A stretch of 36,535 nt of DNA from Planotetraspora mira (GTDB lineage: Bacteria > Actinomycetota > Actinomycetes > Streptosporangiales > Streptosporangiaceae). Within the stretch, counting starts at the first letter, position 1, and each line of letters opens with the position of its first letter. Below are positions 1 to 36,535 of the stretch, piece by piece. The notes beneath the pieces are model-generated. The model was given only the letters and a program-made list of their open reading frames with translations, was not told the DNA's origin and searched no databases. Both the position numbers and the translations under genes were made by a program. The DNA lies in the NCBI RefSeq assembly GCF_016863275.1, contig NZ_BOOO01000029.1, positions 1 through 36,535 of the forward strand. The letters run 5' to 3'.

Positions 1-27
1 CAGCCGTTTCGTCACCGTGGAGGACTC

Positions 28-1035
28 ATGACACGACCCATAACGTTGTTCACCGGTCAGTGGGCCGACCTGCCCTTCGAGGAGGTCTGCCGACTCGCCT
101 CGGAATGGGGCTACGACGGCCTGGAGATCGCCTGCTGGGGCGACCACTTCGAGGTCGACCGGGCACTGGCCGAGCCCGACTACGTCCCGCGCAAGCTGGA
201 AATGCTGGAGAAGCACAACCTGAAGGTCTGGGCCGTCTCCAACCACCTCGTGGGACAGGCGGTCTGCGACAGCCCGATCGACGAGCGGCACAAGGGCATC
301 GTGCCCGCCCGCATCTGGGGCTCCGGCGACCCCGAGGAGGTGCGCGCCAACGCCGCGGAGGAGATTAAGGACACCGCTCGCGCGGCGGCCCTGCTCGGCG
401 TCGACACCGTGATCGGTTTCACCGGCTCGTCGATCTGGCACACCGTCGCCATGTTCCCGCCGGTGCCTCCGGGGATGATCGACGCGGGCTACCAGGACTT
501 CGCCGACCGGTGGAACCCGATCCTGGACGTCTTCGACGAGGTGGGCGTGCGGTTCGCCCACGAGGTCCACCCCAGCGAGATCGCCTACGACTACCACACC
601 ACCGTCCGCACGCTGGAGGCCATCGGCCACCGGCCCGCGTTCGGGCTGAACTGGGACCCCTCCCACATGGTGTGGCAGCAGATCGACCCGGTGAACTTCA
701 TCCTCGACTTCGCCGACCGGATCTACCACGTCGACTGCAAGGACGCCAAGGTCCGCATCGGCGACGGCCGCCGCGGCCGGCTGTCCTCGCACCTGGCCTG
801 GGCCGACCTGCGCCGGGGCTGGGACTTCGTCTCCACCGGACGCGGCGACGTGCCCTGGGAGGACTGCTTCCGGGCCCTCAACTCGATCGGCTACGACGGC
901 CCCATCTCGATCGAGTGGGAGGACGCGGGCATGGACCGCCTCGCCGGCGCTCCCGAGGCCCTCGCCTACATCCGCACCCTGAACGCCATCACCCCGCCCG
1001 AGGCGGCCTTCGACGCCGCGTTCTCCAGCGAGTGA
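28..1035 (+). CDS. Sugar phosphate isomerase/epimerase-like TIM-barrel protein
   Basis: 335 aa, matching the xylose-isomerase-like TIM barrel (AP endonuclease 2) family, whose members isomerise or epimerise sugars or inositol derivatives in the cytoplasm with a divalent metal. Visible family features are an N-terminal strand followed by WGYDGLEI, an acidic/His cluster HEVHPSE near residue 178, NWDPSH near 208 (Asp and His ligands), HVDCKD near 238 and a C-terminal IEWED near 296, in the order expected for metal ligands along the barrel. GGAGG at 19-23 supports the ATG at 28. Such genes often follow a Gfo/Idh/MocA oxidoreductase in sugar or inositol catabolic operons, but the upstream neighbour lies outside the window. 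The substrate cannot be read from the sequence. The stop codon is the first unit of a TGA-containing tandem repeat. Confidence 0.9.
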
Positions 1036-1091
1036 TCAGGCAGTGACCAGGCAGTGACCAGGCAGTGATCGGCGACTGATCAGGGAGTGAC
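1032..1091 (+). repeat. 11-bp tandem repeat carrying a stop codon in each unit
   Basis: Units of the form GTGAYCAGGCA follow at 1032, 1043, 1054, 1065 and 1076, with a sixth partial unit from 1087. The first contains the stop of the isomerase gene. TGA begins at 1033, 1044, 1055, 1066, 1077 and 1088. Because 11 is not a multiple of three these fall in all three frames, twice over. Confidence 0.85.
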
Positions 1092-1099
1092 GGTCCGCG

Positions 1100-1132
1100 G
1101 GAGGGGTCGCGCCACACCGGCGCGACCCCTCC
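1100..1132. terminator. Strong hairpin after the isomerase gene
   Basis: A perfect 14-bp GC-rich stem (1100-1113 with 1119-1132) closes a 5-base loop. No U-tract follows, as is common for terminators in high-GC actinomycetes. A second 8-bp hairpin (1132-1139 with 1143-1150, core GACGTAC) follows directly, so this may act as a tandem terminator. Confidence 0.65.
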
Positions 1133-1246
1133 GACGTACACCGTACGTCGCACGTGTGCGACCTCTCGCCGAGGGCCACACGACATAGAGGACAAATGAC
1201 CGACCCGGTGACATGTTCCTCATCGGCCGGAGGAGAGAATGGCCCT

Positions 1247-1843
1247 GTGCCATCCCATCCCTTCCCTGTAGTGGCTCCCGGCTGGATGCGCGACAACGAG
1301 CAGCCCGTCCTCCGGACGGACGACCTGCTCCTGCGCTCCTGGCTCCCCCACGACGCCCCCTCCGTGCTGGCGGCGTTCTCGGACCCGGCGATCCAGCGCT
1401 GGCACCGCCGCTCGATGACCTCCCTCGACCAGGCGGCCGAGTGGATCGCCCAGTGGCCGGCCCGCTGGCAGGCCGAGACGGACGCCTGCTGGGCCGTCAC
1501 CGACTCGGCCATCGACGAGGTGCTGGGCCGCGTGTCACTGCGTGACATCCATCTGGCGGAGGGGTTGGCCCAGGTCACCTACTGGATCCTGCCCGACGCG
1601 CGTGGGCGGGAGGTCGCCGCGCGGGCCGCGGCGGAGGCGACGCGATGGGCGTTCGAGGATCTCGGGCTACACCGGGTGGAACTACACCATTCCACGTATA
1701 ACACTGCGTCCTGCCTCGTGGCGGACAAGGCGGGGTTCGCCTACGAGGGCACGCTGCACAGTGCCCTCCTCCACGCGGACGGGTGGCACGACATGGAGGT
1801 GCACGCCCGGATCAACCAGGAGGCCCGGACACGCCGCCCCTGA
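1247..1843 (+). CDS. GNAT family N-acetyltransferase (RimJ/RimL type)
   Basis: 198 aa from the GTG at 1247. Typical RimJ/RimL-like layout: LRTDDLLLRSW at the N-terminus, DPAIQRWH, a central beta strand with GRVSLRDI, then YWILPDARGREVAARA (the acetyl-CoA pyrophosphate-binding region), HRVELHHSTYNTAS and a C-terminal GFAYEGTLHSAL. Transfers an acetyl group from acetyl-CoA to an amine; the acceptor is unknown. The GTG at 1247 is preferred because GGAGGA lies at 1229-1234. An in-frame ATG at 1196 would add 17 residues that look like translated leader, but it cannot be excluded. The downstream CoA-binding gene starts 27 bases after the stop, so the two may be co-transcribed. Confidence 0.88.
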   Translation: MPSHPFPVVAPGWMRDNEQPVLRTDDLLLRSWLPHDAPSVLAAFSDPAIQRWHRRSMTSLDQAAEWIAQWPARWQAETDACWAVTDSAIDEVLGRVSLRDIHLAEGLAQVTYWILPDARGREVAARAAAEATRWAFEDLGLHRVELHHSTYNTASCLVADKAGFAYEGTLHSALLHADGWHDMEVHARINQEARTRRP

Positions 1844-1870
1844 CCGGGATGCGAGGGCGGGCCCGCCGCG

Positions 1871-2296
1871 TTGTCGAAGGACATGGACGATCGCTTCGCG
1901 GATCCTTACGTCATCAGGCGACTGCTCAACGAGTCGAAGACATGGGTGTTCGTCGGGCTCGGTGACGACCCGAACCGGACGGCCTACCAGCAGGCGAAAC
2001 TGCTCCAGAACAGAGGCAAGCGGATCATCCCTGTCCATCCCGCCGCGAAGACCGTGCTGGGCGAGCAGGGATACGCGAGGCTGACCGACGTGCCGGCCCC
2101 CGTCGACGTCGTCGGGGTGTACCGGCGGGCCGAGTTCGCCGGGGAGTTCGTCGACGAGGCGATCGCGGTGGGCGCCGGCGCGGTGTGGCTGCCGCTCGAC
2201 GTCATCGACGAGGCCGCCGCGCAGCGCGCCCTCGACGCGGGGCTCGACGTGGTCATGGACCGCTGTCCCGGTGTCGAGTGGGCCCTGCGCCGCTAG
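1871..2296 (+). CDS. CoA-binding domain protein (YccU-like)
   Basis: 141 aa. Single-domain Rossmann-fold CoA-binding protein of the YccU type. It has a WVFVGLGDDPNR strand-turn, GKRIIPVHP and a later GAGAVWLPLDVIDE segment, and it spans nearly the whole usual family length. Members bind CoA and are thought to be regulatory rather than catalytic; the partner is not known. The start is uncertain: the TTG at 1871 is the longest form, while the ATG at 1883 gives MDDRFADPYVIRRLL, which looks more like the family N-terminus but has a ribosome site only one base away. It lies close behind the acetyltransferase and 45 bases before a response regulator that has its own promoter. Confidence 0.85.
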   Translation: MSKDMDDRFADPYVIRRLLNESKTWVFVGLGDDPNRTAYQQAKLLQNRGKRIIPVHPAAKTVLGEQGYARLTDVPAPVDVVGVYRRAEFAGEFVDEAIAVGAGAVWLPLDVIDEAAAQRALDAGLDVVMDRCPGVEWALRR

Positions 2297-2329
2297 GCCG
2301 GAGCCCTCTTCCGGCGGCCCGTCGCGGAA

Positions 2330-2335
2330 TAAGCT
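2330..2335 (+). promoter_or_regulatory. -10 box TAAGCT for a leaderless response-regulator mRNA
   Basis: TAAGCT fits the actinobacterial TANNNT -10 pattern and lies six bases before the GTG at 2342. Transcription would begin at or next to the start codon. No obvious -35 element and no Shine-Dalgarno sequence are seen. Confidence 0.55.
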
Positions 2336-2341
2336 TCCTGC

Positions 2342-3031
2342 GTGGCGATACGGATAGTCATAGCGGAGGACTCCTTTCTCGTGCGGGAGGGCGTGCGGCG
2401 CGTGCTCGACCTGCAGGGCGACCTGGAGGTGGTGGGCACCGCCGCCGATCTGCCCCAATTGCTGGCGGCCGTGGACGAGCACGCCCCCGATGTGGTGGTG
2501 ACCGATATCCGGATGCCGCCGACCTCCACCGACGAGGGCATCCAGGCGGCCATCGGGTTCCAGTCCAGCCGTCCCGGCATGGGTGTCGTCGTGTTGTCGC
2601 AGTACGCCGAGCCCGCGTACGCCACGCCGCTGCTGGCCACCGGGAGCGCCGGGCGGGCCTATCTGCTCAAGGAGCGGGTCGGCGATCCACAGGTGCTGAT
2701 CCAGGCGGTCCGCACGGTGGCGGCCGGGGGCTCGGTCATCGACCCGGCCGTCGTCGAAGCGCTGGTCACGGACTCGATCCGTGCCAAAACCTCCCCCCTC
2801 GCCGGGCTGACCGCCAGGGAGCGCGACGTGCTGGCCCAGATCGCGCAGGGCAGGAGCAACGCGGCCGTCGGGGCGGCGCTCTTCCTGACCGAGCGCGCCG
2901 TGGAGAAGCACATCAACGCGTTGTTCGCGAAGCTGGGGCTCGGCGCCGAACCGGATGTCAACCGCCGGGTGATGGCCGTCCTGCTGTATCTGTCCGCCCA
3001 AAAGGGTGGTGCTAGCACCCCGAAAATGTAG
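2342..3031 (+). CDS. NarL/FixJ-type response regulator
   Basis: 229 aa. Receiver domain (about 1-120) with the acidic pair E9/D10, phospho-acceptor D55 in VVVTDIRMPP and conserved K110 in AYLLKERV. A LuxR-type HTH follows in the last ~65 residues (LTARERDVLAQIAQGRSN ... LTERAVEKHINALFAKL). A cytoplasmic DNA-binding regulator, controlled by phosphorylation from a HisKA_3 kinase. Its receiver is visibly related to that of the cyclase protein at 9859-11184: both have the DIRMPPT..DEGI and GGSxIDP blocks. The histidine kinase at 4854-6758 is of the right class to be a shared partner, but the pairing is inferred. It probably has a leaderless mRNA. Confidence 0.93.
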   Translation: MAIRIVIAEDSFLVREGVRRVLDLQGDLEVVGTAADLPQLLAAVDEHAPDVVVTDIRMPPTSTDEGIQAAIGFQSSRPGMGVVVLSQYAEPAYATPLLATGSAGRAYLLKERVGDPQVLIQAVRTVAAGGSVIDPAVVEALVTDSIRAKTSPLAGLTARERDVLAQIAQGRSNAAVGAALFLTERAVEKHINALFAKLGLGAEPDVNRRVMAVLLYLSAQKGGASTPKM

Positions 3032-3034
3032 GGT
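3008..3034 (+). promoter_or_regulatory. 12-bp palindrome GGTGCTAGCACC just upstream of a -10 box
   Basis: GGTGCTAGCACC at 3008-3019 is a perfect palindrome lying within the last codons of the preceding regulator. TAGGGT at 3029-3034 fits TANNNT, placing the palindrome over the expected -35/spacer region of a promoter for the gene at 3102. Transcription would begin near 3041, giving a ~60-base leader that contains a 6-bp hairpin (3053-3068). The binding protein is unknown; the upstream NarL-type regulator is an obvious candidate. Confidence 0.45.
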
Positions 3035-3101
3035 CCGCAACCTTGGTCGTCTCTGCCCTTTCGGGCAGGCTGAAGCCATGACCGCTAAGGAGGCGTCGCA
3101 C

Positions 3102-3452
3102 GTGGACGTGCTCATCGTCGACGACCAGGCGCCCTTCCGCTCCGTCGCGCGCGCCCTCGTGCGTCTCCTGCCGGGATGGCGCGTCGTCGGCGAGGCGGAG
3201 AGCGGCGAGGACGCCTACGAGCAGGCGGCGCTCGCCCACCCGACGATGATCCTCATGGACATCAACCTGCCCGGCATCAACGGGATCGAGGCCACGCGCC
3301 GGATTCTCGCGAGGGCGCCGGAGACCAAGATCGTCCTGGTTTCCACCTACGCCGCCGACGACCTGCCCCCCGACGCGGCGACCTGTGGGGCGCTCACCTA
3401 CATCCGCAAGGACGACCTCACACCCGCGCTGCTGCGCGCTCTTCCCGTCTGA
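3102..3452 (+). CDS. Single-domain response regulator (CheY-like receiver)
   Basis: 116 aa from the GTG at 3102, which has AAGGAGG at 3087-3093 eight bases away; this is better than the in-frame ATG at 3078. It is only a receiver domain, with D7/D8, phospho-acceptor D53 in ILMDINLPG and the Lys of YIRKDDL near the C-terminus. There is no output domain, so it would act by protein-protein contact or as a phosphate sink. Its 3' end overlaps the convergent oxidoreductase gene by 35 bases. The gene order (regulator, regulator, then kinase operon on the opposite strand) suggests a shared phosphorelay, which is inference. Confidence 0.9.
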   Translation: MDVLIVDDQAPFRSVARALVRLLPGWRVVGEAESGEDAYEQAALAHPTMILMDINLPGINGIEATRRILARAPETKIVLVSTYAADDLPPDAATCGALTYIRKDDLTPALLRALPV

Positions 3453-4857
3453 GCGCCAGCCGCGCCGCCTGCAGTCCCCCCATGCCGTGTACGGATGGTC
3501 CGGGCGGAGTGCTGGCCGAGCAGATGTAGAGGCCGTCGACCGGCGTCGCCCACGGGTGCGCCCCGTAGACGGGCCTGCCCACGAACTGCCCCGCCTGGGC
3601 GGAGCCGCCTCCGATGTCGCCGCCGACGAGGTTGGGATTGCGCCGTTCGAGCGCCGCCGGCCCCATCACGTGGCGGGCCAGCACGACGTCACGGAACCCC
3701 GGTGCGAACCGCTCGATCTGGGCCTCGATCGCCGCGCTCATGTCGACGTCGGAGCCGTTCGGGACGTGGCAGTAGGCCCACAGGACATGCGAGCCCTTCG
3801 GGGCCCGGCTCGGATCGGCCACGCCGGGCTGGACGGTCAGCACGTACGGCCGGTCCGGATGTCTTCCGCGCGCCACGTCGGCCTCGCTCCGGGCGATCTC
3901 CTCCATGGTGCCGCCCAGATGGACCGTCCCCGCGGACGCGACCGAGGGGTCCCGCCACGGAACGGGGGCCGAGAGCGCCCAGTCCATCTTGAAGACGCCG
4001 GGACCGTACCGGAACCGCGTCAGGCGCCGCAGGTAGGCGGCCGGAAGCCGGTCCCCCGCGACGGCGACGACCTGGCGCGGTGTGAGGTCGAGCAGGATCG
4101 ATCGGGCGGGCGGCAACTCGTCCAGGCTCCGCACCGTGTGGCCCGTCACGACCTCGCCGCCGTGCTGGACGAGCCGGTCCACCAGTGCGTCCGCCAGCGC
4201 CTGGGAGCCTCCTCGCGCGACCGGCCAGCCGACCTGGTGGGCGAGTGCCGCCAGCAGCATGCCGTACCCGGAGGTGAGGGGGGCGCGCAGGTCGAGCATC
4301 GAGTGGGCCGCCATCCCCGCGAGCACGGCGCGCGCCTCCGGCGTGCGGAAGACCGACCGGGCCAGCCAGGTCAGCGGCAGGAGGGCCGGCACCCCGAAAC
4401 GGGCCGCGCTGAAGGGCGCCTTCGGCGGTGAGAGCGGGGCGAGCAGCGTGTCGACGAGGGGGAACCCGGCCCGCGCGGCGGCCCCCACGGTGGCCCGCCA
4501 CGCCGCCGCGTCCCGGCCGAACGACTCGGCCGTGCGCTCGGGATCGCGCTGCACCAGAGCGGCGGGCCGCCCGTCGAGCGGATGCGCGGCGGGCACCGGA
4601 GGGTGCGCCCACTCGACGCCGAGGTCGAGCCCGCGGAACGCGGGAGACGCGAGCGCCATCGCCAGGACGGTCGCGCAGACGTCGTGCCTGAACCCGGGAA
4701 GCGTCAGTTCCTCGGTGCGCAGTCCGCCCCCGCAGACGCCGGCCGCCTCGACCAGAAGCACCCGCCGGCCCGCGTCGGCCATCGTCACGGCGGCCATCAG
4801 CCCGTTCGGGCCGGAGCCGACCACGACCGCGTCGAACTCTGCATCAAACCCACTCAT
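3418..4857 (-). CDS. FAD-dependent oxidoreductase, phytoene desaturase-like
   Basis: 479 aa. N-terminal Rossmann FAD-binding motif VVVGSGPNGLMAA (GxGxxG) followed by the acidic LLVEAA strand end and a GGGLRTEELTLPGF segment. The C-terminal PVDGLYICSASTPPGPSVHGM block is the second FAD contact of the phytoene-desaturase/PYROXD2-like amine-oxidase superfamily. Full length for that family. It probably oxidises or desaturates a lipid-like substrate; the substrate is unknown and no carotenoid genes are nearby. Its ATG overlaps the stop of the histidine kinase (ATGA), so it is the last gene of the five-gene leftward operon and translationally coupled to a sensor, an unusual pairing. Its end overlaps the convergent response regulator by 35 bases. 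Confidence 0.88.
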   Translation of the reverse strand: MSGFDAEFDAVVVGSGPNGLMAAVTMADAGRRVLLVEAAGVCGGGLRTEELTLPGFRHDVCATVLAMALASPAFRGLDLGVEWAHPPVPAAHPLDGRPAALVQRDPERTAESFGRDAAAWRATVGAAARAGFPLVDTLLAPLSPPKAPFSAARFGVPALLPLTWLARSVFRTPEARAVLAGMAAHSMLDLRAPLTSGYGMLLAALAHQVGWPVARGGSQALADALVDRLVQHGGEVVTGHTVRSLDELPPARSILLDLTPRQVVAVAGDRLPAAYLRRLTRFRYGPGVFKMDWALSAPVPWRDPSVASAGTVHLGGTMEEIARSEADVARGRHPDRPYVLTVQPGVADPSRAPKGSHVLWAYCHVPNGSDVDMSAAIEAQIERFAPGFRDVVLARHVMGPAALERRNPNLVGGDIGGGSAQAGQFVGRPVYGAHPWATPVDGLYICSASTPPGPSVHGMGGLQAARLALRREERAAARV

Positions 4858-6758
4858 ACCGATATTTCCCCGCTTATCGTTGTCCCCGCCCCCGGGTCCG
4901 ATTCGACGCGCAAGCGCCCGCCGATCGCGCCCAGGCGGTCGGTCATGTTGACGAACCCGTGGCCGTGCCCGCCCCCGGTGTCGAACCCCGCGCCGTCGTC
5001 GCTGACCGCGAACCTCAGCAGGTCGCCGTCCATGTGGATGCGCACCTCGATGGAGGCGTCCGGCCCGGCGTACTTGCCCGCGTTCTGGATCGCCTCGAGG
5101 CAGCAGAAGTAGACGGCGGCCTCGACCTGCTCGGAGAAGCGGCGCGGCAGGTCCACGTCGACCTCGTACGGCAGGGCCACCCGCCGGGTGATCGACCGCA
5201 GGGCCTCCCCGAGGCCGTGGTCGCGCAGCAGGGGCGGATAGATGCCGTGCGCCAGTTCGCGGAAGGCCGCGTTGGTGCTCTGCACGTCGGCCCGCAACTC
5301 CTCCAGCATCTCGGCGGCGAGGGCCGGGTCCTCCTTGAGGAGCTCGCCCGCCAGCCCCAGTTTCACCGAGAGCGCGACGAGATGTTGCTGGGCGCCGTCG
5401 TGCAGGTCGCGCTCGATGGCGCGGCGAGAGGCGTCGGCGGCGGTGACGATCCGCAACCGCGACGCCTGGAGTTCCTCGTTGCGCTGGCGCAACTCCTCCA
5501 GCGACGCCTGGAGCGCCGAGTCGAGGCGCATGTTGTGCAGCGCGAGGCCGACCTGCCGGGCGAGCTCGATGAGCACGCGGTCGTCCTCGTCGGAGTACTC
5601 GACGCCGTCGGCCTGCCGCCGCACCACGAGCAGGCCGAGCAGGTCTCCGAGGTGTGCCGCGGGAGCGACCCGGATCGGGGCGTCCCTGTCCTCGATCAGG
5701 GACGGCAGCCAGACCGACAACCAGGCGGGCCCGCCGATGCGGGTCCGGCCGACGACGAGACGCTCCTTCGGGTCGAGCACCAGCGCGGCGTCACCCCGCT
5801 CCGGAACGCTGACGGTCCGGTGCAGGACGCCTTCTGTGCCCACCCAGACCTCGGCTCCGGCGGGGCCGAGCGTGGCGCGCAGCGACTCCACCAGTTGCAG
5901 CAGCAACTCGTCGAACGGCACGGCACGGCTCATCCGCGCCCCGAACGACGCCAGCGCCTCCTCCGGCGTCTGCCCGCGCCGTCCGAGCAGCCCCTCCCCG
6001 AACGACACCAGCCGGAACCGGAGCGGCAGTCCCAGCCCGACGGCGGTGAGGGACGCGACCACGCTCGCGAGCAGCACGGCGCGCTCCGGCTCCGTCGGCG
6101 ACCTGGCCAGCCCGATGATCACGACCAGGTAGACGGCCACCACCAGCATCGCCAGCCCGGCGATCACGATGGACTCGACCAGCCCCCGCTCGGAGAACCG
6201 GGCGGTGAGGGACACCTGGCCGAGAAGCACGCCGACCGGCATCAGGGCCATCACGGCGAGGGCCCAGGTGAGCAGGTCGTCCGGAGTCCCGAGCAGGAGA
6301 TACGTCGCGACCAGCACGGAGTCGGCGGCCACGGTCGCCACCGCGGCCGCCGCGACCCACTGGAGCGTGCGACGCCGACCGGCGGGAGCCCGGGGGCAGC
6401 GCAACAGGACCGCGACGAGCGCGAGGGCCGAAGCCACCGCCGCCACCCCGACGACGACCGCGGACGGCGGCGTCGTCCCGCCCGCGACCATCACCGCGGT
6501 CCAGGCCGTGGCGGCGGCGAAGGCCCCCGCCGCGAAAGCCCGGCGTGTCCACGACCCGAGCACGCCGTCGGGGAGGCCGAGCCCGCAGGCGAACCAGGCG
6601 GCCACGGCGAGGGGCGTGCAGGCCGGCCAGGCCGTCGCCACCCCCTGCGCGACCGCGACCAGCAGCGCCGCGCGCGCCAGCGCCCTGCGATCGGCGGCCA
6701 CCGCACCGGCGGCGACGATCAGCCAGGCGGCGGCGACGATGGCGGAGGCTACGACCAT
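4854..6758 (-). CDS. Membrane sensor histidine kinase (NarL-partner, HisKA_3 type)
   Basis: 634 aa. The first ~250 residues form about eight hydrophobic segments separated by short loops, an integral-membrane sensor without a recognisable ligand domain. A GAF-like domain (about 285-420) and a coiled coil rich in Glu/Arg (LEELRQRNEELQASRL) lead into the HisKA_3 box ERDLHDGAQQHL with phospho-His H453. The HATPase follows, with N-box EAIQNAGKYAG and G-box DDGAGFD...GHGFVNMTDRLG. Such kinases phosphorylate NarL-type receivers; the regulators at 2342 and 3102 and the receiver-cyclase at 9859 are local candidates. It starts 24 bases after the permease stop and shares ATGA with the oxidoreductase downstream, so it belongs to the leftward operon. 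Confidence 0.93.
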   Translation of the reverse strand: MVVASAIVAAAWLIVAAGAVAADRRALARAALLVAVAQGVATAWPACTPLAVAAWFACGLGLPDGVLGSWTRRAFAAGAFAAATAWTAVMVAGGTTPPSAVVVGVAAVASALALVAVLLRCPRAPAGRRRTLQWVAAAAVATVAADSVLVATYLLLGTPDDLLTWALAVMALMPVGVLLGQVSLTARFSERGLVESIVIAGLAMLVVAVYLVVIIGLARSPTEPERAVLLASVVASLTAVGLGLPLRFRLVSFGEGLLGRRGQTPEEALASFGARMSRAVPFDELLLQLVESLRATLGPAGAEVWVGTEGVLHRTVSVPERGDAALVLDPKERLVVGRTRIGGPAWLSVWLPSLIEDRDAPIRVAPAAHLGDLLGLLVVRRQADGVEYSDEDDRVLIELARQVGLALHNMRLDSALQASLEELRQRNEELQASRLRIVTAADASRRAIERDLHDGAQQHLVALSVKLGLAGELLKEDPALAAEMLEELRADVQSTNAAFRELAHGIYPPLLRDHGLGEALRSITRRVALPYEVDVDLPRRFSEQVEAAVYFCCLEAIQNAGKYAGPDASIEVRIHMDGDLLRFAVSDDGAGFDTGGGHGHGFVNMTDRLGAIGGRLRVESDPGAGTTISGEISV

Positions 6759-6782
6759 GACTTCACCCTGACTTCTCCATGC

Positions 6783-9185
6783 CTACTCCGTCCGGAGAAC
6801 ATGGCCGATGCGAAGCCGGGCGGCGATGCGGCCCGGCCACGCGGCGAGCAGGTTGGCGAGCAGCAACGCGACCGGTGCGATCAGCAGCAACGCCCAGAAC
6901 GCGACCGGCACGAGGTAGTCGAGCGGCATGAAGTCCGCGACCAGCCGCCAGACCGTGCGGCCCAGCGCCACACCCAGTGGGACGCCGACGGCGAGTCCCA
7001 CCAGCGCGAGCAGGGTGGCCTGGGTGACCACCGCCCAGCGCGTCTGCGGACGGGTCATGCCCAGCGCGCGCAACACGGCCACCTCGTGACGGCGCCGCCG
7101 TACGGCGGTGGCCAGGGCGTGCCCGACCGCGCCCACGGCGAGCACCGCGAGGAACCCGGCCAGCACGATGGGCAGCGCCTCGACGTCACGGATCTTCCGA
7201 AGTGCCGGGAGCGGCTCGGGTGGCGCGAACCCGGGGCCGATGGCCGACAACCGGGCGGCGACGGCCTTCGGGTCCGCGCCCGGCCGCAGTGTCACGTGGG
7301 CGAGGTGGAACTTGAACGAGACGCTCGCACCCGCGAAGAGCCGGTCGTACCCGGCGGACGTGGCCCACGCGCCGTCGCTGTAGTCGTTGTGGGAGCCCGA
7401 CGGCAGGAAGCCGATCCCGGTCACCTTCATCGTCACCGGCCCGCCTCCACTCGCCAGCCGCACCTGGCCTCCGACATCCGCCTCCATCCTGCCCGCGGTC
7501 ACCGGGGCCAGCACGATCTCGTCGGCGGCGGCGGGCAGTCGTCCCTCCAGCATGACCACGGGGAACGGCCCGCCCGTGGGGGCGTAGGTGTAGGTGGTCA
7601 CCGACGTCGGTTTCGTGGTTCCGACGGATTCCGCGACCGCGATCCGGGAGTCGTTGACGGACGCGACCTGTGGATCCCCGGCGATCGCGGGAAGCAGATC
7701 CTTGACCTCTCCCATGTCCTGACCGTTGAAGCCGACATAGGCCTCCAACTGGTGGGTCTGGCCGAACCGCTCCGGAGTGGTGGCCGCGTCGTGCACCCCG
7801 GCCGAGAACGTGAACGCGGCCAGCACGCCGAGGACTCCGGCGACGGCCCCGAGCAGCGCCGGCCTCACCGGCACGGCGCTCCGTCCGCGCCCGGGCTCCA
7901 GGGCCAACCGGGCGCCGATCACCATCGGCAGCGGCAGGCCCAGCCGCGCCGCAGTGAGCGCGACCACGGACCGGCGCGAAGAACCCTCGCCCTGCCGTAT
8001 GACCAGGGCGAGTGCCGCCGCGCCGCCGGCCCCCACCACCACGAGGGCGGGGACGAGCACCCAGCCGGCCCCGAGGACCAGCCAGTCCACGTCGAATCCG
8101 GGAGCCGATTCGACCAGGGCCGCCGCTCCGATGGGCATCCACAACGAGGCGACCGCGGCCCCCGCGACACCGAGTGTCGCTCCGGCCAGCGCGGCCAGGA
8201 AGGGTGCGGCGGAAGCCAGCACGATGCCCTGACGGTTGGCCAGCCCGACGGCGCGCAGCACCTGCAGGTCGGCCGCCGTGGCGGCGGCGTACCGGGCGAC
8301 CGACTGGCCGACCAGCACGATCGCCGCGGCGAGCGCCGCCAGTCCGAACGCCATCAAGGAGACCGCCTCGAAGTGGTTCATGTCCCGGCGCGGTTGCTGG
8401 AATTTGGCGTCGAGATCCCAGACGTCGATGTCGTTGCGCCTGGACGCCGCCGCCAGCCCCTCGCGGAAGCCCTCGATGTCGGCGGTTCCGCCCTTCAGGC
8501 GCACGAGGGCGTTGATGAAACTGGCCGGCCCGATGAGGTTGTCCCGGTACCGGGTGACCAGCGCGGACGTCGGAAGCACGCCTCCCTTGCTTCCGACGTC
8601 CTCCGCGTACCATCCCGACCGCATCACGCCCACGATCGTGGCCTTGATCGCAGGACCGAGGAACGGTTCACCGGTGGCCGGGTCGTAGTCCTCGCGCTTG
8701 ATCTGTTCCTGCGCCGGGAGCCGCAGGGTCAGCTGGTCTCCGATCTTCCGGTCGTAGGACCCGAGGAACAGCGGGGAGACGAGGACCTCGTCGACGCGCG
8801 TCTGGTCGGGGAGCCGTCCGTCGAGGACGACGGGACGCTCGATGGTGCGGAGCAACTGGTCGTCGACCGGGGGGAACGCGTCCACGTGATCGGTCCAGGG
8901 GATGCCGTCGACCCCGAAGCCAGACACGGGGAACAGCGTGAGGGTCTCGACCTGCGGCAGCGCGCGGATCTTCTCCCAGTCGAATTCCGGCTGGTTGGGC
9001 AGGACGGCGATGGTGGCGGGCAGGGTCCGCGCCAGGAGCCGGTCGACCGCGGTCTCACCGCGACGGGCGCCCGCGAAGGCGGTCAGCACCGTCGTGGTGG
9101 CGAAGGCCACGAGCAGGGCGAGCACCGCCAGGGGCCGCCAGCGCCTGCGCAGTTCGATGCGCAGCCACGTGGAGATCGTCGTCAT
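6783..9185 (-). CDS. ABC transporter permease, FtsX/MacB type
   Basis: 800 aa. One N-terminal membrane helix (RWRPLAVLALLVAFATTTVL), a large extracytoplasmic region of ~220 residues, then three to four helices, a second extracytoplasmic region and a final set of helices (ILAGFL-type segment, ALVGLAVGVPLGVALG, WALLLIAPVALLLANLLAAW). This duplicated FtsX architecture is that of ABC3-type permeases that act mechanically on lipids, peptides or envelope proteins rather than forming classic import channels. The ATG overlaps the ATPase stop (ATGA). Substrate unknown; the kinase next door could be a sensor for it, as in BceAB-type modules, although this kinase is of a different class. Confidence 0.92.
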   Translation of the reverse strand: MTTISTWLRIELRRRWRPLAVLALLVAFATTTVLTAFAGARRGETAVDRLLARTLPATIAVLPNQPEFDWEKIRALPQVETLTLFPVSGFGVDGIPWTDHVDAFPPVDDQLLRTIERPVVLDGRLPDQTRVDEVLVSPLFLGSYDRKIGDQLTLRLPAQEQIKREDYDPATGEPFLGPAIKATIVGVMRSGWYAEDVGSKGGVLPTSALVTRYRDNLIGPASFINALVRLKGGTADIEGFREGLAAASRRNDIDVWDLDAKFQQPRRDMNHFEAVSLMAFGLAALAAAIVLVGQSVARYAAATAADLQVLRAVGLANRQGIVLASAAPFLAALAGATLGVAGAAVASLWMPIGAAALVESAPGFDVDWLVLGAGWVLVPALVVVGAGGAAALALVIRQGEGSSRRSVVALTAARLGLPLPMVIGARLALEPGRGRSAVPVRPALLGAVAGVLGVLAAFTFSAGVHDAATTPERFGQTHQLEAYVGFNGQDMGEVKDLLPAIAGDPQVASVNDSRIAVAESVGTTKPTSVTTYTYAPTGGPFPVVMLEGRLPAAADEIVLAPVTAGRMEADVGGQVRLASGGGPVTMKVTGIGFLPSGSHNDYSDGAWATSAGYDRLFAGASVSFKFHLAHVTLRPGADPKAVAARLSAIGPGFAPPEPLPALRKIRDVEALPIVLAGFLAVLAVGAVGHALATAVRRRRHEVAVLRALGMTRPQTRWAVVTQATLLALVGLAVGVPLGVALGRTVWRLVADFMPLDYLVPVAFWALLLIAPVALLLANLLAAWPGRIAARLRIGHVLRTE

Positions 9186-9856
9186 GGCGCGTCCACCCTG
9201 CCGTCGCGCAGCCGTACGGCCCGGCCCGCGCCCGCCGCCACGTCCGGCGAGTGCGTGACCATGATGATCGTCTGACCGTCGTCGTGGAGCCGCCGGAACA
9301 ACTCGAGGACCTCCATTCCGCCCTCACTGTCGAGCGCCCCGGTCGGCTCGTCCGCGAGCAGGAGCGTCGGCTCGTTCACCAGGGCACGGGCGATGGCCAG
9401 CCGCTGGCGCTGCCCTCCCGACAACACCGCCGGCACCTGACGGGTGCGGTCGCCGAGCCCGAGCAGGTCGAGCAGGTCACGCGCCCGGGTCTCGGCGGCC
9501 CGCCGCTTCATGCCGCCGAGAACTCCCGGCATGACGAGGTTGTCCAGCGCCGAGACGCCGTCGAGCAGGTTGAAGAACTGAAAGACGAAGCCGATGTGGT
9601 GGCGCCGGAAGCGGGCCAGCCAGTCCTCGTCGCGGCCGTCTACCCGCTCACCGGCGACCTCGACCGTGCCCTCGTCCACCGTGTCCAGCCCGGCGATGAC
9701 GTTGAGGAGGGTGGACTTGCCGCACCCTGACGGGCCCATGACGGCGACGAACTCGCCCTCGTTCACGGACAGGTCGACACCCCGGAGGGCACGGACGGGG
9801 GCGAGCTCCGCGGCGAAGGTCCGCCTGGCCCCTTTTATCTCTACAGCGGTGGGCAT
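9182..9856 (-). CDS. ABC transporter ATP-binding protein (MacB/LolD type)
   Basis: 224 aa. Walker A GPSGCGKST (41-49), Q-loop FVFQFFNLL, signature LSGGQRQRLAIARAL, Walker B LLLADEPTGALD and switch His in VTHSPD are all present. The sequence pattern and short length are those of LolD/MacB-type ATPases that drive FtsX-like permeases. ATG at 9856 is chosen because it begins a canonical N-terminus and lies two bases after the stop of the receiver-cyclase gene. The reading frame continues open upstream, but only as an overlap with the cyclase. It is coupled to the permease by a 4-base overlap. Confidence 0.95.
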   Translation of the reverse strand: MPTAVEIKGARRTFAAELAPVRALRGVDLSVNEGEFVAVMGPSGCGKSTLLNVIAGLDTVDEGTVEVAGERVDGRDEDWLARFRRHHIGFVFQFFNLLDGVSALDNLVMPGVLGGMKRRAAETRARDLLDLLGLGDRTRQVPAVLSGGQRQRLAIARALVNEPTLLLADEPTGALDSEGGMEVLELFRRLHDDGQTIIMVTHSPDVAAGAGRAVRLRDGRVDAP

Positions 9857-9858
9857 GT

Positions 9859-11184
9859 TCAGTTCACCACCAGGTGATAGGCGTTGACGGGGGTGCTTCG
9901 GCCCTTGACCGGACGCGCGCCCAGGGACTTCCACGGCCAGGCGTCGCCGCCCGCGCGCACGGTCGTCTCGGCGGCGACCGTCCCCGCGGGGCGGGCGAGG
10001 TCCTGCATCCGCTGGGCGAGGTTGACGGTGTCGCCGACGAGCGTGTACTCGACCCGCTCGTCGCTGCCGAGCAGTGCCGCCGCCACCTCCCCTGTGGACA
10101 GGCCGATGCCGAGCCAGAAGGGAGCCAGATCCTGCGCGGCCCACTCGGCGTCCAGCTCGGCCTGCCGTACGTGCATGTCACAGGCCGCCCGGATGGCGCT
10201 GCGCGCATGGTCGGGCGACGGGTCGGGCGCACCGAAGACGGCCATCACCGCGTCACCGACGTACTGCATCACGGTCCCGCCGGCGTCGAGGATCGCCCCG
10301 TTCATCGCCCTGCGGTGGGCGTTGAGCTGTCCCGCGAGGACGGCCGGGTCGGCGCTCTCCGCGATGCCCGAGTAACCGCGCACGTCGGACATGAGGACGG
10401 TGACGTTCAGGCGTTCGGTCCGATCGACCGCCCCGCGGTCCCTGCGGAGCTTGTCCGCCAGTCCGCTCGGCAGGAGCCGGGACAACGTCTCGCCCTGCTC
10501 CTCGCGGCGCAGGATCGCGGTGTGCAGCATGCGCAGCCGGCGCAGCGCGCTCTGCCGCCCCTTGCTCGCGCCGTCGGCGAGGTCGAGGAAGAGCTGCTCG
10601 ATCGCGGCGTTCACCGCCTCCGGCGTGTCTCCACTGGCCAAGGCGATCGCCTTGACCGGTCTCCCCTCGGCGACCTGGCGGAGCAGGCTCTCCTTCGCCT
10701 CGGACAGCGCGCCCTCGTCGCGGGCGGGGTCCATGAGCTCTCGCACGATCATCGGGTCGATCAGGGATCCGCCGGTGGCGACCGCGCGGATCGCCCGGCC
10801 GAGCAGCCCGGCGTCCGAAACGCGGTCCTTGAGGAGGTAGGCGTAGCCCGCCGCGCCGTCCCCCAGCAGCCGGACGGCGTACTCGGGGTCGTCGTACTGG
10901 CTGAGCACGACCGTGCCGGTTCCCGGCAGCCGCCTGCGCACCTCGCGCGCGGCCTCGATGCCCTCGTCCTGGAAGGTGGGCGGCATCCGGATGTCGGTGA
11001 CGATGACCTGCGGGCGCAGCCGCACCGCGGCCGCGACCAGTTCGTCGTAGTCGGCCGCGAGCCCCACGACCTCGAGGGCGGGGTCGCGGGCGAGCAGAGC
11101 GCGCACCCCTTCGCGGACGATGAGGTTGTCGTCCGCGAGCACCAGCGTGATCCGATCCACGAGCTGATTAGATATCGGCCGCAT
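9859..11184 (-). CDS. Receiver + degenerate LuxR-HTH + class III nucleotide cyclase
   Basis: 441 aa from the ATG at 11184 (an in-frame GTG at 11160 is an alternative). The receiver domain has D18/D19, phospho-acceptor D64 in VIVTDIRMPP and Lys in AYLLKDRV. The ~65 residues after it align with the HTH of the regulator at 2342 (GDTPEAVNAAIEQLF against LTERAVEKHINALF) but have lost the basic recognition residues, so this looks like a decayed HTH used as a linker. The class III cyclase domain follows, with metal ligands D267 (SDVRGYS) and D311 (YVGDAVMAVFG), purine-side D385 and transition-state N388 and R392 (GDTVNLAQR). The usual substrate Lys is Gln (Q307). Likely makes a cyclic nucleotide under phosphorylation control. 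First gene of the leftward operon. Confidence 0.92.
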   Translation of the reverse strand: MRPISNQLVDRITLVLADDNLIVREGVRALLARDPALEVVGLAADYDELVAAAVRLRPQVIVTDIRMPPTFQDEGIEAAREVRRRLPGTGTVVLSQYDDPEYAVRLLGDGAAGYAYLLKDRVSDAGLLGRAIRAVATGGSLIDPMIVRELMDPARDEGALSEAKESLLRQVAEGRPVKAIALASGDTPEAVNAAIEQLFLDLADGASKGRQSALRRLRMLHTAILRREEQGETLSRLLPSGLADKLRRDRGAVDRTERLNVTVLMSDVRGYSGIAESADPAVLAGQLNAHRRAMNGAILDAGGTVMQYVGDAVMAVFGAPDPSPDHARSAIRAACDMHVRQAELDAEWAAQDLAPFWLGIGLSTGEVAAALLGSDERVEYTLVGDTVNLAQRMQDLARPAGTVAAETTVRAGGDAWPWKSLGARPVKGRSTPVNAYHLVVN

Positions 11185-11279
11185 CCCCGCCAGAAAGGGT
11201 GCTGGGACGACGGATAGGGGATGCTGGCACCCCCGCACGGTGGCAGGGTGACGCCCTCGTATGAGGCGACCGCGATTCC

Positions 11280-11285
11280 TACCGT
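11280..11285 (+). promoter_or_regulatory. -10 box TACCGT for the cNMP-binding gene
   Basis: TACCGT fits TANNNT and ends seven bases before the ATG at 11293, suggesting a leaderless transcript. The 108-base divergent region (11185-11292) also contains the related strings GGGTGCTGGG (11197-11206) and ATGCTGGCACC (11221-11231), possible regulator contacts. No clear -35 element is visible. Confidence 0.45.
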
Positions 11286-11292
11286 CGAGACC

Positions 11293-12291
11293 ATGCACGT
11301 CACATCGCACATCACGTCCGTTTCCTGGATCCCGTCCGAGGCCGTCAAGGGCTACACCAAGCCGGCCTTCACGATGGGCATCGCCCACTACGACGAGCCG
11401 CCCCCCGACTCGATCGACGACCTGGCCGCCCTGCGCGCGGCCGACGCGTTCCGCTTCGCCCATCGGCTGGAGGCCTGGGCCGAGTTCGACGGCGGCGCAC
11501 TCGTGGACCACGGCGTCGACGGCGGCCTGATCATGGGGTCGACCACCGTACGGCTCGGCCCGCTCGGCGTGACCTTCGCCGCCTTCTCGCTGCCGGACCT
11601 GCGCTCCGAGCCCGAGATCGGTGACGGGTGGATCCGCTTCACCCAGACCGTCGGAGGCCGCACGGCGATGCCGCTCCCCCGGCGGAGCTCCCGCCCGCCG
11701 TACATGCGACTGCAGTCCCCGTTCGTGTGGACCACGCTGTCGCTGACGCTCCACGCCGACGGCCGGGCCGTGGGCGCGCTGAACGGCGCGAGTCCGTTCC
11801 CCCGGCACTGGGTCTACGACGCCGACGACATGCTCGCCATGAAGGCCGGCCTCACCGACTACAAGACGTGGGCGGGCCAGGAGGGAACCGAGAGCACACC
11901 CTGGGGTGACGAGGACTCGCCGGTCCTGGTCACCGCCGCGGAGACCGCCCTGGAGCGCGAGATGTCGGCGCTCATCATGCGGGGCGGCCGCAAGCCCGTG
12001 ATCCGGACGCTCGAGGCCGGGTCCGTGCTGGTCCGCCAAGGCGAGCCGGGGTCGTCGCTGTTCCTGCTCCTCGACGGGGTCCTCACCGTCGACGTGGACG
12101 GCAAGGCGCTGCCCGAACTGGGCCCCGGGGCCATCCTGGGCGAGCGCGCGGTGCTCGAAGGCGGCCTCCGTACGGCCACGCTGACCGCGACCACACCCGT
12201 CCGGGTCGCCGAGGCCTCCCCCGACGCCGTCGACCGCACCGCCCTGGCCCGCCTCGCGGAAGGCCATCGCCGAGAGGACTTGCTCGCGTGA
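11293..12291 (+). CDS. Cyclic nucleotide-binding domain protein with unknown N-terminal domain
   Basis: 332 aa. The last ~100 residues form a CRP-type cyclic-nucleotide-binding domain: AGSVLVRQGEPGSSLFLLLDGVL is split by a typical glycine turn, followed by LGPGAILGERAVLEGG, which resembles the phosphate-binding cassette (GE plus an Arg region, ..RTATL). No HTH follows, so this is not a CRP transcription factor. The first ~230 residues (for example FAHRLEAWAEFDGG, HWVYDADDMLAMKAG) are not recognised and have no membrane segments. Faces the cyclase operon across a shared divergent region and is coupled by GTGA overlap to the MBL hydrolase, which argues that it is the receptor for the cyclase product. 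That link is inference. Confidence 0.85.
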   Translation: MHVTSHITSVSWIPSEAVKGYTKPAFTMGIAHYDEPPPDSIDDLAALRAADAFRFAHRLEAWAEFDGGALVDHGVDGGLIMGSTTVRLGPLGVTFAAFSLPDLRSEPEIGDGWIRFTQTVGGRTAMPLPRRSSRPPYMRLQSPFVWTTLSLTLHADGRAVGALNGASPFPRHWVYDADDMLAMKAGLTDYKTWAGQEGTESTPWGDEDSPVLVTAAETALEREMSALIMRGGRKPVIRTLEAGSVLVRQGEPGSSLFLLLDGVLTVDVDGKALPELGPGAILGERAVLEGGLRTATLTATTPVRVAEASPDAVDRTALARLAEGHRREDLLA

Positions 12292-13091
12292 GACTCGCCC
12301 TGCTCGGCGTGCGGGGCTCGACGCCCGCGCCCGGTCCGGAGTTCGTCCGATACGGCGGGCACACCAGTTGCGTCGCCGTCCTGCCCGACGACTCCGACGT
12401 CCCCCGGCTGGTGCTCGACGCGGGCACCGGCCTGCGGGGGCTGGGCCGGCTGCTCGGCGGGACGCCGTTCCGCGGCTCGATCATGCTCACCCATCTCCAT
12501 TGGGACCATCTGCAGGGCCTGCCCTTCTGCCCCCCGATCGACCGGCCGGACGCCCGCGTCGACCTCTACCTGCCCTGTGACGGCGATCCGCGGAGGCTTC
12601 TGGCCCGGGTCATGTCGCCGCCGCACTTCCCGATCGATCCCGGGGGGCTCCGTGGGGACTGGCGGTTCCTCAGGTCGGGCGACGGCCCTGTCGAGGGGCA
12701 CACCGTTGAGGGGTACACCGTGCGGGTCGCCGAGATCGCGCACAAGGGAGGGCTGACCCACGGGATCCGGGTCGAGGGCGACGGCGTCTCCGTGGCCTAT
12801 CTTCCCGACCACTGCCCCCAGATCGAGTCGGCGGCCGCCGAGAAACTCGCGTCGGGAGTCGACCTCCTGCTCCACGACGGCCAGTACCTCTCCGCCGAGC
12901 AGGCGACCGCCGACGCGTACGGCCATGCCACCGTCGGCGACGCGGTCGCCTTCGCGCAGCGCTGTGGGGCTCGGCGGCTCGTCCTGACCCACCACGCGCC
13001 GGGCCGTACGGACGAGGACCTGGACGCTCTGGGGGCCACCGGCATTGAGCTGGCCCGGCAGGGCGACGTCATCTCCGCCGGAACGCCGTGA
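12288..13091 (+). CDS. MBL-fold metallo-hydrolase, possible cyclic-nucleotide phosphodiesterase
   Basis: 267 aa. Metallo-beta-lactamase fold of the PhnP/cyclic-phosphodiesterase-like group: N-terminal LLGVRGSTPAPG and RYGGHTSC, zinc motif HLHWDH (H69, H71, D73, H74), a further His/Asp pattern in VAYLPDH and LLLHDGQY, and a C-terminal LVLTHHAPGR. It shares GTGA with the cNMP-binding gene, so the two are translated together. Families with this GSTP/GGHTSC signature include phosphodiesterases acting on cyclic phosphates. Given its place between a cyclic-nucleotide receptor and a cyclase operon, hydrolysis of the same messenger is a reasonable inference, but the substrate is not shown by the sequence. 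Confidence 0.87.
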   Translation: MRLALLGVRGSTPAPGPEFVRYGGHTSCVAVLPDDSDVPRLVLDAGTGLRGLGRLLGGTPFRGSIMLTHLHWDHLQGLPFCPPIDRPDARVDLYLPCDGDPRRLLARVMSPPHFPIDPGGLRGDWRFLRSGDGPVEGHTVEGYTVRVAEIAHKGGLTHGIRVEGDGVSVAYLPDHCPQIESAAAEKLASGVDLLLHDGQYLSAEQATADAYGHATVGDAVAFAQRCGARRLVLTHHAPGRTDEDLDALGATGIELARQGDVISAGTP

Positions 13092-13140
13092 CGCGGACAC
13101 CGCCCTGGGTTCGGTGAACGGATCGTGGTCGAATGGAGCG

Positions 13141-14019
13141 GTGAAGGTTCGGATCGGAATATCGGCGACCACGCGCGCCGACCGCTTCGCCGAGACGGTC
13201 GACCTGGCTGAGGCTCTCGGAGTCGACTCCCTGTGGTTGTCCGAGATCGTCCTCGGCTCGTCGGTCGAGCCGGTGGTCGGCATGGGCTACGCCCTGGCCA
13301 GGACGACGAGGCTGAAGGTCGGCACGGGTGTCGCGATCCTGCCCGGCCGGCATCCGGTGCTGGTCGCCAAACAACTCCTCTCGCTGGCCGCCCTCGCGCC
13401 CAAGAGGGTGCTGCCCGCCTTCGGGCTGACGCCCGCACGTCCCCGGGAGCGGGCCTTCTTCCCCGTTCCCGGAGAGTCGCGCGGCGCCGTCTTCGACGAG
13501 TCGATGGAGTTGCTGCGTCTGCTGCTCCGGCAGGAGCGGGTGACGTTCAAGGGCGAGTTCCACACCGTCGAGGACGTGGGCGTCGGCCCGCTCCCGGCGA
13601 GACCGCTCGACATCTGGCTCGGCGGAAGCGGCCCCCGGGCGCTGCGCCGGGTCGGCCGCTTCGGCGACGGCTGGCTGGCCAGTTTCGTCACCCCGGAGGA
13701 GGCGGGCACGGCTCGGGCGACCATCCGGGCGCACGCCGCCGAAGCGGGCCGCGAGATCGAGGAGGACCACTACGGGGTCAGCTTCGCCGTCGCGACGCAG
13801 GGCGTCTCCGAGGACCTGGCCGCCGCCGTCCTGCGCCGCCGCCCAGACGCCGATCTCGCGGCGTTCGTTCCCGAAGGCTGGCAGGCCGCCCGCGATCTGA
13901 TCGAGCGCTACGTGGCTCAGGGCATCACCAAGTTCGTCGTACGGCCGGCCGGGCCCGCACCCTCGATGGAGCGGTTCCTGCACGACTTCGCGCGCGAACT
14001 CAAGCCCATGGAGACCTGA
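13141..14019 (+). CDS. LLM-class F420-dependent oxidoreductase
   Basis: 292 aa from the GTG at 13141. Luciferase-like monooxygenase barrel: VRIGISATTR at the N-terminus, SLWLSEIVLG, TTRLKVGTGVAILPGRHP, a SRGAVFDESMELLRLLL helix and PLDIWLGGSGPRALRRVGRFGDGWL. The overall pattern matches the mycobacterial MSMEG_3544-like group of F420-dependent oxidoreductases. Uses reduced or oxidised coenzyme F420 for hydride transfer; substrate unknown. It lies 49 bases after the MBL hydrolase on the same strand and could be co-transcribed, though it may be unrelated in function. Confidence 0.9.
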   Translation: MKVRIGISATTRADRFAETVDLAEALGVDSLWLSEIVLGSSVEPVVGMGYALARTTRLKVGTGVAILPGRHPVLVAKQLLSLAALAPKRVLPAFGLTPARPRERAFFPVPGESRGAVFDESMELLRLLLRQERVTFKGEFHTVEDVGVGPLPARPLDIWLGGSGPRALRRVGRFGDGWLASFVTPEEAGTARATIRAHAAEAGREIEEDHYGVSFAVATQGVSEDLAAAVLRRRPDADLAAFVPEGWQAARDLIERYVAQGITKFVVRPAGPAPSMERFLHDFARELKPMET

Positions 14020-14077
14020 TTCCGGGCCCGTTGAAAACCAGATGCCGGGCCGCTGAGCCGTGCCTGACAATCGAGCC

Positions 14078-14707
14078 ATGCGTCACTGGCCCCTGTTCGG
14101 TCTCCGTCTGACCACGCCGCGCCTCGAATTGCGACTGCCCTCGCTCGACGATCTGGACGCGATCGTGGACCGCGCCCTCGAAGGCGTGCACGAGCCCGGT
14201 TACATGCCGTTCCTCTATCCCTGGACCGAGGTGCCCGCGGACACGCTGCCGCGAGTCACGATCCAGCACCACTTGGAGGCCCTGGCCGCCTGGCGGCCGG
14301 ATAACTGGCGGGCCAACTTCATCGTGGTGCACGACGGCCAGGTCATCGGCTCCCAGGGCTTGGCCGGGCTCGAATTCGCGAACAGCCGGGAGGTCTCGTC
14401 CGGCTCCTGGCTGGGGCTCGCCTGGCATGGAAAGGGCCTCGGCACCGAGATGCGCGCCGCCGTCCTGCACTTCGCCTTCGAAGGGCTGGGCGCGGAGTCC
14501 GCCATCTCCTCCGCCTTCGTGGACAACCCCGCCTCACTCGCGGTCTCCCGCAAGCTGGGCTACCGGGAGGACGGGATCAACACCCGGGTGGTCCAGGGCA
14601 AGCGGCGCATCGACCAACGGCTGCGCCTGGAACGGGGAGACTTCGTGAGCCCGGTCCCCGTGAAGATCCACGGCCTCGACGGCTGCCGCGACCAGTTCGG
14701 CCTCTGA
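14078..14707 (+). CDS. GNAT family N-acetyltransferase (RimJ/RimL type)
   Basis: 209 aa. N-terminal LTTPRLELRLPSLDDLDAI, then NFIVVHDGQVIGSQGL, SGSWLGLAWHGKGLGTEMRA (the acetyl-CoA-binding Q/RxxGxG/A-like loop) and NPASLAVSRKLGYREDG, the classic C-terminal part of ribosomal-protein/aminoglycoside-type acetyltransferases. Acceptor unknown. The ATG at 14078 is preferred over the GTG at 14060 because a -10-like GACAAT (14066-14071) sits six bases before it, as in other leaderless genes here. Not obviously related to the acetyltransferase at 1247 beyond the fold. Confidence 0.88.
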   Translation: MRHWPLFGLRLTTPRLELRLPSLDDLDAIVDRALEGVHEPGYMPFLYPWTEVPADTLPRVTIQHHLEALAAWRPDNWRANFIVVHDGQVIGSQGLAGLEFANSREVSSGSWLGLAWHGKGLGTEMRAAVLHFAFEGLGAESAISSAFVDNPASLAVSRKLGYREDGINTRVVQGKRRIDQRLRLERGDFVSPVPVKIHGLDGCRDQFGL

Positions 14708-14744
14708 GCGGATTCTCTCTGGACGGGAGTCCGGGACCGAAGGT

Positions 14745-14750
14745 TACGAT
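14745..14750 (+). promoter_or_regulatory. -10 box TACGAT for a leaderless methyltransferase mRNA
   Basis: TACGAT matches TANNNT and ends six bases before the ATG at 14757. There is no Shine-Dalgarno sequence, so translation of a leaderless mRNA is likely. Confidence 0.55.
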
Positions 14751-14756
14751 GCGCCG

Positions 14757-15392
14757 ATGTCGAACATCTCGAAACGCGACAGACGATTACAGCGGTACTG
14801 GGATCGGCAGGCGGCCACCTACGACCGGCAACTGGCATTCGTGGAGCGGCGCTTCTTCTCCGACACCCGCGGATGGCTGTGCGCGCAGGCGGTGGGCGAC
14901 ACGCTCGAGGTCGCGATCGGCACCGGCCTGAACCTCGCGCACTACTCCGGCGACGTCCGCCTGACCGGCGTGGAATGGAGTCCCTCCATGCTCGCCATGG
15001 CGCGGGACCGAGCACGCGACCTCGGCCGGCCGGTCGATCTCAAGCAGGGGGACGCCCGCGACCTCGACTTTCCCGACGGGCGTTTCGACACCGTCGTCTG
15101 CACGTTCGCGCTGTGCGGAATCTCCGATGAAGGTGCCGCGCTCATCGAGATGGCGCGGGTGCTGCGGCCGGGTGGCCTCCTGCTCCTCGCCGACCACGTG
15201 GAGTCGTCGGCGTGGCCGATCCGCGCGTTGCAGGTCCTGGTGGACGCCTTCAGCGTCCCGCTGTACGGCGAGCACTACCGCCGCCGTCCCCTGCGACGGG
15301 TCCGTGCGCTGGGATTCACGGTGGAATCACACGAGCGCTTCAAATACGGACTCGTCGAGCGCCTGTCGGCCCGCAAGCCCGCAGAAGGCTGA
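14757..15392 (+). CDS. Class I SAM-dependent methyltransferase
   Basis: 211 aa of the UbiE/Methyltransf_11 type. Motif I is slightly unusual (LEVAIGTGLNL), followed by LTGVEWSPSMLAMARDRA (acidic ribose contact), QGDARDLDFPDGRFDTVVCTFALCGI (motifs II/III) and RVLRPGGLLLLADHV (post-motif). It acts in the cytoplasm on an unknown acceptor; small actinobacterial members of this group are often annotated as phospholipid or quinone methyltransferases without proof. The N-terminal WDRQAATYDRQ is the typical lid region. Confidence 0.9.
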   Translation: MSNISKRDRRLQRYWDRQAATYDRQLAFVERRFFSDTRGWLCAQAVGDTLEVAIGTGLNLAHYSGDVRLTGVEWSPSMLAMARDRARDLGRPVDLKQGDARDLDFPDGRFDTVVCTFALCGISDEGAALIEMARVLRPGGLLLLADHVESSAWPIRALQVLVDAFSVPLYGEHYRRRPLRRVRALGFTVESHERFKYGLVERLSARKPAEG

Positions 15393-15455
15393 CCGTCACC
15401 GGGACGCCGAAGGGCGGGCTGTCGTGGAGGCGACCCGAGCCTTACCGATGCGGAT

Positions 15456-15479
15456 GTTTCGCTCAACCGAATCGGGTAG
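15456..15479 (+). promoter_or_regulatory. Sigma-B-like stress promoter for the PRC-barrel gene
   Basis: GTTT at 15456-15459 and GGGTAG at 15474-15479 are separated by 14 bases, matching the GTTT-N14-16-GGGTA pattern of the stress sigma factor sigma-B/F family in actinomycetes. It lies 26 bases before the start codon of the PRC-barrel gene, whose RBS is AAGGGAGAG. Confidence 0.65.
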
Positions 15480-15505
15480 GTGGCTGTGCGACGAAGGGAG
15501 AGAAC

Positions 15506-15868
15506 ATGACACCGGATCTTTGGTCGTATCCCAACGGCGTGTACGACACCGGACAAGCGGCGGATGTCGTGGGCTACGACGTCGAAGCCACCGACGGCAA
15601 AATCGGGTCGGTCGACGATGCGACCTACGAGGTCGGCCAGAGTTACCTCATCGTCGACACCGGTCCTTGGATCTTCGGCAAGAAGGTCATGCTGCCCGCG
15701 AGCGTGGTCACGCAGATCGACCCCGGAGAGCGGAAGATCTTCGTGGGCCGGACCAAGCAGGAGATCAAGAACGCTCCCGAGTTCGACGAGTCGGCCTTCA
15801 AGGAGTCGGCTTACCGGAACACCCTCGGCGAGTACTACGGGCGCTTCCCCTACTGGGGCGCTCCGTAA
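15506..15868 (+). CDS. PRC-barrel domain protein
   Basis: 120 aa. The ~80-residue PRC-barrel region holds VVGYDVEATDGKIGSVDD, SYLIVDTGPWIFGKKVMLPA and IDPGERKIFVGRTKQEI, and a Tyr-rich tail EYYGRFPYWGAP follows. PRC barrels are small beta-barrel modules also found in RimM and photosynthetic reaction centres; free-standing ones in actinobacteria are often stress-induced, and the role is unclear. The ATG at 15506 has a good RBS. The sigma-B-like promoter and the strong terminator after the gene indicate a monocistronic unit. Confidence 0.9.
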   Translation: MTPDLWSYPNGVYDTGQAADVVGYDVEATDGKIGSVDDATYEVGQSYLIVDTGPWIFGKKVMLPASVVTQIDPGERKIFVGRTKQEIKNAPEFDESAFKESAYRNTLGEYYGRFPYWGAP

Positions 15869-15890
15869 GCTCGATCGATCTCCATGAGAA

Positions 15891-15935
15891 GCGCGAGAAG
15901 GGGCCGCACCCATCGGGTGTGGCCCCTTCTCGCGC
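15891..15935. terminator. Bidirectional terminator between convergent genes
   Basis: A 21-bp stem with one G-U pair (15891-15911 with 15915-15935) and a 3-base loop lies between the PRC-barrel gene and the convergent nucleotidyltransferase gene. Confidence 0.85.
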
Positions 15936-15961
15936 GTTCACGACGCCGGATACGGCTGGTT

Positions 15962-15991
15962 CCGGTCTGTCCCGGTCGGTTCCGGTCGGTC
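15962..15991 (-). repeat. 10-bp tandem repeat at the end of the nucleotidyltransferase gene
   Basis: Three units of CCGGTCBGTY start at 15962, 15972 and 15982. The unit at 15982 contributes two bases of the stop codon of the leftward gene ending at 15990. Confidence 0.6.
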
Positions 15992-16586
15992 ACGGCCAGG
16001 TGATGTCCGGCGAGGGCGAGGTGGGCGCGATGACGCGGAGCCGTTCAAGCAGGGACAGGAACGTCGACGCGTACGGCGAAGGCGCCACGACCGACGCGAC
16101 CCGGTCCCAGTCGACCTGTTCCCGCATGGCGCGGACCACGGGGAGCAACGCACCGTAGTCGCAACTGTGCTCGGAGAGCGGGAGGATCCAGGAGATCACC
16201 AGGTCGGTGGCCTCCAGAACGGGCAGGCTGAGCGCGGCCGTGTTGATCATCTCCGCACGGGCGATCATGGCCTCGGTCACCGGCCTGTCGGCGATCGAGT
16301 AGATCATGTCGACCAGCACGCCGTCCTCGTCGAACGCCTTGACCAGCCAGTCCTCCGGCGGCCTCGCCGTACGGAAGCCGAGGTTCTCCAGGGTCTTGAA
16401 CGCGAGCGGGACGTCCTCCTCGATCAGAGCGAAGTCGACGTCGTGCAACGAGGGCGCGGCGCCGCGCGCGTAACCCGCGCAGCCGCCCGCGAGGGCGAAC
16501 CGCACGCCGGCCTCCTTGAGGCCGGAACCGGCGCGCTTGAGCGTTTCGAGGATCGCGTCGGTGACAGCGTGACCGTGACTACTCAC
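15990..16586 (-). CDS. Nucleotidyltransferase-fold protein
   Basis: 198 aa. FALAGGCAGYARGAAPSLHDVDFAL carries the GG...HDVD pattern of the polymerase-beta-like nucleotidyltransferase superfamily. VDMIYSIADRPVTEAMIARAE provides the third acidic strand, and a helical C-terminal half follows (TDLVISWILPLSEHSCDYGALLP). The layout is close to AbiEii/MenAT-type and related minimal transferases, but no antitoxin-like partner gene is adjacent, so I do not call it a toxin. The start is a GTG; no strong RBS is visible. It converges on the PRC-barrel gene and diverges from the DUF6328 gene. Confidence 0.75.
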   Translation of the reverse strand: MSSHGHAVTDAILETLKRAGSGLKEAGVRFALAGGCAGYARGAAPSLHDVDFALIEEDVPLAFKTLENLGFRTARPPEDWLVKAFDEDGVLVDMIYSIADRPVTEAMIARAEMINTAALSLPVLEATDLVISWILPLSEHSCDYGALLPVVRAMREQVDWDRVASVVAPSPYASTFLSLLERLRVIAPTSPSPDITWP

Positions 16587-16607
16587 TCACGTCGCTTGCC
16601 CCGGTAT

Positions 16608-16632
16608 GTTCGTCGCAAACAATCCCGGGTAG
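16608..16632 (+). promoter_or_regulatory. Sigma-B-like promoter upstream of the DUF6328 gene
   Basis: GTTC at 16608-16611 and GGGTAG at 16627-16632 with a 15-base spacer; one mismatch to GTTT-N14-16-GGGTA. Transcription would begin near 16640, just before the 21-codon ORF at 16643. Confidence 0.5.
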
Positions 16633-16642
16633 GGCGCGTCGC

Positions 16643-16708
16643 ATGACCGACACCCTCCGAGAAATTCAGCGCGCCCACGGCCGCTCGGTGAAGGCCTCCG
16701 ATGGATGA
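16643..16708 (+). CDS. Possible 21-aa leader peptide overlapping the DUF6328 start
   Basis: ATG-initiated ORF of 21 codons (MTDTLREIQRAHGRSVKASD and one more residue) that starts a few bases after the predicted sigma-B-type transcription start. Its TGA (16706-16708) overlaps the beginning of the DUF6328 gene by eight bases in another frame. This is the geometry of a translationally coupled leader. It could equally be chance; there is no recognisable family. Confidence 0.3.
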   Translation: MTDTLREIQRAHGRSVKASDG

Positions 16709-17207
16709 CCGGGCCGAACCGCTGTCGAATCCCGAGGAGAATCCGAAGGAACGGCTGGACCGTGAGCTCATCGAGCTCCTACAGGGCCTGAGGGTCGCGG
16801 CGACCGGCGTCCAGGTGCTGTTCGCCTTCCTCCTGACACTGCCCTTCTCGGCCGGCTTCAACAAGATCGACAAGGCGGGTCACTGGTTGTTCCTCGTCGC
16901 CGTCGTCACCGCCGCGCTCGCCTCCATCTGCCTGATCGCGCCCGCCACCCAGCATCGGATCCTGTTCCGGTCGGGGCTGAAGGCTCTGCTGCTGCGTCGC
17001 GCCAATCGGCTGGGCGTGGTGGGCGGGATCGCACTGGCGATCTCCATGGTGTGCTCGACGAGCCTGGTCGTCGACACCCTGACCGGCCTGTGGCCCGCGG
17101 TGGTCATCGCCGCGGCGATCGCCGCGCTCAGCGCCTGGCTGTGGTTCTTCCAGCCCCTTGTCTCGCTTCTGCGCGCACGCGACCGGGACCAGGACCAGGA
17201 CCAGTAG
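16701..17207 (+). CDS. DUF6328 family membrane protein
   Basis: 168 aa. A charged N-terminus (ENPKERLDRELIELLQGLRV) resembles the conserved DUF6328 start. Four predicted membrane helices follow (LFAFLLTLPFSAGF; WLFLVAVVTAALASICLIA; LGVVGGIALAISMVC; LWPAVVIAAAIAALSAWLWF) with an Arg-rich loop between helices two and three. Function unknown; inner-membrane location is clear. The acidic/Gln tail RDRDQDQDQ is encoded by a GACCAG hexamer repeat that runs into the stop codon. A sigma-B-like promoter upstream suggests stress induction. Confidence 0.85.
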   Translation: MDDRAEPLSNPEENPKERLDRELIELLQGLRVAATGVQVLFAFLLTLPFSAGFNKIDKAGHWLFLVAVVTAALASICLIAPATQHRILFRSGLKALLLRRANRLGVVGGIALAISMVCSTSLVVDTLTGLWPAVVIAAAIAALSAWLWFFQPLVSLLRARDRDQDQDQ

Positions 17208-17383
17208 TGGAACACCGTAGAGCGTGCTCCTCGTTCGAGGGGAAATACCTGAATGCGGTCGAAGGAGTTCACGTGCCCGGCCCGCTTAAAGCAAACGTCT
17301 ACCAATCGGCGTTCACCGGTAAAAACGGAAACACTCGCGGCCTGAGGATGTTATGAGGTCATTTGTCAGGGCAGTGGAGGGCC

Positions 17384-17533
17384 ATGGCTACACTGCTCTG
17401 GCTCATCGCCGTCGTACTCGTGATCGCCGGGATCTACGTCATCCTGGCCCGTCGGGACATCCTCTGGGGGATCGTCCTCATCGTCCTCGGGTTCCTCGTC
17501 GGCCCCGGAGGCGTCAGCATCTTCAATCCATAG
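17384..17533 (+). CDS. GPGG-motif small membrane protein
   Basis: 49 aa. Two hydrophobic helices (LLWLIAVVLVIAGIYVILA and ILWGIVLIVLGFLVG) joined by a short ARRD turn and ending in GPGGVSIFNP. The Gly-Pro-Gly-Gly after the second helix is the hallmark of the actinobacterial GPGG-motif small membrane protein family, whose function is unknown. GGAGG lies three bases before the ATG, a short but usable spacing. The upstream 176 bases (17208-17383) hold no gene that I can support. Confidence 0.85.
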   Translation: MATLLWLIAVVLVIAGIYVILARRDILWGIVLIVLGFLVGPGGVSIFNP

Positions 17534-17557
17534 AAATCACCCCCTGAACACGGACTA

Positions 17558-17585
17558 ACGGCGGCCGGAGTCAGCCGGCCGCCGT
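17558..17585 (+). terminator. Terminator after the GPGG gene
   Basis: Perfect 11-bp GC-rich stem (17558-17568 with 17575-17585) with a 6-base loop, 24 bases after the stop codon. Confidence 0.75.
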
Positions 17586-17597
17586 CCTACTCGGTCT

Positions 17598-17637
17598 CCA
17601 CGGGAAACCACGGGAAACCACGGAGAACCGCGGGGAA
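17598..17637. repeat. 10-bp tandem repeat CCACGGGAAA, about four copies
   Basis: Two perfect units at 17598 and 17608 and two degenerate units at 17618 and 17628, lying between the terminators of convergent genes. A stray half copy (ACGGGAAA) occurs at 17642. Confidence 0.7.
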
Positions 17638-17654
17638 CATGACGGGAAAGCATG

Positions 17655-17685
17655 AGGCCGCCCGGTCGAATATCCCGGACGGCCT
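17655..17685. terminator. Hairpin between convergent genes
   Basis: 11-bp stem with one non-Watson-Crick pair on one strand (17655-17665 with 17675-17685), 9-base loop, followed by TTTCG on the plus strand. It probably terminates the leftward metallophosphoesterase operon or acts in both directions. Confidence 0.5.
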
Positions 17686-17724
17686 TTCGTATTGCCTTCG
17701 TACGGCCTGCGCGTACCGGATCGG

Positions 17725-18456
17725 TCAGTGCACACCCTCGCCGTCGAGGCAGTAGACGACGTAGGAGTGCCCGATGACGGGCAACGCGACGTTGCGCACG
17801 CGGATCCCGCCCGGCGTCATGCCCTTCTCCGTGCCCAGGTGCGCGTGACCGTGGACGATGAGGTCGGCCCCCTCGGCGTCGGCCGCCTCGGCGAGCAGAT
17901 AGCTGCCGAGGAACGGATAGATCTCCGGCGGCTCGCCTGCGAGCGTGTCCTTGACCGGCGAGTAGTGGCTGAGCACCACCCTGTGGTCGGCGTCCAGGTT
18001 CTTGAGCGCGTGGCGCCACCGCTCGGCGATCTCCTTGGTGTGCCGTACGAACGCCTTGGTCTCCGGCTCGCCGAACTCGCTGGCGCACTTGCCGGCGAAT
18101 CCGCCGCCGAAGCCCTTGCCTCCCGCGACGCCGAGCCGTGTCCCGTCGAGGGGGATCACCACCGCGTCGTCGTCGAGCACGATGATCCCCGCGTCGCGCA
18201 GCATCGCGGCGATCTCGCGGTCGGCGTCGGAATGGTAGTCGTGGTTGCCGAGGACCGCGACCACGGGAATGGGCAGGTCGCCGAGTTCGTCGGCGACGAC
18301 CTGGCCCTCCTCGATCGTGCCGTGCCTGGTCAGGTCGCCCCCCACGAGGAGGACCTCGGCCCGGTGCTCGATCCCCTCGAGCTTCTTGCGGTAGTGGCCC
18401 CGGATGTCCTCGCCGAGGTGGATGTCCGCCACCGCGGCGATGCGCAACGCTCTCAC
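17725..18456 (-). CDS. Metallophosphoesterase
   Basis: 243 aa with the complete calcineurin-like metal-binding set: ADIH near residue 10, GGDLTRHG near 40, GNHDYH near 70, VVLSHYSP in the middle and VHGHAH in the C-terminal third. A di-metal phosphoesterase acting on phosphomonoesters or diesters; substrate unknown. The GTG start overlaps the stop of the BON-domain gene (GTGA), so the two form an operon. The C-terminus VIGHSYVVYCLDGEG caps the fold, and the length is normal for a single-domain member. A phosphodiesterase role in cyclic-nucleotide turnover is possible but nothing in the sequence singles it out. Confidence 0.92.
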   Translation of the reverse strand: MRALRIAAVADIHLGEDIRGHYRKKLEGIEHRAEVLLVGGDLTRHGTIEEGQVVADELGDLPIPVVAVLGNHDYHSDADREIAAMLRDAGIIVLDDDAVVIPLDGTRLGVAGGKGFGGGFAGKCASEFGEPETKAFVRHTKEIAERWRHALKNLDADHRVVLSHYSPVKDTLAGEPPEIYPFLGSYLLAEAADAEGADLIVHGHAHLGTEKGMTPGGIRVRNVALPVIGHSYVVYCLDGEGVH

Positions 18457-18698
18457 AGGTGCTCCTCCTCCCCCGGGTCGCTTACCTCCAGGAGTTGGAC
18501 CTCGTTGTGGACCGTCAGGCCGGGAGCCGCCTCACGGGCGACGTCCTCGATGCCGTGCCTGCGCTCTTCGCAGGAAACCTGACCACGAAGGAACACCTGG
18601 TCCCCGCGTACGTCCACACGGATGCCCAACTCGTTGGTGCGTTCGTCCTCCGCGAGAGCCCGCTGGATCCGGGCCGCCACGTACTGCGGCGTCTCCAT
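18453..18698 (-). CDS. BON-domain protein
   Basis: 81 aa, essentially one BON domain: YVAARIQRALAEDERTNELG, then IRVDVRGDQVFLRGQVSCEE, RRHGIEDVAREAAPGLTVHNEV. No signal peptide, so it is cytoplasmic, unlike OsmY-type BON proteins. BON modules are thought to bind phospholipid or other hydrophobic ligands and are common in stress-response genes. The ATG at 18698 has a GAGGGGG ribosome site. The annotated frame is open further upstream, but those residues are not BON-like. Coupled to the metallophosphoesterase. Confidence 0.88.
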   Translation of the reverse strand: METPQYVAARIQRALAEDERTNELGIRVDVRGDQVFLRGQVSCEERRHGIEDVAREAAPGLTVHNEVQLLEVSDPGEEEHL

Positions 18699-19037
18699 GA
18701 CTTCCCCCTCACCCTGTACGGCTATCGCTGCCCGACCCATACCGCATAAAACGCAGCGGTTTGAGATGTAATTACGGGGAAATGGACTGTCCAGACCTTG
18801 GTGCCTAAGACGCAGGTACCTCCGTGGCACGAACATGCCTGCCGGAGGAGCGTTCTTGGGAATGGGTCACGCGTCTTCTTCGCATCTCGGTGAGACTCCA
18901 CTCCCGATCCGGCGACTTCACGATCGTTTCGGCCACGTCGTGCACGACCCCCACCGGCCCGGCCACCGGGCACCCTCACCTGGGCTCCGTGATCCCCGAG
19001 CCAGGTGCTCGACACCGCCCCTCACGGAGGAACCCCA
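18699..19037. other. 339-base divergent intergenic region
   Basis: Lies between the BON gene (leftward) and the GT4 gene (rightward). The first part is relatively AT-rich (18745-18785) and contains GTTT (18759-18762), 14 bases, GGGAAA (18777-18782), a weak sigma-B-like match pointing right. The rest is GC-rich with no credible ORF; the GT4 ribosome site GGAGG is at 19026-19030. A long leader for the glycosyltransferase is possible. I see no recognised riboswitch. Confidence 0.4.
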
Positions 19038-20294
19038 GTGAAGATCGCCATGATCTCGGAACACGCCAGCCCCCTAGCCGTTCCCGGCGCGGTGGACGCC
19101 GGTGGACAGAACGTCCATGTCGGCGCCCTCGCGCGAGAGATCGCCGGCCTCGGCCACGAGGTCACCGTCTACACCCGCAAGGACCGCGAGGACGTCCCCG
19201 ACATCGTCGAGATCGGGCCGGGGCTGACCGTGGTGCACGTGCCGGCGGGACCGGCCGCCCCGATCTCCAAGGACGAGATCCTGCCCTGGATCCCCGACTT
19301 CGGCGCGTGGCTGCGCGATCGGTGGGTCTTCGACCGGCCGGACGTGGTGCACAGCCATTTCTGGATGAGCGGCGTCGCCGCGCTGGAGGCGGCCGAGCAG
19401 GTACGCGCCCCGGTCGTCCACACCTACCACGCCCTCGGCAGCGTCAAGCGGCGCCACCAGGGCCCCGCGGACGCGAGCCCGCGCGACCGGATCAAGGCCG
19501 AGGCCTCGATCGGCCGGCGCGCGGACGCGATCATCGCGACCTGCCACGACGAGGTCGACGAGCTGATCCGCATGCGCGTGCCCCGCACATCCACCCGGGT
19601 GGTGCCCTGCGGCGTCGACACCGCCGCCTTCAACCACCACGTCGCGCCGCGCGAGCGGCCCAGCCGGCCGCGGCTGTTGTCGGTGAGCAGGCTCGTGCGG
19701 CGAAAAGGCGTGGATACGAGCATCGAGGCACTGCGGCGTCTGCCGGACGTCGAACTGGTCGTCGCGGGCGGTCCCGCGGCCTCCGAACTGCATCGCGACG
19801 CGGAGGTCACCCGCCTGCGATGGATCGCCGCCCAGGCCGGCGTCGGCGACCGGGTGCGATTCATCGGCCGGATCGGCAGGTCCGAACTGCCCTCGCTCAT
19901 GCGCTCGGCCGCGGCGCTCGTCTCGGTTCCCTGGTACGAGCCGTTCGGAATGGTCGCGCTTGAAGGGATGGCGTGCGGCGTCCCCGTGGTCGCCTCCGCG
20001 GTCGGCGGTCAGAAGGAGACCGTGGTCAACGGCGTGACCGGCCTCCTCGTCCCGCCGCGCCACCCGCGGGCGCTCGCTAAGGCCCTGCGAACCCTCCTCG
20101 ACGACCCCGTGCGTCGCACGGCGTACGGCATCGCCGGAGCGGACCGGGCCAAGGTCAGGTACGGCTGGGGCCGCATCGCCTCGGAGACGCTCGCCGTCTA
20201 CGACGAGGTGCTGTCCGCCCGGAGGATCGGGAACGAGGGCGCGGTGGTCATCGGAGCAGGTCCTGCGCCTGTTCGAGGACGTCGTCAACGGTGA
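19038..20294 (+). CDS. Glycosyltransferase family 4
   Basis: 418 aa from the GTG at 19038, seven bases after GGAGG. GT-B fold: the N-terminal domain has ISEHASPLAVPGAVDAGGQN (the glycine loop of retaining GT4 enzymes) and VVHSHFWMSG. The C-terminal domain has LLSVSRLVRRKGVD, FIGRIGRSELPSLM and the EX7E motif in EPFGMVALEGMACGVPVVAS (both Glu present). Transfers a sugar from a nucleotide-sugar; the N-terminal GGQN region resembles MshA/sucrose-phosphate-synthase-type donors' enzymes, but the acceptor is unknown. Its last 47 bases overlap the convergent GT9 gene, so the C-terminus GPAPVRGRRQR is encoded opposite the end of that gene. Confidence 0.92.
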   Translation: MKIAMISEHASPLAVPGAVDAGGQNVHVGALAREIAGLGHEVTVYTRKDREDVPDIVEIGPGLTVVHVPAGPAAPISKDEILPWIPDFGAWLRDRWVFDRPDVVHSHFWMSGVAALEAAEQVRAPVVHTYHALGSVKRRHQGPADASPRDRIKAEASIGRRADAIIATCHDEVDELIRMRVPRTSTRVVPCGVDTAAFNHHVAPRERPSRPRLLSVSRLVRRKGVDTSIEALRRLPDVELVVAGGPAASELHRDAEVTRLRWIAAQAGVGDRVRFIGRIGRSELPSLMRSAAALVSVPWYEPFGMVALEGMACGVPVVASAVGGQKETVVNGVTGLLVPPRHPRALAKALRTLLDDPVRRTAYGIAGADRAKVRYGWGRIASETLAVYDEVLSARRIGNEGAVVIGAGPAPVRGRRQR

Positions 20295-21294
20295 CGCCCG
20301 CGACCCACGAGGCCGATCGGTGCCCGCAGCCGAGGGAGCCCGCGCTCCCTCCGTCGCAGGCCGGGCACTGGATCGTCCAGGAGATCAGCGGCCGGTGCAT
20401 GCCCCTGCTCAGCGGTCCCCGGCTGATCAGGTCACCGCACCAGTAGACGCCGACCGTCGGCGTGCCGGTGGCGGCGGCGAGATGACGGGGCCCGCTCTCG
20501 TTGGAGACGACGAGGTCGCAGGCCGCGTAGAGCGCGGCAAGCCCGCCGACGGAGAGTTCGTCGATCACGACGTGCCCGGGGCGCTTCATCACGGCCGCCA
20601 CCCGTTCGACGACGTCCCTCTCCGATTCCGTGCCGGTCACGACCACGGGCCGTCCCAGGCGGTCGGCGACCTCGGCGAAGTTTTCGGGAGGCCAGCGACG
20701 CCTCGGGTCCGGCGCGCCGGGATGGATCGCCACGAGCCCCTTCGGCAGTCTGCCCAGCCGCCGGTTGAGCTCCGACCAGTCCTCCCTGATGACGGACAGG
20801 TGCGGCTCGACGTCCGCGGTCCCCGCGCCGAGAAGCCCGGCGACCTCCAGGGACCGGAGGGTCTCGTGCTGGTGGTCGATGTAGGGGATCCACCTGTCCA
20901 GCCGCTCGGCGTCGGGCGCGCACAGGCCGGCGGTGAGCCGCGCACCCAGCCGCCGTACGAACGGGTTGCAGTCGCGACCGCCGCCGTGCATCTGCACCAC
21001 GACGTCGAACCGGCGGGAGCGCAGATCGTCGTAGACCTCGTCGGGAACGGCGGCGCCGCGGGCGGAGGAGGAGGACACGCCCGAGATGGGCGGCAGGGGC
21101 ACCACGTCGTGCACAGGACCGGGACGGTTCCGCAGGAAGCGCTCGTGCCAGTCGCGTCCGAGCAGGGTGATCGCGGCGGCGGGATACGCCCTCTTCAGGG
21201 CGTCGAAGGCAGGCAGAGCGATCAGCAGGTCGGCCAGGACGCCGGCCGGCAACACCGCGATCCGCTCGACACCCTCGACAAGCAGACCCGTCAT
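20248..21294 (-). CDS. Glycosyltransferase family 9 (heptosyltransferase-like)
   Basis: 348 aa. Family-9 hallmarks: IAVLPAGVLADLLIALPAFDALKRAYP at the N-terminus (interrupted here only by description), VAIHPGAPDPRRRWPP in the middle, DLVVSNESGPRHLAAA as the donor-site motif and a Cys-containing tail CPACDGG...CGH that could bind a metal. In Gram-negatives such enzymes add heptose to LPS; in actinomycetes GT9 proteins act on unknown envelope or secondary-metabolite glycans. It converges on and overlaps the GT4 gene by 47 bases. The ATG at 21294 has only a weak ribosome site. Confidence 0.88.
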   Translation of the reverse strand: MTGLLVEGVERIAVLPAGVLADLLIALPAFDALKRAYPAAAITLLGRDWHERFLRNRPGPVHDVVPLPPISGVSSSSARGAAVPDEVYDDLRSRRFDVVVQMHGGGRDCNPFVRRLGARLTAGLCAPDAERLDRWIPYIDHQHETLRSLEVAGLLGAGTADVEPHLSVIREDWSELNRRLGRLPKGLVAIHPGAPDPRRRWPPENFAEVADRLGRPVVVTGTESERDVVERVAAVMKRPGHVVIDELSVGGLAALYAACDLVVSNESGPRHLAAATGTPTVGVYWCGDLISRGPLSRGMHRPLISWTIQCPACDGGSAGSLGCGHRSASWVAGVTVDDVLEQAQDLLR

Positions 21295-21596
21295 GGCGCG
21301 AAGCCCCTTCCCGTCCGCGGCTTCGTCCGGTCACCCATCGTGCTCCCCCAACCCCTTCACCTCGTACCGCACTCGCACCCGCCGACCTTCGGTTCTCTCC
21401 TCCCCGCCCGACCCGGCATGAGTCCCGGCTACCCCTTGACCTCATGGGCAAACGTCCGGCCGTGACGCTCAGCTTTCGTGCCGTGACGCGGCGACGCCGT
21501 GCGTGACCCGTTTCTTCTCGGGTAGAGGGCGCCCATGCCCGGCCGTCCGCGGGCGGCCGGGCCCCGGCGGCGGACCTGAATCGAGAGGATGACGAG
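21295..21596. other. Intergenic region upstream of the SDR gene
   Basis: About 300 bases between divergent genes with no credible ORF. It contains the sigma-B-like promoter (21501-21525) and, at its 3' end, a GC-rich hairpin 21537-21562 (9-bp perfect stem, 8-base loop) that would fall near the start of the SDR transcript. The part 21295-21480 shows nothing I can name. Confidence 0.5.
21501..21525 (+). promoter_or_regulatory. Sigma-B-like promoter for the SDR gene
   Basis: GCGT (21501-21504), 15 bases, GGGTAG (21520-21525), matching GNNT-N14-16-GGGTA. A shorter GTTT six bases before GGGTAG is also present but badly spaced. Confidence 0.4.
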
Positions 21597-22598
21597 GTGA
21601 GCCTCAGCGACAAGGTCGTCGTGGTCACAGGAGCCAGCGGTGGTGTGGGCCGCGCGATCGTCCGGCGACTCGGCGGCCAGGGGGCGATCGTCGCGCTGAT
21701 CGCCCGTGGCGAGGCCGGCCTGGCCGGCGCCGCCGTGGACGTCGGCGTCGGAGGCGGTACGGCGAAGGTCTTCACCGCCGACGTGGCCGACTACGAGCAG
21801 GTACGGCAGGCCGCCCAGCGGATCGAGACCGAGATCGGCCCGATCGACGTGTGGATCAACGTCGCCTTCACGACGGTGTTCGCGCCGTTCATGGAGATCA
21901 GCCCGGCGGAGTTCGAACGCGTCACCCAGGTGACCTACCTGGGCTACGTGTGGGGGACGCGCGCGGCCCTCGAGGTGATGCGACCGCGGGACAGCGGCGT
22001 CATCGTGCAGGCCGGCTCGGCGCTGGCCTACCGCGCCATCCCGCTCCAGTCGGCGTACTGCGGAGCCAAGCACGCGATCAAGGGCTTCACCGAATCGGTC
22101 AGGACCGAACTCCTCGCCGCAGGGTCCAGCGTGAAGATCACGATGGTGCAGCTGCCCGCCCTGAACACCCCGCAGTTCGACTGGGGACTGACCCGGTTGC
22201 GCAGGCATCCCCAGCCGGTGCCGCCGATCTATCAGCCGGAGGTCGCCGCCCAGGCGGTGCTGTTCGCCGCCGATCATCCGGAACGCAGGGAGTTCTGGGT
22301 CGGCGCCACGACGGCGGCCACGATCATGGCCGAGCGGGTCGCCCCCGGCCTGCTCGACCGCTACCTCGGCCGGACCGGGGTGAAGGCCCAGCAGGTGGAG
22401 GGCAAGGCGCCCAGTGAGGTGTCGAACCTCTGGGAGCCGGCGGACGACGACGAGGACTACGGCGCGCACGGCGCCTTCGACGACCGCTCGCACCCGCGCA
22501 GTGCCCAGGTGTGGCTTTCGCAACATCGCCGCGCGGTGACCGCCGCGGCCACCGGGCTCGCCGCGGCCGCGCTCGTGGGCCTGCGCCGCCGCAGGTGA
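21597..22598 (+). CDS. Short-chain dehydrogenase/reductase with C-terminal membrane anchor
   Basis: 333 aa. NAD(P)-binding TGASGGVG near residue 11, VTADVADYE (Asp contact), NVAF in place of the usual NNAG, and the catalytic Ser-Tyr-Lys set in AGSALAYRAIPLQSAYCGAKHAIKG. The C-terminal ~80 residues are not part of a normal SDR. They include an acidic stretch (EPADDDEDYG) and end with a hydrophobic helix (VTAAATGLAAAALVGL) followed by four Arg, suggesting tail-anchoring with the enzyme on the cytoplasmic face. Substrate unknown. GTG start with AGAGG upstream; sigma-B-like promoter. Confidence 0.92.
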   Translation: MSLSDKVVVVTGASGGVGRAIVRRLGGQGAIVALIARGEAGLAGAAVDVGVGGGTAKVFTADVADYEQVRQAAQRIETEIGPIDVWINVAFTTVFAPFMEISPAEFERVTQVTYLGYVWGTRAALEVMRPRDSGVIVQAGSALAYRAIPLQSAYCGAKHAIKGFTESVRTELLAAGSSVKITMVQLPALNTPQFDWGLTRLRRHPQPVPPIYQPEVAAQAVLFAADHPERREFWVGATTAATIMAERVAPGLLDRYLGRTGVKAQQVEGKAPSEVSNLWEPADDDEDYGAHGAFDDRSHPRSAQVWLSQHRRAVTAAATGLAAAALVGLRRRR

Positions 22599-22632
22599 GG
22601 CAGGCTCCCGCCGAACTCGCGGGACGGGGGAC

Positions 22633-22663
22633 TTGAACCGGCCGTCGCGGGAGGTCCTAGCGT
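22633..22663 (+). promoter_or_regulatory. MerR-type promoter with 19-bp spacer
   Basis: TTGAAC (22633-22638) and TAGCGT (22658-22663) are separated by 19 bases, the over-long spacer typical of promoters activated by MerR-family proteins. The start codon GTG at 22671 follows the -10 by seven bases, so the regulator is probably autoregulated and leaderless. Confidence 0.65.
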
Positions 22664-22670
22664 TGCGAAC

Positions 22671-23444
22671 GTGATCGGGAAAGACGACGCCGGACGTCGC
22701 TGGAGCATCGGCGAGGTGGCGCGGGTGAGCGGGACGACCGTGCGAGCCCTGCGCCACTACGACGAGATCGGCCTGCTGAGCCCGAGTGAACGCACCGCGT
22801 CCGGGCACCGCCGCTACACCGAGCTCGATGTGCGCCGGCTGTACCAGGTCCGGGCGCTGCGGAGCCTCGGCGTCTCCCTGGAGGAGATCGCGAGCGTCCT
22901 CTCGGACTCCACGGGCGGCCTGGGGGCGATGCGCGATCTGCTCGCGGAGCAGCTGCGCGGGCTGGAGGTGCACGCCACTCAGGTCCGGCAGCTCACCGAG
23001 CAGCTTCGCGGGCTGCTCGGTCAGATCGACCGCGCGTCGATGCCCGATCCGGACCAGTTCCTTACGACCCTGGAGATGATCTCTGTGTTCGAGACGTATT
23101 TCACGACGGAGCAACGCGAGCAACTGGCACGACGCAGGGCCGAACTCGGCTCGGAGAGCATCGAGGCGGCCAAGAGCGAATGGGCGGGACTCGTCGAGGA
23201 ACTCCTGCGGCACGTGGAGGAGGACACTCCCGTCGAGGACCCGCAGGTGCGGTCCCTGGTCGCCCGCTGGGACGCGCTGGCAGGCCGGTTCCACGCCGAC
23301 GGCGGAGACGGCGAGCAGACCAAGGCGGCGGCCCAGCGCATGTGGGACGACAACAGTGAGGAGATCGGGCGCAGCCTGCCGTGGCCCACCGACCGGATGC
23401 GTGACCTGGTCCGGTATCTGGAGCGGGTCCGGCAAGCCGGTTGA
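22671..23444 (+). CDS. MerR-family regulator with TipAS-type C-terminal domain
   Basis: 257 aa. N-terminal winged HTH of MerR type (RWSIGEVARVSGTTVRALRHYDEIGLL, then TASGHRRYTELDVRRLYQV), a coiled coil (about 75-120) and a C-terminal TipAS-like antibiotic-recognition domain of about 120 residues (FTTEQREQLARRRAELG, EWAGLVEELL, RSLVARWDALAGRFHADG). TipAL-type proteins bind diverse drugs or xenobiotics through this domain and activate their own promoter. The 19-bp-spacer promoter directly in front fits that. Ligand unknown. No drug exporter is adjacent on the same strand; a strong terminator follows. Confidence 0.93.
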   Translation: MIGKDDAGRRWSIGEVARVSGTTVRALRHYDEIGLLSPSERTASGHRRYTELDVRRLYQVRALRSLGVSLEEIASVLSDSTGGLGAMRDLLAEQLRGLEVHATQVRQLTEQLRGLLGQIDRASMPDPDQFLTTLEMISVFETYFTTEQREQLARRRAELGSESIEAAKSEWAGLVEELLRHVEEDTPVEDPQVRSLVARWDALAGRFHADGGDGEQTKAAAQRMWDDNSEEIGRSLPWPTDRMRDLVRYLERVRQAG

Positions 23445-23462
23445 CCTGCCGGACGGCTCAGG

Positions 23463-23508
23463 GACGGGAGCGGCCCGCCGCGATCGTCCGCGGCGGACCG
23501 CTCCCGTC
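23463..23508. terminator. Bidirectional terminator, 20-bp stem
   Basis: 20-bp stem with one G-U pair (23463-23482 with 23489-23508) and a 6-base loop between the convergent MerR and DUF6458 genes. Confidence 0.85.
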
Positions 23509-23524
23509 CGGGAAACCCGCTGAA

Positions 23525-23782
23525 TCAGAAGGCGTCGGTGTCCCTTCGCTCCTCGTAGACGCGGTGGTGGCGGATCACTTCATCTGTGGGCTCGACGGTC
23601 CTCACGGCGGCCGCCCGGCGTACCGTGCTCAGCCGCCAGATGCCGAAGAGCAGGCCGGCGAGGCCGCCCAGCATGAGGATCGTTCCGATCACCTGAATGT
23701 CCACTCCGGCGACGGCGAAGTCGACGGCCCAAGTGAGGATGGCCCCCAGCATGATGAGGATGATGCTTCCGGCGATGGTCAT
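23525..23782 (-). CDS. DUF6458 family small membrane protein
   Basis: 85 aa. Two hydrophobic helices (MTIAGSIILIMLGAILTWAV and IGTILMLGGLAGLLFGIW) joined by a short loop AVAGVDIQV, then a charged cytoplasmic tail. This is the compact DUF6458 layout found throughout actinomycetes; function unknown. Upstream on the minus strand a GTTT (23833-23830) lies 13 bases from GGGATA (23816-23811), a weak sigma-B-like match, together with GAAGGAGGG as ribosome site. Confidence 0.88.
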   Translation of the reverse strand: MTIAGSIILIMLGAILTWAVDFAVAGVDIQVIGTILMLGGLAGLLFGIWRLSTVRRAAAVRTVEPTDEVIRHHRVYEERRDTDAF

Positions 23783-23871
23783 GGCGCAGTCCCTCCTTCG
23801 CCCTCTGCTCTATCCCCTGCACGGAAGTCAAACGTCGGCATGAGTCCGCGTCACCGGGCAGCATTGCCTTT

Positions 23872-24399
23872 ATGACGGTTATGCCAGTTGTGGTGATGGG
23901 ACTCATGGGTGCGGGGAAGAGCACGGTGGCCGGCCTGCTCGCCCGGACGCTCGGCCGTCCCATGAGAGACAGCGACGCCGACCTCGAGAGCCGCTACGGC
24001 ACGACCGCCGCCACGATGGCCGCCGACGTGGGCCCCGGCGAACTGCACGCGCGTGAGGCGCTGGTGCTGAAGGACGCCCTGGCCGCCGACCCCGTCCCGG
24101 TGATCGCCGCGGCGGCGAGCACGGTCGACGATCCGGACTCGCGGAGCCTGCTGGCCCCGGCGTTCGTGGTGTTCCTCGACGGGCCGCCGGCCGTCCTGGC
24201 CGAACGCATGCGGTCGAGCCCCCACCGGCCGCATTTCAAGCCCGACCTGGTCGAGATGCTCGCCGAGCAGCGCGCCCGGCGCCTGCCGCACTTCCAGGAG
24301 GTGGCCGACCTCACGGTGGACACCGCGGCCAACACCCCCGAGGAGATCGCCGGCATCGTTCTGGCGAGGCTCGGCGGCGAGCCTGGCGAGCGAATATGA
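23872..24399 (+). CDS. Shikimate-kinase-like P-loop kinase
   Basis: 175 aa. P-loop GLMGAGKST (residues 10-18), DSDADLESRYG (the DxD-type Mg/substrate motif of shikimate kinases) and HAREALVLKDAL follow in the family order. FLDGPPAVLAERMRSSPHRP marks the lid/adenine region, ending in a long helix with TPEEIAGIVLARL. Length and layout fit shikimate or gluconate kinase-like proteins, but there are no aro genes nearby and the shikimate-binding Arg pattern is not clear, so it is probably a paralogue of unknown substrate. The stop codon is part of a TGA-containing repeat. Confidence 0.8.
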   Translation: MTVMPVVVMGLMGAGKSTVAGLLARTLGRPMRDSDADLESRYGTTAATMAADVGPGELHAREALVLKDALAADPVPVIAAAASTVDDPDSRSLLAPAFVVFLDGPPAVLAERMRSSPHRPHFKPDLVEMLAEQRARRLPHFQEVADLTVDTAANTPEEIAGIVLARLGGEPGERI

Positions 24400-24471
24400 C
24401 GGTCGGACATGACGGTCGGACATGACGGTCAGGCGTGACGCTCAGGCATGACCGTCGGCGGTGACGCCCGC
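24394..24471. repeat. 13-bp tandem repeat carrying a TGA in each unit
   Basis: Six units, consensus RYATGACGGTCRG, start at 24394, 24407, 24420, 24433, 24446 and 24459, the last two degenerate. Plus-strand TGA begins at 24397, 24410, 24423, 24436, 24449 and 24462, covering all three frames twice. Both flanking convergent genes end inside the array. Confidence 0.85.
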
Positions 24472-25632
24472 GCGGCGCGTCACCACCACGGCGAGCACGA
24501 CGAGCACGGTGAGGACGACCCCGGCGGTCAGCACGGGCACGCCGGTGAAGGTGCCCGCGAGCACGAGGACCACGGCGGAGGGCGCCAGCAGATTGTGCAG
24601 GTGGCCGACCTGGTGCGGATGGTGCTGCAGCCACCACACGGCGAGCAGGAAGACCGCCACCGGGACGGTCACGACCGCCCCGGACACCACCCCGTCACCG
24701 GTGGAGTGGTCCGTGGCGAGGTCGACGGCGGCGGACAGCCCCGCCCCGACGGCGGCCGCCGACGCGAAGATCAGGTAGTGGCCGTAGCCCCAGATGAAGG
24801 CCGACCGGTTGGAGGTCAGGAACCGGTGGGCGGGCTTGGCGAAGTACAGCCACCACATCGCGAACACGATGAGCAGCCCTCCCGCCGCCACGCCGTACAG
24901 ACCCGCGGTCGCGTGCCTCGTGTCGACGGCCTCCTGAACGGCGAGAGTCGCCGCGAGGATCGACTCACCGAGAACGATCAGTGTGAACAGGCCGTAGCGC
25001 TCGGCGATGTGATGCGGGTGCCATGCCGTGCTGTGCCTGCGCTCGGCCCACAACGGGACCGCGAGATCGGCGCACGCGAGGAACAGCCACACCCACGGCC
25101 GCGCCCCGGACGGGAGAGCCAGCATCGCGACCCATCCCGCCTCCACGACCGTGACCCCGGCCGCGTATCGCAGCGCGGTCCCGCGGCCCTCCCGATCGGA
25201 GACGGCGGCGCGCAGCCAGTTGGCCACCAGAGCCGTGCGCATCACGACGTATCCCAGGACCGCGATGGTGAAGTCGCGCTGGTCGAACGCCCTCGGGATG
25301 CCCGCCGCGAGGATCAGCGCGCCGGTGATCTGGACCAGCGCGGCGATCCGGTACGGCACGTCGTCGGTGTCGTAGGCGGAGGCGAACCAGGAGAAGTTCA
25401 TCCACGCCCACCAGATGGCGAAGAACGTCATGACGTAGCTGACCAGACCGTCGCCGAAGTGCCCGGTCGTGAGCGCGTGGTGCAGTCCGCCCGCCGCCTG
25501 CGCGACCGCGACGACGAAGCACAGGTCGAACAGCAACTCCAGCGGGGTGGCCGCGCGCAACGACTCGGTGACGTCCCGGGCGGTCATCCGGCGTCGGCGT
25601 GGCGGCGTGGTCGCCAGCGTCTCCTGGCTCAT
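24442..25632 (-). CDS. Low temperature requirement A (LtrA) family membrane protein
   Basis: 396 aa from the ATG at 25632 (earlier starts in the open frame lack LtrA similarity). The N-terminal TPLELLFDLCFVVAVAQAA is the family signature, followed by about ten to twelve membrane helices, WWAWMNFSWFASAYD and HHIAERYGLFTLIVLGESIL (the conserved AERYGLFTIIVLGE block). LtrA was named in Listeria for growth in the cold; the biochemical function is not established. The last residues ADGHA and the stop are encoded within the 13-bp repeat. Confidence 0.92.
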   Translation of the reverse strand: MSQETLATTPPRRRRMTARDVTESLRAATPLELLFDLCFVVAVAQAAGGLHHALTTGHFGDGLVSYVMTFFAIWWAWMNFSWFASAYDTDDVPYRIAALVQITGALILAAGIPRAFDQRDFTIAVLGYVVMRTALVANWLRAAVSDREGRGTALRYAAGVTVVEAGWVAMLALPSGARPWVWLFLACADLAVPLWAERRHSTAWHPHHIAERYGLFTLIVLGESILAATLAVQEAVDTRHATAGLYGVAAGGLLIVFAMWWLYFAKPAHRFLTSNRSAFIWGYGHYLIFASAAAVGAGLSAAVDLATDHSTGDGVVSGAVVTVPVAVFLLAVWWLQHHPHQVGHLHNLLAPSAVVLVLAGTFTGVPVLTAGVVLTVLVVLAVVVTRRAGVTADGHA

Positions 25633-25771
25633 CGGCGACCAGGTCTCCTCTCCGCAAGGTGGCTCGCGGGCGCCGTACGGCGGGCAGCCTGAAGGCCGCG
25701 AGCACAGCCGGTGAAAGCGCACTCATCATAGGGACGCGAGACGATCCGGCCCAGCCCGCGCGGGCACGGGG

Positions 25772-25818
25772 ATGCGGCCCGGGGCGGCCCGTCAATGCGG
25801 CCCGGGGATGCGGCCTAG
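25772..25818. repeat. 13-bp direct repeat at the end of the PhyH gene
   Basis: ATGCGGCCCGGGG occurs at 25772-25784 and 25795-25807, followed directly by a partial copy ATGCGGCC at 25808 that supplies part of the PhyH stop codon. Confidence 0.6.
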
Positions 25819-26573
25819 TCCAGCGCCCTGCGCGGGTGGCGGCCGTCGACGTAGCCGATGAACGGCGGGCAGATGTTGTAGCCGAGCAGTTCCTGCATCC
25901 GCTCCGGCAGGTCCCGCACGATGTCCCTCGGCACGGCGAGCAGGTGGTTCTCCTGCGGGCGCAGCCAGGAGGCCGCGTAGTGCAGGACCACGCCGAGACG
26001 CGGCCGGTCGGTGCGGTTGGCGCCGCCGCCGTGCCACAGGGTGCCGAGATAGATGAGCGCGGAGCCGGCCGGCATCTCCGCCCCGATGGTCGGCGTCCCG
26101 GGCCCCGGCCGCTCCTCACCCCAGCGGTGGCTGCCGGGAACGAGCCGGGTGGCTCCGTTCGCCTCCGTGAAGTCGTCGAGCGGCAACATCACGTTGATCA
26201 CCATCTCGCGATGGGGGCGCGGGACGGGATAGACCCCGTCGTCCGGGTGGAGCGCCTGCGCCGTCTCCCCCGGCCCGATCTCGATGCCGGTGGGCGCGCT
26301 CAACTGGTAGTGCCCGAGGAAGTGGTCGAGCACCGCGAGCACGAGCGGATGGGTCGCCGGTCCGTCGAACCTCCGCGTCTTGGCGAACAGCGCGTAGACC
26401 CGCCGGGTGCGGTCGCCCTCGAAGTTGTTCCGCCCGAAAGGCGTGCTCTCGAGAATGGCCCGAAGCTCCGCCCTGGCGTCCGCGACCTCCTCCGGGCTCA
26501 GCAGGTCCGGGACGATCACGTAGCCGTGGCGGTCGAGTTCGTCCACCACCGTCGCCGCTTCAGGCAGAGTCAC
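25815..26573 (-). CDS. Phytanoyl-CoA dioxygenase (PhyH) family protein
   Basis: 252 aa. Fe(II)/2-oxoglutarate oxygenase of the PhyH type. VDELDRHGYVIVPDLLSPEE at the N-terminus, LHPDDGVYPVPRP with the first two metal ligands (HxD), LPLDDFTEANGATRLVPGSH and LGTLWHGGGANRTDRPR with the distal His and the 2-oxoglutarate-binding Arg. It could hydroxylate a small metabolite or a lipid; substrate unknown. The GTG start lies six bases after a -10 box and has no ribosome site. Confidence 0.92.
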   Translation of the reverse strand: MTLPEAATVVDELDRHGYVIVPDLLSPEEVADARAELRAILESTPFGRNNFEGDRTRRVYALFAKTRRFDGPATHPLVLAVLDHFLGHYQLSAPTGIEIGPGETAQALHPDDGVYPVPRPHREMVINVMLPLDDFTEANGATRLVPGSHRWGEERPGPGTPTIGAEMPAGSALIYLGTLWHGGGANRTDRPRLGVVLHYAASWLRPQENHLLAVPRDIVRDLPERMQELLGYNICPPFIGYVDGRHPRRALD

Positions 26574-26579
26574 AGATCG

Positions 26580-26585
26580 AGACTA
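26580..26585 (-). promoter_or_regulatory. -10 box TAGTCT for a leaderless PhyH mRNA
   Basis: On the minus strand TAGTCT (26585 to 26580) matches TANNNT and is separated from the GTG at 26573 by exactly six bases. Confidence 0.6.
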
Positions 26586-26645
26586 ATCATCCGGAACAAA
26601 GTTCGGTAGCCATGTCACCGGATCGATCCGCCTCATCCGCCTCGG

Positions 26646-26882
26646 TCAGGAGGAGATCATCTGACTCCCGATCCGCTCCTGGGCGGTGAGCAGGTCGCAC
26701 AGTTCCTCCGCGTCCTCTCCCGACGCGGTCATGATCAGGCCCCTGTCCATCTCCACCCGGGACAGCGACCGCCTCATCCGGGTCGCGTACCAGCGCCCCG
26801 CGTCACTTCTCCAGATCGACCAATGGCTTCCGTACTCACTGCGCAACTGACTCCACGCGAGATCCTCGGCTGAGATCGGCAC
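26646..26882 (-). CDS. Small hypothetical protein
   Basis: 78 aa from the GTG at 26882, which has GGAGG eight bases away (minus strand 26897-26893). An ATG at 26888 lies only two bases after that site. The frame is open up to 26990, but the extra residues look like non-coding sequence. Visible features are SIWRSDAGRWYATRMRRSLS and a central amphipathic helix ending AEELCDLLTAQERIG. No membrane segment or known domain. Similar small W/Y-containing proteins are frequent in this group of actinomycetes, so it is probably a real but uncharacterised gene. Confidence 0.6.
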   Translation of the reverse strand: MPISAEDLAWSQLRSEYGSHWSIWRSDAGRWYATRMRRSLSRVEMDRGLIMTASGEDAEELCDLLTAQERIGSQMISS

Positions 26883-27166
26883 TGCCATCACCTCCAGGCT
26901 CGGTGCCAGGAAGCAGCAGTGTGCTCGTCCGGACACGAATGGTAGTGAGAAGCGACCTCCCCCGTCTGGAGCCCCCGCCACCGTGGGCACGACGAAGATC
27001 TTCCGTTGGATGCGCTGACTTCACCTGATCTTGGTGTGCCGGAAATGACACGGGTATTCGGAGAAGGTTAGGGATCAGGTCATTTGGGGTTACCTGTCCG
27101 GGTAATCGGCTGGGTCACCATCGCGGCAAGGTGCAGTGCTCGTTCCTGCGGCTCCCGGGATGGAAC

Positions 27167-28333
27167 ATGAGGATCGTACGGCTGGCCAACTTCATCGCCC
27201 CCCGATCGGGAGGCCTCCGCACCGCCCTGAACGAACTGGGCGCGGGCTACGAGGCCGCCGGGCACGAAGCGGTGCTGGTGATTCCCGGACCCGAGGCCGG
27301 CAGGCGCGACACACCCTCGGGACAGATCATCACGGTGCCGGGTCCCGTCGTCCCGGGGTCGGGCGGCTACCGGGTCATCACCGCGCGCCGGTCGCTGCGC
27401 CGGCTGCTCGACGACCTCGCTCCCGACCGGCTGGAGGTCTCCGACCGCACCACGCTCCGGTGGACGGGACGCTGGGCCCGCTCGCGGGGTGTGCGGTCGC
27501 TCATGGTCTCGCACGAGAGCCTCGACGGCCTGCTGCGCCTGTTCGCCCCGCGCTTCCTGCCCGCGTTCCCCGGCTCGGGCGACGCGCGGGCCGAGCGGAT
27601 CGTCCGAGGGCTCGCGGACCGCCTCAACCGGCGGACGGCGGCCGACTTCGACATGGTGGTCTGCACGACGGAATGGGCTGCGGCCGAATTCAGGCGGCTG
27701 AACGTGCCCAACCTGATGCGCGTCCCCCTCGGCGTCGACCTGGCCCGGTTCTCCCCCGCGCGGCACGACCCCGAGTTTCGCCGCCGGTTCGCCGCGCCCG
27801 GCGAACCGCTGCTCGTCCACTGCAGCAGGCTTTCACCCGAGAAGCGACCCGACCGGCCCATCGAGGCGTTGCGCGAACTCCGCCGCCGGGGCGTGCCCGC
27901 CGTACTGGTCGTGGCGGGGGACGGACCGCGGCGGGCGGCGCTGGAGGCGCGGGCGCACGGGCTGCCGGTCCGGTTCCTCGGGCACGTCTCCGACCGCGAC
28001 CTCCTCGCGCGACTGCTCGCCACGGCGGACGTCGCCATCGCGCCCGGCCCCATCGAGACCTTCGGGCTGGCCGCGCTCGAGGCCCTGGCGAGCGGAACCC
28101 CCGTCGTCGTGTCGCGGGCGAGCGCACTGCCCGAGGTCATCGGCGAGTCCGGGGTCGCGGTCGGCGACGACCCGGGCGAGTACGCCGACGCGGTGCGACT
28201 GCTCCTGGCCGGCGAGGAACGGCATCGCCGTGACCGCGCCCGCCGCCAGGCCGAGCGCTTCGACTGGCCGGGCTCCGCGGACGGGTTCCTGCGCGCCCAC
28301 GGGCTCGCGAACCTGATCGGAGGTCGACGCTAG
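27167..28333 (+). CDS. Glycosyltransferase family 4
   Basis: 388 aa from the ATG at 27167 (an in-frame GTG at 27131 would add 12 unlikely residues). GT-B fold: RLANFIAPRSGGLRTALNEL at the N-terminus, then VSHESLDGLL. The C-terminal domain has VHCSRLSPEKRPDRPIEAL, FLGHVSDRDLLARLLATADV and EX7E in PIETFGLAALEALASGTPVV. Probably a retaining mannosyl- or similar transferase for lipid-linked or envelope glycans. It shares its TAG with the GTG of the SGNH hydrolase (one-base overlap), so these genes are co-translated. With the downstream GT4 it encloses an esterase, which suggests stepwise glycan assembly and deacylation; that is inference. Confidence 0.92.
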   Translation: MRIVRLANFIAPRSGGLRTALNELGAGYEAAGHEAVLVIPGPEAGRRDTPSGQIITVPGPVVPGSGGYRVITARRSLRRLLDDLAPDRLEVSDRTTLRWTGRWARSRGVRSLMVSHESLDGLLRLFAPRFLPAFPGSGDARAERIVRGLADRLNRRTAADFDMVVCTTEWAAAEFRRLNVPNLMRVPLGVDLARFSPARHDPEFRRRFAAPGEPLLVHCSRLSPEKRPDRPIEALRELRRRGVPAVLVVAGDGPRRAALEARAHGLPVRFLGHVSDRDLLARLLATADVAIAPGPIETFGLAALEALASGTPVVVSRASALPEVIGESGVAVGDDPGEYADAVRLLLAGEERHRRDRARRQAERFDWPGSADGFLRAHGLANLIGGRR

Positions 28334-29235
28334 TGGCAACCCGACTCGTGGCGCTGGGTGACTCGGTCACCGCGGGACTCGGCGACCCCCTCCCCGGGGG
28401 CGGTTGGCGCGGCTACGCGGCCATCCTGGCCGACGCGCTCGGCCCGCACGGGCAGGTGGAGTTCAGCAACGTCGCCACGTCCGGGGCGACGTCCCGCGAC
28501 CTCGCCGCGGACCAGCTTCCCCGCGCCCTGTCCCTGCGCCCCACGCTCGCCACGGTGCTGGCGGGGGTGAACGACACACTGCGCGGCACGTTCGAACTTA
28601 CGGCGATCGCGTCCGACATCGAGGAGGTGGTCGGAGGGCTGCGCCGCACGGGCGCCACCGTGCTCACCATCCGCCTGCCCGACCCGGGACTGATGCTGGG
28701 CATCCCCGACCTCGTCCGGCGGCCCCTCACCCGCCGGGTCCGGGCGATCAACACGATCCTCGACCACGTCGCCCGCCGGTACGACACGGTCCACGTCGAC
28801 CCGGCCTGCCATCCGGCTCTGTACGAGCGGCGGATGTGGGGGGTCGACCGGCTCCACCCGAGCGAGCGCGGCCACCGCCTGCTCGCCCGGCTCATCGCCA
28901 CCGAACTGGTCGCACGCGGCGTCCCCCTGGACGCGATGCCCGACGCGGAACCCAGCGGCGCGAACCCCTCCGCCTGGGCGAGCGCGCGCTGGATGGCCGT
29001 CGAAGGCACCGGGTGGGTGGTGCGCCGCTCCCGCGACTTCCTGCCCGAACTCGCCCGTCTCGTCCTCAGCGAGGCATGGCACGACGTCCGCGGCCGGGCG
29101 GCCCTGCTCGACCAGCGGTTCCACACCGATCTCGATCACGCCCTGCGGCACCTCGGCGCGCGTCCCGTCGTGACCGGCCCGCGGCGAACGCCCTCTCCCT
29201 CCCCGCACGTCGCTACGGAAGATGCCTGCCCATGA
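28333..29235 (+). CDS. SGNH/GDSL-type hydrolase
   Basis: 300 aa. All four SGNH blocks are present: ALGDSVTAG (catalytic Ser), TSGATSRDL (Gly), VLAGVNDTL (Asn) and GVDRLHPSERGH (Asp/His). No signal peptide, so it is cytoplasmic. The C-terminal ~90 residues extend beyond the fold and include GTGWVVRRSRDFLPELARL. Such enzymes are esterases/lipases or act on acylated sugars. It lies between two glycosyltransferases, overlapping the first by one base and the second by four (ATGA), so an ester on the growing glycan or lipid is a plausible substrate. Confidence 0.92.
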   Translation: MATRLVALGDSVTAGLGDPLPGGGWRGYAAILADALGPHGQVEFSNVATSGATSRDLAADQLPRALSLRPTLATVLAGVNDTLRGTFELTAIASDIEEVVGGLRRTGATVLTIRLPDPGLMLGIPDLVRRPLTRRVRAINTILDHVARRYDTVHVDPACHPALYERRMWGVDRLHPSERGHRLLARLIATELVARGVPLDAMPDAEPSGANPSAWASARWMAVEGTGWVVRRSRDFLPELARLVLSEAWHDVRGRAALLDQRFHTDLDHALRHLGARPVVTGPRRTPSPSPHVATEDACP

Positions 29236-30398
29236 GAGTCGCCATCGTCTCGGAGTCCTTCCTCCCTCAGGTCAACGGGGTCACCAACTCGGTCTGCCGC
29301 GTCCTGGAACATCTCGAACACCACGGCCACGAGGCGATGGTGGTCGCGCCGGGCCGCGGCCCGGCGGACTACGCGGGCTTTCCCGTGCGGACCACCCCGG
29401 CCTTCCGCCTGCCGTTCTACCGCTCGTTCCGGGTCGGCCTGCCCAGCGGCGAGATCATGTCGTCGCTCGAGGCGTTCGAGCCCGACGTCGTTCACCTCGC
29501 CTCCCCCACCGTGGTGGGAGCGTCCGGCATGACGGCCGCAGCCCGGCTCGGCGTCCCCGCCGTCGCCGTCTTCCAGACCGATCTCGCCGGCTTCGCCCGC
29601 CAGTACGGCATGCGGGGCGCCGACGCGGCCATCTGGAGTTGGCTGCGCCACATCCACGTCCGCGCCGCCCGCACGCTCGCCCCCTCCTCGGCGACGATGA
29701 GCGAGCTCAACGCGCATGGGATCCCGCGGCTGTCCCTGTGGGGCCGGGGCGTCGACCTCGACAGGTTCAACCCCGGGCACCGCTCGGAACGGCTCCGCCG
29801 TGAGCTGGCTCCCAACGGTGAGGTCATCGTCGGCTACGTGGGCCGTCTGGCGGCCGACAAGCGCGTCCACCTGCTGGCCAGGCTGGCCGATCTGCCGGGG
29901 GTCAAGCTGGTCGTCGTGGGAGACGGCCCCGCCGCCCGGAGCCTGCGACGCCGCATCCCGGAGGCGGTCTTCTGCGGGCTCCGCACCGGCACGGAGCTCT
30001 CGGAGATCCTGGCCTCGTTCGACGTCTTCGTGCACACGGGCGCGAACGAGACGTACTGCCAGGCCGTACAGGAGGCGTTGGCCGCCGGGGTCCCGGTCGT
30101 CGCCGCGGCGGCGGGCGGCCCGCTCGACCTCGTCCAGCCCGGGCACAACGGGCTGCTCTACCCGTCCGGCTCCCCCGAGGCGATGCGCGACGCCGTCGCC
30201 CACCTCGTGGCCGACAACGAGGCGCGGGCGCGGATGAGCGGCAACGCACGCGCGTCCGTGCTCCACCGCACGTGGAGCGCCCTGTGCGCTCAGCTCGTCG
30301 GCCACTACGAGAGCGCGGTCGCGGAGGACTTCCAGCCGCACGAGGACGCCTGGTCCCCGCGGATGGCCGACCCGTCCGAAGCGCACGCGAGCACCTGA
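29232..30398 (+). CDS. Glycosyltransferase family 4, MgtA/PimB-like
   Basis: 388 aa. The N-terminus ESFLPQVNGVTNSVCRVLEH closely recalls the mycobacterial MgtA (Rv0557)/PimB group of GDP-mannose-dependent mannosyltransferases. ASPTVVGASGMTAAARLGVP and VFQTDLAGFARQYG follow, and the C-terminal domain has VGYVGRLAADKRVHLLARL and EX7E in ETYCQAVQEALAAGVPVVAA. Likely transfers mannose to a glycolipid acceptor at the inner membrane; the similarity is by motif, and the real acceptor is not known. ATG overlaps the hydrolase stop. Last gene of the three-gene operon. Confidence 0.92.
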   Translation: MRVAIVSESFLPQVNGVTNSVCRVLEHLEHHGHEAMVVAPGRGPADYAGFPVRTTPAFRLPFYRSFRVGLPSGEIMSSLEAFEPDVVHLASPTVVGASGMTAAARLGVPAVAVFQTDLAGFARQYGMRGADAAIWSWLRHIHVRAARTLAPSSATMSELNAHGIPRLSLWGRGVDLDRFNPGHRSERLRRELAPNGEVIVGYVGRLAADKRVHLLARLADLPGVKLVVVGDGPAARSLRRRIPEAVFCGLRTGTELSEILASFDVFVHTGANETYCQAVQEALAAGVPVVAAAAGGPLDLVQPGHNGLLYPSGSPEAMRDAVAHLVADNEARARMSGNARASVLHRTWSALCAQLVGHYESAVAEDFQPHEDAWSPRMADPSEAHAST

Positions 30399-30410
30399 TT
30401 TCCGGGCGGA

Positions 30411-30438
30411 TGTCACGCTTTTCGCGGCTCGTTTCGTC
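30411..30438 (+). promoter_or_regulatory. ECF41-like promoter (TGTCACG ... CGTC)
   Basis: TGTCACG (30411-30417) and CGTC (30435-30438) with a 17-base spacer resemble the TGTCACA/CGTC promoters of ECF41 sigma factors, which typically drive oxidoreductase genes. The gene behind it is such an oxidoreductase. No ECF sigma gene is in the window. Confidence 0.4.
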
Positions 30439-30489
30439 TCGGAAGTGAAAGGCGCCCGACAGGGGCGCCGGAAGCAGAGAAGAGACGAC

Positions 30490-31692
30490 ATGACCACCAC
30501 GAAAGGCACCCAGCAGATCGTCGTCCTGGGCGCCGGCTACACCGGAATGCTCGCCGCGATCCGCGTGGCGGGGCGCACCCGACGTCACGGCGGGCACGTC
30601 ACGCTGGTCAACCCCTCCAGCCGGTTCACCGAGCGGCTGCGCATGCACCAGATCGCCACCGGCCAGTCGCTGGGGGACTTCCAGATCCCGGACGTGCTCG
30701 ACGGCACCGGCGCCGACTTCGTCCAGGGCTGGGCGACCGCCATCGACCCCGACGCCCGCGAGGTCACCGTGACGACGTCCGACGGGACGCGTGTCCTGCC
30801 GTACGACCGGCTGGTCTACGCCCTCGGCGGCAAGGCCGACCGCGCGATGGTCCCGGGAGCGGACGAGCACGCCCACACTCTCGACGATCCCGCGGCCGCG
30901 GCCCGGCTGGCCTCCAGGCTGGCCGAGATCGCGCGGACCGGCGGCACCGTGGCGGTCTGCGGAGCGGGCCTCACCGGCGTCGAGGCCGTCACCGAGATCG
31001 CCGAGTCCTTCCCCTCCGTACGGACCGTCCTGATCAGCCGCGACGTGCCCGGCGCGATGATGGGCGAACGCGCCCGCGCGTACCTGAACCGGGCCCTGGA
31101 GCGCCTCCACGTCGAGGTCCGGTCCGGGGTGGAGATCACCAAGGTGCTGCCCGACGCGGTCGAACTGTCGGGAGGCGAAATGGTGCACTCGGACGCCACC
31201 CTGTGGACGACCGGTGTCCGCGCCGCGCCGCTGGCCGCGCGCTCCGGCGTCACCACCGACGATCACGACCGGATCGTCGTCGACGCCACGCTGCGCTCGG
31301 TCTCCCACCCCTCGATCTACGCCGTCGGCGACGCCGCCGCCGTGCGTCAGGCGTACGGAGTGATGCACGGCACCTGCCAGAGCGGCCTGCCGACGGCCGT
31401 GCACGCCGCCGACGCGATCGGCGGGGAACTGCGCGGCAGGCGGCCGGGGGCGTTCCGGTTCGGCTACCTCCACCAGCCCGTCAGCCTGGGCAGGAAGGAC
31501 GCGGTCATCCAGTTCACCCGCGCCGACGACACCCCTCGCCGGTGGCACCTCACCGGCAGGCGCGCGATCGCCTACAAGGAGTTCGTCTCGAGCAGCCCGA
31601 TGACGACCTACCGGCTGTCGAAGCTGTTCCCCCTCCCCAGCCGCGCGCTCTGGTCACGCGGCGGGCGCGGCAACCCCGCGCCGCGAGTCTGA
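30490..31692 (+). CDS. NDH-2-like FAD-dependent NAD(P)H dehydrogenase
   Basis: 400 aa from the ATG at 30490. Two dinucleotide-binding motifs: QIVVLGAGYTGMLAAIRVA for FAD (GxGxxG) and GTVAVCGAGLTGVEAV for NAD(P)H. TLWTTGVRAAPLA and the C-terminal FAD block SIYAVGDAAAVRQ follow, then VMHGTCQSGLPTAVHAAD. The layout is that of type II NADH:quinone dehydrogenases and related flavoproteins, without a clear C-terminal amphipathic anchor, so it may be soluble. ECF41-controlled genes of this kind are common in actinomycetes, fitting the promoter upstream. A short terminator follows. Confidence 0.92.
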   Translation: MTTTKGTQQIVVLGAGYTGMLAAIRVAGRTRRHGGHVTLVNPSSRFTERLRMHQIATGQSLGDFQIPDVLDGTGADFVQGWATAIDPDAREVTVTTSDGTRVLPYDRLVYALGGKADRAMVPGADEHAHTLDDPAAAARLASRLAEIARTGGTVAVCGAGLTGVEAVTEIAESFPSVRTVLISRDVPGAMMGERARAYLNRALERLHVEVRSGVEITKVLPDAVELSGGEMVHSDATLWTTGVRAAPLAARSGVTTDDHDRIVVDATLRSVSHPSIYAVGDAAAVRQAYGVMHGTCQSGLPTAVHAADAIGGELRGRRPGAFRFGYLHQPVSLGRKDAVIQFTRADDTPRRWHLTGRRAIAYKEFVSSSPMTTYRLSKLFPLPSRALWSRGGRGNPAPRV

Positions 31693-31714
31693 CGTGCGGC
31701 GCCGGGGCCGCACG
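31693..31714 (+). terminator. Terminator after the NDH-2-like gene
   Basis: Perfect 8-bp stem CGTGCGGC (31693-31700) with its complement at 31707-31714 and a 6-base loop, immediately after the stop codon. Confidence 0.6.
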
Positions 31715-31783
31715 GCGTGCTCGGGCGCGACTTCGCCCAGGTGCGCAGGCTCGCCGAGGGCCCGGACGCCGATCGGCAGGGAC

Positions 31784-32653
31784 CTAGCAGCACTGCCAGG
31801 TGAACAGCGCCTTGTCGAAGCGCCGGGCGGCGAGGTCCTCCGGCCGGATCAGCCAGTAGAGCGTGCCGGCGTCTCCCCACATCATGTTCGCGCGGTCGTC
31901 GGAGTCGAACTGCGCGAGCAACGCCCATCTCCCGGCCTCCTCCCGGAGTCGCGGATCACGCCAGTCCACACCGCCGAGGGCGACCTGCGCCACCTCGTAC
32001 TCCACGTCTCCCTGTACGGGAGCCGCGTAGCCGCCCACCCGATGGCCGATGTCCCCGGACGGGGGGAGCCTCCTGCGGAACGACCGCGCCGACACGGGAT
32101 GGTCCTCGATCGTCTCAGGCTCGCCTCCGAACGCCTCGGCCAGGACCGGGTGGGTGGGCGTCGGGACCGTCACGACGGCGTGCGCCCGAAGGGGCACATA
32201 GGGATAGGGCTCGATCCCCTCCGGCGCCTGGCGCGGCGACGTCTCGGCTCCGGCCGGAACATGGAGGACGCGGGCCCCCGCCTGGGTCTCGGGGTCCCAG
32301 TGGCCGACGGTCTCCTCGCCGCCGTCGATCTGGCCGTCGAAGTAGAAGAACGACAGGACCCCGTCGGCCGGGAGCCCGTCCGGGTCCGCCGGTTCCAGAG
32401 CCGAGCAGTCCAGGGCCGCGACGAACGTCAACGGCCCCCGGTCCTCCCATACGGGCCAGGCGACGTCCGGCGGAAGCCGGGGATCGCCGCCGAGGTGTCC
32501 GACCACCCGGTCCCCGTCCTCCGCGTGGGTGAGCCGCAGGCCCGCCCTGAGCAGGGAGATCCAGGTGTCGGCGACATCTGCGGGAAGGTGGCTTCGTGCC
32601 AGGTCGGCCAGGCTCTCCCTGGTCGCTTCGCGGACTTCGGCTAGATCGTCCAT
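31784..32653 (-). CDS. DUF1963 (YwqG-like) protein
   Basis: 289 aa. Typical DUF1963 pattern: a DPRLPPDVAWP and WEDRGPLTFVAALDCS block, LPADGVLSFFYF, VLHVPAGAE, and the C-terminal LLAQFDSDDRANMMWGDAGTLYWLI. This matches the YwqG family, beta-rich cytoplasmic proteins of unknown function often linked to contact-dependent or colony-level immunity and stress genes. The C-terminal TWQCC ends in two Cys. ATG start at 32653; probably first of its own short unit, as the next gene upstream ends 37 bases away. Confidence 0.88.
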   Translation of the reverse strand: MDDLAEVREATRESLADLARSHLPADVADTWISLLRAGLRLTHAEDGDRVVGHLGGDPRLPPDVAWPVWEDRGPLTFVAALDCSALEPADPDGLPADGVLSFFYFDGQIDGGEETVGHWDPETQAGARVLHVPAGAETSPRQAPEGIEPYPYVPLRAHAVVTVPTPTHPVLAEAFGGEPETIEDHPVSARSFRRRLPPSGDIGHRVGGYAAPVQGDVEYEVAQVALGGVDWRDPRLREEAGRWALLAQFDSDDRANMMWGDAGTLYWLIRPEDLAARRFDKALFTWQCC

Positions 32654-32689
32654 GGTGTACGGATATTACGGGCTTCGGTCGGATGACTC

Positions 32690-33364
32690 TCAGTCCAGGA
32701 AGACGTAGTAGGAATCCACGGCCGGTTGACCGGTGTAGTTCGGCCCGGCGCCGTCGTCGGATCCCAGGTATCGATAGGGCAGGTCGCCGCCACCGCCGCT
32801 CCGGCAGGTGATCCGGCGGCGCCGCGAGTCGTAGGCGAACCCCGACGACCTGAGGACCGCGCTGAGGCGCCGTCCCGCCGGCGAACCGTCCTCCAGCCGG
32901 ATGCACCGCATGTCGAAGTCGCCGACGAACAGGCCGTCGCCCGCCAGCCACGTGGGGATCCGGGAGAGCACCCCCAGTTTGTCGCCGACGTAGTGCAGAC
33001 CGTGGACGCAGGTGATCAGATCGAACGGCTCATCGGGCTCCCACGAGGTGATCGATGCGGTGATCAGCCGCAGCCGCGGCGGCCGGGAGGGACCGGCGAA
33101 GAAGTCGACCAGGTCCACCCCCACGATCTCCGCCTCGTCTCCGAGTTCATGCGAGGCCTCGATGAGAGCCCGTGCCGTACCGCAACAGAGGTCGAGCCAT
33201 CGCACCACCGGCCGGGCAGGTGACCGGGAGCGCAGGACGTCCAGCACGTCGAGGCCCAGCGCGCGGCCGTAGCCGTTGGAGCCGGTCAGGCCGCGTTCGC
33301 GGTTCATCGTGCGGTTGGCCACCACCGCGGAGCGCTCCAGCGTCTGGTCGTCGAGCAGTCGCAC
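32690..33364 (-). CDS. Class I SAM-dependent methyltransferase
   Basis: 224 aa. Motif I RWLDLCCGTARALIEA (DxxCGTG-like), EIVGVDLVDFF (acidic ribose contact), EPFDLITCVHGLHYVGD (motif IV/post) and a C-terminal beta-rich part PYRYLGSDDGAGPNY. The N-terminal NRERGLTGSNGYGRALG is a lid segment. Substrate unknown. GTG start with AGGAAGGGG upstream. It lies 37 bases before the DUF1963 gene on the same strand and may be co-transcribed with it. Confidence 0.88.
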   Translation of the reverse strand: MRLLDDQTLERSAVVANRTMNRERGLTGSNGYGRALGLDVLDVLRSRSPARPVVRWLDLCCGTARALIEASHELGDEAEIVGVDLVDFFAGPSRPPRLRLITASITSWEPDEPFDLITCVHGLHYVGDKLGVLSRIPTWLAGDGLFVGDFDMRCIRLEDGSPAGRRLSAVLRSSGFAYDSRRRRITCRSGGGGDLPYRYLGSDDGAGPNYTGQPAVDSYYVFLD

Positions 33365-33438
33365 CGTCGAACCCCTTCCTGGACGGCGATCGGCCGATCA
33401 CCGTGGCCCGCCCCATCACACCATCGCCCTACCCCGGC

Positions 33439-34131
33439 TCACGGTCCGGCCTGAGGGGAGCCCTCGGCGGCCTCCCGGCCACGGCGCAACCTGGCCAGCC
33501 AGGCCGGTGACCGCCGGCCCGGCCCGAGGCGGTAGGCGTCGAGCAGCCAGTCGCCCAGTCGGTCGCGGTCGATGACGACCACATCGTGATCCCGCGCCAT
33601 CCTGGCCGCCTCCGCGCTGAGGTGATGCGAGGTGATCAGGACACCGCGATGGTCCCGGTACGGCCTGGCCTGCAGGGCCCCGACGAAGTCACGCACCTGT
33701 CCGGGGCCCACCGCACGCGTGTAGTACTTGCACTGGATCGCGTAACGCGCGCCGTCCGGAGCGACGCCGAGCACGTCGACGCCCCGGTCTCCCGCTCCCC
33801 CGATAACGGCCACCTTGCGGAAGCCGTCCCGGCGCAACAACTCGGCGGCGAGTTCCTCGAAGCGCCGTGGATCGAGCCGGTCGAGCCCGGCCCTGCGCAG
33901 CGCGTCCCTGCGGTAGCTCGCCCCCATTCGGCGGACCATGAGAAAGGCGGCGACCGGCAGGACGACGACCACGGCGGCGATCGTGAGCAATAACACCCAC
34001 CCCATGGCTCTCACGGCCTCGGTCACCGCGATGAGCACGACCACGACGGCCGACGCCCACAGCACGCCGCTTCCGCGGGCTCCTCTCCTGCCGCGCCGCC
34101 GGTTCCGCACTGGTGATCTACGCCTCGCCAT
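33439..34131 (-). CDS. Membrane-anchored Mrr-type nuclease domain protein
   Basis: 230 aa. A basic N-terminus (MARRRSPVRNRRRGRRG) precedes two membrane helices (SGVLWASAVVVVLIAVTEAV and GWVLLLTIAAVVVVLPVAAFL). The Mrr-like restriction-endonuclease domain then follows: RRFEELAAELLRRDGF, the catalytic GVDVLG aspartate and the QCKYY lysine of the D...QxK core, then VRDFVGALQARP and GVLITSHHLS. Mrr domains cleave modified or foreign DNA; a membrane-tethered form suggests acting on DNA at the envelope or a role in maintenance rather than classic restriction. The C-terminal RRGREAAEGSPQAGP is probably disordered. Confidence 0.88.
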   Translation of the reverse strand: MARRRSPVRNRRRGRRGARGSGVLWASAVVVVLIAVTEAVRAMGWVLLLTIAAVVVVLPVAAFLMVRRMGASYRRDALRRAGLDRLDPRRFEELAAELLRRDGFRKVAVIGGAGDRGVDVLGVAPDGARYAIQCKYYTRAVGPGQVRDFVGALQARPYRDHRGVLITSHHLSAEAARMARDHDVVVIDRDRLGDWLLDAYRLGPGRRSPAWLARLRRGREAAEGSPQAGP

Positions 34132-34207
34132 CGAGACCTCCAGGATCGGGGAAGACCCTGCCGAGTCTGATCGGCTCGACCGACAAAACCGTGCTCACAG
34201 CCCTTGA

Positions 34208-34729
34208 TCACGCGAGCGGGAAGGAGGCCGTCTCCTTCCACAGCGCTCCGTCGTAGGTCTCCAGCGCCACGGCACGGACGCGAGTGATCACCGGCAGTCG
34301 TCCGGCCAGCTCGGCCTCGATCATGTCCTGGACGTCGGATGGCACGCCGTCGGCCACGGTCAGGTGCGGCATGACGTCCTCGAACCGCCCGCCGTACGGC
34401 GGAGCCTCCGGCCAGCGCGCCGCGACCGCCTCGGTCAGCTCCCGGAACGGGGCGTCGGGATCGGGAGCCAGGTAGATCACGTCGGGGAAGCGGCCGCAGG
34501 CGGAGAACCGCGCCTCGAACGTGGCATGGGCGACGAACACCTCCCCCAGCGCGGTCACGACCTCGGCGTCGACACGGCCGGCGTCCAGGAAGGGGTAGAG
34601 CACCGTCACGTGCGCGGGAACCCCATGGGCGGCGGAGGAGTCGAACCGTCGCCGCCAGGCGCCCACCACGGCTTCCGCCTCGGGCACGTGAACCACGAGC
34701 GCGGTCTGTCCCGGCAGGAACTCCGCCAC
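34208..34729 (-). CDS. 2'-5' RNA ligase family (2H phosphoesterase) protein
   Basis: 173 aa with both HxT motifs of the 2H superfamily, HVTVLYPF near residue 40 and HLTVADG near 120. The C-terminal half closes with the beta strand VRAVALETYDGALWK. Members are cyclic phosphodiesterases or RNA ligases that act on 2',3'-cyclic phosphates; bacterial versions of unknown role are common. GTG start with GAGAGG six bases upstream on the minus strand. It is a second phosphodiesterase-type protein in the window besides the MBL hydrolase, but nothing ties it to the cyclase. Confidence 0.88.
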   Translation of the reverse strand: MAEFLPGQTALVVHVPEAEAVVGAWRRRFDSSAAHGVPAHVTVLYPFLDAGRVDAEVVTALGEVFVAHATFEARFSACGRFPDVIYLAPDPDAPFRELTEAVAARWPEAPPYGGRFEDVMPHLTVADGVPSDVQDMIEAELAGRLPVITRVRAVALETYDGALWKETASFPLA

Positions 34730-34922
34730 CGGACACCTCTCAGTCGGTCAGGGATGCAGCGGATCTTCAGCCTTTACCGTTACCACGCGAAGGCTCCCCA
34801 TGGGATATGTCCGATCAATCCGTGAACCACGCACAGAACTGACGAGTACGGGCAGGAGCGTCACGATCCTCGGCGAGGGCGCTCTCGTGACGGACGAGGG
34901 CCGCGGATGCCGGGCACGAAAA

Positions 34923-34962
34923 GACCGGCGCACCCCTCGATTGAACGAGGAATGCGCCGGTC
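34923..34962 (-). terminator. Rho-independent terminator of tRNA-Lys
   Basis: On the minus strand GACCGGCGCA (34962-34953) pairs with TGCGCCGGTC (34932-34923), enclosing an inner CCTCG/CGAGG hairpin, and TTTT follows at 34922-34919. It sits 11 bases after the tRNA. Confidence 0.8.
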
Positions 34963-34972
34963 ATATGCGAAG

Positions 34973-35046
34973 TGCGCCGCCAGGGACTCGAACCCCGGAC
35001 CCGCTGATTAAGAGTCAGCTGCTCTAACCAACTGAGCTAGCGGCGC
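34973..35046 (-). tRNA. tRNA-Lys (CTT anticodon)
   Basis: 74 nt, minus strand, full cloverleaf. Acceptor stem GCGCCGC/GCGGCGC (7 bp, perfect), D-stem GCTC/GAGC, anticodon stem GCTGA/TCAGC with loop CTCTTAA (anticodon CTT, reading AAG), variable loop GGGTC, T-stem CGGGG/CCCTG with loop TTCGAGT and discriminator A. No CCA is encoded in the gene; it would be added afterwards. Followed by its own terminator. Confidence 0.97.
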
Positions 35047-35136
35047 CTGCGACGTGGGTAACCTTAGCAGCCCCGAGGACGGCACGCACATCGGAAATCA
35101 GGTGCGGGAGTTCTCGCAAAGGGCGCCATGACAGGC

Positions 35137-35781
35137 TCAGCTGCTGCTCCACGCACCGCTGGAGAAGGGGACCGGAGTACCCCTCTTGCCGGGACCGTCG
35201 CCCCACTTGGTCACCACGTACTCCACCGGGATGTGCCCCTGGGAGCTGCCGACGGTGAGCGTGTCGGGGTTCCAGCTGGCGCCCACGAGATCGGCGAAGG
35301 TCTTGCCGTCGATGTCGAGCATGACGCCGTCGCTCGAGGGAGTGCCGGGACCGCGGTCGCCGATGAAGAACTTGGCCCTGCGGCCGTTGTAGATGACATA
35401 GCCCTCGGTGCCGAGCGGCCAACTGGGGCTGGCGAACAGACCCTGCTGCATGGGCTTGCCGATCGCGGGCTGCCCAGTGTCTCCCAGACGGCCGGAGCCG
35501 TCGTCCCAGAAGTATGAACCGCTCGTCGAGCCCCGCAGGAGAACCTGCTCGTTCTCGACGCCGGCCGGAGCGGCGGCGAGGGTTTCGTTCAGCGCCGGCT
35601 TCACGACCGGTGCGGCACCCATGATGGAGGCGCCGATGATGGCGGCGCACGCCACGCTGGTCACGGACGACACGGTCCGGTGGGCGCGCACCTCGCGGAC
35701 ACCCTTGCCGAGCAGGTCACGGACGGCGTTGGTACACAGGCCGGCTACGGCCTTGGTACGCGGATCGAGAAAGGTCTTCAT
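35137..35781 (-). CDS. RlpA-like double-psi beta-barrel secreted protein
   Basis: 214 aa. A ~35-residue basic N-terminal extension precedes a hydrophobic segment (TSVACAAIIGASIMGAA) that is a long signal peptide or membrane anchor. An Ala/Pro linker leads to the C-terminal region with FFIGDRGPGTPSSDGVMLDI and TFADLVGASW, the DRGP...LDI pattern of RlpA-like double-psi beta-barrel domains. RlpA-type domains bind or cut peptidoglycan; the catalytic Asp/His pair of lytic RlpA proteins is not obvious here. It is preceded by an unusually long leader (see the next feature), and the ribosome site before its ATG is weak. Confidence 0.8.
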   Translation of the reverse strand: MKTFLDPRTKAVAGLCTNAVRDLLGKGVREVRAHRTVSSVTSVACAAIIGASIMGAAPVVKPALNETLAAAPAGVENEQVLLRGSTSGSYFWDDGSGRLGDTGQPAIGKPMQQGLFASPSWPLGTEGYVIYNGRRAKFFIGDRGPGTPSSDGVMLDIDGKTFADLVGASWNPDTLTVGSSQGHIPVEYVVTKWGDGPGKRGTPVPFSSGAWSSS

Positions 35782-36085
35782 GGAAAGCCTGGGGATCTTT
35801 CGTGAGACGACGGATGAGCGACTTTGCGTCGGCGATCGAACCTTGCGGTTCGGACTGGCCGTGGACGCGGGTCGCTTGGCCGGGCGAGATGAGTCGATCG
35901 CCCGTGAGACACACGCTCAGGCGCGGAAGCTATGAGGACCGGCCGTGAGGCCGCCGTATGTCAGACGTGGTCCGAAAGGATCTGGAGCGAAGTCCGCAGG
36001 TGGGGTCACCCACCGCTGATCTCTTCTCCTGCACTAGCCGCCACCGGTCGGTAGCAATTGGGACTCTACAAGACAAGTCAGGATA
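35782..36085 (-). promoter_or_regulatory. Long structured 5' leader of the RlpA-like gene; possible c-di-AMP riboswitch
   Basis: On the minus strand TATCCT (36085-36080) is a good -10 box, giving a leader of about 290 bases before the ATG at 35781. The leader contains a perfect GGTGGG/CCCACC hairpin with TGAC loop (about 36014-36001), and 36022-35914 includes GGGTGAC near its start and a TAGCTTCCGCG-type block near its end. These recall the ydaO (c-di-AMP) riboswitch core of actinobacterial cell-wall enzyme genes. The resemblance is by eye and incomplete, so riboswitch identity is tentative; a regulated structured leader is better supported. Confidence 0.4.
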
Positions 36086-36445
36086 GAACCAAGTAAATCC
36101 CCCATAACACCCAGAAGATCTACCGCTTCTCCCAAGGGGAGACCACGAGCTCAGACGGCCACAGGGCCTGATTCATCGCGGCAGAAGCCCCCATCACCTG
36201 AGTACGACGGCGTATCGAGGCAAAGCCCTCCAGGCAAAGAGCAAGTCAGGGGCTCGGTCAGGAAAGAGGGTGGGCACACATCGGCATGGAGAGGGTAAAA
36301 GCGGCCAGGGTAAACGGGCTCGTCAGGCCACGTCTCGTCACCGCCCCGATTGGGCAAAGCCCACAGGGCCGACCACGCCGATCGTCGAACCTCGCGCGAG
36401 AAGGGATGGGCGCCTCGCCGCATCGGCCGCCATCCGCCCGCCTCA

Positions 36446-36470
36446 CCTCGCCTCGCCTCGCCTCGCCTCG
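36446..36470. repeat. Pentanucleotide CCTCG repeat, five copies
   Basis: Five perfect units, preceded by one degenerate unit CCTCA at 36441. Confidence 0.85.
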
Positions 36471-36501
36471 CGAGCATGGGCGTCGCCGGAGGTGCGGGAG
36501 C

Positions 36502-36535
36502 AGCGGGGGCGCGGAGGTAGCGGGGGCGCGGAGGT
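36502..36535. repeat. 17-bp tandem repeat at the window edge
   Basis: Two identical copies of AGCGGGGGCGCGGAGGT run to the last base; a partial relative precedes them, so the array may continue beyond the window. Confidence 0.8.

Follow-up and report, generated by a model that had tools for sequence, protein, structure and literature searches.

At the locus analysed here, a two-component system probably drives a cyclic-mononucleotide circuit of its own, leading from a membrane kinase to a module autoregulated by the response regulator RR2. In the mechanism we propose, the kinase would phosphorylate three receivers (RR2, RR3 and the receiver-cyclase RRC), with an ABC/FtsX complex perhaps serving as its sensor or client. 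Phosphorylated RRC would then produce a 3',5'-cNMP, which the soluble CNB protein would bind in a canonical phosphate-binding cassette; the ligand-bound protein would switch its beta-rich N-terminal domain, the presumed output, and an MBL enzyme would hydrolyse the messenger and reset the circuit. RR2 would bind the operator GGGTGCTGGCACCC at the divergent promoter and at other module promoters, so that expression of the module would be autoregulated. The gene content, its conservation, the integrity of the domains and catalytic residues, and the conservation and specificity of the operator are direct observations, and we infer that the module proteins synthesize, bind and hydrolyse the messenger.

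Organization of the locus

The window is the whole stretch of DNA that was analysed, 36,535 nucleotides of Planotetraspora mira, and all coordinates are positions in it. The module genes span 3418-13091, to which RR2 and RR3 add 2342-3452. The host is a soil actinomycete.

2342..3031, + strand: RR2, NarL/LuxR-family response regulator (PF00072 and PF00196), proposed operator-binding protein
3004..3021: palindromic operator GGTGCTAGCACC at the RR2/RR3 junction, within the 3' end of RR2
3078..3452, + strand: RR3, stand-alone receiver domain (PF00072, 3.5e-21)
3418..4857, - strand: CrtO/phytoene-desaturase-like FAD flavoprotein, accessory
4854..6758, - strand: membrane histidine kinase, HisKA_3 (PF07730, 1.2e-12) and HATPase_c (PF02518, 4e-10), seven TM-like stretches
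6783..9185, - strand: FtsX/MacB-type permease (PF02687, 1.6e-15), 10 TM-like stretches
9182..9856, - strand: ABC ATPase of the LolD/MacB/FtsE type (PF00005, 5.8e-36; NCBIfam relatives)
9859..11184, - strand: RRC, NarL-type receiver, degenerate LuxR-type HTH and class III nucleotide cyclase domain, 441 aa
~11197-11258: operator region of the divergent promoter, with boxes at ~11197, 11219 (GGATGCTGGCACCCCC) and 11241 by the motif model
11293..12291, + strand: CNB protein, 332 aa, N-terminal domain (~1-220) and C-terminal PF00027 (residues 238-314)
12288..13091, + strand: MBL-fold hydrolase (PF12706), proposed atypical class-II cNMP phosphodiesterase

The genes for RRC and the ABC ATPase are 2 nt apart, the ABC ATPase-FtsX permease and kinase-flavoprotein pairs have ATGA overlaps, and the CNB and MBL genes overlap by GTGA. 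The divergent starts of RRC (11184) and CNB (11293) are separated by 108 bases, and the latter is backed by homologues, the majority of which begin at the equivalent residue. Each gene named in an earlier note on this DNA was borne out by open reading frames, coding statistics and Pfam, as were its overlapping minus-strand operon, 108-base divergent region and GTGA-coupled MBL gene; its inventory had overlooked RR2, RR3 and the dedicated operator, as well as the lack of a Pfam family for the N-terminal domain of the receptor. In total, the whole genome holds three Guanylate_cyc and nine cNMP_binding matches.

Conservation of the gene set

The proximity of CNB to a cyclase exceeds chance. RRC is found within 9 kb of CNB in 60 of the 80 fetched CNB homologues, divergently in 57, and with a profile seeded from RRC a class III cyclase domain was detected within three genes of CNB in 63 of the 80 loci (59 RRC and four others), compared with 0/333 genes situated more than five genes from CNB. 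Eight loci with at least three genes on each side have no cyclase within three genes, and a further eight are cut off by the end of a contig. Where RRC is missing, some CNB genes lie one to three genes from a cyclase of another class III family. RRC and the kinase occur together near CNB in 46/80 loci (42 with a kinase match >150 bits), RRC, kinase, ABC and MBL in 31/80 and all six partners in 12/80, frequencies that are biased upward because the 80 loci are those that best matched a profile derived for the most part from genomes bearing the module. Among 48 kinase-bearing loci, five depend on kinase matches <150 bits. When neighbours were clustered over 112 loci, some contigs being represented twice, only CNB and the module families occurred in more than 15 loci. 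Gene order varies and the set persists (L100, L103, L189 and L119), and distances correlate at 0.90 for CNB and RRC (62 loci) and at 0.93 for RRC and MBL (46 loci).

MBL and ABC/FtsX are common in the module, not universal: MBL is near CNB in 31 of the 47 fully flanked loci, and in the eight loci of Dormiibacterota, one of which is incomplete, CNB has no ABC, FtsX or MBL gene nearby. The flavoprotein is accessory, being near CNB in 13 of the 47 loci with full flanks and within 9 kb in 21/80. The earlier note had proposed six or seven genes as a unit, to be checked by comparing gene neighbourhoods. The genes stay together well beyond the genus, CNB tracks with a cyclase and MBL is often beside CNB; however, ABC, FtsX, MBL and the flavoprotein are not core everywhere, because the first three are missing near CNB in Dormiibacterota and the last in most flanked loci.

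CNB is present in 30 of 396 genomes of the phylum; this and the co-occurrence counts that follow were tallied by hand. With the strong sets delimited by eye where scores drop (RRC >500 bits, MBL >320 bits), 17/19 genomes with a strong RRC and 15/17 with a strong MBL also have CNB; the strong RRC set adds G287, where RRC is in two pieces, and the strong MBL set omits the two-piece MBL of G120, which has CNB. Of the 17 genomes in which a strong RRC accompanies CNB, 11 carry the pair divergently within ~1.1 kb and five have it split between contigs. No strong RRC match was found in 13 of the 30 CNB genomes, and such absences are soft because the search scored few best candidates per genome.

The operator and the two-component system

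The operator GGGTGCTGGCACCC is found at the divergent promoter and also at other promoters of the module. Its motif model was built from 39 of 53 intergenic regions, after 14 near-duplicates were removed by hand; in relatives, side boxes lie 22 to 24 bp to either side of the central box, and the operator of the divergent promoter is conserved across distant lineages. Outside the RRC/CNB training class, the motif has 15 matches in 100 kb upstream of module genes versus 4 in 1.52 Mb elsewhere, and 60 permuted models gave means of 0.9 (maximum 8) and 12.5 (maximum 49), respectively. The 12-mer of the operator at the RR2/RR3 junction is present in five of five species of the genus, and its placement at the end of RR2 was checked in four. 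A genome-wide regulon was considered and rejected: GGRTGCTGGCACCCC has a single match at no more than one mismatch in 9.03 Mb, the one in the divergent promoter, and no large regulon is claimed because, against a reversed-pattern control, nine genomes show no excess of the strict core GGTGCTRGCACC and the genome of the window has one copy of the longer site.

The HisKA_3 kinase and the receivers with a phospho-acceptor Asp identify the system, by its sequence features, as a two-component system of the NarL type. In RR2, the phospho-acceptor D55 and the recognition-helix residues E188, K189 and H190 are each invariant (38/38), the equivalents in RRC differ, and RR3 recurs adjoining RR2 in related loci. 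Linkage and receiver similarity suggest putative phosphotransfer from the kinase to RRC, RR2 and RR3, and RR2 is the likely binder of the operator.

The receiver-cyclase

Pfam predicts in RRC a Response_reg domain (PF00072, 2e-13, residues 15-114) followed by a Guanylate_cyc domain (PF00211, 1e-18, residues 259-430). The closest relative of RRC within the genome is RR2 (48% identity). Two metal-binding Asp together with a transition-state Asn and Arg are the catalytic residues of class III cyclases, and D64, K119, D267, D311, N388 and R392 of RRC are invariant in 68/68 rows, which represent 62 distinct contigs, six being included twice (L041/L053, L042/L054, L043/L055, L044/L066, L046/L070 and L047/L073). 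By domain and residues, RRC thus belongs to the class III nucleotide cyclases and is predicted to be catalytic.

At the base-selecting position, all 68 rows (62 distinct) have Gln307, and six of seven sister cyclases have Lys. A base-selecting Lys is typical of adenylyl cyclases (PMC4886424, in excerpt), and RRC does not have this mark of a canonical adenylyl cyclase. The cAMP of the earlier note is therefore no safe assumption for the messenger, because Gln replaces the base-selecting Lys.

The Gln change bears on an unlikely alternative, in which the locus would hold two separate neighbours: a Bce-like ABC/FtsX-kinase-response regulator stress module whose cyclase response regulator feeds global cAMP, and a CNB-MBL pair that reads this pool. 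Two further cyclase domains and eight further CNB matches in the genome would suit such a pool, as would the CNB genomes lacking a strong RRC match and a sister RRC group that occurs with the kinase, RR2 and RR3 or with ABC/FtsX, without CNB, in seven fetched regions; however, the Gln change lies within the CNB-linked RRC clade, and, together with the shared divergent promoter, its operator conserved across distant lineages and the co-occurrence of RRC and CNB, it points to a dedicated RRC/CNB pair.

We consider it very improbable that RRC is instead a DNA-binding autoregulator acting through its retained HTH, with a cyclase domain mainly for dimerisation. The HTH-like region of RRC is still well conserved (mean 0.71, against receiver and cyclase-domain means of 0.81 and 0.76), but RRC has no GerE match in Pfam, the recognition-helix Lys-His of every RR2 is missing from it and every catalytic residue checked is invariant.

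The CNB protein

PF00027 is the sole strong Pfam match of the CNB protein and is present in 83/83 members, of which 82 keep E284 and 82 keep R293 of the cassette. The domain and the cassette Glu and Arg mark the protein as a CNB-domain receptor, for which ligand binding is predicted. Its N-terminal domain of ~220 residues, mostly beta in an AF2 model, matched no Pfam family; the presumed output is therefore no DNA-binding, kinase or acetyltransferase domain known to Pfam. Ten other families appeared weakly at E 0.1, the best being Cupin_2 (16 of the 83 members, E 0.0035), and were not accepted as evidence. Sequence searches of this domain against the PDB gave nothing significant (best E 0.056, an antibody), and structure searches with the whole CNB model gave match lists filled by CNB chains. 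The alignment excluded copies not in one full-length frame, among them L135, with its two domains in two adjacent frames, the fragments L161 and L162, and L146, a 591-residue open frame.

Thr294 of the cassette is presumably a mark of cGMP sites, by analogy with PKG. It is also found beside Lys-type cyclases and does not co-vary with the base-selecting residue of the cyclase; the residues thus disagree on a single messenger, and deducing the base from them was abandoned.

Pycsar-like anti-phage defence, in which the cyclase senses infection and a CNB effector harms the cell, has PADLOC matches in its favour (PycC models to the cyclase domain, 1.2e-20; effector models to the CNB part, 1.1e-8). 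It is the least probable reading, as these matches are limited to the shared cyclase and CNB domains, Pfam and a scan for TM-like stretches detected no TIR domain or membrane stretch in the CNB protein, 72,556 plasmid and 50,697 phage records gave no CNB match, the genes are inherited along with a two-component system and an operator specific to the module, and a receptor-linked hydrolase would be unexpected in an abortive system.

The MBL hydrolase

Atypical class-II cNMP phosphodiesterases, such as Rv1339, YhfI and CpdA of C. glutamicum, combine PF12706 with a [T/S]HxHxDH motif (PMC9293780, which gives the motif, and PMC9117128, both in excerpt). The MBL protein of the window shares this domain and motif (THLHWDH), its metal ligands are all intact, and HxHxDH is found in 32/32 homologues, preceded by T/S in 20 and Gly in 12. 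We propose on these features that it is an enzyme of this class; it scores 39.8 bits with the cyclic nucleotide-degrading phosphodiesterase model NF041851, far under the cut-off of 400, and below the 292.95-bit cut-off of NCBIfam RNase_Z. The earlier label "PhnP-like" gives way, as structural nearness is a tie between RNase Z and YhfI and the motif resembles that of the atypical class-II enzymes. Of 48 co-directional CNB-MBL neighbours, 23 have a 4-base overlap, and these spacings are approximate because gene starts in relatives come from our own simple caller.

Significance and relation to known systems

If the proposed circuit is true, two-component sensing would feed straight into a private cyclic-nucleotide signal that has a synthase, a receptor, an eraser and a promoter code to itself, in Dormiibacterota as well as in several actinobacterial lineages. 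It is possible, and we hold it as rather doubtful, that the phosphorelay-to-cNMP circuit is fully self-contained and insulated from global cAMP, the RRC clade having jointly gained the Gln, a receptor with a new output and a dedicated hydrolase, with a messenger that could differ from plain cAMP (cGMP, a pyrimidine cNMP or a mixture) and an operator whose restriction to the module would keep the circuit private. The analysis also brings to light a domain that is highly conserved, has no Pfam family and is joined to a CNB domain; with RRC, altered base selection by a class III cyclase can be put to the test, and the operator is a direct handle for biochemistry. Among the open-access literature matches listed, none describes the gene set or the operator.

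Response regulators with a nucleotide-cyclase output exist, and RRC is like them in fusing a receiver to a class III cyclase domain with intact catalytic residues. It is unlike them in its NarL-type receiver-HTH, nearest to RR2, in the Gln in place of the base-selecting Lys and in the divergent promoter shared with a putative receptor. The CNB protein differs from the CRP, Pat-type and PKG/PKA receptors in that its presumed output is N-terminal and matches no Pfam family. Pycsar effectors join a CNB domain to a TIR or membrane toxic domain; the module likewise pairs a cyclase with a CNB-domain protein, but has two-component control, a hydrolase, no recognisable toxic effector and no plasmid or phage copies among the records searched. 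BceAB-RS are modules of an ABC transporter and a two-component system, which the present module resembles in that one operon holds an FtsX-type ABC transporter together with a kinase and regulators; in the Dormiibacterota loci, however, ABC/FtsX is not near CNB, and the module further differs from BceAB-RS in its multi-TM HisKA_3 kinase, three receivers and cNMP branch.

Organization of the locus

The window is part of the 9.03-Mb genome of Planotetraspora mira and contains the following genes.

2342-3031, facing the end of the RRC operon: RR2, a NarL/LuxR response regulator
3078-3452, facing the end of the RRC operon: RR3, a lone receiver
3418-4857, minus strand, RRC operon: CrtO-like flavoprotein
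4854-6758, minus strand, RRC operon: HisKA_3 histidine kinase (HK)
6783-9185, minus strand, RRC operon: FtsX permease
9182-9856, minus strand, RRC operon: ABC ATPase
9859-11184, minus strand: RRC, the receiver-cyclase, member of this tight operon
11293-12291, plus strand, 108-base gap from RRC: CNB, the cyclic-nucleotide-binding protein
12288-13091, plus strand, after CNB: MBL-fold hydrolase

The genes described in the earlier note, the operon and the divergent CNB-MBL pair across the 108-base gap, are all found. The closest named relatives in the compared set are Planotetraspora species, with 99, 92 and 91% identity in the CNB N-terminal domain. FtsX copy number is variable among relatives, with one gene in the window (6783-9185) versus two tandem copies in three sister species (L041-L043). 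The convergent RR3 and flavoprotein genes share about 35 bases at their 3' ends (3418-3452). Because the best match of RRC in the whole genome is RR2 (48% over the receiver and HTH), RRC looks like an RR2-type regulator that acquired a cyclase and no longer has its DNA-contacting residues.

Conservation of the gene set

Of 396 genomes in the phylum, 30 matched a profile of the CNB N-terminal domain. In the named genome collection, this profile detected 174 relatives, and the 80 best loci were retained for analysis. Within 9 kb of CNB, these 80 loci contain RRC in 60, MBL in 52, HK in 48 (43 above 150 bits), ABC in 45, FtsX in 40, RR2 in 30, RR3 in 25 and the flavoprotein in 21; 57 of the RRC genes diverge from CNB and three have the same direction. 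The 47 loci that have 8 kb or more of flanking sequence on each side gave 39 for RRC, 34 for HK, 31 each for ABC and MBL, 30 for FtsX, 22 for RR2, 18 for RR3 and 13 for the flavoprotein, and five had no module gene at all. Clustering of every gene called in 112 loci (some contigs counted twice) showed that only CNB and the module families reached more than 15 loci. RRC and HK, mostly with RR2/RR3, are found in seven of eight named Dormiibacterota loci, the eighth being truncated, and ABC, FtsX and MBL in none of the eight within 9 kb of CNB. Therefore, the core is HK-RRC-CNB with RR2/RR3, often joined by MBL and ABC/FtsX, and the flavoprotein is accessory.

A test in the opposite direction, across those 396 genomes, found CNB in 17 of 19 genomes with a strong RRC (exceptions G250 and G202) and in 15 of 17 with a strong MBL (exceptions G364 and G239); a strong RRC is absent from 13 CNB genomes. 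In the 17 genomes with both RRC and CNB, the two genes are divergently arranged no more than about 1.1 kb from each other in 11; about 6 kb separates them in one, and in five they lie on different contigs. Patristic distances correlate at 0.90 for CNB-RRC, 0.93 for RRC-MBL and 0.92 for RRC-ABC, which shows shared inheritance and not interaction, because the comparison is among module genes alone. At a cut-off of E 1e-5, searches of plasmid and phage collections gave no CNB relatives.

The proposal that these genes form one unit is well supported by linkage; the proposed mechanism of the module is drawn from the families of its proteins. The module combines known parts in a new way and includes one domain family absent from Pfam.

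CNB and its association with cyclases

The typical CNB is about 330 amino acids long, in most copies with a C-terminal CNB domain, which is present in all 83 full-length copies scanned; exceptions to this architecture are fragments, a copy split over two adjacent frames (L135/L186) and a longer open frame (L146). CNB genes split between two frames also occur in a congener (L050, G001:C91) and as a second copy in G018 (L052, G018:C6), and are either assembly frame errors or decayed genes. The N-terminal domain, which a confident AF2 model (overall pLDDT 88.8) shows as largely beta, has no convincing sequence relative in Pfam or PDB. Its motifs SWIPSEA, HYD.PPP and SPFPRHW are invariant or nearly so, and we speculate that they may form a binding or catalytic site.

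CNB without RRC can adjoin other class III cyclases: a family that also carries zinc ribbon, AAA and TPR regions (L102 by Pfam; also L048, L124 and L178), a family with AAA and TPR (L105 by Pfam; also L179, and L180, whose frames touch, as assigned by coordinates), a cyclase-AAA-TPR protein adjoining MBL-CNB (L185 by Pfam; also L186) and, two genes from CNB, a GAF-cyclase (L118). A cyclase lies within three genes of CNB in 63 of the 80 loci; one further locus has a truncated RRC, eight stop at a contig edge and eight are flanked loci without a cyclase. Among 333 genes more than five genes away from CNB, none has a cyclase domain. The CNB receptor tracks cyclases. In L185 and L186, the CNB-MBL pairs run straight into the large cyclase-AAA-TPR gene, which suggests a second, kinase-independent feed into the same receptor. 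At G000:C35:196367-197244, outside the window, P. mira carries a second class III cyclase domain, with another CNB domain some 120 bases away, so that a CNB adjoins two of this genome's three cyclase matches.

A conserved operator

The motif GGGTGCTGGCACCCCC is common to the divergent intergenic regions (39 regions), with a log-likelihood of 466 versus 222 ± 12 for 20 shuffles from the same seed, and is flanked on either side by weaker boxes at 22-24 bp. A scan of 100 loci (1.64 Mb), with counts that exclude the RRC/CNB training class, gave 15 matches upstream of module genes (100 kb) versus four elsewhere (1.52 Mb); the averages over 60 column-permuted models were 0.9 (largest 8) and 12.5 (largest 49), respectively. 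Other thresholds gave 27 versus 9 (at 9.5) and 14 versus 3 (at 11.5). The 15 upstream matches comprise six RR2/RR3 junctions, one detached MBL promoter (L100), two sites preceding CNB with RRC not in view (L122 and L127), three in the interval from RRC to CNB or to a different called gene (L068, L090 and L188) and three preceding a kinase or RR3 in clusters of the sister RRC (L171, L172 and L176). One of the four matches elsewhere (L060) is also an RR2/RR3 junction, whose RR3 was overlooked by the gene caller. With at most one mismatch, GGRTGCTGGCACCCC occurs once in the P. mira genome, at 11219 (reversed control, 7). All five congeneric species that were searched contain GGTGCTAGCACC; in the four where its position was examined, it lies at the RR2 3' end. 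E188, K189 and H190 of the RR2 recognition helix are invariant (38 of 38) and RRC carries different residues there; RR2 may be the protein that binds the operator.

A second RRC group

A second RRC group was found in 17 genomes at 429-465 bits, two being fragments that score lower; none of the 17 had a CNB match in the profile search of the 396 genomes. CNB is absent from all seven of its regions examined, in which the neighbors are kinases, RR2, RR3 or ABC/FtsX. The sister receiver-cyclases of L171-L177 mostly have the canonical Lys, some with operator-like sites, and their neighbors also include putative universal-stress-like proteins.
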